Assembly (NCBI RefSeq): GCF_018446385.1
Contig: NC_055986.1
Span: forward strand, 101,961,344 to 102,025,343
Direction: 5' to 3'
Length of the DNA: 64,000 nt
From: Zingiber officinale
Taxonomy: Eukaryota; Streptophyta; Magnoliopsida; Zingiberales; Zingiberaceae
The translations under genes were made by a program, and so were the position numbers. The notes below the pieces were generated by a model. That model was not told where the DNA came from. It made no database searches and was given only the letters and a program-made list of their open reading frames with translations. Below, piece by piece: positions 1 through 64,000 of the stretch. Position 1 is the first letter of the stretch; every line of letters starts with the position of its first letter.

Positions 1-1261
1 TTGAAGATGATTAATTTGACCTCATGAAAATTTTTTACAAACCACAAGAATAATTTAAAAAGCACAGATGAGTCATTAACCTTAAATTTTGATTGTTTAT
101 ATATTATCCATCTCTTAATTTGAGTTTATTTGATTTTTAAGACTTTTACATTCTAAAACTTATTTGGTTAGCACTAAAGCTTGTTTGTCCTTTGCAAGTA
201 TTTTTTTATTTATTTACAATATTGATAAGAACTTTTTCATTAAGATGATTTATAAATTTTGATTTTTAACATAATTTACAAATAATTCATAGTATTTGTG
301 TATTAATGAGATTTTTAAATTATTCAATAATTTATATTATATTTTATAAAATATAAAAAAACTATAACAACATAGAATTCTTCATTATTTTTTAAAGATA
401 ATTTTTTTAATAAGTCAGTTTAGTTTTATTAAAAATAATTGTAAAGAAGAATAAGTAGTATTATCAATATAGAAAATGGAATAGGATTCCATGAATTAGA
501 ACTAACCATCTGAGAATTAATATAATTTTAATTTACAATATTCACTGTACATGAGAACATTTGAAGTGATAGGGAGACATAATACATTCAACTTTGTTGT
601 TCACCAAAAGACAATAAGTACACTGGTATTGACACAACTATACGTACTATAAGAAAAGCACTAACTATAGTTAAGCTTCAGACGTGATTGAGATTAGGCA
701 CCCCTTTGAAGTGAACAATATCATGGATTCAGCACCTGACTCTGGATTCTGATCTCCACAAGAGTCATGCAGCTACTCTTTCTGCCATGCTATTTTTGGT
801 CATTCAACAACTGAAAGTATCCTCACAATTACTTGCTCCAGGGTACGAACTTGAGTACCCAAGTCTGCACCGCCTTGTGGAGCAACAATAAGAACCTCAG
901 CAGATCTACTCCACAAGCACGGTAATTTTTCCCTACAATCCACCATAGGATACTATGATGGGACCCCAGGATATTCGCCTACAACAAGAACGGATCCGGG
1001 TCCATCACCACCTACCTTTGAGTAGAGAACTACAAATACCAGATTCATTAAAGATAAGAACAATGAAAAATGGAATCTGTCTTCAGCCCAACAGCAAGAT
1101 GGAGCTATATTCGTAATACCTGAGTAAATTGGGCTTTTCCATGACGTCTTTTCACGCTGGGAGTCAATTACCAAGAACCACATAGCCAGCTAGGGTTTCA
1201 CTAATCCAAAGGATAAAATTGAATGATGCGGTGATAAGGAAGGACCAACCCTTTTGAGGTC
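1..1261. other. AT-rich flank, no recognised gene
   Basis: The first 540 bases are very AT-rich and have no sustained reading frame on either strand. From about 540 to 1200 the composition is more balanced, and short minus-strand open stretches occur, including a 76-codon one at 953-1183 and the exon candidate at 800-932. I find no transposon termini, RNA gene or recognisable domain. It may be the edge of a low-copy locus into which the Tat element inserted. Confidence 0.5.
800..932 (-). other. Possible terminal exon of an unrecognised gene
   Basis: On the minus strand a splice-acceptor-like AG (933-934) precedes about 43 open codons that end in TGA at 800-802. The peptide has non-random, protein-like composition, including the stretch VAPQGGADLGTQVRTLEQ. 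I do not recognise the family. Upstream on the same strand, near 1010, there is a possible donor (AAG followed by GTAGGT). There is no second confirmed exon and no start codon, so this may be a gene fragment or chance. Confidence 0.2.
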
Positions 1262-2147
1262 TGTTGCCACGATGGAGGTCGAAGTCAAGGCGGTCAACGC
1301 TTCGATAACATCAGCCGGTCGGTGAGTGGGTCGCCCGACTAGGAGAATGGACGCCTGATCAGACATCACCTTTGACTCAACAATGCGTCGAGCACCCGAC
1401 GCTCAATAAGGGAGAAGTCACCAAGGTTACATAGAAGACATGTCGAGCAGCTACCCTGTCCAGCCTTACAACAGCACTCGGAACAAAACAGCGGAGTAGG
1501 GTTATAGTTGAGCGGGCTACATACAGAAACAACAATGCTATAGCCGAGTGGATAGTGGAGACCCGAGCCGAGCAACTATCCCGCTTGGCCCAGCGGGAGA
1601 AGAAAGGCCAACGATTGTGGCCGAGCGGATAGTGGAGACCTGAGCCGAGCGGCTATCCCGCTCGGCCCAGTAACAAACACAACACCATCTTTCAATATCA
1701 TTTTGGGAGCTAGTGCCGCTGACAAGCGGCATGGTCAGACAGAAGATCGTACGAAAGAAGCTTCCACTGTCACTTCAGAGATATGCTCGGCCCGTTAAGG
1801 TACTGTGTCAGGGACACTTTACTGACATATCTTTTCAGGAAAATCTTTGAGAAGCGTGCAAGCCTAGGGAAGCGTGCACGCGTTCTACAGGAGCTCTATA
1901 TAAAGGGGGGTCCAAGCATCAACGGAGGTATGCGATATTCACTATTTGTGCTACTGTTTACTTCTTTTTGCTCCGTTTCTCAACATCGCCAGTGATTGAC
2001 TTGAGTGTTGGAGGGCCAACGTCGGGGACCCCTTCCCTGGCTCGACACTGATGTAGTTTGTGTTGTAAATCAGAACGGAGTCCACAACCAGTCAGCAGGA
2101 GCACCACATCCCCAACATTCTCTCTCTTCGACTTTCGGACAAGATCA
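1262..2147 (+). repeat. 5' LTR of the Tat-lineage element (approximate limits)
   Basis: The region begins near a TG at 1262, contains a TATA box at 1895-1905, and ends in CA at 2147 just before the primer-site motif. A downstream motif near 2007 (GTGTTGGAGGGCC) recurs at 38261, next to another element fragment, which supports its repeat nature. Around 1540-1680 a short phrase about a plus-strand GAGCGGATAGTGGAGACC core is present twice. There is no 3' LTR partner in the window, so both limits are inferred from motifs. Confidence 0.5.
1895..1905 (+). promoter_or_regulatory. TATA box in the Tat LTR
   Basis: TCTATATAAAG followed by a G-run. It lies about 250 bases before the predicted LTR end, the normal position for an LTR promoter. 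Confidence 0.6.
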
Positions 2148-2150
2148 TAT

Positions 2151-2168
2151 TTGGCACCGTCTGTGGGA
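2151..2168 (+). other. Primer-binding-site motif of the Tat element
   Basis: The motif TTGGCACCGTCTGTGGGA lies 3 nt after the predicted LTR end and 27 nt before the gag start. This phrase (usually with GCGCC) typically follows the 5' LTR in Tat-lineage plant elements. Confidence 0.6.
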
Positions 2169-3327
2169 AAGTAGCCTGCATCCGAGCTAAGGAGATGGAG
2201 GACGCTAGACGACTCACTATGGTGACGCTCACCAAGGAGGAGCTCGACATGCTCATGCAAGCCCGAGCAGCAGCAACAACAAGCGCTAGCCGATCGACAA
2301 GCGCAGCAGTGGCGACGTCGGCAGCCGGAGGCCGAGCGGGATATGAGGACCGACCTAAACAAATTTCCATTTGGGGACAAAACAGAGGGTCGACCGGCAC
2401 ACATGGGGAGGTGACGCCTGCGCCCATCCCCTTTCATCGAGCTTTGTTCCAAACGACCTCAGAAATAGCCCAGGCAAATTAAGAGAGAGGATCATCTTCG
2501 GGCGACGCACCCGTTCGGGACACACGAAAAGGTAAAGCGCCCCGAAGCCATGCCTCACCTGAGCAGATAAATCGACAGTTTTCTAAAGAGATCCTGCAAG
2601 ACCCTCTGCCAAGGCACTATACTTCGCTGGCGATCGGAGAGTACAACGGGTCGACTGATCTGGATGATCATCTGGATAAGCTCGACAACGCAGCCACACT
2701 TCACCAATATACAGACGAGGTGAAGTGCCGAGTCTTCCTTGCCACCCTCTCTGGATCGACGCAAAGGTGGTTCAGAAGACTGTCAGACGGACATATACGC
2801 AGCTTCAAAGACTTCTGATTTGCTTTCTTGCATCAGTTCGCCAGCCGACGCTACCAGAAGATGAGTGTCAGCCTCTTCTCCATGAAGCAAGGATCGAAGG
2901 AAACACTCCGAGCCTACATCCAACGCTTCAATAAGGTGACCATGGACATCCCATCAGTCTCATCCGAGACGATGATGAACGCCTTCACCCAAGGGCTTGT
3001 CGAAGGTGAATTCTTCCGATCGGTCATCAGGAAGCTGCCCCGAGACTTCGACCACCTGCTCAAGAAGGCCAACGAGTACATAAATGTGGAAGAAGCTCAA
3101 ATGACAAGGAAGAAAGAAGCACCGACCTATTCTACATCGGCACCCGAACGACGTCCAACGAGCAGCCATCAGCCACCAAAGGGGACAAGGGCAGAAGGAG
3201 CACGACCACACAAAGAGGCTAGGATATATGTCGTACAACATGTGTCCACCGGTCGGCAGAAGACGTCAAAGGGCAAGGTATGGACGCCAATGTTTTATTC
3301 CTTTCATCAGTCGACGATGCATAACAC

Positions 3328-5008
3328 TGATAACCATCATTTTGTATTGATATTTTGATTCATATAAGCATATCATTTGATCTTCTCATGTGTTAATTCC
3401 ACATTTATATTATATTTCATGAATTGCATTCATTTGTGGACTTAATTACAAATTATATCATATTTGAGGTATTTGATGCTAATATTTGGTTATATTCTTT
3501 GTAGGCATCAAAAGGGCAAGGACTCTAGTTTGATCAACTCAGCTTGAGTTCAAATCTGAGCTTAAATAAGGAGATCCAGCTTTGGAACAATCTCAGCCGT
3601 TCATCCAAGATTGGAGTAGATCTAAGACATCCGTGAAGAATCTGGTCCATCCAAGCCAAGGGGAAGTAGATCACAACCAGTGATCAAGATCTGAAGATTT
3701 GGATCGGATTTGGAGCAACTTCCACCGTTGGATCATTCCGAAGCAATCTCAACCGTTGACTCAGATTTCAGATCTGATTTAAGTGGGAAATGAGAAGCTG
3801 CAGGGGGTTCGTCAATTTGCTACAGCAAGAAACAGGAGAGTGCAAGCTCGCTCTGGCGATCTTCTTCCTCGATCCATTCCACCATCGGCGGTCAAGAGAG
3901 GTCAACGGAATTTCCCTTCCTCAGGTGATCTTCCATCTTCGAGCCAGCGATGCCACGTCGACCATCTAATTCACATTTCCTGCCGTGATTCTGAGAGGAA
4001 GAAGAAGAACGGAGAAGTGGAGCAATCCGGTGGTTTCAGCCGATTTCTTTCCCATCTTCGAGCCAGCAATGCCACATCGACCATCTAATTCACATTTCCT
4101 GCCGCGATTCTGAGAGGAAGAAGAAGAATGGAGAAGTGGAGCAATCCGGTGGTTTCAGCCGATTTCTTTCCCATCTTTGAGCCAACGATCTTCTTCCTGT
4201 GAAGTTCTGACTACATCCAGATGATGGGAGTGTTCTCTTGCTTATTCCTGATTTCTACACAATTCATTTGAATCTGCTAGATCAAAGTTCTTTTGATCAA
4301 TTTATCATCGATTACAAGATTAGGACATCTTCGTCCAATCCAGTGAGTGCTTGGGAATGCCCTAGCTCACTTCGGTTCAGCACTTTCCTCCTTTTTAATT
4401 TCTGCACTTCTCTTCTTTTCCTGCTGAGAATGTTTGTTCTTGTTTTTGTGCAATTTCATAGATTTGAATTAGCTTTAGTTAGTTTCAATTTCTAGTTGTT
4501 GTTACTTCCTATCTGTTCATCTTCACAGCAATTCAATTTTGTTAAGCACTGTTTAATTCGAGAAGTATTGATTAGTTCCATTAGTTCAGTTGTGGAAGGA
4601 GTTCAGTTCAATTCTGTTACATGATCTTGATTCATGTTTGTCATTTGTGACTTTGCTTACTCCATGCTTTGATCCTGTTTGTGTTTGATTGTTGTTCTTG
4701 TTTGCTATTTGTTTAGAATGCGAGTAGGTCAGATCGGTTTCAATTAAGTACTCAAGTTTCCTTAATTGCTTTGCTCTTCTTTAATTCATTCCATCAGTAG
4801 TTTAGATAGGCTATCTTTTACTACTTGCCTTTTAGCATTTATAGTTTAAAAACCCAAACCCCATATTCAATAAATCAATCCTAAAATACCATCATCGTTA
4901 CATTCGTTGGGAGACGACCCGAGTTATCTCTATGCTACATTAGTGTAGAATGGATTCGGTCAATTAATTCTTTTGATACCCATTTCACGACAAAACTTGG
5001 GTTTATCA
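3328..5008 (+). mobile_element. Solo LTR (gypsy, Athila/Tat-like), target duplication AACAC
   Basis: The 1681-bp insertion starts TGATAACC, ends GTTTATCA, and is flanked by AACAC at 3323-3327 and 5009-5013. It has no coding capacity, primer site or second LTR, which identifies it as a solo LTR left by intra-element recombination. Near its 3' end (about 4909) lies a GGGAGACGACCCGAG phrase typical of Athila-type LTRs, which suggests plus orientation. It cleanly splits the Tat gag. Confidence 0.8.
3925..4182 (+). repeat. 119-bp tandem duplication inside the solo LTR
   Basis: A 119-bp unit containing CGAGCCAGCRATGCCAC begins near 3940, repeats at about 4059, and begins a third, more diverged copy near 4178. 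The first two copies differ at only a few positions. Confidence 0.8.
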
Positions 5009-5411
5009 AACACACGTGATTATCATGGTCTAACGTCGATCGCGAGCCGACTGGCTCCAAGAGGATACCGCCACCGATCTCCGGCACCCGATCAGAGATA
5101 TAGACATCACTCAACCGGGCGGCGGGAGGTCGAAAGAAGGATGTCTGATCGGCGACATCAGCATCCGCAGAGGGATAATGTCGATCCCTCCCGAGTCACA
5201 GCTAAGCGTGGTAGATCATCCGCTCGGGGAGTAGAAAACAGAGGCAACGTTTCTCGAGGAGAAATAGACATGATCGTTGGTGGGTCGACCGGCGGTGACT
5301 CAAACAGGGCCAGGAAGTCACACTCTCGACGGCTTGAGATCCACGCTGTTGGATGCAGCAGGGAAAGGGCCGAAGGACTGGAAATCAACTTCGGTCCTAG
5401 AGACTTGGAGG

Positions 5412-6527
5412 TGTTGGATCGCTGGGCCGACTAGAAGGGGGGTTGAATAGTCTGCAAAAACAAAAAGCACAACTCTTCTCGAACTTTCAAATAAACACTT
5501 GCATAAATTAAAAAGTAGATAAAACAGAAAATAGAGGCACAAGGATATTTACTTGGTTATAACCGGGGAGGTTGTTAATACAAGTAAGTTGTCATACTAG
5601 AATATCTCCTTCAAGCGGAGAAGCCTCTTACAGCAGTGAAAGCACAAAAAAAACAAAAGCTAAACTAGAACTTAAAGTACATAAGTGTTGGATTCACAAT
5701 TTCTAAGTTGATCAAGCTTCTGGACCAAGGCTATATTTATAGCCTTAGTCGGGGCGCCTGGAAGGGTTCCAGGCGCCTGGGAGGGGATAAAGTTTTATTC
5801 CCGACGCAACGGTCAATGCGTACATTGAATCTTGATAAACTTTCAGTTCTGGGCGCCTGGAAGGGTGCCGGGCGCCCGGAGTCAAGGCGGCCCCCACTGT
5901 TGGGGGCGCCCCCATCCGAGGCGCCCGGAATGAATCCGGGTGCCCGAACCAAAAGGGCTCTGGATGCCCGAAATGGGTCTGGGCGCCCGGACCCAAAAGT
6001 CAATAGGGCAACCTTTTTCGATCCGGGTCCTCTGCTCTGGTTCAACTCACCTCGGTCTGTGTCTTCCGCTCCAGCTCCACTCGCTTGGGTGATCTTGGCC
6101 ATCTGGAATAGGGCTTACCCGAACCCAACTTCCATCCTTCTCGAGCAGGCTTTCACTCCGGCTTCTCGTCCCTCGGAATCGTCGTGTGCTTCCTTCTCGT
6201 CCACCAGCGTACTCATCCGCAACTCTTCGTCATTTGGTCGCACCCCGTGCCAACCTTCTCGGTAGCCGCATCTCTTGCTCCTCGAGCAGTCTTCCGCTCC
6301 GGCTTCTCATCCCTCGGAACCACCGCACGCTTCCTTTTCATCCGCTGGTGTACTCTTCCGCAGCGCCTTGTCCCTCAGACGCACCATGTGTCATCCTTCT
6401 TGCTAGTTACGTCTTCTTCTTGACTCCCTGTGTTCCTAAGCTTTTGCACGCTTAGACACAAAGTTAAAATACCACAAAACCTAACTTAACTTGTTTATCA
6501 TATTAAAATAACCTTGGGGTTCCAACA
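5412..6527 (-). repeat. 3' LTR of the TR-GAG element (palindrome-rich)
   Basis: It pairs with 8238-9371. It carries a GC-rich stretch (about 5750-6000) of repeated GGCGCC cores, including one perfect palindrome with 11-bp arms, GGCGCCTGGAA and TTCCAGGCGCC, around a 3-nt loop at about 5754-5778. Confidence 0.9.
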
Positions 6528-6543
6528 ATCTCCCCCTTTTTAA
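6528..6543 (-). other. Polypurine tract of the TR-GAG element
   Basis: On the minus strand this reads as AAAAAGGGGGAGAT, ending exactly where the TGTTGGAAC of the 3' LTR begins. That is the expected plus-strand priming site. Confidence 0.85.
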
Positions 6544-7416
6544 TGTGAGCAACCCAAGTTAAGCTAGAGTAAATAGACATAAATGAAAATTAACTAATAT
6601 TGCAATAAGGTGCAAAAAAGATAGAAAAATTGGTCTACCTCCCCCTAGACTTATACTTTTCTTTCTCCCCTTTTGATCACATAAAAAAAATGGGGTTCTA
6701 CAAAAAAATCTAAGGGTAAAAAATTCGAAAAACTTTGAAAAATTTTACAATAATGTTTAACGAAAAACAAAATTTTCTAAGTTAGAAATTCAAAGAAAAA
6801 CAAAATTCTAAGTTAGAGAATTTTGCTACTTAAACAAAATTCAAAGAAAAACTATTTTTAAGAATAAGTAAGATTACTTAAAAAAATTCTAAGTTCAGAA
6901 AAAAAAATTCTAACTTAGGCAGATATTTTTTAAAAAAATATTAGAAATTGTTCTAAGTTTTTTTTTTAAAAAAAATATTTTTGAAAATTTTTCTAAAAAA
7001 ATTTAAGCAGAAATTTCTTATTTCAGAAGAAATTTTAACTTAGGCAAAAATATTTTTGAGAATTTTTCTAAGTAAAAAAAACATTACGTAAGAAAAGTTT
7101 TCTAAGTATAAAAATATTTTTGACAAATTTCCAAATAATTGAAAAACTTTTTAAAGCATTTAATTTCAACCTTAATGCTTTTATCAGAAAGTTAATTAAA
7201 CATTTTATTTCAATATTTTAACTTTCAGGCAGTGGCGAGGCACTAGACCTTCTTGGTTATTGGAGCAACAACCACTTTCTTAGACAAAGCCTTATAAAGA
7301 AATTAAATGTTTAATTCTCTTGCTGAAAGTGCTAAGTCTAAATTTTTAATTTAGATCAAATTCTCTAATATCGTGATATTTAAATTTCCATTTTAGTTTA
7401 TCATAATTTCTCAAAT
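6544..7416. other. AT-rich non-coding interior of the TR-GAG element
   Basis: Low-complexity A/T-rich sequence with many short repeats around the phrase AAATTCTAAGTT. It has no open frame of note. It lies downstream of the gag-like ORF, where an autonomous copia element would have its pol region. Confidence 0.6.
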
Positions 7417-8181
7417 CTAAAGCAGGAAATTTTGAACATGCAAAAAATTATAACCGTTCTTTAACATGTTATTTTCTATTGTTAGATTATCAAAATCCTT
7501 TAATCGACAAGCTATGTCTTTTAACTTAATATTCTTTGTCATATTTTTAATTTCTAATTCACAAAAATATTTTGATAATATAAATTCTAACTCACAAAAT
7601 TTTTTGGATAATTTATTGATCGAATTAAGCAGTTGGTCAGGAGGTGAAAACCATACCTGACTTACCTTGTCGGTTATTGATTCTCCCCCTGTTGAGCTGT
7701 TTTCTTCCGACGTTGCTCCCCCTTCATCGATGCTCTTGATGCTTATTGAGGAAGAGCTGATTGCATCTTCTGGTAGATGCTTGGTGGTGAGAGATGCTCT
7801 GGCAATTTCCTTAGTTTCGGATTCTTCTGACGACGGCTTAGTGTCCCTCGAGGAGTCGGCTTCAAATGGTTCTTCATAGAGCTTCAAGAACTTTTCCCAA
7901 AGTTCTTTTACACTTCTATATTTTTTGACTCTGTCGAGATCCTTGACAGGTAATACGCTTAGAAGGCAAGACTCAGCCTTACTGTTTGCCATGAATTCGT
8001 CGCGTTGCTCGTCAATCCAGCGATGCACCTCAAGTCCTCCTTCTTTGCTTTTGGGCATATCAAAACCATACGCCATTAGTAATAACAAATTAAAATCGGT
8101 TTTAAAATAAACCTCCATCCATCGCTTCCAAAACACGAACACCCCCTCGAACATTGATGGATAGATGTTAGCTCCGACCAT
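7417..8181 (-). CDS. gag-like protein of the TR-GAG element
   Basis: The 254-codon frame starts at an ATG 42 nt downstream of the primer site. Residues about 15-120 resemble the N-terminal copia gag (UBN2-type) domain: an FWKRWMEVYFKTDFN stretch is followed by MANSKAESCLLSVLP and a VKELWEKFLKLYE helix. A Ser/Glu-rich linker follows, then a Lys-rich, helical C-terminus. No CCHC zinc knuckle is visible, so it may be truncated relative to an autonomous gag. It would assemble into, or be packaged by, particles of an autonomous relative. The frame is intact, but expression is unknown. Confidence 0.75.
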   Translation of the reverse strand: MVGANIYPSMFEGVFVFWKRWMEVYFKTDFNLLLLMAYGFDMPKSKEGGLEVHRWIDEQRDEFMANSKAESCLLSVLPVKDLDRVKKYRSVKELWEKFLKLYEEPFEADSSRDTKPSSEESETKEIARASLTTKHLPEDAISSSSISIKSIDEGGATSEENSSTGGESITDKVSQVWFSPPDQLLNSINKLSKKFCELEFILSKYFCELEIKNMTKNIKLKDIACRLKDFDNLTIENNMLKNGYNFLHVQNFLL

Positions 8182-8223
8182 CTCGTTGCTTCAGTCGACG
8201 GTTAGTCCTCCTGAGACGTCCTG

Positions 8224-8235
8224 GCTCTAATACCA
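8224..8235 (-). other. Primer-binding site of the TR-GAG element
   Basis: On the minus strand it reads TGGTATTAGAGC, a one-base variant of the common initiator-tRNA-Met primer site. It is 2 nt from the 5' LTR end at 8238. Confidence 0.85.
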
Positions 8236-8237
8236 CT

Positions 8238-9371
8238 TGTTGGATCGTTGGGCCGGCTAGAAGGGGGGTTGAATAGCCTACAAAAACAAAAAGCACAATC
8301 CTTCTCGAACTTTCAAATAAACACTTGCATAAATTAAAAAGCAGATGAAATAGAAAATAGAGGCACAAGGATATTTACTTGGTTGCAACCGGGGAGGTTG
8401 TTAATCCAAGGAAGTTGTCGCACTAGAATATCTCCTTCAGGCGGAGAAGCCTCTTACAGCAGTGAAAGCACAAAAAAATAGAAGCTAAACTAGAACTTAA
8501 AGCATGCAAGTGTTGGATTCACAATTTCTGAGTTGATTAAACTTCTGGACCAAGGCTATATTTATAGCCTTGGTTGGGGCGCCTGGAAGGGTTCCAGGTG
8601 CCTGGGAGGGTTTTAGGAACCTGGGAAGGGATAAAGTTTTATCCCCGACGCAACCGTCAACGTCCACGTCGAATCTTGATAAACTTTCAGTTCCAGGCAC
8701 CCGGAAGGGTCCCGGGCATCTGGAGTCAGGGCGCCCCTACTGCCTGGGGCACCCCCATCCGGGGCGCTCGGAATGAATCTAGGCGCTCGAACCAAAAGGG
8801 CTCCAGGCGCCCGGAATGGGTCCGGGCACCTAGACCCAAAAGTCAATAGGGGTTGACTTTTTTAGTCTGGGCCCTCTGCTCCGGTTCAGCTCGCTTCGGT
8901 CTGGGTCTTTTGCTCCAGCTCTGCTCGCTTGGGTGATCTCGGCCATCCGGAATAGGACTCACCCAAACCCAACTTCCAGCCTTCTCGAGCAGGCTTCCGC
9001 TCAGGTTTCTCGTCCCTCGGAATCATCGTGTGCTTCCTTCTCGTCCGCCAGCGTACTCATCCGCAGCTCTTCATCCCTCGGTCACACCCCGTGCCGACCT
9101 TCTCGGTAGTCGCGTCTCTTACTCCTCAAGCAGTCTTTCGCTCCGGCTTCTCATCCCTCGGAACCACGACACGCTTCCTTCTCGTCCGCCGGTGTACTCT
9201 TCCGCATCGCCTCGTACCTCAGACGCACCACGTGTCATCTTTCTTGCTAGCTACATCTTCCACTTGACTCCCTGTGCTCCTAAGTTCTTGCAGACTTAGA
9301 TACAAGGTTAAAATACCACATGACTTAACTTAACTTATTGATCACACCAAAACAACGTTGGGGTTCCAACA
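8238..9371 (-). repeat. 5' LTR of the TR-GAG element
   Basis: It aligns with 5412-6527 throughout. The palindromic GGCGCC block is present at about 8577-8830, but its first hairpin has decayed by substitutions and by a short internal duplication near 8605. Confidence 0.9.
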
Positions 9372-9376
9372 GGAGG

Positions 9377-10506
9377 GAGTTGAGATCCCTCATGATGATG
9401 CTCTGATCATCCGAGCGGTGATCGCCAACTACACCATTCACCGGACTTTCATGGGCACGGGGAGTTCAGTGAACATTATCTTCAAGAAGGTGTTTGATCA
9501 GGTGTAGATCGATCGAGGCGAGCTGCTCCCCATAGCAACACCACTTTATGGATTCATAGGCAACGAAGTCTTGCTGATCGGCCAAGCTAGGTTGACCATC
9601 TCCCTGGAAGAGGAGCCACACAGGAGGACTCGGGCCACCAACTTCATAGTGGTGGGTGCACCGTCAGCCTACAATGTCATCTTAGGTCGACCGACTCTTA
9701 ATGAGTTCCGGGCAGTAGTATCTACATACTATCAAAAGATCAACTTCCCAGTCGACGTCCAGGTGGGAGAGGTCAGAGGCGACCAGTGGGTCACTCGGCG
9801 GTGCTACGTCGAGATGGTAAAGTGTGAAGCAAAAGCCGCTTGGGAGAATCCACGCCTAGAGGTAAATGCTATCACCGAAAAACCTCTCACTCTGGTATAC
9901 AAAGAAAAGGAGAAAGTTCATATTCATCCCGAATGGGCGGAGCCAATCACCTTCGTAGCCGCTGATTTGGAGGCACAGAAGAAGGCAGAGTTGGTCGCCT
10001 GCCTTAAGCAAAATCATGATGTATTTGCATGGACAACACATGAGCTTCCTGGAATCTCCCTGAGCTTGGCGCAGCATGAGCTTCATGTCCGACCGGACAC
10101 TCGGATCGACCAAATGGTGGACTCTGCCGTAGGATGCGAGTTGATTTGCATGCTCGATGCGTACCAGGGGTATCACCAAGTGACGCTCGCCCGCGAAGAT
10201 CAGGAGAAGGTCAGCTTCATTACAGTTGACGAGACGTATTGCTACAATGTCATGCCTTTTGGACTCAAGAACGCCGGTGCCACTTACCAGAGGCTGATGA
10301 ACAAGGTGTTCCGACTACAGATCGACCACAATATGGAGGTATACGTCGACGACATATTGATAAAATCCCTCCAAGCTGTTGACCTGTGCGTAAATATTGA
10401 AGAGACCTGTCAGATGCTGAGGATATTTGGGATAAAGCTGAACCTTAGCAAGTGTCTGTTCAGCACGAAGAATGGGCGCTTCCTGGGATACATCATCACC
10501 GAGTAA
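9377..10506 (+). pseudogene. Tat protease and reverse transcriptase, catalytic changes and an internal deletion
   Basis: This region continues the Tat polyprotein after the GGAGG site. The aspartic-protease signature normally DTGSS reads GTGSS (codon GGC at 9454-9456), so the catalytic Asp is lost. A stop follows at 9505-9507. The open frame 9571-10506 covers the end of the protease domain, with the phrase PSAYNVILGRPTLNEF, then the linker and reverse transcriptase. Palm motifs are present (DAYQGYHQ, NVMPFGLKNAGATYQR, VYVDDILIKS). The sequence passes from HVRPDTR directly to IDQMVDSAVGCELIC near 10105, so the fingers part of the RT (roughly 80 residues) is missing. The enzyme would be inactive. 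Confidence 0.85.
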
Positions 10507-11771
10507 GTCATAGAGGCAAATCCAAGCAAAGTAAAGGCCTTGCAAGATATGCGCCCATCTTGTAATTTGAAGGAAGCCCAATGGTTGACCTGTCGGATCA
10601 TGGCGTTATCCAGATTCATCTCCAAGTCATCCGATCGGAGTCTGCCGTTCTTCAAGATACTGCGCTAAGCTACCAAATTTTAGTGGGACGCGGAGTGCGA
10701 TCGGGCATTCAAAGAGCTCAAGGAGTACCTCAACTCCCTGCCTATTTTGGCTAAGTTGTGTGTTGGTGAGCCACTCCGGATCTACCTGTCTTCTACCGAT
10801 TATGCGGTCGGCTCCGATTTAGTTAGGCAGAATCGCAAAGAACAACCTGTGTACTTTTTGAGCCATATATTAAAAGATGTTGAATCTCGCTACACTGGTC
10901 TTGCAAAGTTGGCTTATGCATTAGTGCTCGCCGAGCAGAGACTTCGCCCGTACTTCCTAGCGCACTCAATAATTGTGATGACCAATAGCGCCTTGGGAAG
11001 AGTCCTCCTCAATCCCGAGGTGTCCGGACGACTGATTAAGTGGACGACGGAGCTTAGTGAGTTCGACATTAGTACCAACCACGAACAACCATCAAAGCAC
11101 AATCCTTGACGAATTTCATCACCGAGGTACAGAGTCTAGAGCTAGAAGCTGTTTGGAGGATATACGTGGATGGTTCATCCACTCGGTAGGGAAGCGATAT
11201 CGACATATTACTCATCTCACCACAAGAAGTCGGATGCAACTATCCGTTAGGCTGGACTACAGAGCCACCAATAATAAAGCTGAGTATGAGGCATTGATTG
11301 TCAGCTTACAGGCCACTCGGCATGTGGGAGCCGTTAAAATCCTCATCCACTCGGACTCCAAGTTGGTCGCTCAGCAGCTGTCCGGAATGTTCAGATAAGC
11401 AACATCTAACTCAAGCTCTATGCGGAAGCCTTCGATAAGCTGAAGACAAACTTTCAGGAGGTCATTATACAGAAGATTCCCCGATCAGAGAACCAGGCTA
11501 CAGATGAATTGGCCAACTAGCCAGTTCATTGTTGTCGATCGTGATAGCGCAACCGATTGAACAAGTGTCGCTGGTGGCACACGTTGACCGAATGGAAGGG
11601 ATCACCTTCCCGAACGACTGGAGGACGACAATAATGGAGTACCTACGATCGGGGGTCACATTGGCCGATCAGAAGGAAGCTCGCTTTTTGGAGAAAAGAG
11701 CTGGATGATTCACCATGATCGGAGACCGGCTGTATAAAAAAGTCTTCTCCAGACCTCTGTTCAAGTGCATC
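10507..11771 (+). pseudogene. Tat RNase H, second RNase H and start of integrase (broken)
   Basis: After a stop at 10504-10506 the first RNase H is recognisable around 10690-11080 (for example YLSSTDYAVGSDLV and ESRYTGLAKLAYALV). A second RNase H of the archaeal-like type used by Tat/Athila elements follows at about 11155-11400, with DYRATNNKAEYEAL and ILIHSDSKLVAQQLSG. Remnants around 11450-11510 (SENQATDELA) and 11570-11770 (VTLADQKEARFLEK) lead towards integrase and stop at the junction with the next element. Several stops and frame changes are present. The second RNase H is the main reason for the Tat assignment. Confidence 0.8.
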
Positions 11772-11916
11772 AGATCATGGGTTTAAAAGGATGCATGATA
11801 TCTCCATTGACATGAGACTTTTTTGGGAGAGCCCAAGAGCAAAGCCAAGAGGGCCTAGACCCAAGTGGACAATATCATGCCATTGTGGAGATATGTGAAC
11901 ATCCTTTTGCACAAAA
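11772..11916 (+). repeat. Left (5') LTR of the TRIM-like element, truncated
   Basis: It matches 24026-24172 over about 145 bases, including GGATGCATGATATCTCC-type phrases and the CCTTTTG...CACAA end. The first 40 or so bases of the LTR are missing. Confidence 0.75.
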
Positions 11917-11918
11917 AA

Positions 11919-11938
11919 TGATATCAGAGCCATGGTCC
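11919..11938 (+). other. Primer-binding site of the TRIM-like element
   Basis: TGATATCAGAGCCATGGTCC lies 2 nt after the left LTR end. It is a one-base variant of the tRNA-Met primer site TGGTATCAGAGC. Confidence 0.75.
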
Positions 11939-11980
11939 AGACCAGATGTCATGTGGGGTGGCCTTGAACGAAGTTGAGGG

Positions 11981-12369
11981 TGGGCCCGAAGTAGGTCAGG
12001 GTGATCAGATGCTTGTGAGGAGGCCCAGAGCAGGTCAGGATGGTTGAATGCTCGCGGGGAGGCTCGAAGTAGGTCAAGGTGATCGGATGTTCGCGGGGAA
12101 CCCAGAGTAAGTTAGGGTGACCAGATGCTTGCTGGGAGGCCTGGAGCAGGTCAAAGTGATCAGATACTTGCGGGGAGGTAAGTAGGTCAGGGTGACCGGA
12201 TGCTCGCAGATAGGCCCGAAGCAGGTCAAGATTGACCGGATCCAGCTGCTTACAGGGAGGCTCGGAATAGGTCAGGATGACTGGATGTTTGTGGGAAAGG
12301 CCCCGAAACAGGTCAAGGTGACCGGATACTCTCGGGGAGGTCCGGAGCAGGTCAGGATGACTGGATGCT
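11981..12369 (+). repeat. 39-bp tandem repeat, left part (about 10 copies)
   Basis: The core phrase AGGTCAGGGTGACCGGATGC recurs with exact 39-base spacing (for example 11993, 12032, 12071, 12110). Copies differ by a few substitutions each, and two carry small indels. Because 39 is a multiple of three, one frame stays open as a 13-residue peptide repeat for part of the array. The array is cut at 12369 by the composite insertion and resumes in phase at 23727. Confidence 0.9.
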
Positions 12370-15190
12370 CGTAAAATACCGGAAAATAGGTGAATATTAA
12401 TAAGGGAATTTTCCGGAATTTTTGGACATTTTTCGGGAATTTTTCGGAGCTCGTACGGACAAGTAACGGGGACAAGTACGGGGCCGAGAAAAAAAAAACC
12501 TGTTTAGGCTACCCATTTATGTGAGGAAAAGTTTATTTTCTTTTCCTTTTCTAATTCTTTTTCTTTTTATTCATTTTCTGATTTTCCTTTCTTATTTCTT
12601 TTCTCCTCCCCCGCGTGCCGAGCCATTTCCCCGACACCGCCCTTCACTCTTCTCCGATCGCGTGCCCTAACCGGCGCCGCGGTAGTTCCCATCTCCTTGC
12701 AATTCAAGCCGTGGTCGCGGGTTGCATCTCCTTCTTCCCTTTCCTTCTTCACGCCGTCCCTGTGCCCTTCTCCCCTTCCGTGACACCGAAGCCACCATCG
12801 CTGGTTTCGCCGTGCCCTAGCCGGCCGATGCCATCTCCTTCCTTTTCTCCTTTGCTGACGCCGGCGACCCAATCTCTGCCCTAGTTGAGAGCCACCGTCG
12901 ACCGCTCGGAGCTCTAGTCCTTGCCGTGGAGTTCCTAGCGCCGGCTGCTACTTTTTGTGCCCTAACCCGACGCCAGCCACTCGAGAAGCGCCGGCCACCC
13001 CGATTCCAGCACCCGCGTACCACTGTTGGTTCCACTGTGCCCTAGCCGACACTTGCTCCCGAGCCACTCCGACCACCACCGACTGTTGATCGAGCAGCAC
13101 TGCTGCAAATCCTTTCCGGCACCTCTATCCTTCCGAGCAGTGCAGAGCTTGGATATTCTTCTCTGTTATTGATCAATCCTTCCTTGTGGTGGATCAACAA
13201 ACACAACTATGAGTTAGGTAAGGATTTCTGTTAACGTCAACAGTGTTATGGATGGAGGTATGCTACTATAAGGTTTTCTATTAAGTTGGATTTGGAATTT
13301 GTTTTCCAATTGGCAGTGAACGGTCTGAAGTTGCTGGATTTCGGTCTTTCCGTTGTGAATCGAGTCCGTTGCCATCACAGACGACTGAAGGAGAGTTAGA
13401 GGTAAGATTTATGGTTTTGATCTTTGTGGTAGATTATTGCTAGATGTATTAGCAATAATTATTGACGTAAGTCTAGAAGTTATATAACAGTGTAATTGGG
13501 GTTAATGAAACTAACCCTAACTGGTCGGTGGATTTGAAATTAGTTTAGCTATTTGGTTATAATTAAATTTAGCTAAACTATACGGTTTATTACAGGACTT
13601 TGATTCGAGACGAGCATCTCGACGCCCGAGTTGGACCATTTCGATTGGAGGCGGGTACTTTGACTTATGTCTTTTGATATGCATGATAATATGTTTAACA
13701 TATAACAATAATTGTGTTATCTGGTTGTTTCGGTTGGTCGCTACATGATTAGTTACATGTTTGTTTGTTTATTTATGCTGCACTGCATGATATCTACCTG
13801 ATCACATATGCTTTAGGTAGTGAACCAACCACATGCTATGATATGTTCTGGATCTAGGGTTTATTTGATACCCTATTTGATTGGTGTACCTTCTATTTGA
13901 TACTTCTTCCAGTGGTACACACTTGTATCTAGTTATATGGACTATGCCATGTTTTTAGTGTCATGCATCATGATTGCATACTGTGCGATTGTCGGCTCCA
14001 CTTTGGTTGAGCCCATCGCCAGTTACATGTACTGCACACACCACCCATGGATTAGTTGTATATCTGGCTGGAGTGTGGTTGTTCTGCTGTTTGGCTCCGT
14101 TGGTCAGGTGACTCAGCGTGGTAGCCGACAGTCAGTTCCGCTCTGTTTGGCTCCGTTGGCATTTAGGGTAGCAGCGTGGTAGCCGGCAGATGGTGGACTC
14201 TGTTTGGCTCCGTTGGTCAGGAGACTCAGCGTGGTAGCCGGCAGAGATTTTTCCTCCCCGTCGTTGTGTACCGGGAGATGAGAGCATTGAGCTCCCCCAT
14301 TTATGATTTGGGGCCAGAGGACAGGAGTACTCCGACAGCATTCCGTCCACTCAGTCACTGTCAGGAGCAGTGATGTCAGAGTGCACGGTCACCATATGCA
14401 TTTATTTCATTTTATTGTTGTGATTGCTGCACTTATATGCTGCATTTGTATGGATGCATTTGATTGACATGCATACAGGATTATGATTTCTTCGGTCTGA
14501 CGACCTGTTACCTTTGTACCTTGATCCCGGTTAGTACAGTTATCTCCTGATTTCGTTTCAGTTGCATTTATTCCTTCTCGTATTCAGGAGACTGTGCGCA
14601 TGATTAGTGTTGTCTGTTATTTGTTTTATTATGCATATCAGTGTTGGACTCACCCCGCCTCCATTGTTGATATTTTCAGGTTGAGGCTGTCCGGAGCAGT
14701 TCCAGTCGCTGGCCCCCCATCTGCACGTAGAGCTAGCTCTCTACTAGTTTGTTATTTGTTTTATTTTGGCCTTTTTCTATATCAGACTTTGTTTTTAGTA
14801 TGGTCTTTGGATTTTTCCTATGGATATTGTATGGAGTGATACCTTTTGATGGATTTTTGATATGATATTGGATTCCATTCTACTACGTGCCTGCCTGGAC
14901 GGCAGAAGAGGTGAGTTCGATGGATTTGAGCTTTACGAGTATTAGTGGAGTAGGGTGGATTTCGAGTCAGAGTCCTATTGTTATTGATTACTATTATTAA
15001 CTGCGTGGTTGTGACAGCCAGAGGCTGAATATCTTTATAAACTGCGTGGTGTTTATTTTTTTATTTTTGTTATCATTCCAGCCGCCTGTGGCTGATGTAT
15101 ATGTGATATGTAGAAAGTTTCATATTGTCCGCCGTACAGGGGAGATGCTGCCAAAATTTCTTCGGACAGAGACTCCTCTGGGGCGTGACA
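12370..15190 (+). repeat. 5' LTR of the Tekay-like element in the composite
   Basis: This 2.82-kb LTR aligns with 20043-22837. It ends ...CTGGGGCGTGACA. It contains a GC-rich, CT-rich leader (12590-13150) and three diverged copies of a phrase around CTGTTTGGCTCCGTTGG (about 14088, 14142, 14199). Confidence 0.85.
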
Positions 15191-18100
15191 ATGTTTGCAC
15201 TTATTTTTATCTTCTTGAGATGTTTTTTGAGAGCTTAAGTTTTACGATCTTTGTTTTCGTATTTCGGATAGTTGATATAACCTGATACCAATTGATATGG
15301 TATCAGAGCGCCAAAGTTTGACGATATTTGTTTGATTTCCGTGTGTTGGATTTTTGAGATTTATCTGATACCAATTCATTGGTATCAGAGTAGGGTGTGA
15401 TACTTGCTTTTGAGATTTTGGATATTTTTATACTAGCCCTAGTTGCGAGACATATTGGTGTGGGCAGTTATTTTCGGTTGCACGGATGTGTCCGTTTCGA
15501 TTATGTTATGGACTTCCGTTTTGGATTTATATGGATTTCCGGTGTTTGTTTTTCTCGTACGGAATTCCGAGGTCATTTTGGGGACTGGACAGCGATGGAA
15601 CATCTCCAGACGGCATATAGGTATGATGTTTAATTTTATAGTTTTTGACAGGTATTAGCATTCTTTATTTAGTACCTGTCTGGTTGTTGTAGCACATATT
15701 ACTTGTGATGAGTTAGCCATTGAGGATGGTTGACCTTAATAGAGATAAGGGATTATAGTCTCTGGTGATTTTTCTTATCATACCATCAGTAGTTTTAGCT
15801 TCTGTTACTACTCATAAGGGATGGAGGCACATACCAGCCTCTGCTATTGTTAGTTGGGTAGTGGATGATACCTATAGACTCCTGTTGACTTAGCCAGTAG
15901 AGTTTTTATACTCATACCTTTTGGATATTAGGGTACCCGATACGATGGGAATTGGTCATTGGGGGTTATCATGTTTGATCATTGTTGAGAATGATTTGAG
16001 GTTGAGGGATATTGTGAGATCAGGTATTGTGATATGTTCATTTCTAATGATTTATGAGGATAAATGTTATGTGGTTGTCTGATGACCAATTACTAGATAT
16101 TTGTTTTGATGATCTATTAGTGGATAACTATTTTGATGATTTATATTTGGGATGTCGTTAATGGTGACATAATGAGTGTCATGTATGATATTCACAGGTT
16201 TGATGATTATGGTGGGTGATCATATTATAAATTTGGGTGCTGGAGAGTTTTACGGTTGAATGTGCCTATGAGATTTAAATAAACCTGGTTGGTTATGGAT
16301 AGTTAACAGGATGATATATATATAAGAAAAAAATGATATATGCTTCCTCTGATATGGGACTATGTGGATAAATAATGATTAATGTTTTGAATGCTAACTT
16401 GCCCTCATGGGGAGTAGAGATTTATTCATCTGATATAGTGTGGGCTGATGTTTTTGAGGATGAAGATGAGATTGTTTTGTTGTTCTTAAATTCTGACTTT
16501 TTCTTTTGGGTCGTACACATTTATACATATGATATTATGTGGTTGGATATACCTTAGTTGCTTGTGGAGGATTAAAGTATTCTTGATTAGTTAGTAGATG
16601 AAAGATTTAGTTTTGTTGGTTGATCAGTAGAGGATTGTCATACTCTATTTTTAGAGGTTCGAACCTTTAGGATATTTGTGCTTAGTTATGTATCTAAAGC
16701 ACATTTGAGTACATGCTTTGTACTGACGTGGAAAGGATTGATTTTGCCATATATCACTGACGACTTGGATAGGTTATAGAGGATCGATGTATCATATTCC
16801 ATGAAGACTTTGACCGTGGACTGTATATATCTGGTGGGATAACTTAGAGGGTGCATTGGGATATGTGACCCCGCTGATGTAAGGAAGTGTAGAGCTAATT
16901 GCTTAACACTTATGGGATACAATTGTTACTAGTGTATACTGGAAGAGTACATTTGGATTTATGATGATAAAATTTTCCCCATTAGATATAGTCTTGGTAG
17001 TGTATGACATTGACTTGCAATGTTATACCATGGTGTGTATATCTTTCTTGTCCGATACTAGTTCCTTTGAACCTATAGCAGGGTTGTTACTGGATGATTA
17101 GGCTGTTTGATTTAGGGTTGTTTTTGATTGGTGTATTCATGCTTGATTCATATGCATGAATTTTGTTTAGATATACCGTAACCCATGGGTGTTGGTAGCA
17201 TAAGGTTGGTCTCTTTGATTGAGCTGGTATGCTGATTTTGCATGTCTATATTGGATGTATATTATGATTGTTATGTGTTGTAGGAGTCCTGTGGTAGACT
17301 GCCCATTTGCAAGTAGTATATGTAACCATGTTCTGATATGGTTTGAAGGTTCCTAGTGGATTATAGATATGTAGTTCGGTGTATGTATCTGGATGTATTA
17401 TTGAAGATATCTTGTTGATTAAATCCGAGATGTAGTATAAGTACATCGGTGGTGTTTTGATGGAGGCATTTTGTCGATTTAATCTGAGTTGGGATATGTA
17501 CATATGTGTTTGGTGTGGTATCTGAGGTAACTTTTTGATATGTTTGATTTGTGAGTGCACCTGAGTTTAGTATGCTTTATTGGAAGTATATGTTGGTTAT
17601 ACTCTGGGCATAGGTGAAGATATGTCATGTGGGTGTTGTTTGAGGTGTATTATTGATTTTACCTACATTGATTTTGCACACGTGTTCGGTATGCATTGTT
17701 GGAGATATCACGATGATTTATACCTATGTTGTGAGTATGTTTGGTGTGTACTAATTGGAGGATTATGTCGATCATACATATGTTGTGTGAGCACGTGTGC
17801 CAAGTATATATTGGTAGCAGCATGATGATTCTACTTATGCTGAATGCAGAATGTGGAGTGACTGCATTATGTCATTTGTTGAATTAACCCATCAACTAAT
17901 TTTCCTATCAGTGGATGATCCACTAGGATGCTGATAGAGTTGATGATGGATTTGATTAGTTACTAGGTTGTTATATCCTAGGCTAACCACAGCGAATTGT
18001 GGTAGAGAGATCTTGTACAGTCTCTAGCTGGATAGTTAGGTGCCTTAGGGTACTTAGGTATTGTTTTGTGGTGGAGCGTTGCTCCCACATATCACGGATT

Positions 18101-18430
18101 GCTGGTAGCGGAGCATTGCTCCTATATTTATTGCAGATACATATTTCAGATTATTTGTGGTGGAGTGTTCCTCCCACATATTGAGGATTTCTTGTGGTAG
18201 AGCGTTGCTCCCACATATGTTGTGTTTCCTGTGATGGAGCGTTGCTCTCACCCTGGAGGATTTATTTTTTTTGTGATTTATGTTATTGATGATCAGATTT
18301 TTCGATTTATTATTGGAGATCTTATGAATAGGAATGTCTGTGATACGGACATTATGTGTATTGGTTTTTGTCATATAGGCTTACAGTGCCTTAGATGTTT
18401 TCAGGGACTCGATGATCCTGGTATGTCGAG
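15191..18430 (+). other. Internal region of the Tekay-like element without recognisable coding
   Basis: A sequence matching TGGTATCAGAGC is at 15298-15309, and a weaker one (TGGTATCAGAG) at 15370. The first lies 107 nt past the LTR end instead of adjacent, which is unusual. From about 15700 the sequence is T/G-rich with no gag or protease that I can recognise, so gag is heavily decayed, deleted or replaced. The hairpin repeats at 18069-18252 lie in this region. Confidence 0.5.
18069..18252. repeat. Five copies of a hairpin-forming 25-base repeat
   Basis: GTGGTGGAGCGTTGCTCCCAC and four variants start near 18069, 18101, 18156, 18193 and 18229. The core GGAGC-GTT-GCTCC is self-complementary, and GTGG/CCAC extends the stem. 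Spacing varies from 32 to 55 bases. Confidence 0.75.
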
Positions 18431-18435
18431 GATGT

Positions 18436-19935
18436 TTAGATAGGTGTCCATTATCTTTGTGGACGATGTTGTGATTTATTACGGATCCGAGGTGAGTCAC
18501 GTACACTATCTTTGCATAGATCTAGAGATGATTCGACAAGAACATTTATATGTGATTATCAATAGTGCTGGTTTGGATTGTCTATTGTTATGATGTTTGG
18601 GACACACGGTCACCAGTAGGAGTGTACCGTGGTTCCACAGGAGATAGAGGTTGTTACCGTTGGGAGTAGCCGAAATCAGTGTAGGAGATCCACAGTCTTT
18701 TGTGACTCGCAGGATATTACAGACCTTTCGTCGAGGGTTGCTTTCGCATACCTATGCTACTTTCACGCGTGACTATGAAAGGCGTGAAGTTTACTTGGAC
18801 TGAGGATTGCAAGATCAGCTTCTAGGAGCTGAAGCGGAGACTAGTGTCGGCTTCGATTTTTGGTTTTTACCTTCTGGAGAGGACGGATTTATCTTCTACA
18901 CCGACGCGTTTCTATAGGGTATGGGTGCTGTTCTGGTGCAGCACGTTAGAGTATTCTTATATGCTTCTCGATAGTTGAGGGAGCCTGAGAAGAAAATACT
19001 CAGTTCATGATCTGGAGTTGACCGCTATTATTTTTGCCCTGAAGATTTGGCGGCAGTACCTGTATGATATTACATTGAGATTCTCACTGACCATCGGAGT
19101 CTCAAATATCTGTTCACTCAGAAGGAACTTAATCTTCGACCGAGGAGATAGATGGAGTTCCTGAAGGATTGTGATTGTACCATTAGCTATCACCTGGGAA
19201 AAGCTAATGTGGTTACCGATGCACTTAGCTAGAGGTCCAGAGGGATTTTAGTTTGCCACCGAGTTGTGGTCACAGATTTGATTCAGGATTTCTCTGTGTT
19301 AGACCTTGAGGAGCAGGGACAGACCGAGCAGGGTAGTCTCGTTACCATAATTGCTCAGTCGTCGATCAGGATGAGAATCCGAGAGGCCCAGTTGTTGGGA
19401 CCTCATAGAGCTCAGCGAGGCAGAGTGGTCCTTACTATCGGACAGAGGATGACAGAGGCATAAGACTGCTGGAAGTGTTATACTGACCGGAGTCGGAGAC
19501 TCTTAGAGTTCTCCATTTACGACCATGTATTTTTACGAGTTTCACTCACGAAAGGGGTGAAGAGATTGGCCTCAAAGGTAAGCTAGCTCCGCGATATATT
19601 GGACTTTTCCACATCTCGGAAAGGATTAGAGCGGTAGCTTACCGGTTGGCACTATCGCTGTCTTTGGCAGGCGTCCACGATGTATTCCACGTATCTATGC
19701 TGAGGAGATATGTATCTGACCCGACACATGTGCTGACAGATATCTCAGTTCCCGTTCAGCCTAACGTAACTTATGAGGTGATTCCGGTATGTATTATAGA
19801 CCGGAAAGAGCGTTAATTGCGGAACAAGACTATCCGGCTGGTTAAAGTCGGATGACAGCATTATTCGGATGAGGAGGCTACTTGGGAGCTCGAGGATACT
19901 ATCCGAGCTCGATATCCCCATCTTTTCACTTGAGG
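18436..19935 (+). pseudogene. Tekay-like pol remnant: RT palm, RNase H, integrase C-terminus and chromodomain
   Basis: Reading across several frames, the RT active site (IIFVDDVVIYYGSE) is at about 18445-18490 and RNase H at about 18890-19060. The tether LTDHRSLKYLFTQKELN and YHLGKANVVTDALS are near 19085 and 19190. At about 19520 the sequence resumes with the integrase C-terminal phrase (VFLRVSLTKGVKR). VHDVFHVSMLRRYVSDPTH (near 19675) follows, and the region ends in a chromodomain-type tail (EEATWELEDTIRARYPHLF, near 19875-19930). The integrase zinc finger and catalytic core are missing between about 19460 and 19500. Many stops make it inactive. The C-terminal chromodomain and the order of domains indicate a chromovirus of the Tekay/Del type. 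Confidence 0.75.
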
Positions 19936-20030
19936 TATGTGATTTATTTACCGTTCAGCATTTATACTATATATCTGTTGTTAGTACTTGCTGATGGTAG
20001 ATAACGAAATTTGGGGACCAAATTTTTATT

Positions 20031-20042
20031 AGTGGGGGAGAA
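20031..20042 (+). other. Polypurine tract of the Tekay-like element
   Basis: AGTGGGGGAGAA immediately precedes the TGTAAAATACC start of the 3' LTR at 20043. Confidence 0.85.
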
Positions 20043-22837
20043 TGTAAAATACCGGAAAATATGCGAATATTAATAAGGGAATTTTTCGAAATTTTTGGAC
20101 ATTTTTCGGGAATTTTTCGGAGCTCGTACGGACGAGTAACGGGGACAAGTACGGGGCCGAGAAAAAAAACCTGTTTAGGCTACCCATTTATGTGAGGAAA
20201 AGTTTATTTTCTTTTCCTTTTCTAATTCTTTTTCTTTTTATTCATTTTCTGATTTTCCTTTCTTATTTCTTTTCTCCTCCCCCGCGTGCCGAGCCATTTC
20301 CCCGACGCCGCCCTTCACTCTTCTCCGATCGCGTGCCCTAACCGGCGCCGCGGCAGTTCCCATCTCCTTGCAATTCAAGCCGTGGTCGCGGGTTGCATCT
20401 CCTTCTTCCCTTTCCTTTTTCACGCCGTCCCTGTGCCCTTCTCCCCTTCCGCGACACCGAAGCCACCATCGCTGGTTTCGCCGTGCCCTAGCCGGCCGAT
20501 GCCATCTCCTTTCTTTTCTCCTTTGCCGACGCCGGCGACCCAATCTCTGCCCTAGTTGAGAGCCACCGTCGACCACCCGGAGCCCTAGTCCTTGCCGTGG
20601 AGTTCCTAGCGCCGGCTGCTACTTTTTGTGCCCTAACCTGACGCCAGCCACTCGAGAAGCGCCGGCCACCCCGATTCCGGCACCCGCGTACCACTGTTGG
20701 TTCCACTGTGCCCTAGCCGACACTTGCTCCCGAGCCACTCCGACCACCACCGACTGTTGATCGAGCAGCACTGCTGCAAATCCTTTCCGGCACCTCTATC
20801 CTTCCGAGCAGTGCAGAGCTTGGATATTCTTCTCTGTTATTGATCAATCCTTCCTTGTGGTGGATCAACAAACACAACTATGAGTTAGGTAAGGATTTTT
20901 GTTAACGTCAACAGTGTTATGGATGGAGGTATGCTACTATAAGGTTTTCTATTAAGTTGGATTTGGAATTTGTTTTCCAATTGGCAGTGAACGGTCTGAA
21001 GTTGCTGGATTTCGGTCTTTCCGTTGTAAATCGAGTCCGTTGCCATCACAGACGACTGAAGGAGAGTTAGAGGTAAGATTTATGGTTTTGATCTTTGTGG
21101 TAGATTATTGCTAGATGTATTAGCAATAATTATTGACGTAAGTCTAGAAGTTATATAACAGTGTAATTGGGGTTAATGAAACTAACCCTAACTGGTCGGT
21201 GGATTTGAAATTAGTTTAGCTATTTGGTTATAATTAAATTTAGCTAAACTATACGGTTTATTACAGGACTTTGATTCGAGATGAGCATCTCGACGCCCGA
21301 GTTGGACCATTTCGATTGGAGGCGGGTACTTTGACTTATGTCTTTTGATATGCATGATAATATGTTTAACATATAATAATAATTGTGTTATCTGGTTGTT
21401 TCGGTTGGTCGCTACATGATTAGTTACATGTTTGTTTATTTATTTATGCTGCACTGCATGATATCTACCTGATCACATATGCTTTAGGTAGTGAACCAAC
21501 CATATGCTATGATATGTTCTGGATCTAGGGTTTATTTGATACCCTATTTGATTGGTGTACCTTCTATTTGATACTTCTTCCAGTGGTACACACTTGTATC
21601 TAGTTATATGGACTATGCCATGTTTTTAGTGTCATGCATCATGATTGCATGCTGTGCGATTGTCGGCTCCACATTGGTTGAGCTCATCGCCAGTTACATG
21701 TACTGCACACACCACCCATGGATTAGTTGTATATCTGGTTGGAGTGTGGCGGTTCTGCTGTTTGGCTCCGTTGGTCAGGTGACTCGGTAGTGGTAGCCGA
21801 TCGATTCCTTCTGTTTGGCTCGTTGGCATTTAGGGTAGCGTGGTGGCCGTGGATGGTGGACTCTGTTTGGCTCCGTTGGTCGGAAGACTCAGCGTGGTAG
21901 CCGAGAGTTTCCTCCTCTCGTTGTGTCGGGAGATGAGAGCATTGAGCTCCCCATTTATGATTTGGGGCGGAGGGCGAGTACTCAAGCATTAGTCCACTCG
22001 ATCCTTTGTCGGGGCGGTGATGTCGAGTGTCTGGTCACCATATCATTTATTTCATTTTATTGTTGTGATTGCTGCACTTATATGCTGCATTTGTATGGAT
22101 GCATTTGATTGACATGCATACGATTATGATTTCTTGATCTGACGACCTGTTACCTTTGTACCTTGATCCCGGTTAGTACAGTTATCTCCTGATTTCGTTT
22201 CAGTTGCATTTATTCCTTCTCGTATTCAGGAGACTGTGCGCATGATTAGTGTTGTCTGTTATTTGTTTTATTATGCATATCAGTTGTACCTGCTGAGTGT
22301 TGGACTCACCCCGCCTCCATTGTTGATATTTTCAGGTTGAGGCTGTCCGGAGCAGTTCCAGTCGCTGGCCCTCCATCTGCACGTAGAGCTAGCTCTCTAC
22401 TAGTTTGTTATTTGTTTTATTTTGACCTTTTTCTATATCAGACTTTGTTTTTAGTATGGTCTTTGGTTTTTCCTATGGATATTGTATGGAGTGATACCTT
22501 TTGATGGATTTTTGATATGATATTGGATTCCATTCTACTACGTGCCTGCCTGGACGGCAGAAGAGGTGAGTTTGATGGATTTGAGCTTTACGAGTATTAG
22601 TGGAGTAGGGTGGATTTCGAGTCAGAGTCCTATTGTTATTGATTACTATTATTAACTGCGTGGTTGTGACAGCCAGAGGCTGAATATCTTTATAAACTGC
22701 GTGGTGTTTATTTTTTTATTTTTGTTATCATTCCAGCCGCCTGTGGCTGATGTATATGTGATATGTAGAAAGTTTCATATTGTCCGCCGTACAGGGGAGA
22801 TGCTGCCGAAATTTCTTCGGACAGAGACTCCTCTGGG
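20043..22837 (+). repeat. 3' LTR of the Tekay-like element, lacking its last 8 bases
   Basis: It is nearly identical to the 5' LTR over most of its length but stops at CTCTGGG, where the partner continues GCGTGACA. The shared GGG is also the first three bases of the 5S sequence that follows. Differences from the 5' LTR are unusually concentrated at about 21785-22140. There is also a 14-bp segment near 22285 absent from the 5' copy. Confidence 0.85.
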
Positions 22838-22952
22838 TGCGATCATACCAGCACTAATGCACCGGATCCCATCAGAACTCCGAAGTTAAGCGTGCTTGGG
22901 CGAGAGCAGTACTAGGATGGGTGACCCCCTGGGAAGTCCTCGTGTTGCACCT
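22835..22952 (+). rRNA. Full-length 5S rRNA sequence fused to an LTR end
   Basis: It runs from GGGTGCGATCATACCAGC to TTGCACCT, the full mature 5S length (118 nt). The internal promoter elements are present: box A (GAAGTTAAGCGTGC), the intermediate element and box C (GATGGGTGACC). By eye it has about two substitutions relative to the usual plant sequence. Its first base coincides with the broken end of the Tekay 3' LTR. No T-run terminator follows; seven bases (ATTAATC) separate it from the Cassandra element. It is a single copy, not a rDNA array, so it is probably a retro-copy rather than a working gene. Confidence 0.9.
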
Positions 22953-22959
22953 ATTAATC

Positions 22960-23269
22960 TGTAACGCCCCGGCCCGGGCGGGCCCCACCGAACCGAACTG
23001 GGAATGCCACCACAATTGCCTATCGGGTTGACGACTAGCTCCACAGACCACCGGAGGTCCTTTCAGCATGCTTTGTCCTCACTCGCACGCACCCTGGAAA
23101 ACTTCCCAGGAGGTCACCCATCCTCAGATTTCTCCAAGCCAAGCACGCTTAACTGTGGAGTTCTTTGAGTTTGGGCTTCCGAAAAGGAAGGTGCACCTTG
23201 GTGATATGGATAGTACCATCTAACCTTTTAAGCCATACTTAACCAGAATCTCAGAACCGGGGTATTACA
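22960..23269 (-). repeat. Cassandra 3' LTR
   Basis: 310 bp, pairing with 23417-23726 with only a handful of substitutions. The 5S-derived block lies at 23101-23174 in antisense to the plus strand. Confidence 0.9.
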
Positions 23270-23416
23270 ATCACCCCCACTTAAAGACACAACGTCCTCG
23301 TTGTGTAACCACAAATCACACCACAGACAAAATCCCAAAATCTCCCTCGCTAGGTGGTGCCCTGGGTGCTCCTGCCACAGGCGCACTCACGGTCGCAAGG
23401 TCGCTCTGATACCATC

Positions 23417-23726
23417 TGTAACGCCCCGGCCCGGGCGGGCCCCACCGAACCGAACCGGGAACGCCACCACAATTGCCTATCGGGTTGACGACTAGCTCCA
23501 CAGACCACCGGAGGTCCTTTTAGCATGCTTTGTCCTCACTCGCACGCACCCTGGAAAACTTCCCAGGAGGTCACCCATCCTCAGATTTCTCCAAGCCAAG
23601 CACGCTTAACTTTGGAGTTCTTTGAGTTTGGGCTTCTGAAAAGGAAGATGCACCTTGGTGATATGGATAGTACCATCTAACCTTTTAAGCCATACTTAAC
23701 CAGAATCTCAGAACGGGGGTATTACA
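23417..23726 (-). repeat. Cassandra 5' LTR
   Basis: 310 bp, same length as its partner. The 5S-derived block is at about 23558-23631. Its outer end (GGGTATTACA) is the right border of the composite insertion. Confidence 0.9.
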
Positions 23727-23945
23727 ATGCTTACGGGGAAGCCTAGAGCAGGTCAGGGTGACCGGTACTTGCGGGAGGCAAGTAGGTCAGGGTAACCGGA
23801 TGCTTGCAGGGAGGCTCGAAGCAGGTCAAGGTGATCGAATGCTTGTGGGGAGGCTCGGAGTAGGTCAAGGTGACTGGGTGCGGATGCTTGCGGGGAGGCC
23901 TAGAGCAGGTCAGGGTGACCAGATACTCGCGGGGAGGCCCGGACC
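23727..23945 (+). repeat. 39-bp tandem repeat, right part (about 5-6 copies)
   Basis: It resumes the array of 11981-12369 in exact phase after the ATGCT duplication, and ends at GGCCCGGACCATG. One copy has a short internal duplication near 23878. Confidence 0.9.
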
Positions 23946-23985
23946 ATGAGAGTAATTGTGGTCCTTCGTTTGAAGGGAGGATTAT

Positions 23986-24172
23986 TGGGGTTCAATCAAA
24001 GTTCCACGTTGGAAAGATTTGGGAAAGATCATGGATTTAAAATGATGCATGATATTTCCATTAGCATGAGACCTTTTGGGAGAGTCCAATAGCAAAGCCA
24101 TGAGAGCCTAGACCCAAAGTGAATAATATCATGTCATTGTGGAGATATGTTAACATCCTTTTGGGCACAACA
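23986..24172 (+). repeat. Right (3') LTR of the TRIM-like element
   Basis: 187 bp from TGGGGTTCAATC to GGGCACAACA, preceded by a purine tract at about 23972-23984. Its last 147 bases match 11772-11916. Confidence 0.75.
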
Positions 24173-25669
24173 ATAGCTAAGCAAAAGTCACACTCAACAC
24201 CATCTACAATGAGCCAATACTCCAAGGCATCATCGCTAGGTGGAGGGGGAGGAGCCTGGTACGCCAGATCCCAGCATTGTATCATCTCATACATCTCTAT
24301 CTTACGTTGCTGATAGGTGCCCATGTCCTGATGGATCCCCTGAATCTCCCGGCGGACCATTTCCTCCAGATGAGTCATCTGATCTTCCAATGTCATACGT
24401 GCCGACTGTAGAGCAGGAACATCCTCGTTCTCATTGTCAGTCTATCGCAGCCTGCCCATGCTTGCGACTCCAGATCATCACGCCCTGATGTCACTTAATC
24501 CCTGATAGAGATAGTTGTTGGGCCCCAATTTGATTAAAGTCCTTAGACAACTGATGTTGTTGACCTCTAGTGACATCTATATCTCTAGATGTGAAAAATG
24601 AGGTCAGGACAGGGCAAAATGGCATGTATAACTTCCCCTATATAGGGTCAGAAAAATACATGATAGATTCAAAGACTTGTAGAGCTATGTCGATGTCCAC
24701 CCTCTACTCTAAGGCATACATCATGACTAGATGGGACAACCTTATCTTGACTTACCCTCTCGTAACAATGGGTAAGATACATACAATAATAACCTTATAG
24801 AGGATGTTATTGAGATCTGACATATGTGTGGCTTTAAAGATATAATTAAGTGGAGCCCTAGGAGTATTAAAATAATGTTGATGTCTCTTAAATATTTTAT
24901 TCTGTATCGACTAGCCATGATAAGAATGAATACATGGAGTTTTTTGTTTTATTTTTTTTTTGTTTTCACTTTCAACATTTGTTAGTCTGCTCATACACCT
25001 ATTACTTTTGATGCAGTCTTTAGCATAGTTCCAATAAACCACCTACTACACAAATTGATGGTTTACACTATATTTATCAAAAACACTTTAATTTGCCATT
25101 TCGATAATATTGTCTATGAGGCTTTTGTTCTGGAGACCCGAAGGCCTTTTTGAATATGTTGATCCATCTATATTTCCATGCTTTCCTTCTTGTAAATTAA
25201 TTCATAAACTATGCACTTGGTTTTATAGAACTGAAGGGTGTCTGTCAGCGAGTTTGTGGGACAGGTTATGGCCTATTTTACAAGAAGATTGAAGGTGGCT
25301 CATAAACTAGTTATCTCAATGATATGTCCTCGTACTAGAATAATTATAGTGTGTTATCAGTTTGAGTTTTTTTGGAATATTGAAATGTTATGCTTATTGA
25401 TCCTGCAAAATGAATTACTAGAACATTTTAAAGAGTGGAGAAAGGAGATTAGTCATTGCCTCTGGTTCCTCTGTCCCCTACTAAATTTTGATTCCCTTTT
25501 ACTTCACTGTATTTTGCTACATTCGGATAACTATTAGAGTGCCTTGTGGTATCAGAGACTTGAGCTTGCAACATAATAAGCCCCAAAAGATGACAATTTG
25601 CACTTGAAAGGAAGGCCTTTTATTTGTTTTTATTTATTTTTGAAATTAGTTTAAACTTTATTGTTGCAG
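24173..25669. other. Unassigned sequence with a possible gag-like fragment
   Basis: On the minus strand, 24173-24440 has a short open stretch (LEDQMTHLEEMVRREIQG then a run of prolines) of coiled-coil character, possibly from a retroelement gag; I cannot place it. From 24520 to 25669 I find only short open frames and no termini, RNA genes or domains. The last part may be an intron of the WDR89-like pseudogene. Confidence 0.35.
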
Positions 25670-25761
25670 GTGATGAATGTGGAAACTTCAATTGCAAAAA
25701 TAGGGTTTTTTGGAACCATGAATCAGAAGCTTTGGTGTATGACACATATTGAGACTTTGAG

Positions 25762-27600
25762 GTAATTTTCGTTGTCGCTTTTACATTTTCAAGCAATTTA
25801 AAAACAATGCTTGTGATGTTGATTTTGAACACTAATAATTGCTAATGTAAACTTATATAGGCTACATATATATATACCCATTCATTAAAGTTTCCTTTCA
25901 TTTGAAAATCACAATGTTTCTGCATAGTTGTTTTTTATCTCAAGATTTTTCTTATTCATATAAATGCATTATCATCTCTAGGTGTACTTGCATGCCATAA
26001 GGGTTCATTTTTTGTTTTACCTAATTCATTTTTTAAGTTATAGAAAGGCTACTATGGCATGATGCTGACATTATTAGAAGATGATACTTGTTTAGTATTC
26101 TACCCTTTTTTATGACTTTTCGGAGTTCTAACAAGTGATGCTGGTTGTTGCCTATGCCTAGGCGGAAATAGAAGGGGACCGCCTCGCTCGGTGATTGAGC
26201 GGTCCCTTCGAGGTGCTTGCTTTAAAAAGTGGTTCGCTTTGGCAATCCAAACAATGTGGTTAGTTAGCTTAAGGCAACTTCGTCTGGTCGGTTTAAAAGG
26301 ATAGTTTGGTATACAAAGTTTTCATCATACGAAATTTTAGAAAAAAAATTATTGTACTTAATTTTATCCTATTTTTTACAAGGAGCTATTTTCCAGCTTT
26401 AAATCCATAACTTTTAGATCATAAATTCTCTTTCTCATTTGTCGGTCTAATTGAAAAAAACATAAGAATTTATTACTCTATCACATCTCTCTTTCTTCAT
26501 TTTATTATATATTTATCTAATTTTGTATGAATCGAAGGAGAACCTTAGTGTCATGGTAAAATTATATCATATGACTTTATTGTCATGAGTTCGAGTCATA
26601 GAAATAAACTCTTACAATACAGGATAAGACCGTGTATAATAAATCTAATGTAATCCGACCGTTCCTCGAGATTTTATATATATTCACGTGAGATTCGTAC
26701 ATGGGATTATCCTATTATCTAATTTTGCATAAATTATAATGTGAAAAATAATATGTTCTATTTTGTTATGTATTTACTAATTAATAACAGCTATTTACGT
26801 GTGATTGAAAATGATTAATATACTTTAGCTGTCATAATATACTTGTTATTTTAGGATATTCTCTTTTATAACTGCTGAGTGATTATTGTAGACATGTAAT
26901 ATATCATAGACATTTCTTTTGTTGTGCATACTGAGATCATGGCCTCGAATCTCGATAAAGTAGAGGAAAAAAGTCCATATCTCCTGATCATGAGGTCGAC
27001 CATGTGACACTGTTGGAATGAGAGATTTTACTTTTTTTTACTACCATATTGAGATCATGCGCTCAATATATTTACAACTCTGTATAAAATGTTTGAAAGC
27101 ATCAAGATTAATGTATGTAAAATCATTAAAAAAAAAAAAAAAGGAAAAAATTCAATAAAGTGCTGGTTGACAAATATATGTCAATTTTTTTTACTCACTC
27201 TGTTATATTTTATTTTAATATTATTTTTGTATTAACCACCTAGGCCCTTGCAAGGCCTTATACAGTGATTCGACTCCCCACCGCCTTACCGTTTTTTCAA
27301 AACCTTGGGACCTTTTGGAATTTTCTCAGTTAGACTGGCCTTTGACAGCTTTAATAAATTTCATGACTATTATGCGGCTTCATTTTTTTTTTCTGGCATT
27401 TGAGAATGTTATATTGATTTGCTTTGTCATTTTCCTATTCAAGTTTCTATGTTAATTTATTTATTCTCCTGCAATATTCCTGTTTGCACTCAAACATAAT
27501 CTTATTTCCCTAGTCTTATTATTATTATTATTATTCTTAGTATTATTATTATACTGTTCAATATCTATATGTCAAGTAGTTTATTACTCTATGTCTGCAG
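25762..27600 (+). other. Intron of the WDR89-like fragment
   Basis: AT-rich non-coding sequence between the two exons. It contains the Au-type SINE (26537-26714), a GC-rich hairpin near 26187-26220 (GGGACCGC-type arms), and a TTA microsatellite at about 27518-27555. Confidence 0.5.
26537..26714 (+). mobile_element. Degenerate Au-type SINE
   Basis: It starts GGAGAACCTTAGTGTCATGG, has a box A-like segment at about 26545-26556 and a box B (GAGTTCGAGTC) at 26587-26597. It then follows the order of the plant Au SINE (ACAGGATAAGACCGTGTA, then TAATCCGACCGTTCCTCG) and ends near GGGATTATCCT. Many transitions show it is old. It is a tRNA-derived, RNA-polymerase-III-transcribed retroposon that depends on LINE enzymes. 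No clear target duplication was found. Confidence 0.75.
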
Positions 27601-27909
27601 CATTTGGGACTGGAAAAATGTAAAAGAGAGGTAAATTTTGAAGATGCTCGTTCACAGCTGGGTTCCAATAAGTGGAACCTCGATGATGTATGTATTTATA
27701 GTGTATCTTGTTAATCAAGTACTATAGTAGAGTAAATTCTAATGTGGAGTATACCTATCATCACTATCTGCTTGCATTTGTGTCTCTTTGCATCTACTTC
27801 ATCTGATGATTCATAACAGTTTGGGTGCCATTTGGTTCATTTTTTGGATCACAAAGGTAGTGATGTTTTGATAAAAATAACATCAAGGGATGATGTTTTG
27901 ATAAACTCT

Positions 27910-28359
27910 GTTAAAATTTTAGAACCATAATTATAATTATAGATGTCTAATGTCATCCATTAAAGAAGTCTTAATTTAATGTGATCAAATTTATGAATAA
28001 GAAACTTATGTTATAAGGAATATAACTTAAGAGTTTAATTGTTATGAATAAATTAATGTGGATACCATGTGTAATTTCTAATTGGTTGAGGGATCAAATT
28101 AGAAATAGACAAACTTATGTTTCTATAAATAAGGATTATGGTCCCAGTTTATAGATAATGCTTTTGTTTTGTTTCCTCATCGACAAAACTCTCAGGATAA
28201 TAAGGAAAATCTGTAAATTAAAGATCTTGTCAAAGATTGACTGCATACTATGGATTTTGGTACACTTCCGTAATTTTGTGTGTTCAATTTATAATTTCTT
28301 AAGAATTGAATAGAATACATAAATTTTGTATTGAGATTTCTCAATCTAATTTTTCTATC
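27910..28359 (+). repeat. Probable 5' LTR of the copia element
   Basis: It is inferred from a TGTTAAAATT start, a TATA box at 28122 and a CA end at 28359-28360 just before a primer-site-like sequence (TGAGTATTAGAGTC). With no 3' LTR to compare, the limits are tentative. Confidence 0.35.
28122..28134 (+). promoter_or_regulatory. TATA box in the copia LTR
   Basis: TCTATAAATAAGG sits about 240 bases before the predicted LTR end, suitable for LTR transcription. Confidence 0.5.
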
Positions 28360-28526
28360 AATGAGTATTAGAGTCTTCTATTCTAAATTCTTAGGAAAAT
28401 AACTTTTGAATACTAAGTTTTATCTTTGTGTCAGTTTTGGTTCATGATATATCATGTTATGATTTTATTTTATTATCACGATTTTCGGCACTGTTCTGTG
28501 TTGCAACCGGTTGAAAAATTTGTGAC

Positions 28527-28750
28527 TAAGGGTGAGCATTCGGTTAATTCGGTTAATTTTATATTAATTTTGTATAAATTCTTTTTATTGTTATTTTAAA
28601 CAAATTTAGTTAATTCGATGTTAACTGAAATAACTAATTCGGTTAATTCAGTTTTAGTAAAGTTTTGATTTGATTCGGTTAGTCAACACTAGATCGATTT
28701 TCGGTTAATTCAGTTAATTTATGGATCGAATTAACCGAATGTTTACCCCT
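28527..28750. mobile_element. MITE with terminal inverted repeats and 9-bp duplication
   Basis: A 224-bp element lies between ATTTGTGAC at 28518-28526 and 28751-28759. The two ends are inverted repeats sharing CATTCGGTTAATTCG. The interior is AT-rich with repeated GGTTAATTC phrases and no coding. A 9-bp duplication fits a Mutator-like element; an 8-bp reading (hAT) is also possible because the preceding base is ambiguous. Confidence 0.85.
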
Positions 28751-29955
28751 ATTTGTGACAGCATCACAAATTCCACCGAGAAGGGAAAGCGTCATAGGAG
28801 GTTGCTTACAACCGGTTTCTTGGGTCGACGACGACATCCAAGATGCCAGGCAATATGCTAAATGCCACTTCTCGCATTTTCTGCTCATCGCAAGCGAGCA
28901 TAGATGGCCAACATTGGGCCACCGGCGACAACGTCATGCTGGAGGTAGTTTTCCGGGGCATGATAAAGCGCTATAGTTGGCCGGTGAGTTCCTCTCACTG
29001 TTTCTGCACAAGCAGACGTCAGCGACAAAGGTGACTGGCGTTCCGACACTAGAAAGGGCTGGTGACCGCCCCAGTATGTCCTCGATTGGCTGTTGTGGTC
29101 GACAACTGTAGTTATGGTGGTTCGTGCGACGTGGAGGCGTATGGCGAAGAAGACGAAGAGATGATGTCCAGTTGCATCGTTTCGAAGGTTAGGTGGTTTT
29201 AGAAAATAACGTGGTTTCAAACCACGTGGGGGCGTGAAGGCCACATACGTGATGTAAAGGCAACGTTTTATGTAAAGGCCACGTTATCTTGTGTGAATAT
29301 TATAAAATAATTTAATTAAGTAAATAAATTATTTTATCCATCTCATTAAATGGGTAAAATAATTGCCCTTACATAAAGATAATTTATTAAATTTATTATT
29401 TGGATAAAATAATTAAAATTATTTTATAATACAATTTAATTGGATTATAAGGGTTCTATTAATATCTATTATTTTTAATTAAATTAAATTTGAATTATAT
29501 GTCACCAAAGTGACCTCTATTATTTGAATTTGATTTTATTTAAAATATTGAGATATTATTAAGGTATTAAATAAAGTGTAAATGTGTATATTTATGTGAG
29601 TATTAATCGACCCAAAGGAATATTTATACTTAACAAATTATACATTTACTTATGATAATAAACACGTAACAATTATAAAGTTTTATTTGTTATGTTTCAT
29701 GCATATAATAAATCGATTCAAAGATAGGTTTAATATTTATCATCCATTATTGTTAGTGTTTGATTATTACAGCAAGAGTACCACTTGCAAATAATATTAC
29801 TGTCCAAAGACTTGATATTGTTGTTGCACTAGGAATCTTTAAATGGAATTTACCATTTATTTTAAATTGATTCAAAATGAGCATGTTATTTATATTATAA
29901 TTCTTGTGTTCTCTTTTCAGCAAATATTGCTACTAGTTCTGCTAACTTAAGTCCA
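28751..29955. other. Leader region before copia gag
   Basis: Mixed sequence: a GC-richer part (28770-29270) with short open frames on both strands, then AT-rich DNA. A perfect palindrome with 9-bp arms (ACGTGGTTT, AAACCACGT) is at 29209-29227. No domain was recognised. Confidence 0.4.
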
Positions 29956-30689
29956 ATGTCGATCCTTAATGGTACAAATTTTAAGGATTGGAAGGAGAAC
30001 ATTCTAATTGTTCTTGGCTGCATAGATCTAGATCTTACACTTAGGATAGAGCAACCCACTGCTCCTATAGATACTAATTCCTCTAAACAGAGGACTAAAT
30101 ATCATAAGTGGGATCGCTCTAACCGCATGAGTCTTATGATCATCAAGCGTGACATACCTAAAACTTTTAGGGATGCGGTGTCTAATAGTGTCACCAAAGC
30201 TAAGGAATATCTCGATGAGATTAAAAAGCGCTTTGCCAAAAGTGATAAGGCGGAAACAAAAATAATTTTAAAGAGCTTGATTTCAACGAAGTATAAAGGC
30301 ATGGGAAATGTTTGGGAATATATCATGGAAATGTCCAACCTTGCATCAAAGTTGAAGGCACTTAATCTTGAATTGTCAGATGACATGCTTGTGCATTTAG
30401 TGCTTATATCTCTTCCGAACCAGTTTAGTCAGTTTCAGATCAATTATAACTGTCAAAGGGAGAAATGGACTCTTAATGAGCTCATTTCTTCTTGTGTTCA
30501 AGAGGAAGAGAGGTTGAAACAAAACAAGGGTGAAAGTGCATATTTGGCAAGCACCCCTAAATATAAGGGCAACAAAAGAAAGAATGAGGCTACTAAAGGT
30601 CCTTATGTGAAGAAACAAAAGCAGGATACAGACAAGAAAGGTTGTTTCTTTTGTAACAAGCTTGATCATGTCAAGAAAGAATGTCCTAA
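29956..30689 (+). pseudogene. copia gag, interrupted by the CACTA element
   Basis: The open frame has the copia gag (UBN2-type) domain from about residue 1 to 190: MSILNGTNFKDWKENILI, then the phrase DRSNRMSLMIIKRDIPK and ISLPNQFSQFQINYNCQ. A Lys-rich linker follows, then a CCHC zinc knuckle (CFFCNKLDHVKKEC) that binds RNA. The reading frame runs about 33 codons into the CACTA terminal sequence. Real gag sequence stops at 30689 and resumes at 34951 in the same frame once the TAA duplication is counted once. The gag part itself has no internal stop. Confidence 0.85.
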
Positions 30690-31207
30690 CAATATAAGAA
30701 AAACCCTCATAGACATCGATTTTCCACCGCTGTCTATTACAAAATCGACTGATGTCTATGAAGGCGTTGTAAAAGGTCTGCTATTTTAGACATTGGGTTT
30801 TAACCGGTGTAGTATCACTTAATGACACCGGTTTTCAAATCGGTTATGAACCGGTGTAGTATCACTTAACGACACAGTTTTAGTAACAGTGTAAAACCGA
30901 TGTAATATATGTTAATAACACCAATTTTGGCAGCGGTTTACGACCGATGTAATATTAACAACACCAATTCCATCAATGATGTAAAACTGATGTCCGTATC
31001 CACAAATTACACAAATATTCTTCTTACAACATCAAAAGGTAATAGATATTGTACACATTAAGTCAGTATCCATAAAATACACAAATATTCTTTTTACAAC
31101 ATCAAAAGGTAATAGATATTGTACACATCAACGTAGTTTCCGCAATTTACATTCCATGCAAATGCATGCATCATCCAAAGTTTTCAAAAATCAAATACCT
31201 TTCCTAC

Positions 31208-33307
31208 TCAAATGTAATATATCATGCATTCAACCCACTCAAACCGCACTTCATCAATTTCAACTCTGGAGTACTTGAGATTTGTAGACTGTAAACACAC
31301 ATAAATAATATATTAGTAAACCAAGACCAAAAATCATAGTTGAAAAAGCAGTAAGAGCACCAGGTAACAAGATGACTAATTGGAATGCTTAAAAAGAGAA
31401 ACGTTGATAAATTATCTCAACCACATCATATAGTGATAGATCTATCATTTCTGGGAACTTAATATAATCCAAACTAGAAATTATTGCAACGAAGTTTTCT
31501 CATAGTTGTAATTTAATTAATCAGTACTTATCTATGACTTACAGTATGTACAAGCAGAAAGATACAAACAAAAACAAATTTCACCGAGTCTGAATATCTA
31601 AACCACTATAAAAAAGGTTATTTGTTGAAATATATGCAATTTATAACCTTAGTATTAAACACCAGTTCTTCACAAGTTGAATACTAAACTATAAGCCTTT
31701 TTTCACTAGAATTATTGCTGATATGGATATTCTTACAAGATTTATAGTTTTGGTCATCAGCTAGAGGGGCTATATGTATTTTGTTTGAGTATAAACTTTG
31801 TTGTATTCCAAGATAATTAACTATGATACCTAAATCACATTGGTTGATGACAAATAATCACCTTGATTAAAAATTTAAAAGAATCCAACTATATAAACAG
31901 TAATTTTAATCTTTCAAATTCAATTCATTAGTAGTCGACCCAAATGACATAACTGTTTATCACTAAGAGTACATGGAAAGTAAATAAATTCACTTTTAGT
32001 TTGCAAATATTAAATTTACTTTTATCACTAAGAGTACATGGAAAGTAAATAAATTCCTTAGCAGCTATAAAGATGAGTAACATCAATTCATTTATATGAT
32101 TTCCAATGATACAATAACATCAAAACAAGTTTTTATTTCAAGGGGAAAATAGCTAAAATGCAAACTAGTCAACACGAATTTCAAACTTTATCCTCTTCGA
32201 GCTAGGCTTATGAAATCATTTCTAAGAACAAAATCGACAAATTCAAGATTGTTCTTTCAACCAGACAGAAACTTTGTAGAACTAGAGGAAATCAAATGAA
32301 AGATCAGATCATAAACCCCAAGCGCAACAGCTGGAGCAACGAATATCTAAAAGTGATCTATCTACTTGTTCATCTTACATAAGAGAAGTTCAAAGACTAC
32401 ATAAAAAGACATCAAGCACCAGGGGAAAAGCATAGCAGTAGCAAGATCTGATATAATGAGGGAAAAGCTAAGAGAAGTTCATAATCAATCAAATCAAATA
32501 TGAGTTTGTTTTATATCAAATCAAATATGATACTGAAATAGTATTGGAAAATGCAACAAATTTTCTTTAGGGCTTATATGCAAAATGAAAGATATTGTAT
32601 TATTACCATTGCTGGAAGTGAATTCTTGTGGTCAACTTCAAAATTTTCAATTATATCTTTCATATATCGCATGATATAAAAACCACATTGCTCCGCTTCT
32701 GGTTGTTGAGGAGCCTATGTTAGAAAAGAAATATTGGAATAACTCCTTCGAGGATAGTGAAATAATTGCTAATCAAAAGGACATACCTTGACAACTACCC
32801 ATGTTGGTTGTTTTTTCCCTTTCCTTCCCGCCTCCGCATTAGACATTTTCAAGGCCCTTCATGCATATAACCCGTGGAAATTGTATTGCCACATCAAAAT
32901 ACATCCATGTTTAAACAAAGGTAAGAAAAGAAGCCAAAAAACTTACATGTTGACAACATATTTCCAATCTTGATCACGAATGCGGTGACCAAGAGAATCC
33001 AACAAAAAATTAATCTCCTTCTCAACATTGATGATAGTCAAAATCCAGTGAAAGCTACACAAAGAAATATAATTAGTGTATATATGTATCCTGCAAGTTC
33101 TCAAAATATGCAAGTGAGAGTGATATATAATGTTATTCTTACTCACCCAACATTACATGGCACAACAACCAATTGGCCAGTTGAGGTACCAATTAGCCTA
33201 CTGCTTAAGTAAGAATCCCTTTTATTCAACTGTTCTTGGATGAAATTTTTATTTTGATTTCTTGATGGTACATACTCCATAGGCACTGGATCCATCAATC
33301 TGAAATC
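31208..33307 (-). CDS. Ulp1-type cysteine protease module (five exons, C48 family)
   Basis: Five exons on the minus strand join without a stop: 33307-33147, 33054-32947, 32856-32787, 32714-32607 and 31288-31208. Each has GT-AG borders with matching phases. The catalytic layout of C48 proteases is visible: His in FHWILTIINVEKEINF (exon two), Asp in LLDSLGHRIRD, and Gln and Cys in APQQPEAEQCGFYIMRYM (exon four). The last exon ends EIDEVRFEWVE...TGA. Such Ulp1-like genes are common passengers in plant CACTA elements; the family cleaves SUMO-like modifiers, but substrates of these copies are unknown. The N-terminal part usual in relatives is not found. It may be the 3' part of a longer gene or be spliced to the PPR exon upstream. 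Confidence 0.8.
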
Positions 33308-33732
33308 CTATAGCAACATCTTTTCCTGCATCTTTCTGAAATCCTACACTAGATTTCAAAGCCGGTTATATGAGGAAAGGATAAGGGAAACCATGATTAA
33401 CACCATATGTGGACCATCGACTAGAACAGTTGGAATTGGAAAACCATAACATCGAGAGGAATTGCATTAATATTGGACTCAAGTCCTATTTGATACAAGT
33501 GATTAAGTAACAATGGCGACAACAAAGACAACTGGTGCATAATCATGACGATTATAGAAAATCTAAAGGAATAAGGGAGAATCGAGTAGGACATTCGGAT
33601 GATAATCCTTTTTTTTCTCTTTTAATGACACTACAGCATCATATCGAAATGCTATCCTTCCATATTTAAAATTCTGACTTTTGAAGAAAGTTGAGAAATG
33701 AGTGGAGAAAATAAATTGAAGTGAAATTGTAC

Positions 33733-34068
33733 CTCCAAGGTATGCTTAAAGCGCTTCAATTTCCTTAGGTCCTTAGTGATCTCCCGGTGCTCCGATGTTG
33801 TCACCGTGCGCCCCTCACGGACCCATCTATCAAGTGCGTCAATCGAGCTCCGCTTAGGAAATCGGAGTCGGAAGATCTGACTACGTAGGTCATCTACCAG
33901 GGCAGCGGACTCCTCTTCGACAGCCAAACCTTGGCTGTTCGAAAGACCCGAGGACAAGGGCCGAGAGGGTTGGCGCAAGGAGAGAGGAAAGGCCCGGAGG
34001 ATGGTGATGCTAGGGTTTCTAGGTCGCGCTTGTCGGAGTAGATCGGCGAATAGGGAGGCGATCGCCAT
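33733..34068 (-). pseudogene. Captured first exon of a mitochondrial P-type PPR gene
   Basis: From the ATG at 34068, 112 codons run to a GAG/GTACAA donor at 33733. The first 45 residues are Arg/Ser/Leu-rich with almost no acidic residues and look like a mitochondrial transit peptide. The rest, with LRSQIFRLRFPKRSSIDALD and WVREGRTVTTSEHREITK followed by LRKLKRFKHTLE, matches the N-terminal linker of P-class PPR proteins before the repeats. The PPR repeat array itself is not seen downstream. It lies inside the CACTA element, 425 nt upstream of the first Ulp1 exon, same strand. Both donor and next acceptor are phase 0, so a fusion transcript is possible. Also possible is a relic that is never expressed. 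Confidence 0.7.
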
Positions 34069-34950
34069 TTTCTGATCGAGCTCACAAGGCGCGGTTGCGG
34101 CATGGTGATGCACTGATGAGTGATGAGGGCGGCAGCGGAATTGGGAACCAATTTTAAGTTGAATTCTTGTCGATTCTGGATCCGTCTGGCCCGATCCAGT
34201 TTTTAATATAATCAAGAAGATGAAACTGTCGAAGATGAGGAAGGACTTCAGTAGCGACAATGGATAAAGGAAAAATTACCAGAATGCGAAGAAGGACTCC
34301 AGCGGTGGCAGTGAATGTTGGACCGGAGATGGATGAAGGAAAAACTATCGGAATGCGAAGAAGGGCTCCTCTTCTCACCCAAAGGGAGGAGTTGGAGGAG
34401 ATGTGGTGTGGTTGGACAGAGAAGCAAGGGCGTCATGTGTTGATCTTGATCGGGAGAGGAAGGGGCGTCGATCTAGGAAGGGGAAGAGGGAGATGAGGCT
34501 GAGAGAGATGGTCGGACGGCCAGCGGCGAGGAGGAAAGTGGTGGTGGCATCGCGACGGTATACGGTGGACGACGCGATATAGGTTTAGGTTTGGAGGGAA
34601 GAGTGAAGTGTTACAAATTTTGACTAAGTATCGGTGGGGAAATTAAATTATTTTATTTTGGTTCATTAACACAACTTTTAACAATGGTTTTTTACTATCT
34701 GATTTCGTAGATAAAACAAGGAAGCTATCATAGACACCGGGTTTTAAAAATCGCTGTTAAAATCGATGTCTATTAACAAAAAAAGGCGCTTATAGACATC
34801 GGCTAAAAAAACCGATATCTATGAGTGAAAATCTGCACTCATAGACACCGATTTTTGAAAAAACCAGTGTAAAATATTCAAAGACACCGAAATTTGCTTA
34901 AAATCGTTGTTGTTTCACCGATGTCCATGAGGATTTTTCTTGTAGTGTAA

Positions 34951-36300
34951 GTACCATGCCTGGCGTGCGAAAAAAGGGTACATTTTTAAATTTGTTCTGT
35001 TCTGAAGTAAATTTAGCTTCAGTACCTCAAAACACTTGGTGGTTAGACTCTGGTGCTACTACTAACATCAGTGTTTCAATGCAGAGTTGTCTGAGCTACC
35101 GAAAGCCAACTGATGCTGAAAGATGTATTTATGTGGGTGATGACAAGTCGATTGAGGTGGAAGCAATAGGGCATTTTAGATTGTTGTTAAACACTGATTA
35201 TTATTTAGACTTAATATATACTTTTATTGTACCGTCATTTAGACGGAATTTTGTTTCTGTTTCTCATTTGGACAAATTAGGTTACTATTGTTCGTTTGGA
35301 AATGGTCAGTTCAGTTTATCTATTAATTCTACTATTGTTGGAACCAGTTCACTTATAATTTATGATAATCTATATATGCTTGATATAAATGCTTCTTATA
35401 TTGAAACCCTAAATGTGGAATCATGTGGTACTAAGCGTAATTTTAATAATGAAAACTCAGGTGCCTTAGGGCATAAACGTTTAAGACACATGTCTAGAAA
35501 TAGAGTTGAACAACTTGTATCAGATGGAATTTTACACTCCATTGATTTTTCAAACCTAAATGTTTGTGTTGAATGCATTAAGGGAAAACAGACCAAAAGA
35601 AAGAAAGATGGTGCATATAGAGCTACAGAAGTATTAGAATTGATACATATAAATGTCTATGGACTATTTCCAACACCTTCTTGGAATGGTCAACAATATT
35701 TTGTATCATTCATTGATGATTATTCTTGATATGCATACATATTTCTTGTTTATGAGAAGGCTCAAACATTGGACATTTTCAAATCATTTAAGGTTGAAGT
35801 CAAGAATCAACTCGACAAAAGAATAAAGAAAGTCGGATTTGATCGTGGTGGTGAATACTACGGTAGATATGACGGTTCAGGTGAGCAACGTCCATGACCT
35901 TTTACTCAATACCTAGAGGAATGTGGAATCGTCCCACAATACACCATGCCAGACTCACCAAGAATGAATGGTGTAGCTGAACGACATCAAACTCTTAAGG
36001 ATATGGTAAGGAGTATGATTAGTCATTCAACCTTACCAATATCACTCTGGGGAGAAGCATTAAAGATAGCAGCTTACATTCTAAATTGAGTACCCACTAA
36101 AGAAGCTACTAAAACACCTTTTAAGCTTTGGACAAGGCAAAAGCCAAGTCTCAAACATTTTCATATTTTGGGATGTCCAACTGAGACTAGACCGTATAAG
36201 CCACATGAAAAGAAATTGGACCCAGAACTATGAGTAGCTACTTTATTGGATATTCTGAGTGATCACAGGGCTATAAGTTTTATGATCCCAAAGTAAAGAC
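34951..36300 (+). pseudogene. copia protease and integrase (broken)
   Basis: It continues gag after the CACTA site. The protease signature DSGATT lies near 35047-35065. The pre-integrase zinc motif has its two His in LGHKRLRHM and two Cys in VCVECIKGK (about 35467-35590). The integrase core starts near 35640, but the first catalytic Asp position reads Asn (LIHINVYG). The second Asp (FDRGGEYYG, about 35840) and the Glu (NGVAERHQ, about 35968) are present. In-frame stops occur at 35728-35730, 35897-35899 and further on. The enzyme would be dead. Confidence 0.85.
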
Positions 36301-36554
36301 CATCTTTGAGACGAGAACCACAACTTTCTTTGAGGATATTGAGTTTGGGTGGGGGGAAGAATAAAGTAACAAATCTTGTTTTTGAGGAGGAATATATTCC
36401 CACTACTCTTCAAGATGAAATGATTTATATTCCTATGATTGCTTCTGATAATAATCAAGATTTTATTCCTGACAATGATCAAAATGTAATACAAGAATAA
36501 CAAGACATTGTTAATTAACTCCCAGAAGAACAAATTCAACAACCTCAAGAACTA
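36301..36554 (+). other. Integrase C-terminal/linker region of the copia element
   Basis: A short acidic open stretch (36306-36500) and a stop-containing linker precede the RT domain. This matches the variable region between integrase and RT in copia elements. Confidence 0.5.
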
Positions 36555-38215
36555 GTGTGTGTAGAACAAGTGTCTTTACGAAGGTCCACTAGAGAAAGGA
36601 GGAGTGTTATTTCGAATGATTACATAGTACTACTTCAAGTACATGAAGAAAATGATGGTATGGCGAAGGATGATCTGATCAACTTTCGTCAAGTCATGCA
36701 AGATTCAAATTCTCAAAAGTGGATTGCGGCAATGAATGAGGAGTATAAGTCAATGCAAGACAATAAAGTTTGGGAACTTGTCCTATTACCAGAAGGCATG
36801 AAACCCATTGGTTGTAAGTGGATTTTTAAAATCAAACGAGATTCAAACAGTAATGTGGAAAGGTATAAAGCACATCTTGTAGATAAAAGTTATACTAAAA
36901 AATATGGGATTGACTTTAAAGAGACCTTTTCTCCAGTTTCAATAAAGGACTCTTTAAGGATAATCATGGCACTTGAAACACACTTCGATATGGAACTACA
37001 TCAGATGGATGTCAAGATAGCTTTTTTCAATGGAGACATTGAGGAAATAGTATATATGGTGCAATCATAATACTTTGTATCAGAAGATTCAAAGAGTATG
37101 GTTTGTAAACTTAAGAAGTGCATCTGTGGGTTAAAACAAGCATCTCATCAATGGTAGGTGAATGTGGTAGATGATTGTGTGTATCATAAGTTCAGTGGGA
37201 GAAAGCATATCTCCCTGGTTCTATATGTTGATGACATTTTACTTACCACAAATGATATAGGTATGTTAAATGATACCAAGAAATTTCTATCTAGATATTT
37301 TGAAATGAAAGATCTTGGTAACACATCTTTTGTATTAGGAATCCAAATACATCGAGATCGTTCTCGAGGTATTCTTGGATTATCGCAAAAGAACTATATT
37401 GATAAGGTGCTTAAAAGATTTGGCATGCAAGATTGCAAACCAGGTAACACCCCGGTCGCTAAAGGAGACAAGTTTAATCTTAAACAATGCCCTAAAGGGA
37501 GCCTCAAGACTCAAGAAATGCAAAAGATTCCCTATGCTTTGGCTGTAGGAAGTCTTATTATGCTTAAGTTTGTACGCGTCCGGATATTGCGTACATTATT
37601 GGAGTATTGGCCAGATATTTAAGCAACCCAGGAATGGATAATTGGAAAGCAGCAAAGAGGATAATGAGATATTTAAAGAGAACTAGTGATTACATGCTCA
37701 CATATAAGAGGTCAGATACTCTTGAGATCATGGGATATTCTGACTCTGATTTTGTGGGATGCCAAGATAGCATGAGATCCACTTCAGGCTATGTTTTTAT
37801 ATTGGACGGTGGAGCTCTTTCTTGGAGAAGTGCCAAACAGGCACTAATAGCTTCTTCCACCATGATAGCAGAGTTTATAGCATGTTATGAGACATCTAAT
37901 CATGGAATATGGCTGAAAATTTTTGTCACTGGGTTGCGTATTTTGGGAAGGGTTGAAAGACCACTGAAGTTATTTTGTGACAATCGATCAGCTGTATTGT
38001 ATTCTAACAACAATAGGAGCTCGACAAAATCGAAGCACATCGATATCAAGTTCCTTATTGTTAAAGAAAGAGTACAAAGTGGACAAATTTCAATCGAATA
38101 CATAAGCACAAACTCCATGATAGCAGATCCTTTTGCGAAGGGTTTACCACCCAATGTCTTCTATAAGCATACCACTCATATGGGTGTTATTCAATTTGGT
38201 GAAATCGGGATCTAG
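36555..38215 (+). pseudogene. copia reverse transcriptase and RNase H (broken)
   Basis: The RT begins with RRSTRERR, then WIAAMNEEYKSMQDNKVWEL and GCKWIFKIKRD. A stop at 37068-37070 follows VYMVQS, and another lies at 37156. The second RT half has the active site LYVDDILLTT (about 37219-37248) and LGIQIHRDRSRGILGLSQ. A frame change near 37580 leads into RNase H (37607-38215) with GYSDSDFVGCQDSMRSTSGY and the terminal IADPFAKGLP. The Asp pair of the RT and the RNase H Asp/Glu/Asp are visible, so decay is by stops and frameshifts. Confidence 0.85.
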
Positions 38216-38222
38216 TGGGAGT

Positions 38223-38541
38223 TTGTACTATATATGTTTTCTGTATATGTTTGGTTTTGAGTGTTGGAGGGCCTTGCCAGGGATCCCTTCCCTGGTCTTT
38301 GGTTAATATTCGTTGGATCGACTGGTTGCGTGCAGGGTCATTGAGGAGTTGTATCACAGATTGAAGAGTCAACTATGTTGGTGTAGTTTGCACTAACAGT
38401 CTAACTCAGGTTTTGATGAATGACAAATAAGTTAAGTTAGATATAATTATAATCTAACCACTTTACCAAGTGTGCAGGAGTTAACTAGATAGGTCAACGG
38501 ACCGACCGAATATCTGGTGAGAAGTCTAGATAGGTCGTCAG
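38223..38541. other. Small fragments of other LTR elements
   Basis: After the purine tract (TGGGAG, 38216-38221) there is a short piece that may start the missing 3' LTR. At about 38257-38300 a GTGTTGGAGGGCC segment follows, shared with the Tat LTR at 2003-2050. At 38375-38541 there is an LTR-like piece (TGTTGGTGTAGTTTGCAC, then GGTTTTGATGAATGACAA). They are joined without target duplications. Confidence 0.45.
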
Positions 38542-40267
38542 TGTTAGGATGTATACCAAAAGCCTAGCTTTTGGTATAAACATTTATTTTGAAATAAAGA
38601 ATCACATTAGTCAAATATCTACATTTATATGTTAAGTGTAGTTGTTCAATTAATTTATATTGTAGATAACATGGTGTGTGGTGTCACACGCAGAAGATCA
38701 TGTTATTAGTTCTTTATAAATTATAAATAGTAGCTCACGACTAAGATGGATAGGAACAAACCATTGGAATAGTCGTAGTATAATTTGGTATTAGTCTATC
38801 TTAACTATAAAATTACACTAGTACACTTTGAGTGTATTGGGCAGGACCATTCGAGGTAGTTTCTTTTTATACTGACTGCATAAAAGAACAATACCTCTGT
38901 TATTATGGAAGTGCGTGCTCTTAATCCTGATATAATAATAAGCATATATATTTTGTATTTATTTCTTTAATTTATCAATGGGTGAGATTTAGTTCGATAA
39001 TTCAATAGGTCCGATAAGTTGGGAAATAATATTATTTATAGTGTGTGTTGTTGATTATAGAAGGAAACTATGTTCTAGCAATCTAGGTTGATAATGTCCC
39101 CAAGAGGAGCTCATAAGGATTGTCATGTAAACCCTGCAGGTAGACTTGGTCCGACATGACAATAAGGTTGAGTGGTACTACTCTTGGAGCTTGATATTAA
39201 TTAAATGAGTTGTCAGTAACTCATTTAATTAATGGACATTCGATATCTTAAACACAGGGAGATTAACCCACTCATGATAAGAAGGAGCCCATATAGTAAT
39301 ATGAGATTGGTGCTGTAGTTCAATAATAATTCTTTAGTGGTATGAATTATTATTGATGAACTTAAGTTGGGTGTTCAGGGCGAATACGGGAAGCTTAAGT
39401 TCATCGGGAGACCAAAACCAATTCCTCCTCTCGGTCCCTGTCGTAGCCTCTTATTTATAAAGTCTTATATCCACCAAATACCCAACTTCTTACCCATCCT
39501 TAGGTGGTCGGCCAAGTCAAGCTTGGAGCTCAAGCTTGGGTCGGCCAAGCCAATGGATGGAGCCAAGTTAAGGTGGTCGGCCAAGCTTGGAGCCCAAGCT
39601 TAGGTGGCCAGCCACAATAATTAAAAAGGGATTTTAATTTTTAAAATCTTTCCTTATGTCGAAGCCATGGTTTTAAAAGAAAGTTTAAAATTTAAATCTT
39701 TCCTTTTATAGTTTTCTACAAAAAATTAAAAGAAAGATATGATATCTTTCCTTATTTGTAGTTGAAAGGAAGATTTTAATTTTGGAGAAAACTTTCCCTT
39801 TTTGTAACCATTCACATGTTTTAAAAGAGAGATTTTAATTTATAAAAGTTTCCTTTTATAACCAACCTTGAAGGAAATTAAAAAGAGAATTTTTTTTTTT
39901 AAATTTCCGGAAACAAATAATGAAGTTTTAATTTTGTGTTTAAAACTTTCCTTATTTGGAGGGCATGTAGGGGACGGCTATAAGATGGATTATAAGGAAG
40001 TTTTAATTAAATTTTCCTTATTAGTTATTGTAACGACCCGCCTTCTACTGACTAGGCTGTGAGGTCGATCGTTACATTAATCTGTGCTAAACTATTCCCT
40101 GACCATTACTAAATCTAGATGCGGAAGCTGTACTAGATAAAATTTTGCTAAACTATTGACATTTCTTGATTCTATACATGCTAAGGGGTGTAATCTAACT
40201 ATTCATGACACATTATACTTCCCCCATGGTCAAGGAACTGAACTAGAGGCTTCCTAGCACCTTTCGG

Positions 40268-40575
40268 GCCTCCCAATCGATCCACAGATCGATTGGAACA
40301 GTTGAATTGATCCAATGATCGATTCAGCCGGCTACTGTATGCGGGGCTTGGGTTGGATCGATCCAGTGATCGATCCAGCATGCTACTGTGCCCGGGACAA
40401 TATTCTGGATCGATCGGCTGATCGATCCAGACTGGCCAATCGATCCAGTGATCGATCCCAGAGCCTTCTGTTCGCGACAGAATTTGTTGGATCGCTACTG
40501 TTCGCGGTACGAACTCCCCAATCGATCGACTGATCGATTGAGAAGCCTCCAATCGATCGACCGATCGATTGGGGT
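40268..40575. repeat. Palindrome cluster in the solo Tekay LTR
   Basis: About seven dyads built on GATCGATC-type arms occur here, for example CCAATCGATC / GATCGATTGG near 40549-40573 and TGGATCGATC / GATCGATCCA near 40409-40430, each with a loop of 2-4 bases. Several vary at one arm position with a matching change in the other arm. Confidence 0.85.
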
Positions 40576-42091
40576 TTCTGATTTCATACCAGAACTCTGA
40601 TTTCAGCACTGTTTCGTGCCAAATTCATACACGTGAGTTCTAACATGGCTATAAACATACTAACAACATTTAACTGACATTCTAAGCATGATTACTAACA
40701 ATCTAAACAGGTCTTTCATGATTCATGCATCAAAATAACTAAAAATGCGGAAATAACGTTATATAAAACTAAAGTCTTAGTTTGCTAGTTTCTCCAAGAT
40801 CTCTACTCCAGGTTCCTTCCACACACATCTTCATCATTGCATTGACCTCCAGCCTCCGCTAGTCCACCTTTCCTTTACCTTTATCTGCAGTATAAGGAAA
40901 AAGTATCTGTAAGCTCGAGAGCTTAGTAAGAAACCATCTACCTCACTAAAACATGCATACGATGAGTTCATGCTTTTGAAAGATGCTAATTGAAAACATG
41001 ATGGAAAATGCTAGGCATGGCATACTATTATACGAAACATAGAAACCAAGAGCTAATTATGGCAATAACTAAAGTATCAACAAGAAAGGACTAAACTAAA
41101 ACATAACTGAGTTAACCTAGAGATGAACTAGAACTGATTTTAAAATATAATCACATGACTGATTGTGAGTTTCAAAAGCTATTATCATAATAGATTAAAA
41201 TACATAATCATGCTGCTAATGGGCCCGACAACTGTACCTGCTGTACGCACATCCTTAACTAGACCCGGGGTTGCAAATCCCGAATTTAGTAAGGTTTACT
41301 AGGTTATCTAAACCTAGGGACCGACTATGGGAGCCCAGCCCAATGGATATCTAATCCAGTACAGTGCCACTAAGAAAGTAAAATACTGAACATAGCTAAT
41401 TATTACTCGTCTTGCTCTTTCTAGGTTATCTGAACCTAGAGCTAGGTTGTCTGAACCTAGAGCTAGGTTGTCTGAACCTAGAGGCAACTGTGGGAGCCCA
41501 CCCATTGGACATCTAGTCCCATAATAGCTGTAGCAAGAATAAGTAAGCTATAAAATGCTTCTATTGCATTCATCTAAGCTACTAAAATGCCTACGTTGCA
41601 TTTTAACTGTGCTAATAATTTAATCGAACACTTGGTATGCGCTAATTCGCATCCTTTGTGCCGAATATCTACATACTACTAAACTGAAGCGTAAAATTCA
41701 TACAGAGCTACTTATACTGCAGGTGAGGGGTTTCTTACCTCCTGTTCGGATTTTCTTACGATTCTAATCGTTAGATTTCCGGAGGAGACGATCCTTTCGA
41801 CGATCTTCTCGCGTCTAAGCGTTCCTCTTGCGGAGGGGAGCGTCCACGTGTCGAAGTCGTCGCCGGAATTTGCCCTTGGAACCCTTGGGACAGAACCCTT
41901 GCTTGTTCTTGTGGTTGGCGTCGAGAGAAGGAGAGGAGAAGGGAGGGTTGCGGCGTGGCTAGTGTGAGGAAAAGAGAAGTTACCGATTAAAATCCTATCT
42001 CCACACTTATTAATTCCTATTTATATTAAGTGGGTAATTTCGCCCAACTCTAATATAAATTTAATTGATTCCCTTTCCTTTCAGCACGGCC

Positions 42092-42170
42092 CTGCTGGGT
42101 TCACTTGGTTACTAGAGTCCGCTATAAGTCGTAAGACCCAATAGGTCTCGGGTTCAATTCCCGTGTAGGC
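42092..42170 (+). other. tRNA-like segment with A and B boxes in the solo LTR
   Basis: A box A-like TGGGTTCACTTGGTTACTAG is followed about 35 bases later by a T-arm-like TCTCGGGTTCAATTCCCG (box B). It lies antisense to the LTR. No convincing acceptor stem is formed, so it is not a functional tRNA gene. Confidence 0.5.
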
Positions 42171-42363
42171 TATTTTACGGTTCTATTTGTTTTTGCTACC
42201 TTCGCCGCTCTAAAATTCTATAAAAATATCCTAAAATTCCAGAAAAATCATAGAATATTTCTAAAATAATTTTGAGAATTTTCAGGCGTTACAGTTATTA
42301 GCAAGGAAAATAACGAAGTTTTAATTATGTTCAAAACTTTCCTTATTTGCCACAACCAAGGAT

Positions 42364-42372
42364 TATAAAAGG
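42364..42372 (+). promoter_or_regulatory. TATA box of copia LTR A
   Basis: TATAAAAGG corresponds to TATAAAAG in LTR B (46048-46055) and LTR C (62742-62749). Confidence 0.6.
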
Positions 42373-43253
42373 GAGGGAGGGGTGCCTTCATGAGTGCAAC
42401 CCATCTATTATTCCTCTCCTCTCTTCCTTGGTGTGGTCGGCCCTCTTCCTTCTTCTTTCTTCTTCTTGTGGCCGAACCTCATCTACTCTTGGAGGTTGGA
42501 AGGTGGCCGGATCTTGCTTGAAGAAGAAGGAGAGAAAGGAGGCTTTGTTTCTAGCATCCCTTGGAGCTTGGTGGTGGTGGCCGAAACTTGCAAGGAGAAG
42601 AAGGAGGCTTGGGTGGATTCTCATCTCGGTAGATCGTCACCCACACAACGTCCGAGATAAGAAGAAGAGGAATACGCCAGAAGATCAAGAGGTCTATAAG
42701 CTACAAAAGGTATAACTAGTTATTAGTTTCCGCATCATAACTAGTTCATCTTTTTGTTTAGATCTTGAAATTCCAAACACAAGAGGCTATCGGTTTTTAT
42801 GTTATCATTTTGTTATCATTTTTTGATTTCATGTTCGATATTGTGCTTCTATTAAGATCTCTATAGTTAAACCTAGTTTACTGTAAGAAGTTAAATATCC
42901 AATTTCTTTGAAAGGCTTTACCTAGGCAGTAGTGGATGATCCCATACCCAAGAAGGCCTAGTGCCTCACCATGTTTGACCTGGAAGCCGATCATTGAAAT
43001 AGATATTTGATAACTTCTGTAATATGTTTTAACTTAAGAAGAACACAACGGTTAAATTTGGATAAAAAATGTTAAGTTCCGTTTGCGATCCAAGTTTAAC
43101 TCCTGAAGATTGAACTTGAATTAATAATGTTAAGTTCCATTTGCGATTCGAGTTTAACTTCAGTAGAGCACAATGGTAGCTAGGAAAGTTCTGTGCTTGT
43201 ATAGAATTTTTATACAGGGGAACAGAACAGTATCCAGGTGTAGAAACCGTCAA

Positions 43254-44419
43254 TTGGTATTAGAGCTAGGGTTTGCCTTTGTGTGTTTGGTTTTCAGTTT
43301 AATTATGCACATGTCATAGATAATTTAGGCATGATAATAGTAGGATATGCTAACTCTGTGGTTGCAGGCTCCAACTATTATAACTTAATAGTGATTGTGT
43401 GTGATTGGACCCTTGGACATGTCAAGGGCATTTTATATGTGTGCATGATTGTATTTATTAAATATAGCAGGAGTTGTATTAGACCTAGGATTTTACATTT
43501 TGTTCGATCTAGACTTCATGTACATTCCCTTGTGGAATATAGGATCAATATATGTAAAAAAAAAATTATTTTTGTCGCAGATCGTATCCTTGTGAGGCGT
43601 GGTGCTATTGGAGGACCAGAGACACAACAGAAAAGGAAGCTTGATGGACCCGACGACATGAACCCTAGGGATGGCAGCACACAGAGGACAGTGATGGAAG
43701 AAGTCGTAATAGTTGAAAAATTAATTTCCATATTTATTGCTTTTATTTACTGTGATGTGTGTGATATGTGCTTGCATGGTTAAAATTCCTCACCTTAAAT
43801 AACTAAGTGGGAGAGGGATTTTAAATAAATTACACGGTCTCCATTACTGGTTTGTAAGTGATGCAAACAAACTTGCGTGTTGGCTTTGAGTGTCTTCCTC
43901 CACAACGGATGGGTTTGTTTGCAGATCACTAGATCAAAGTTCCTAAATGGATGGTTATATGAAATTATTTAGGAGCGTGAGATCTTCTCCAACTGAAGGG
44001 GCACAATCCTATTTAATGGACTAAGTATCAAGTAATGGTATATACTTAGGCGCATTTAATAGTATCCTCCACAATGGAGTCACTACTATTATTTGTGTGA
44101 CCGAAGGAAAACCAACTATTAATTTTATTTGTCATAAGTTAGGATGACAAGATAATAAAATTAATGGGTAAAACCTCCTCTTACAAATGTTTGAATTTGT
44201 ATACGTCCACACTAACGTGGCATGCAAAATTCACGGTGTTTGAGGTGTTGGTGAATTTAAAAGATATTGTTTGAGGAATTAATAGTTTTTTAAATTCTAA
44301 AGATTTGACCAAACTAACCAACTATTAATTTTATTTGTCATAAAGTTAGGTTGACAAGATAAAATTAATGAGTAAATTCCCCTCTTATAAATGTTTGAAT
44401 TTATATTCGTCACACTAAC
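43254..44419 (+). other. Leader of copia copy A (no pol)
   Basis: The primer site TGGTATTAGAGC is at 43256-43267. The following 1.1 kb matches the leader of copy B (56389-57650). It ends within a 130-bp leader repeat and passes directly into LTR B. A 166-codon open frame (43283-43783) is not kept in copy B, so I do not regard it as a gene. Confidence 0.7.
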
Positions 44420-46047
44420 TGTTAGAGTGTATACTAAATGTCTAGCTTTTGTATAAACATTTATTTAGAAATAAAGAATCACAATGATCAAATACCAACA
44501 TTTATATGCTAAGTGTAGTTGTTCAATTAATTTATATCGAAGATAACATGGTGTGTGGTGTCACACACAGAAGATCATGTTCTCAGTTCTTTATAAATTA
44601 TAAATAGTTGCTCACGACTAAGATGGAAAGGAACAAACCGTTGAAATAGTCATAGTGTAATTAGGTATTAGTTTATCTTGACTAATAAATTACACTAGTA
44701 CGCTCTAAGTGTATTGAGTAGGACCATTTAAGACAAGTTCTTTTTATACTGACTTAATAAAAGAACGAGACCTTAGTTATTATGGAAGTGTGTGCTCTTA
44801 ATCCTAATATAATAACAAGCACATATATTTAGTATTTATTTCTTTGACTTATCAAAGGGTGAGATTTAGCTCGATAAATCAATAGGCCCGATAAGTTGGG
44901 AAATGATATTACTTATAGTGTGTGTTGTTGATTATAGAAGGAAACTGTGTCTTAGTTATCTAGGTTGAGAATGTCCCCAAGAGGAGCTCATAAGGATTGT
45001 CATGTCAAACCTTGCAGGTGGACTTAGTCCGACATGACAATAAAGTTGAGTGGTACTACTCTCAGAGATAGATGTTAATTAAATGAGTTGTCAGTAACTC
45101 ATTAAATTAATGGACATTCGATATCTTAAACACAGAGAGACTAACGCACTCATGATAAGAAGGAACTCATAATGTAATTTGGGATTGGTGCGGTAGTGCA
45201 ACAATAACTCTCTAGTGGAATGAGTTATTGTTGATGAACTTGAGTTGTGTGTTCGGGGCGAACACGGGATACCCAAGCTCGTCGGAAGGCCAAAATCAAT
45301 TTCTCCTCTAGGTCCCTGTTGTAGCCTCATTAAAGCCTTAAGTCCATCTAAATAAAAGCCCATTTTGGTGTCCAAGAAGGGGGTTGACCCAAGGCTTGGT
45401 GACCAAGCCAAGGGTCAGCCACCATCTCCTTAAGAGGGCCGGCCCTTTTTGCTTGGTGACCAAGCAAGTAGGGGCCGACCATAATAAATTCAAATAGGAG
45501 GGGTGTTTTGAATTTTTAAAATCTTCTCTTGTAGAAAACTACAAGTTTAAAAGAAGGATTTTAAATTTACAAAACTTTCCTTATTTGAATTAGGTCACAT
45601 GGTTTAAAAGAGAGTTTTAAAAGTTTTAAAACTTTCCTTATTTAACCATCCTCATGGTTTTTTAAAAGAGAGTTTTAAATTTAAAACTTTTCTTTTTTTG
45701 TAACCATGTTAAAACAGGAAATTTTAGAAAAGAAGTTTTATAATTTAAAACATGGTTTTAATTTTTAAAACTTTCCTTTTTTAACATCCACAATAGGAAA
45801 GAGAGCTTATAAACTTTTATAAGAGGATTTCTTCTTTTAGAAAATTTTATAAAAATTATTTTTCTCCTTGGTGATGTGGCCAGCCACCCTTGCTTGGTGC
45901 CCAAGCAAGGGGCCGCCCAATCAATCCATGATTGATGATTGAATCAATCAAGAGGAAAGAAAAGGAAAAATAAAAAGGAAAAAGGAAAACAAGAGGAAGA
46001 TTTTAATTTTTTGTAAAAGTCTTTCCTTATTTGCCTTGGGTAAGTAA

Positions 46048-46055
46048 TATAAAAG
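46048..46055 (+). promoter_or_regulatory. TATA box of copia LTR B
   Basis: TATAAAAG. The Tekay element inserted only 11 bases downstream (46066), so it separates the promoter from its normal start region. Confidence 0.6.
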
Positions 46056-46192
46056 AAGGGGAGGGTGTAAAGCCCGAAAAATTCCCGAATTTATTTTTAG
46101 AATTATTCTATGAATTTTCTGGAATTTTTAGATATTTTTCCGGAATTTTCCGAATATCGGAAGTAGCAAAAATAAATAGAACCATAGGATAG

Positions 46193-46262
46193 CTTAGGCG
46201 TGAATCGAACCCGAGACCCATGGTTTAAGGGATAATATTAGTAACCAGTTGAACCCAGCAGG
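46193..46262 (-). other. tRNA-like A/B-box segment in the Tekay 5' LTR
   Basis: On the minus strand TGGGTTCAACTGGTTACTAA (box A-like) precedes TCTCGGGTTCGATTCACG (box B-like). The 3' LTR copy (53376-53446) has the better B box, TCTCGGGTTCGATTCCCG. The spacing is close to that of a tRNA; no matching acceptor stem was found. Confidence 0.5.
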
Positions 46263-46327
46263 GCCGTGCTGAAAGAGAGAGGAACCAATTATATTTATGA
46301 TAGGTTTGGGCGGAAATTACCACTTAA

Positions 46328-46336
46328 TATAAATAG
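46328..46336 (+). promoter_or_regulatory. TATA box of the Tekay LTR
   Basis: TATAAATAG; the same sequence is at 53511-53519 in the 3' LTR. Confidence 0.6.
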
Positions 46337-47917
46337 GAGGTTTAAGTGGGTTTGGTTTATTTTAACTTAGTTTTGGTTCGGCAATCTCTCCACCGAAACC
46401 TCACGCCACTTTTTCCTCCTCTCCCAAACCCTCACGCCGCCTCTTCCCTCCTCTTCCTCTCACGGCACACCAAGCCCCAAGGGCCAAGAGAACGTCTTCC
46501 GGCGACGACTCCAACACGAAAAAGATTCTTCTCCGCGAGAGGAACGCGAAGACGTGAGCGGATCGTCGAGAAGATCATCTCTACCGGAGTTCTAGCGAAT
46601 AGAATCGTAAGAAAACCTTGCGATTGAGGTAAGAAACCCCTCACCTGCAGTATAATAGCTATCGTTTGACTGTATGTGCATTAGTTTAGTTATATGCGTA
46701 TGTTTTCGACACGTAGGGTGTATTTTAACCTTCCTCGCAGGTTTAGGGATTTAGTGAGTACCTTTAGATGGGCCGGACACGTCTTTTCTCCTTCAGTTGG
46801 AGGCTTAGATGCTGTTGGGTGCCTAAAGGTAGTCTCCCTAATAGAGAGGGGAGCTAAAGCACACTAGGTGTTCGATTAAATCACTAGCTTAGAAAGGAAT
46901 GCACCTTAAGCATTTTAATAGCTCAGTTAAATGTATTAGAAGCATTTAAAACAGTAAATCAGTTTATTTTAGCTATATGGGACTACGGTCCAATGGGTGG
47001 GCTCCCACAGTCGCCTCTAGGTTCAGATAACCTAGCTCTAGGTTCAGATAACCTAGAAACAGCATGTTATATCAGTTAGCTATAGATATCAGTATTTTAT
47101 TTTCAGTGGCACTGTACTGGATTAGGTATCCATTGGGTTGTCCCTAAGTTCAGATAACCTAGTAAACCCTGCTAAATTCGGGACTTGCAACCCCGGGTCT
47201 AGTAGGGATGCGCGCACAACAAGTACAGTTGCCGGGCCCAACAGCAGGATTATTATTTTCACTTATTATGTACTAGTTTTCAAACTCAAAATCGGTTATG
47301 TTAGTTGAGTTGATTTCAGTTTCAGTTTAGTTTAGTTTAGCTCAGTATTATGCTTCAGTTCAGTTCTCTATGTTAGCTTTATGATTAGTTGTATGCTATG
47401 CCATGTTTATATGATTGTATGCCATGCCATGCTAGCCTGTTCAGTATATTTTCGAATAGCATGTTTTCAAATCATAATTGCCTCGTATGCATGATTTTGT
47501 GAGGTAGATGGTTTCTTACTAAGCGAAAGCTTACAGATACTACTTTTCTTATACTGCAGATAAAGGTAAAGGAAAAGTGGACCAGTAGCGGAGGCTGGAG
47601 GGCAATGCGGGGATGGTGTGTGTGTGTGGAACTGGAATGAAAGATCTTAGGGAATCTGACAAGTTTTAATTATGCATCAGAACTCTTTAGAAATTTCAAT
47701 TCAACATATGAACTTTAGTATTTCCATGTTTAACATGAGCTAACGAACCATGCTTTATAGTATGCTTAGAAGGTGAAGTACATGATGTAGAATGTTAGTT
47801 TCCATTATTAGAAGGTATTTCCATTGTTTTTAGAATGCTTGTAATTGATTTAGAACTGTTAGAAACGATTTTGGCACGAACAAGTGCCGAAATCAGAGTT
47901 CCTGGCGAAATCAGAAC

Positions 47918-48155
47918 CCTGATCGGTCTCCAGATCGATCAGGGCCTGGCTGTGCCACTGGATCGGTCAGCCGACCGATCCAGCACGATACAGTAGAGTC
48001 CCAGGAGATTTCGGGTGCCTGGATCGGTCAACCGACCGATCCAGACACACCTGGATCGGTCTGCCGACCGATCCAGCCACACCTGGATCGGTCTGCCGAC
48101 CGATCCAGCTGGGAACAGAACGTTCCCCAGCTCCGATCGATCGGCAGGTCGGTAG
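47918..48155. repeat. Cluster of long palindromes in the Tekay 5' LTR
   Basis: Four near-identical dyads have arms CTGGATCGGTC and GACCGATCCAG (11 bp, 4-nt loop of AGCC, AACC or TGCC) starting at 47958, 48019, 48051 and 48083, with flanking weaker ones (TGATCGGTC / GATCGATCA near 47920, and one near 48133). Units are 30-60 bases apart. Confidence 0.9.
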
Positions 48156-48381
48156 GTGTTTGGGGAGTTAGTTCCTAGTCCCTAGCTCAGTTGGGATGTT
48201 CAGTTTCCCCTCCTTAGCATGTGTACATCAGCAAAGAAGGTCTTTAGACCTTTCTTATCAGTTGTATCCGTCATTAGTAAAGCAAAATTTTAAATTGGCC
48301 AGTTTTCCGCACAGTATAGTTTAACGGTAAATGTAGCGATTCGCCTTACAGCCTAGTAGTAGAAGGCGGGTCGTTACAGAG

Positions 48382-48393
48382 TGGTATCAGAGC
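48382..48393 (+). other. Primer-binding site of the Tekay element
   Basis: TGGTATCAGAGC lies 3 nt after the 5' LTR and is complementary to the 3' end of initiator tRNA-Met. Confidence 0.9.
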
Positions 48394-48600
48394 AGTGTTC
48401 CATGCTTCCTACACACACATCAGCATTGTGCCTACACCTTCCAAGTAAGAATACCTCTACTCTCTTATTGTTTCTTGCTTTCTAGTTACAGTTCATGTTA
48501 TATGCCTATTGCTTGTTAGTATGTGATAGTTTAACTATGATATCAGAATTATATGACTGTGAAAGTATTAGTTATACATATGTTCCTTATGTCTTTAGAA

Positions 48601-50580
48601 ATGGCACGAGGACGCCCAGCTAGAAGGGCACTAGCTACTGAGCCCCAGCAAGAGGCAGGAAGTTCAGTGCCTCCTCCAGACCTTACAGCATTAGTGGCTC
48701 AGTTACAGCAGCAGCTAGCTGAACAGCAGTAGGAAATAGCCACCTTAAAGGCTAATCAGCAGAATACCCCCACAGTCACCCCGGAACCGAATTTGACGAC
48801 TCCAGCAGTCTTAGAGGTTCCATCAGCTCAGCCTACAGCACCAGCGTCAGCACCAGTAGCCCCAGCAGCTGAGCCAAGAAAGGAAGCCTATCTGATCCAG
48901 TGGCAGCGAGTCAAGCCAGAGAACTTCTCAGGCACTAGTGAACCATGGGATGCACAAGCCTGGTTCAAAACACTGGAGAGCACGATGGAGCTTCTGGACT
49001 GGCCAAAACACGAGAAGGTGAAGTGTGCCTCCTTCTGCCTGATAGGAGACGCACGCATGTGGTGGGAAAGAATCAGAACGAAGCGCCCAGTGAACCAGAT
49101 GACATGGGCTGACTTTGAGAAGGAATTCTTTGAGGAGTTCTTTCATATGCGGGTTACAAACCACCATTATGACGAGTTCACCGAGTTTCGTCAAGGCAAC
49201 CTATCAGTTGAGGAAGCCGTGAAGAAATTCAACAGGTTGGCTCGTCTATGCCCAGAGCTAGTCAGCACAGAAAAGGAACGGATCAGGTTGATGCTCAAGA
49301 TGCTGAGGCCAGAGATAGCGGTGAACGTGGCTGGTGGCATACATAGGCCACAAACCACAGAGGAGTTGGTGAGCAGTGCCTTGACCACAGAGCATTACCA
49401 GAACAGCATGAAGCAGCAGAGACAAGTCTCCTCAGAGTCCAAGGGCCAAGGAAACTCTCACACTCAAAAACAGCAAGGCCACAGCTCTAACTGGAAAGGG
49501 AACTCCAACAGCAAGCGCAAATCAGGGAGTGACTCAAAAGGAGGACCATCTAGCAAGCGACCCAGTTATCCAAAGTGTGCCACTTGTGGGAAATTCCACA
49601 CAGGGGTTTGTCGCAAGGGCACACGAGGATGCTTTGAATGTGGACAAGAAGGGCACATGGCCAAGCAGTGCCCGAACAAGACCGGTCTTCCTCAGCCACA
49701 GCAGATTCAGTATGCAGGCCAGCCAGCTCAGTTATATCAGATGCAGGCCGCTCTAGAAGGTCCACTTATCAGCCAGGGCAGGTTAGAAGCCCCTCCAGCT
49801 ATGGCGAATGCGAGGATCTACTCACTCACCAGAGAGGACGTAGCAAATGCCTCGACAGTCGTCACAGGTCAGATTAGCATTTTTCAGTATAGTGCTACTG
49901 TTCTATTTGATACTGGGGCAACCCATTCATATATAGCCAGGATGTTCTCCGAGAAATTAGAAATACCCCCAGAGGTACTCAGTGGACAGTTTCTGACAAC
50001 ATTACCTTCGGGAGAAGTTATGGCATCAACGCACTGGCTCAGAGCAGTGCCAGTCATTATAGCAGATCGAGAACTCTTTTGTAATCTGATCCTGCTGGAA
50101 ATGACTGACTACGACGTCATCCTTGGAATGGACTTCCTGATCCGATACGGTGCTTCCATAGAGTGCCGTAAACAGAAAGTCGTATTCCAACCTGAAGCAG
50201 AAGCACAGTTCGAGTACATCGGAGAACCAAAGAGAAAAGCCAGAAAATTTCTCTCAGCTATGAAGGCACAGAAGTTGATGGATTCGGGATGTATGGGGTA
50301 CCTAGCACAAGTAGTCAATACCAGCCAGGACATGGACCAACAGCTAGCAGAGGTCCGAGTTGTATGTGACTACCCAGCAGTCTTCCCTGAAGAGTTACCA
50401 GGCCTAGCACCAGTCAGGGAGATTGAATTTGAGATAGAGCTCTTCCCCGGCACCAATCCTATTTCCAAAGCGCCATACCGCATGGCTCCAGCAGAGCTGA
50501 AGGAACTTCATGAGCAACTACAGGAGCTGCTTGACAAGGGCTTCATACGCCCTAGTCACTCACCATGGGGAGCGCCAGGA
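48601..50580 (+). pseudogene. Tekay gag and protease (amber codon in gag)
   Basis: The frame opens at ATG 48601 (MARGRPARRALATEPQQ) and has an in-frame TAG at 48730-48732, codon 44, in a Gln-rich stretch (likely CAG to TAG). It then continues open to the pol deletion near 50575. Domains in order: the gag core (about 48895-49400, with the phrase WDAQAWFKTLESTMELLDW), a Lys/Ser-rich linker, a zinc knuckle CFECGQEGHMAKQC (about 49630-49671) that binds RNA, and the aspartic protease with FDTGATHSYIA (about 49906-49938) and DVILGMDFL (about 50113). The early stop would block translation unless read through or restarted at the ATG at 48793, which opens a 623-codon frame. Confidence 0.9.
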
Positions 50581-52095
50581 TGGAAGCATGCGGCTATGCA
50601 TAGACTACAGAGCACTGAATCAGGTCACGATCAAGAACAGGTATCCTCTTCCCAGAATAGATGACCTGTTCGACCAGTTAAAGGGAGCAGCAGTGTTCTC
50701 CAAGATTGACCTCAGATCAGGATACCACCAAGTCAGAGTCAAGGAGGGTGATATACCGAAGACAGCATTCAGGACCAGATACGGACATTACGAGTTCGTA
50801 GTCATGCCTTTTGGCGTGACAAATGCTCCAGCTACATTCATGGACCTCATGAACAGAGTATTCAGGGAGTATTTAGATCAGTTTGTTATTGTGTTTATCG
50901 ATGACATTCTTATCTACTCAGGATCTCAGGAAGAACACTCAGAGCACCTGAAACTAGTATTGCAGACCCTTCAGCAGAACCAGTTATACGCCAAATTCAC
51001 GAAGTGTGAATTTTGGCTAGATCAGGTGTCCTTCCTGGGTCATATCATCTCAAAGGATGGTATTATGGTAGACCCCAACAAGATAGAAGCAGTAAGTAAC
51101 TGGAAGAGACCTAAGAACGCCAGCGAGATCAGGAGCTTTCTGGGATTAGCAGGATATTACAGGAAGTTTGTAGAGGACTTCTCCAGGATAGCCTCCCCAC
51201 TGACTGCTCTTACCAGAAAGAACAGAAAGTTTCAGTGGACAGAGGACTATGAGAACAGCTTCAGCGAGCTAAAAAGGAGATTGACCAGTGCTCCCATTTT
51301 GGCCCTACCAGACGACACCAGCAGCTTTGACATTTATAGTGATGCCTCTAAGTTGGGACTAGGAGCCGTACTGATGCAAAATGGCAAGGTGATCGCCTAT
51401 GCCTCCAGACAACTCAAAGATTATGAGAAGAACTACCCTACTCATGACCTTGAGCTTGCAGCAGTCGTCTTCTCTCTCAAAATTTGGAGACACTACTTAT
51501 ATGGAGCTCAGTGCAGAGTGTATACAGATTATCAGAGTTTGAAGTACTTCTTCACTCAGAAGGATCTGAATATGCGACAGCGCAGGTGGCTTGAGTTGGT
51601 CAAAGATTACGACATAGACATCCTCTACCATCCAGGGAAAGCCAATAAGGTAGCAGACGCACTTAGCAGAAAATCCAGTGCTACCTTATTATCTCTTACA
51701 GCTATGTCGCCACCCCTACAGAAGGAGATTGTAGATTTCGGTCTCGAACTCATCGTTGGACAGCTCTCTACTATGACCTTAGAGTCTACCTTGCTTGGTG
51801 ATATTCAGTCAGCTCAGGATCAGGACCCTGAAATTCAGAAAATCAAGCAAGGGCTAGCAGAATCAGAAAGTAGAGAATTCAGAGTGTCCGATAAGGGGGT
51901 GTTGTATTTTGGTGATAGACTCTGTGTTCCAGATCAGGAGGAGCTACGGAGACAGATTTTAGATGAGGCTCACAGGACTCCCTATGCGATGCATCCAGGC
52001 TCCACCAAAATGTATCAAGACCTGAAGAAACGTTTTTGGTGGCCCGGGATGAAGCGAGACATCGCCAGATATGTTAGCATCTGCCTCACCTGTCA
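50581..52095 (+). pseudogene. Tekay reverse transcriptase, RNase H and integrase zinc finger
   Basis: After SPWGAP near 50575 a small deletion (about 20-25 bases judged by missing RT residues) shifts the frame, and the RT continues from [15 protein letters not shown]. Motifs are [28 protein letters not shown] and the active site [10 protein letters not shown] (about 50890-50920). RNase H starts near 51325 ([15 protein letters not shown]) and includes [19 protein letters not shown]. The integrase HHCC zinc finger has its two His in [12 protein letters not shown] and two Cys in SICLTCQ (about 51960-52095). Apart from the entry deletion the frame is open. Confidence 0.9.
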
Positions 52096-53213
52096 AGGCA
52101 GAACATCAGCGACCAGGAGGAGTTCTGCAGCCTATACAGATTCCAGAATGGAAGTGGGAGGATATCTCGATGGACTTCATAGTGGGGCTACCCAGAACCA
52201 CAAATGGTTTTGATGCCATCTGGGTAATAGTTGACAGGTTGACTAAATCAGCCCACTTTCTAGCTATCAAGATATCCTACTCCATGGAGAAGCTAGCTCA
52301 GTTGTATCTCCAGGAGATTGTCAGACTACATGGAGTCCCACGAACCATCATTTCAGATAGAGACAGCAGATTTACATCACACTTCTGGAAGTGTGTTCAG
52401 TCAGCTATAGGCACCCAGTTAAAATTCAGCACAGCCTTCCATCCTCAGACAGATGGTCAGACGGAGCGAGTAAACCAGGTACTTGAAGATATGCTCCGAG
52501 CTTGTGCCCTAGATTTCAAGGGAGGTTGGTGCAAGTATCTGAGTCTAGCAAAATTTGCATACAACAACAGTTATCAGGCCACTATCGGCATGGCTCCTTA
52601 TGAGGCACTCTATGGGCGGAGGTGCAGATCACCAATCTGCTGGTATGAGAGTGGTGAACAGAAGGAACTAGAGCTTCAGACAGATCTAGTAGCAGATACC
52701 ACAGCAGCCATACAGCAGATTCGCCAGAGGATAGAGACAGCACAGAGCCGTCAGAAGAGCTATGCCGATACACGACGCAGACCCCTAGAGTTTTCAGTTG
52801 GGGATACAGTTTTCCTCAGAGTAGCTCCCATGAAGGGAGTCATGCGTTTTGGGAAGAAGGGCAAGCTAGCTCCCAGATATGTGGGACCATACCTTATCAC
52901 GAAGAGAGTGGGCAAGGTAGCATATGAGTTAGAGCTACCTCAGGAGATGTCAGCTGTCCACAACGTATTTCATGTCTCCATGCTGAAGAAGCATATTCCA
53001 GACGCCACCCAGGTGATTGAGCCCCAGTTGGTACAGGTCCGTGATGATCTCAGCTATGACAGTCGGCCTATTCAGATAATAGACCGAGCAGTAAAGAAAT
53101 TACGGAACAAGGAAGTACCATTAGTCATAGTCAGCTGGCAAAATCACACAGCAGCAGAGGCGACTTGGGAGGCAGAAGCCAGCATGAGACAGAAGCACCC
53201 AGAATTGTTCTAA
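52096..53213 (+). pseudogene. Tekay integrase core, C-terminal domain and chromodomain
   Basis: A second small deletion at about 52095, right after the zinc-finger Cys pair, changes frame; the new frame then stays open to TAA at 53211-53213. The catalytic triad is visible: Asp in [13 protein letters not shown], Asp in TIISDRDSRFTSHFW and Glu in HPQTDGQTERVNQVLED. A GPY motif (VGPYLITKRVG, near 52880) and VHNVFHVSMLKKHIPDATQ follow. The C-terminal chromodomain (about 53055-53213) holds LRNKEVPLVIVSWQNH and EATWEAEASMRQKHPELF and would direct integration to heterochromatin. The integrase core looks chemically complete, in contrast to the damaged upstream frame. Confidence 0.9.
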
Positions 53214-53236
53214 GTTCGAGGACGAACTTTTTATAA

Positions 53237-53248
53237 GGTATGGGGGAT
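53237..53248 (+). other. Polypurine tract of the Tekay element
   Basis: AGGTATGGGGGAT ends at the TGTAAAGCC of the 3' LTR (53249). Confidence 0.85.
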
Positions 53249-55608
53249 TGTAAAGCCCGAAAAATTCCCAAATTTATTTTTAGAATTATTCTATGAATTT
53301 TCTGGAATTTTTAGATATTTTTCCGGAATTTTCCGAATATCGGAAGTAGCAAAAATAAATAGAACCATAGGATAGCTTAGGCGGGAATCGAACCCGAGAC
53401 CCATGGTTTAAGGGATAATGTTAGTAACCAGTTGAACCCAGCAGGGCCGTGCTGAAAGAGAGAGGAACCAATTATATTTATGATAGGTTTGGGCGGAAAT
53501 TACCACTTAATATAAATAGGAGGTTTAAGTGGGTTTGGTTTATTTTAACTTAGTTTTGGTTCGGCAATCTCTCCACCGAAACCTCACGCCACTTTTTCCT
53601 CCTCTCCCAAACCCTCACGCCGCCTCTTCCCTCCTCTTCCTCTCACGGCACACCAAGCCCCAAGGGCCAAGAGAACGTCTTCCGGCGACGACTCCAACAC
53701 GAAAAAGATTCTTCTCCGCGAGAGGAACGCGAAGACGTGAGCGGATCGTCGAGAAGATCATCTCTACCGGAGTTCTAGCGAATAGAATCGTAAGAAAACC
53801 TTGCGATTGAGGTAAGAAACCCCTCACCTGCAGTATAATAGCTATCGTTTGACTGTATGTGCATTAGTTTAGTTATATGCGTATGTTTTCGACACGTAGG
53901 GTGTATTTTAACCTTCCTCGCAGGTTTAGGGATTTAGTGAGTACCTTTAGATGGGCCGGACACGTCTTTTCTCCTTCAGTTGGAGGTTTAGATGCTGTTG
54001 GGTGCCTAAAGGTAGTCTCCCTAATAGAGAGGGGAGCTAAAGCACACTAGGTGTTCGATTAAATCACTAGCTTAGAAAGGAATGCACCTTAAGCATTTTA
54101 ATAGCTCAGTTAAATGTATTAGAAGCATTTAAAACAGTAAATCAGTTTATTTTAGCTATATGGGACTACGGTCCAATGGGTGGGCTCCCACAGTCGCCTC
54201 TAGGTTCAGATAACCTAGCTCTAGGTTCAGATAACCTAGAAACAGCATGTTATATTAGTTAGCTATAGATATCAGTATTTTATTTTCAGTGACACTGTAC
54301 TGGATTAGGTATCCATTGGGTTGGACTCCCACAGTCGTCCCTAGGTTCAGATAACCTAGTAAACCCTGCTAAATTCGGGACTTGCAACCCCGGGTCTAGT
54401 AGGGATGCGCGCACAACAAGTACAGTTGCCGGGCCCAACAGCAGGATTATTATTTTCACTTATTATGTACTAGTTTTCAAACTCAAAATCGGTTATGTTA
54501 GTTGAGTTGATTTCAGTTTCAGTTTAGTTTAGTTTAGCTCAGTATTATGCTTCAGTTCAGTTCTCTATGTTAGCTTTATGATTAGTTGTATGCTATGCCA
54601 TGTTTATATGATTGTATGCCATGCCATGCTAGCCTGTTCAGTATATTTTCGAATAGCATGTTTTCAAATCATAATTGCCTCGTATGCATGATTTTGTGAG
54701 GTAGATGGTTTCTTACTAAGCGAAAGCTTACAGATACTACTTTTCTTATACTGCAGATAAAGGTAAAGGAAAAGTGGACCAGTAGCGGAGGCTGGAGGGC
54801 AATGCGGGGATGGTGTGTGTGTGTGGAACTGGAATGAAAGATCTTAGGGAATCTGACAAGTTTTAATTATGCATCAGAACTCTTTAGAAATTTCAATTCA
54901 ACATATGAACTTTAGTATTTCCATGTTTAACATGAGCTAACGAACCATGCTTTATAGTATGCTTAGAAGGTGAAGTACATGATGTAGAATGTTAGTTTCC
55001 ATTATTAGAAGGTATTTCCATTGTTTTTAGAATGCTTGTAATTGATTTAGAACTGTTAGAAACGATTTTGGCACGAACAAGTGCCGAAATCAGAGTTCCT
55101 GGCGAAATTAGAACCCTGATCGGTCTCCAGACCGATCAGGGCCTGGCTGTGCTACTGGATCGGTCAGCCGACCGATCCAGACAGATACAGTATGCTGCTG
55201 TATCCTTCTGGATCGGTCAGCCGACCGATCCAGCACGATACAGTAGCGTCCCAGGAGATTTCGGGTGCCTGGATCGGTCAACCGACCGATCCAGACACAC
55301 CTGGATCGGTCTGCCGACCGATCCAGCTGGGAACAGAACGTTCCCCAGCTCCGATCGATCTGTAGATCGATCGGCAGGTCGGTAGGTGTTTGGGGAGTTA
55401 GTTCCTAGTCCCTAGCTCAGTTGGGATGTTCAGTTTCCCCTCCTTAGCATGTGTACATCAGCAAAGAAGGTCTTTAGACCTTTCTTATCAGTTGTATCCG
55501 TCATTAGTAAAGCAAAATTTTAAATTGGCCAGCTTTCCGCACAGTATAGTTTAACGGTAAATGTAGCGATTCGCCTTACAGCCTAGTAGTAGAAGGCGGG
55601 TCGTTACA
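53249..55608 (+). repeat. 3' LTR of the Tekay element
   Basis: 2360 bp, TATA box at 53511-53519, tRNA-like segment at 53376-53446 (antisense). It is longer than the 5' LTR by a GGACTCCCACAGTCG segment near 54322 and by extra palindrome sequence near 55180-55230. Confidence 0.93.
55117..55385. repeat. Cluster of long palindromes in the Tekay 3' LTR
   Basis: The dyads match those of the 5' LTR: TGATCGGTC / GACCGATCA near 55117 is perfect here, followed by four CTGGATCGGTC / GACCGATCCAG units at about 55156, 55209, 55269 and 55300, then a GATCGATC dyad near 55353. The set and order of units differ from the 5' LTR. Confidence 0.9.
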
Positions 55609-56388
55609 GAGGGGAGGTCTCATGAGATAACAATTCTTATTTCTCTTGTTGGTGCTCTTCATTGTGGTCGGCCCCTCTCTTCTCTCTTTTCCCCTTGCTC
55701 TCTTTTGCTCCTTGGTGGTGGTGATGGCCGAATACTAGAGAAGGAGGAAGAAGGCTTTGGGTGGTGTTCATCTTGAAGGATCGTCGCCCACATGACGTCC
55801 AAGGCGAGGCGAGGAATACGGCAGAAGATATCGAGGTTATTAGCATACAAAGAAAATGTATAACTAGTAATTGTTTTCCGCATCATGCTAGTTATTTTTC
55901 TTTGTAAGAATTCCAAACACAAGAGACATTAGATTCTAGTTTTTCGAATTTGTTATTCGAGTTTGTGTTTTTTTTTTGTTTTCCGAATTTGTGATTCGAT
56001 TGTTCCTTTTGGTTAAACCTAGAGTTATATAAGGAAATTAAATATTAGCTTTCCTTAAAAGGCTTTGTCCAGGCGGTGGTGGATGGTCCCATACCCAAGA
56101 AGGTCATGTGCCTCGCCATGCAGTCCTGGAAGCTAATTTTAGAAATTAATATTTAATTAAATTTATAACATAGGTGAATTTGGATCAATAGTGTTAAGTT
56201 CCGCTTGCGATCCAAGTCTAAACCATTAAGCACAGATAAGTTAAATTTGGAATCAATAATGTTAAGTTTCGTTTGCGATTCCTAATTTAACTTCTAAAGA
56301 ACACAATAGGTTGTTTAGGAAAGGTTCAATACTTGTACAAAATTTCTGTACAATGGAACCGGTACGATCTTCCTAGGACCAACTAACA

Positions 56389-58046
56389 ATTGGTATCAGA
56401 GCTAGGGTTTTCTTTTGTGTGTTTGGTTTTCAAATTAATTATGCATATGTCATACATAATTTAGGTAGGATAATGGTAGGATATGCTAACTTTTTGGTTG
56501 CAGGCTCCAACTATTATGATTTATAGATGTTGTGTGTGATTGGACCCTTGGATATGTCAAGGGCATTATTTTGTGTGTGCATGATTGTATGTAACTAATA
56601 TAGCAGGAGCTGTATTAGCCCTAGGATTTTAGAATTTTATTTTCGATCTAGATTACATGTACATTCCTTCGAGGAATATAGGATCGATATATGTAAAATT
56701 CTATTTTTATCGCGGATCGAATACTTGCAAGGCGTGGTACTTTTGAAGCACTAGAGGCGCAGCGGAATAAGAAGCAAGATAGATGCGACGACTAAACCCG
56801 ATGGCGGTGTCTAAAGATGGCAGCAGCTAGGGTTGGAGCACACGGAGAACAGTGATGAAAAAGGCCATAATAGTTGAAAAATTAATTTTCATGTTTATTG
56901 ATTTTATTTACTGTGATGTGTGTGTGTGCATGTGATGTATGCTAGCATAGGTTAAAATTCCTCACCTTAAATAACTAAGTGGGAGAGAGATTTTTAAAAA
57001 TAAATTCCACGGTCTCCATTACTGGTTTGTAAGTGATGCAAACAAACTTGTGCGTTGGCTCTGAGTGTCTTCATCCATATCGGATGAGTTTGTTTGCGGA
57101 TCAATAGATCAAACTTCCATTCTGGATGACTATAGAAAATTAACTAAAAGCGTGTGATCTTCCCCATAGGAAGGGGCACAATCTTATTTAATAGACTAAG
57201 TGTCAAGTAATGGTATACACTTAGACACATTTAATAGTATCCTCCCCATCGGAGTCACTGCTATTATTTGTGTGACCAAAGAAAAACCAACTATTAATTT
57301 GTCAAAAAGATAAGTTGACAGGATAATAAAATTAAAACCCCCTCTTACAAATGTTTGGTTTTGTATACGTCCACACTATCGTGGCATACAAAATTCACGG
57401 TGTATGAGGTAATTTTATTTGTTAGGTTGACAAGAAAATAAAATTAATGGAAAAAACCCCTCTTACAAATGTTTGGTTTTGTATACGTCCACACTATCAT
57501 GACATACAAAATTCACGGTGTTTGAGGTAATTTTATTTGTCATAAAGATTTATTGACAAGATAATTAATGGGTAAAACCCTCCCCTTACAAATGTTTGAA
57601 TTTGTATACGTCCACACTATCGTGGCATGCATAATTCCTGGTGTTTGAGGTGTTGGTGAATTTAAATAATATTGTTTGAGGAATCAATGTTATTTTAAAT
57701 TCAAAGATTTGACCAAATATTTGATCAAAGATAGACCAACTATTAATTTTATTTGTCATAAAGTTAGGTTGACAAGATAATAAAATTAATGGATAAAATC
57801 TCCTCTTTGATTTTGTATACGTCCACACTATTGTGGCATACAAAATTCACGGGGATTTTAAGGTGTTAGGTCTTGACCAAATATTTTTGTGATTCTTAGG
57901 ATTTCATATATTTGTCAATCCCCTAGTTGTTATACTATAGAATAGACTTAGAAGTCCCAATTATAATAATTGGAAATAGGACTTGGACATTAAGGTAGAC
58001 TGTCCTCTTAGAACTGAGAACAATATAGGTGTATTTTATTCATTAG
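56389..58046 (+). other. Leader of copia copy B
   Basis: Primer site at 56391-56402, then 1.6 kb without an open frame where gag would be expected. It holds the tandem repeats at 57285-57860. Sequence to 57650 parallels the leader after LTR A. Confidence 0.6.
57285..57860 (+). repeat. Tandem repeats of about 120-130 bp in the copia leader
   Basis: Four diverged copies share the phrases ACAAATGTTTG, TTTGTATACGTCCACACTAT and AAAATTCACGGTG (CACACTATCGTGGCAT in most). Copy starts are near 57286, 57406, 57525 and 57731. The same unit occurs about twice in the leader after LTR A (44110-44245 and 44316-44419). Confidence 0.8.
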
Positions 58047-61000
58047 TTGATAAATGATTAGTGGTGTTATCTACCGGTACCTGGTGTGTAGATACGGGAG
58101 CCACTGATTATGTCTGCAATTCATTCCAGGGGTTCTAGGAAACCCGACAACTATATGAAGGGAAAATACCGTCTACATGGGCATTGCTGTAAAAGTAGTA
58201 GCTGTTGCAGTGGGAGATGTTTATCCTCTGATAGGAATAAAATATGGATTTTTCAGAAATTGTCTTTACGTACTAAGTTTAGAAAGAACCTGATTTCAAT
58301 TTCTAAACTATTAAAGAATAGATATTGTATCTATTTTGATAACAAAGTTGTTATCGAGAAAATAAGAAAGATATCCGTTCTGGTACGTTGGTTGGCAATT
58401 TGTAAATCCAATAACTCCCAAGATGCAATAAATGGAAATTAATAACACATCTTCTAACTTTAAGAGAAAGCAACCTTCGGAAATGAACCAATCACATCTT
58501 TGGCAGTCTAAGGCTAGGTTAGATTAACTTGAGTAGGATTCAAAGGATAATAACCAATGAACTCTTGGGTTCATTGGTAGTGGAAATCTTTCCAACCTGC
58601 GGATCTTACTTGGAACGAAAAATAACCAAGAAGCTTTTAAATCTAAGGGGTATAGAGCCGAAAATGTGTTGGAATTGGTTCATTCTGATTTGTGTGCTCC
58701 TATGACTATCCAGACAAGAGGTAGTTTCGAATATTTCATCTATTTTATAGACAACTATTCGAGATACAAATACATTTACTTGATGTGCCGCAAGTCTAAG
58801 TGCTTTGATTAGTTCAAAGAGTACGAGGTTGGTACGGAGAAACGTCAAAGTAAAAGTATCAAGACACTACGGTGAGATCGTAGTGACGAGCACCTCTTAG
58901 GAGAGTTTAGGAGTCGCTTATCAGATGTCGGGATTCAATCCCAACTGGCTGCACCTGGTACACCCCAATAGAATGGTGTAGTAGAACGAAGGAATAGGAC
59001 TCTTATGGAAATAGTTAGATCAATGATGAGTTATTCAGAATTACCAAAATTTGTTTTAAGAATATACACTGGAAACGGAAGTGAACATAGTACCTTCTAA
59101 GTCAGAACTCTCTACTCCCATAGAATTACAGAATGAGCATAAGCCTAGTCTGAAGCATATTCGAATTTGGGTGGTCTAACACATGAGAGACACTGATAAG
59201 TTGGACAGGAGTTCACTTGTTTGTGAGTCATCCTAGAGAAACGAAAGGAGGTTTATAGTCCTTAAAATCAGAAGGTCATTGTTAGCACCAATGTCTGATT
59301 TTAGAAGAGGACTATACTATGAATCATAAGCCCATGAGTAAAAATTGTTCTTAAGGAAATTAAAGGACACGTCTAATCTAGTACCAACTGTATAAGATGA
59401 AATATCACAAGAAACTGCAACACGTATCACAAATGATACACAATTGCAGAAAGTGTCTCGTCGTAGTGGGAGGGTTGTTAGGCAACCTAAAAGATTCATG
59501 TTTTGGGAGAGTCTTTGGACTTGATCCCTGGTGGACATGAACCTGATCCTCGGATATATGACGAAGCACTCTAAGATAGAGATGCAACATCTTTGCAAAG
59601 AGCAATGAATACAGAATTAGAATATATGTATTCTAATAGAGTCTGGGAGCTTATAAAATCACCAAATGGTGTAAAAGCCATTGAGTGAAAATAAGACTAC
59701 AATAGGAAAAGAGGGATAGACAGGAAGGTAGAAAATTTCATAGCAAGGTTTGTTGAAAAAGGAAACTTTTTTCACCGGTAGCCATGTTTAAGTCTCTCCG
59801 GATTCTTTTATCTATTGTTACTCATATGGACTATGAGATTTGGCAAGTGGATGTCAAGACAGCTTTCCTTAATAGAAGTCTTGAAGAAAATATCCATATA
59901 AAGCAACCAGAAGGGTTCATTGCAAAGGGCAAAGTGCATCTTGTATGCAAGCTCAATCAGTCTATGGACTGAAGCAAAGCTTCAAGATCTTGGAACATCC
60001 GGTTTAATAAAGTAATCCAGACCTATGGATTTATTTAATAACCGGATGAGTCTTGTGTATACAAGAAGTGTGATGAAAACGTGGTGGTATTTCTTGTACT
60101 ATACATAGATAATATTTTTGGTAGTTGAAAACAATATCAAAGTGTTGTTGGAAGTAAGGGTATGGTTGTCCAAACAAATTCGATATAAAGGACTTGGGAG
60201 AATGCACATATTCTTGGGATTAAAGTAAAAAGGGATCACAAGAAAAGAATGTTGTGCTTATCCCGAGCTTCATAAATCGATACAATCCTAGTTCATTATA
60301 GCATACAAGACTCCAAGAAAGGTATTCTACCTTTTAGGCATGGAGTAGCTTTATCTAATGAGATGTCTCCGAAGACATCAAAAGAGATAGAAGAAATAAA
60401 GGCAGTTCTTTATGCTTCGGCTATTAGAAGCCTAATGTATGCTACAAACAAGACCAGATATCTGTTTTGCCATGTGCATGTTTAGCAGATATCAAAGTAA
60501 TCCTGGACAAGGACATTGGACTGCTGTAAAGCATATACCTTAGAGGGACAAGAAATTATATGCTAGTTTACAAGGCAGATAATTTGATCCCTGTGGGTTA
60601 CATGGATTTTTTATTTCTAATCAGATAAGGACAATAGTAAATCGACCTCGGGGTTTTATGTTTACTTTAGGAGGTAAAGCCATAACTATGGAGGAGTGTT
60701 AAGCAAAGGTGTTTTTTCGGACTCCACCATAGAAGCTGAGTATGTGGCAGCCTCTAAGGCAGCCACAGAAGTTATATGGCTTAGAAACTTCATGATGGAC
60801 TTAGACATGATGTCTGGTTTGTCCAAAAATTATTACAATTTATTGTAATAATAGTGGTGCAGTAGCAAACCCGAAGAAACCATAAGTCCATTAGGCAAGT
60901 AAAACACAATAGAGTGCAAGTACCACCCAATACAAGAAATTGTATAAATGAGGAGAAGTTGTTGTCGTCTAGATTGCATCAAGTGATAACCTGGAAGATC

Positions 61001-61100
61001 CTTTTACTAAGGCCCTTAAGGCAAGAACTTTTGATGGGCATGTTGAAGGATAGGGAATCAGATGTATGGAAGGATATATGGCAGCATAGTCTTTTAGTAT
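58047..61100 (+). pseudogene. copia copy B pol (protease, integrase, RT, RNase H), heavily decayed
   Basis: The protease is recognisable as GTWCVDTGATDYVCNSFQGF at 58075-58134, with the catalytic DTGA intact. The integrase core follows as ENVLELVHSDLCAPMTIQTR (about 58660-58715) and NGVVERRNRTLMEIVRSMM (about 58974-59030). The RT is seen at about 59784-59960 (VDVKTAFLNRSLEENIHIKQ), with a YIDN in place of YVDD at about 60100-60115. RNase H has STIEAEYVAASKAATEVIWL near 60721-60780. Stops and frameshifts occur in nearly every 100-150 bases, and the RT active-site Asp is changed, so it is inactive. Confidence 0.8.
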
Positions 61101-61111
61101 AAGTGGGAGAT
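61101..61111 (+). other. Polypurine tract of copia copy B
   Basis: AAGTGGGAGAT precedes the TGTTAGAGTG start of LTR C at 61112. Confidence 0.85.
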
Positions 61112-63533
61112 TGTTAGAGTGTATACTAAAAACCTAGCTTTTGTATAAATATTTATTTAAAAATAAAGAATCACAATGGTCAAATACCTACATTTATATG
61201 TTAAGTGTACTTGTTCAATTAATTTATATCGAAGATAACATGGTGTGTGGTGTCACACACAGAAGATCATGTTATCAGTTCTTTATAAATTATAAATAGT
61301 TGTTCACGACTAAGATGGAAAGGAACAAACCGTTGGAATAGTCGTAGTGTAATTAAGTATTAGTTTATCTTGACTAATAAATTACACTAGTACACTCTAA
61401 GTGTATTGAGTAGGACCATTTAAGGCAAGTTCTTTTTATACTGACTTAATAAAAGAACGAGACCTTAGTTATTATAAAAGTGTGTGCTTTTAATCCTAAT
61501 ATAATAATAAGCACATATATTCAGTATTTATTTCTTTGACTTATCAAAAGGTGAGATTTAGCTCGATAAATCAATAGGCCCGATAAGTTGGAAAATGATA
61601 TTAATTATAGTGTGTGTTGTTGATTATAGAAGGAAACTGTGTCCTAGTTATCTAGGTTGAGAATGTCCCCAAGAGGAGCTCATAAGGATTGTCATGTCAA
61701 ACCTTGCAGGTGGACTTAGTCCGACATGACAATAAAGTTGAGTGGTACTACTCTTAGAGATAGATGTTAATTAAATGAGTTGTCAGTAACTCATTAAATT
61801 AATGGACATTCGATATCTTAAACACAGGGAGACTAACACACTCATGATAAGAAGGAGCCCATAATATAATTTGGGATTGGTGCGGTAGTGCAACAATAAC
61901 TCTCTAGTGGAATGAGTTATTGTTGTTGAACTTGAGTTGTGTGTTTGGGGCGAACACGGGATACTCAAGCTCGTCGGAAGGCCAAAATCAATTTCTCCTC
62001 TAGGTCCCTGTTGTAGCCTCATTAAAGCCTTAAGTCCATCCAAATAAAAGCTCATCTTGGTGTCCAAGAAGGGGGTTGGCCCAAGGCTTGGTGACCAAGC
62101 CAAGGGTCGGCCACCATCTCCTTAAGAGGGCCGACCCTTTTTGCTTGGTGACCAAGCAAATAGGGGCCGACCATAATAAATTCAAATAGGAGGGGTGTTT
62201 TTAATTTTTAAAATCTTCTCTTTGTAGAAAACTACAAGTTTAAAAGAAGGATTTTAAATTTACAAAACTTTCCTTATTTGAATTAGGCCACATGGTTTAA
62301 AAGAGAGTTTTAAAAGTTTTAAAACTTTCCTTATTTAACCATCCTCATGGTTTTTTTAAAAGAGAATTTTAAATTTAAAACTTTCCTTTTTATAACCATG
62401 TTAAAAAAGGAAATTTTAGAAGAGAAGTTTTAAATTTTAAAACATGATTTTAATTTTTAAAACTTTCCTTTTTTAACATCCACAATAGGAAAGAGAGCTT
62501 GTAAAATTTTATAAGAGGATTTCTTCTTTTATAAAATTTTATAAAAATTATTTTTCTCCTTGATGATGTGGCCGGCCACCCTTGCTTGGTGCCCAAGCAA
62601 GGGGCCGCCCAATCAATCCATGATTGATGATTGAATCAATCAAGAGAAAAGAAAAGGAAAAATAAAAAGGAAAAAGGAAAAACAAGAGGAAGATTTTAAT
62701 TTTTTTGTAAAAGTCTTTCCTTATTTGCCTTGGGAAAGTAATATAAAAGAAGGGGATGGGAGGCCTCATGAGATAACAATTCTTATTTATCTTGTTGGAG
62801 CTCTTCATTGTGGTCAGCCCCTCTCTTCTCTCTTTTCCCCTTGCTCTCTTTTGCTCCTTGGTGGTGGTGGTGGCCGAATACTAGAGAAGGAGGAAGAAGG
62901 CTTTGGGTGATGTTCATCTTGGAGGATCGTCGCCCACACGACGTCCAAGGCGAGGCGAGGAATACGGCAGAAGATCTCAAAGTTATTAGCATACAAAGAA
63001 AAGGTATAACTAGTAATTGTTTTCCGCATCATGCTAGTTATTTTTCTTTGTAAGAATTCCAAACACAAGAGGTATTAGATTCTAGTTTTTCTAATTTGTT
63101 ATTCGAGTTTGTGTTTTTTTTTATTTTTCGAATTTGTGATTCGATTGTTCCTTTTGGTTAAACCTAGAGTTATATAAGAAAATTAAATATTAGCTTTCCT
63201 TAAAAGGCTTTGTCTAGACGGTGGTGGGTGCTCCCATACCCAAGAAGGCCATGTGCCTTGCCATGCAGTCCTGGAAGCCAATTTTAGAAATTAATATTTA
63301 ATTAAATTTATAACATAGGTGGATTTGGATCAATAGTGTTATGTTCCGCTTGCGATCCAAGTCTAAACCATTAAGAACAGATAAGTTAAATTTGGAATCA
63401 ATAATGTTAAGTTTCGTTTGCGATTCCTAATTTAACTTTTAAAGAACACAATAGGTTGTTTATGAAAGGTTCGACACTTGTACAAAATTTTTGTACAATG
63501 GAACCGGTACGATCTTCCTAGGACCAACCAACA
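61112..63533 (+). repeat. copia LTR C (uninterrupted)
   Basis: 2422 bp from TGTTAGAGTGTATAC to CCAACCAACA. It is the only LTR of the three without an insertion and serves as the template for defining A and B. TATA box at 62742-62749. Dyads of the GCTTGGTGACCAAGC type lie near 62086, 62142 and 62583. Confidence 0.9.
62742..62749 (+). promoter_or_regulatory. TATA box of copia LTR C
   Basis: TATAAAAG, at the same position within the LTR as 46048-46055. Confidence 0.6.
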
Positions 63534-64000
63534 TAAATATGTTTAGTGGTGTTATCTACTGGTACCTGGTGTGTAGATACGGAGCCACTAATTATGTCTG
63601 CAATACATTGCAGGGGTTCCAGGAAACTCGATGACTACATAAAGAGAAGATTACCATCTACATAGGCAATGCTACGAAAGTGGCGGCTATTGTAGTGGGA
63701 GATATTTATCTATATTAAGATAGGAATAATATATTGATTTTGAGAAATTATCTTTATGTACCAAGTTTTAGAAAGAACTTGATTTCAGTTTTTAAACTTT
63801 TATGAATGGATATTCTGTTTCTTTAGATGACAAAGTTGTTGTCAAGGAAAATAAGGAAGTTATTTGTTCTGGTACATTGGTTGACAATTTATACACTCTT
63901 AATCCAATAACTCCCATGATGCAATAAACGAAAATTAAATAACTCATTTTCTAAAACTAATAAGAGAAAGGAGCCTTCGAAAATGAACCAAAATATATCT
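63534..64000 (+). pseudogene. Start of a third copia internal region (protease part), cut by the window end
   Basis: It matches 58047-58460 and includes the protease region, where one base is missing in the DTGA motif (GATACGGAGCC against GATACGGGAGCC). It joins LTR C directly, without primer site or leader. Further downstream lies outside the window. Confidence 0.75.

Follow-up and report, generated by a model that had tools for sequence, protein, structure and literature searches.

A Tekay-like LTR retrotransposon, a full-length 5S rRNA copy and an inverted Cassandra TRIM within one target-site duplication in ginger

In the window, that is, the whole stretch of 64,000 nucleotides of Zingiber officinale analyzed here, the block at 12370–23726 is a single insertion bounded by the 5-bp duplication ATGCT and composed, from left to right, of a Tekay-like element (plus strand), a full-length 5S rRNA copy (plus strand), and a Cassandra TRIM (minus strand). 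Judging from the sequences compared, it is probable that a single particle was the site of reverse transcription of Tekay, Cassandra, and 5S RNA and that the chimeric cDNA was integrated once. This origin, put forward in an earlier sequence-only reading of the same DNA, is now supported by an empty site, by agreeing LTR divergences, and by joints that recur elsewhere in the genome. The features are listed below, with the basis of their assignment in parentheses.

11983–12369, plus: host 39-bp tandem array, left part, ending in the left ATGCT (tandem repeat finder; collinear with the empty allele)
12365–12369, plus: target-site duplication ATGCT, left copy (sequence; empty-allele alignment)
12370–15190, plus: Tekay-like 5' LTR, with C in place of T at its first position, ending in GGGGCGTGACA (LTR comparison)
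15191–15227, plus: 37 bp identical to non-Tekay DNA lying 3' of a Tekay 3' LTR on C8
15228–20033, plus: Tekay-like leader and internal region, decayed, with remnants of RNase H and the integrase C-terminus (profile scores)
20034–20042, plus: polypurine tract GGGGGAGAA (sequence)
20043–22837, plus: Tekay-like 3' LTR, short of its final 8 bp (LTR comparison)
22835–22955, plus: full-length 5S rRNA copy, from +1 to CACCTATT, its first GGG common with the Tekay U5 (Rfam)
22956–22959, plus: one extra A, then ATC, complementary to the GAT next to the Cassandra LTR at its PBS side
22960–23269, minus: Cassandra 3' LTR with a 5S-like block (LTR comparison; 5S alignment)
23270–23416, minus: Cassandra internal domain, with the PBS TGGTATCAGAGC as the complement of 23403–23414
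23417–23726, minus: Cassandra 5' LTR, whose start forms the right border of the insert
23727–23731, plus: target-site duplication ATGCT, right copy (sequence; empty-allele alignment)
23732–23943, plus: host 39-bp tandem array, right part (tandem repeats; empty-allele alignment)

The insertion site and the two outer ends

The empty site, for which the sequence-only reading had suggested a search, is present on the homologous chromosome with one ATGCT and the array in register. Aligned with C2:114069000-114088800, window positions 8775–12369 are 97.97% identical over 3,596 columns with one gap column, and positions 23727–23869 are 97.90% identical over 143 columns without a gap; the two flank alignments overlap by precisely five bases, ATGCT. 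Base-by-base reading of the array (12201–12369, and 23732 to about 23869) reveals no gap relative to the empty allele, and the array was therefore unbroken before the insertion, in keeping with the earlier claim that ATGCT surrounds the whole block and that the array is restored in phase when the block is removed. The empty allele is stronger evidence for a single insertion than the chance of a shared 5-mer at two random cut sites in the 39-bp array, which is 0.0064. The assignment of the left edge to a Tekay-like LTR and of the right edge to the outer LTR of Cassandra in inverted orientation also holds, and neither element has a duplication of its own: TAATC and ATGCT border the Cassandra copy, and the final 8 bp of the Tekay 3' LTR, GCGTGACA, are missing at its inner end.

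The Tekay-like 5' LTR begins with CG and the 3' LTR with TG. In the window copy, RT_RNaseH scores 27.3 bits (cut-off 24.8) and SH3_Tf2-1 65.2 bits (cut-off 30); its chromodomain is broken by stops, and that of the relative on C8 scores 26.5 bits (cut-off 25.1). The gypsy RNase H, the integrase C-terminus, and the chromodomain are consistent with the Tekay lineage, a name taken over from the sequence-only reading, and reverse transcriptase was not recovered from the window copy, hence the designation Tekay-like chromovirus. The Cassandra assignment is based on 310-bp LTRs with a 5S-like block (local alignment to 5S nucleotides 40–103) and a 147-bp non-coding internal domain with PBS and PPT; the PBS is two bases off the LTR, and a GTGGGGG tract precedes the 3' LTR. 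The PBS presumably fits the initiator methionine tRNA. A methionine PBS for Cassandra is described in the available part of a published account (PMC10853983). No tRNA was found in the window by a search under bacterial settings. Thirty Cassandra loci were read, among which 19 full-length rows represent 18 distinct copies including that of the window, 8 having a perfect duplication; the window Cassandra moved as part of the composite.

In view of the recurrence of ATGCT, which is present 8 times in the array stretch examined, one might think of Tekay and Cassandra inserting independently and in this order, with a later loss of the inner duplications by deletion or unequal recombination and with 5S as repair filler. 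We regard this sequence of events as very improbable. On either side of the site the empty allele remains collinear, the array having neither gained nor lost a unit, and Cassandra is complete at its inner end; Cassandra would moreover have had to land exactly at the Tekay LTR end, with a 13-bp deletion afterward. The LTR divergences, which the earlier reading had proposed to compare, also argue against it: K2P is 0.0295 for the Tekay pair (80 differences in 2,778 sites) and 0.0229 for the Cassandra pair (7 differences in 311), so that the insertion ages agree (0.030 vs 0.023). Recombination within the array, offered in the sequence-only reading as the alternative, is contradicted by the unshifted empty allele and was set aside on that evidence. 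An assembly join of unrelated contigs, set aside on the same evidence, is scarcely credible: the 5S–Cassandra joint occurs once in the assembly and the borders are known from the assembly alone, but such a join would not yield a duplication of 5 bp at a site for which a collinear empty allele exists, and there are further composites of these two families, each with its own matching flanks.

The 5S rRNA copy, the 37-bp patch, and the making of the inner joints

The plus-strand 5S match scores 110.8 bits in Rfam (E 1.6e-23). As a retrocopy it is bounded by the ends of the RNA, with +1 at 22835 and CACCTATT ending at 22955, the 3' end being judged from one dispersed copy (L014) that continues CACCTATTTTTT; a span exactly from +1 to the RNA end is expected of a run-off copy of RNA. 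The joint between the U5 GGG and the TGCGATC of 5S recurs in different contexts at two further loci, C22 and C14. No clean shared duplication was found at these two by eye and with simple patterns, and an allele of the C14 chimera was not found among 40 candidates scored, which besides itself were only repeats of at most 83%. L012, L013, and L014, listed as candidates, are not Tekay–5S joints.

Ty3 inserts at Pol III start sites, and the Tekay part here meets 5S exactly at +1, as it would if Tekay had inserted, Ty3-like, at the start of a 5S gene and Cassandra had inserted beside Tekay. We give this next to no credence. The Tekay LTR at the joint is without its last 8 bp and the joint is therefore not an integrase joint, Cassandra directly adjoins the 5S copy, and the empty allele, which has no 5S gene, contradicts such targeting.

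The patch at 15191–15227 occupies the position at which relatives have the LTR–PBS spacer and most of the PBS. The Tekay LTR end plus the first 24 patch bases is found at one other place only in the genome (≤3 mismatches), at the border of a Tekay copy on C8, the LTR of which differs from the window Tekay LTRs. The patch is probably a further template, and the rarity of its joint to the LTR end points to a Tekay cDNA that was itself irregular; the parent Tekay copy may already have had the patch, which is a point against the explanation that we favor.

In the predicted course of that explanation, Tekay RNA and 5S rRNA would have been present together with Cassandra nucleic acid in a single virus-like particle formed by a Tekay-type chromovirus. 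Extension of the Cassandra plus strand, whose U5 end would still have been unprocessed (the LTR plus GA, perhaps one base more), would have proceeded on the 5S rRNA template from the RNA 3' end to +1, and the CCC ending the 5S copy would then have paired with the GGG that lies in the Tekay U5 at a distance of 8 nt from the end of the LTR, for reverse transcription to continue through Tekay. A transcript reading through from another Tekay copy (C8) would have helped to complete the Tekay LTR–PBS joint, and the linear cDNA, ending in a Tekay LTR on one side and in a Cassandra LTR on the other, would have been integrated once, duplicating ATGCT. The full-length Cassandra does retain bases of unprocessed cDNA at its inner end, where GA has a probability of 1 in 16 by chance. 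The sequences themselves show a single integration, the arrangement and polarity of the parts, and the recurrence both of the 5S–U5 joint and of PBS joints linking the two families; we infer the particle, the order of the switches, the read-through RNA, and Tekay integrase as the agent. To form its left LTR, such a cDNA would need a second strand transfer of a non-standard type. Since Cassandra has no coding capacity and the Tekay copy in the window is decayed, the helper copy would be a third one.

Alternatively, host end joining may have linked the inner ends of finished linear Tekay and Cassandra cDNAs and a stray 5S cDNA, either before integration or after concerted insertion of one end of each, with integrase using both outer ends at one site. 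Both joined ends belong to U5, that of Cassandra has the look of a blunt, unprocessed end, and the GGG fits microhomology joining. At L045, moreover, a Cassandra U5 end is joined tail-to-tail with a Tekay U5 end via a spacer without 5S, the ends seemingly unprocessed; however, the Tekay LTR is truncated there, and because of this no matching TTCGG flank was found in the stretches read, nor was a further Tekay match found in C1:54657700-54662700 or C1:54666500-54670640. End joining leaves unexplained the patch that replaces the Tekay PBS and stands at an LTR end only here and on C8, the completeness of the 5S copy from +1 to its 3' end, and the identical 5S–U5 joint at C14 and C22, and we consider it unlikely.

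Tekay–Cassandra joints elsewhere and the helper of Cassandra

The earlier reading had also recommended a search for further chimeric junctions, and both Tekay/Cassandra and Tekay/5S joints recur across the genome. At 28 exact places a Tekay LTR end is joined to Cassandra internal DNA through the common primer-binding site, and at a further 5 the match is near; 20 of the 20 joints inspected are real, plus C1:143456737. One candidate (L058) is not a Tekay joint, its Cassandra LTR–PBS being followed by a second short Cassandra piece. In the paired Cassandra–Tekay–Cassandra composites, the outer flanks match in all three cases (two perfectly, one at 4/5). The composite at C1:143456301-143466045 (C1:143.46 Mb) has ATAAC at both sides and like outer LTRs, both of Cassandra (K2P 0.0296), and its interior is rearranged and contains an inverted piece of Tekay LTR. 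Those at C2:57.86 Mb (ATTCG at both sides) and C2:76.27 Mb (CAGAA/CAGAG, 4/5) are known from their outer flanks alone. In principle, the PBS joints could result from recombination at the DNA level, with circular cDNA for instance, via the short homology that the PBS provides. The 28 joints and three composites are evidence, at the level of sequence, that Tekay and Cassandra may be packaged together.

Cassandra is widespread in vascular plants. Its autonomous partners are called unknown in the available part of one study (PMC7215508), and another sees no indication of which family is responsible (PMC10886601). The roughly thirty PBS joints and an integration using one end per family point to Tekay-type chromoviruses, which make a strong candidate for the helper, the joints having been counted for Tekay alone. 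On a broader proposal we are evenly divided: Tekay-type particles would serve as the helper in ginger, their integrase would take mixed Tekay/Cassandra ends, and packaged 5S would bridge both, because its 5' GGGTGCG resembles the U5 terminus GGGGCG and Cassandra carries 5S sequence. If this is true, composites spread Tekay sequence between Cassandra ends, and vice versa. The helper question becomes testable with particles and purified integrase, and a small parasitic element is seen here traveling with the large element that probably mobilizes it.

Comparison with known chimeric retroelements

Cellular or foreign RNA is captured in the chimeric cDNAs of yeast LTR elements, such as those of Ty1 with Y'. 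In the window, an LTR element would have captured a cellular RNA over its full length as a bridge; captures of this sort are more familiar from LINEs. According to the available parts of the respective papers, WEIRD/Mg-SINE/MGL of Magnaporthe is an example of chimeric retrogenes made by LINEs (PMC2104539), and LINE-1 forms chimeras with non-coding RNAs (PMC13174262). These resemble the ginger insertion in that copies of different RNAs, from up to three partners, are joined by template jumps and inserted once, but they arise from LINE reverse transcription, whereas that in ginger involves an LTR element, a 5-bp duplication, and integrase-type ends. For tandem arrays of the Cassandra TRIM, template switching is one proposed route in the available text of Kalendar et al. 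2020 (PMC7215508); Cassandra is likewise rearranged there in reverse transcription or recombination, but the arrays described are arrays of Cassandra.

The LTR complexes of Triticeae, rice, and maize have one pair of 5-bp duplications and are attributed to template switching between co-packaged RNAs, and Sabot and Schulman (2007) ascribed VejuL and BARE2 to jumps between different packaged RNAs (PMC1950507). The ginger Cassandra–Tekay–Cassandra composites obey the same logic, and the window insertion, with ATGCT and its empty site, has the single flanking duplication of such complexes. The four complexes of Sabot and Schulman (two Angela-like, Squiq, and Opie) each have like outer LTRs of one family (PMC1950507). 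In ginger, by contrast, a cellular RNA is joined to elements of two unrelated families, of which one is a 5S-bearing TRIM, and the outer ends in the window, Tekay at the left and Cassandra at the right, come from different families instead of being like LTRs of one.

A single insertion at one target site

The 39-bp host array is interrupted by one block composed of a Tekay-like chromovirus (hereafter Tekay), a 5S rRNA copy and an inverted Cassandra, a short non-coding TRIM with a 5S-like block in its LTRs; the order and polarity of these parts, their joints and their single integration are established.

Features of the insert (window positions)
12370-23726: whole insert
12365-12369 and 23727-23731: target-site duplication ATGCT, flanking the insert on both sides
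12370-15190: Tekay-like 5′ LTR
15191-15227: 37 foreign bases after the Tekay 5′ LTR
Between this patch and the polypurine tract: Tekay internal region, decayed
20034-20042: polypurine tract
20043-22837: Tekay 3′ LTR without its last 8 bp
22835-22955: 5S rRNA copy, first three bases common with the Tekay LTR
Between the 5S copy and Cassandra: one A and the three bases ATC
22960-23726: full-length Cassandra, inverse orientation

A genome search with the right flank located the other haplotype at C2:114084663 (98%; C-numbers denote contigs of the searched assembly). The region C2:114069000-114088800 aligns with window positions 8775-12369 at 97.97% identity, a single gap column occurring among 3,596, and with 23727-23869 at 97.90%, the two alignments overlapping by ATGCT, exactly five bases. 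Read base by base, this empty allele is GACTGGATGCTTACGGGG, with no array unit gained or lost at the insertion site. The sequence-only reading, that one ATGCT pair encloses the whole block and that the array returns to phase upon its removal, is thus borne out by the very empty site for which it had proposed a search. The insert is absent also from a second, more distant copy of the host region (C2:114553000-114562900, about 90%). Since the 5S-Cassandra joint of the chimera matches only itself in the assembly (one match at up to 3 mismatches), the insertion is confined to one haplotype. The collinear match suggests that C1 and C2 are homologues, and the 3.09-Gb assembly, whose large contigs bear numbers up to C22, is consistent with a diploid one. 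In the empty allele, 138 bp downstream, a different insertion with ends of LTR type (TGTTAGGATG...CCAACA) is bounded by a TCAAG duplication of its own, the same array thus having received two insertions, one on each haplotype. The array and its flank (window 11983-12369 and 23732-23943) are a dispersed repeat; the 1-kb right flank has at least 129 genome matches (40 candidates scored).

The comparison of ages, likewise proposed in that reading, gave 80 differences in 2,778 sites and 17 gap events for the Tekay LTR pair (K2P 0.0295, s.e. about 0.003) and 7 differences in 311 sites for the Cassandra pair (K2P 0.0229, s.e. about 0.008), equal within error. The Tekay value would overestimate the age if its two LTRs derive from different RNAs.

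Inner joints and the 37-base patch

At the 5′ LTR, Tekay U5 has the sequence CTCCTCTGGGGCGTGACA; at the 3′ LTR, which lacks the final 8 bp, the sequence is CTCCTCTGGG/TGCGATC. The 5S copy begins at the first base of 5S, GGG being common to 5S and U5, and ends in CACCTATT; it seems to reach the 3′ end of the RNA, because a dispersed 5S copy (locus L014) continues CACCTATTTTTT. A 22-base pattern across the 5S-U5 joint was found at 6 places (5 forward, 1 reverse; up to 3 mismatches; reversed control, 1 place), two of which, besides the window, are real joints. At C22:11255234, which fits the pattern without mismatch, roughly the first 52 nt of 5S stand between sense Tekay leader and antisense Tekay U5. 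At C14:72044576, whose two mismatches both fall in U5, roughly the first 50 nt of 5S pass into Cassandra inside their common 5S block. Both C14 and C22 lack a clean common duplication. At all three joints 5S ends at +1 on the identical GGG of Tekay U5, which is what re-annealing of run-off 5S RNA copies at that point would produce. At C22, moreover, Cassandra U3 is fused to the 3′ half of genuine 5S sequence beside Tekay leader, a possible route for Cassandra to acquire current 5S sequence. Within C22:11245500-11264500 (L017, L018), Tekay leader is joined to antisense 5S at two places. Three further candidates for Tekay-5S joints (L012, L013, L014) were rejected, proving on reading to be other things. 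Genome-wide, allowing at most 1 mismatch, 5S genes gave 402 matches; those listed include clusters on C5, C6, C10 and C15, with a spacing of about 430 bp in most cases on C15, and several isolated, dispersed copies.

The inner end of Cassandra is adjoined by ATC, as is its PBS-side LTR (ACCATC/TGTAACG; PBS, the primer-binding site common to both elements). ATC is the complement of GAT, and GA is the two-base spacer from Cassandra LTR to PBS, which an unprocessed cDNA end would carry; a chance match has a probability of 1 in 16 for two bases and 1 in 64 for three. The 30 loci read yielded 19 full-length rows for Cassandra, representing 18 distinct copies; 8 of these rows have a perfect duplication, and a GA end without duplication or following PBS occurs at L045, L060 and L064 as well as in the window. 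At L045 (C1:54670636-54673660), the U5 ends of Cassandra and Tekay stand tail to tail without 5S, with spacer bases of unprocessed ends on both sides; a matching flank was looked for in the stretches read there and not found, the Tekay LTR being truncated. At L060 (C1:168371709-168374733), a Cassandra GA end is followed by a run of G and then, in inverted orientation, by the start of a Tekay LTR and a Tekay internal end, Tekay being arranged as a palindrome. At L041, L053/L054, L062 and L063, Cassandra has additional or shortened units and resembles the tandem arrays of other plants.

In related Tekay copies (e.g., on C14 and C22), a six-base spacer and the PBS directly follow the LTR; the window has 37 other bases in their place. 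The LTR end with the first 24 patch bases occurs only in the window and at C8:21929838 (up to 3 mismatches), where the patch comes after the 3′ LTR of a different Tekay element. Agreement extends over the final 25 U5 bases and the 37 patch bases, with divergence on either side, and the C8 DNA beyond the patch matches neither the window's Tekay nor Cassandra. On the simplest reading, a read-through transcript of the C8 copy may have served as template while the left LTR-PBS joint was formed. The window LTRs have closer relatives than the C8 LTR (86.96% across its first 161 columns), and therefore a switch within the common U5 end must be assumed; possibly, the patch was instead inherited from a parent Tekay copy already carrying it and absent from the assembly.

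Tekay-Cassandra joints across the genome

Allowing up to 2 mismatches, the genome holds 2,419 LTR-PBS boundaries of Cassandra type, against 0 for the reversed control. At 2 of the 30 loci read, L046 (first bases judged Tekay by eye, against C22) and L057, Cassandra LTR and PBS run into Tekay leader. The far end of L057 (L071) reads Tekay 3′ LTR, ATTTAG, PBS, Cassandra internal region and Cassandra LTR, defining a Cassandra-Tekay-Cassandra composite at C1:143456301-143466045 with ATAAC at either side and outer LTRs at K2P 0.0296; within C1:143456301-143464300, its interior holds a Tekay LTR end and PBS, then an inverted Tekay LTR piece. With up to 3 mismatches allowed, a pattern of Tekay LTR end, six bases, PBS and the ACCTTG of Cassandra matches 1,115 places, 28 exactly and 5 with one mismatch (reversed control, 0); among the matches listed, those with two mismatches mostly resemble ordinary Tekay, and a few resemble Cassandra. 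All 20 of the 28 exact joints that were read (155 bp each) pass from Tekay U5 into Cassandra, 19 matching Cassandra at no fewer than 51 of the 54-55 bases aligned and the other, L094, at 32 of 55 owing to a deletion within the Cassandra part. Because the final 45 U5 bases are identical in only 2 of 190 pairs, most joints are separate events or old ones. Among the matches listed, three exact joints have a same-strand Cassandra LTR-PBS place 7-9 kb upstream, with outer flanks ATAAC/ATAAC (interior read), ATTCG/ATTCG and CAGAA/CAGAG (flank readings). More such pairs are likely, as the LTR-PBS places used for pairing cover C1 to C3.

Two different elements would be joined at the PBS most simply by strand transfer in a particle that held the nucleic acids of both. 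We infer that Cassandra minus-strand DNA at its PBS anneals to a Tekay template with the identical PBS, that Tekay is then copied through its own transfers back to the Tekay PBS, and that Cassandra plus-strand strong-stop DNA completes the composite, a route yielding the outer order observed at C1:143.46 Mb. With so short a homology, DNA recombination through the PBS, e.g., involving circular cDNA, is a possible but less likely route. By comparison with this strand-transfer route, the window would represent a different accident, in which an already complete Cassandra had its U5 end extended along 5S RNA and the resulting 5S copy served, at the GGG of U5, as primer for the minus-strand DNA of Tekay. 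Such a minus strand would lack the copied tRNA end, making the usual second transfer impossible, which would explain the patched Tekay LTR-PBS joint.

Helper candidate and known template-switching complexes

The window Tekay copy retains remnants of RNase H and the integrase C-terminus, with a chromodomain broken by stops; its C8 relative has a chromodomain. The terminal bases of Tekay (TGTAAAATACC and GGGGCGTGACA) and Cassandra (TGTAATACCCC and GGGGCGTTACA) are alike, which fits use of both by one integrase. Tekay, the one LTR family covered by our joint counts, is a candidate helper. The weight of the finding lies in the question of the Cassandra helper and in mixed-end integration. In the accessible parts of these sources, the autonomous partners of Cassandra are called unknown and template switching is proposed for its tandem arrays (Kalendar 2020, PMC7215508), no indication is given of which family moves it (Helenus/Ajax paper 2024, PMC10886601), larger relatives are reported for 11 of 289 TRIM subfamilies (Gao 2016, PMC4717578), and Cassandra and 5S promoter evolution is treated with no helper named (Maiwald 2024, PMC10853983). 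Among the matches listed in a search of titles and abstract openings, with subscription journals sparsely covered, there was no published Tekay-Cassandra composite. LTR template-switching complexes themselves are already known: Sabot and Schulman (2007, PMC1950507) described complexes with duplications and like outer LTRs, explaining VejuL and BARE2 by jumps from one RNA to a different one. In contrast to the like outer LTRs of those complexes, the window insertion has a Tekay end on one side and a Cassandra end on the other.
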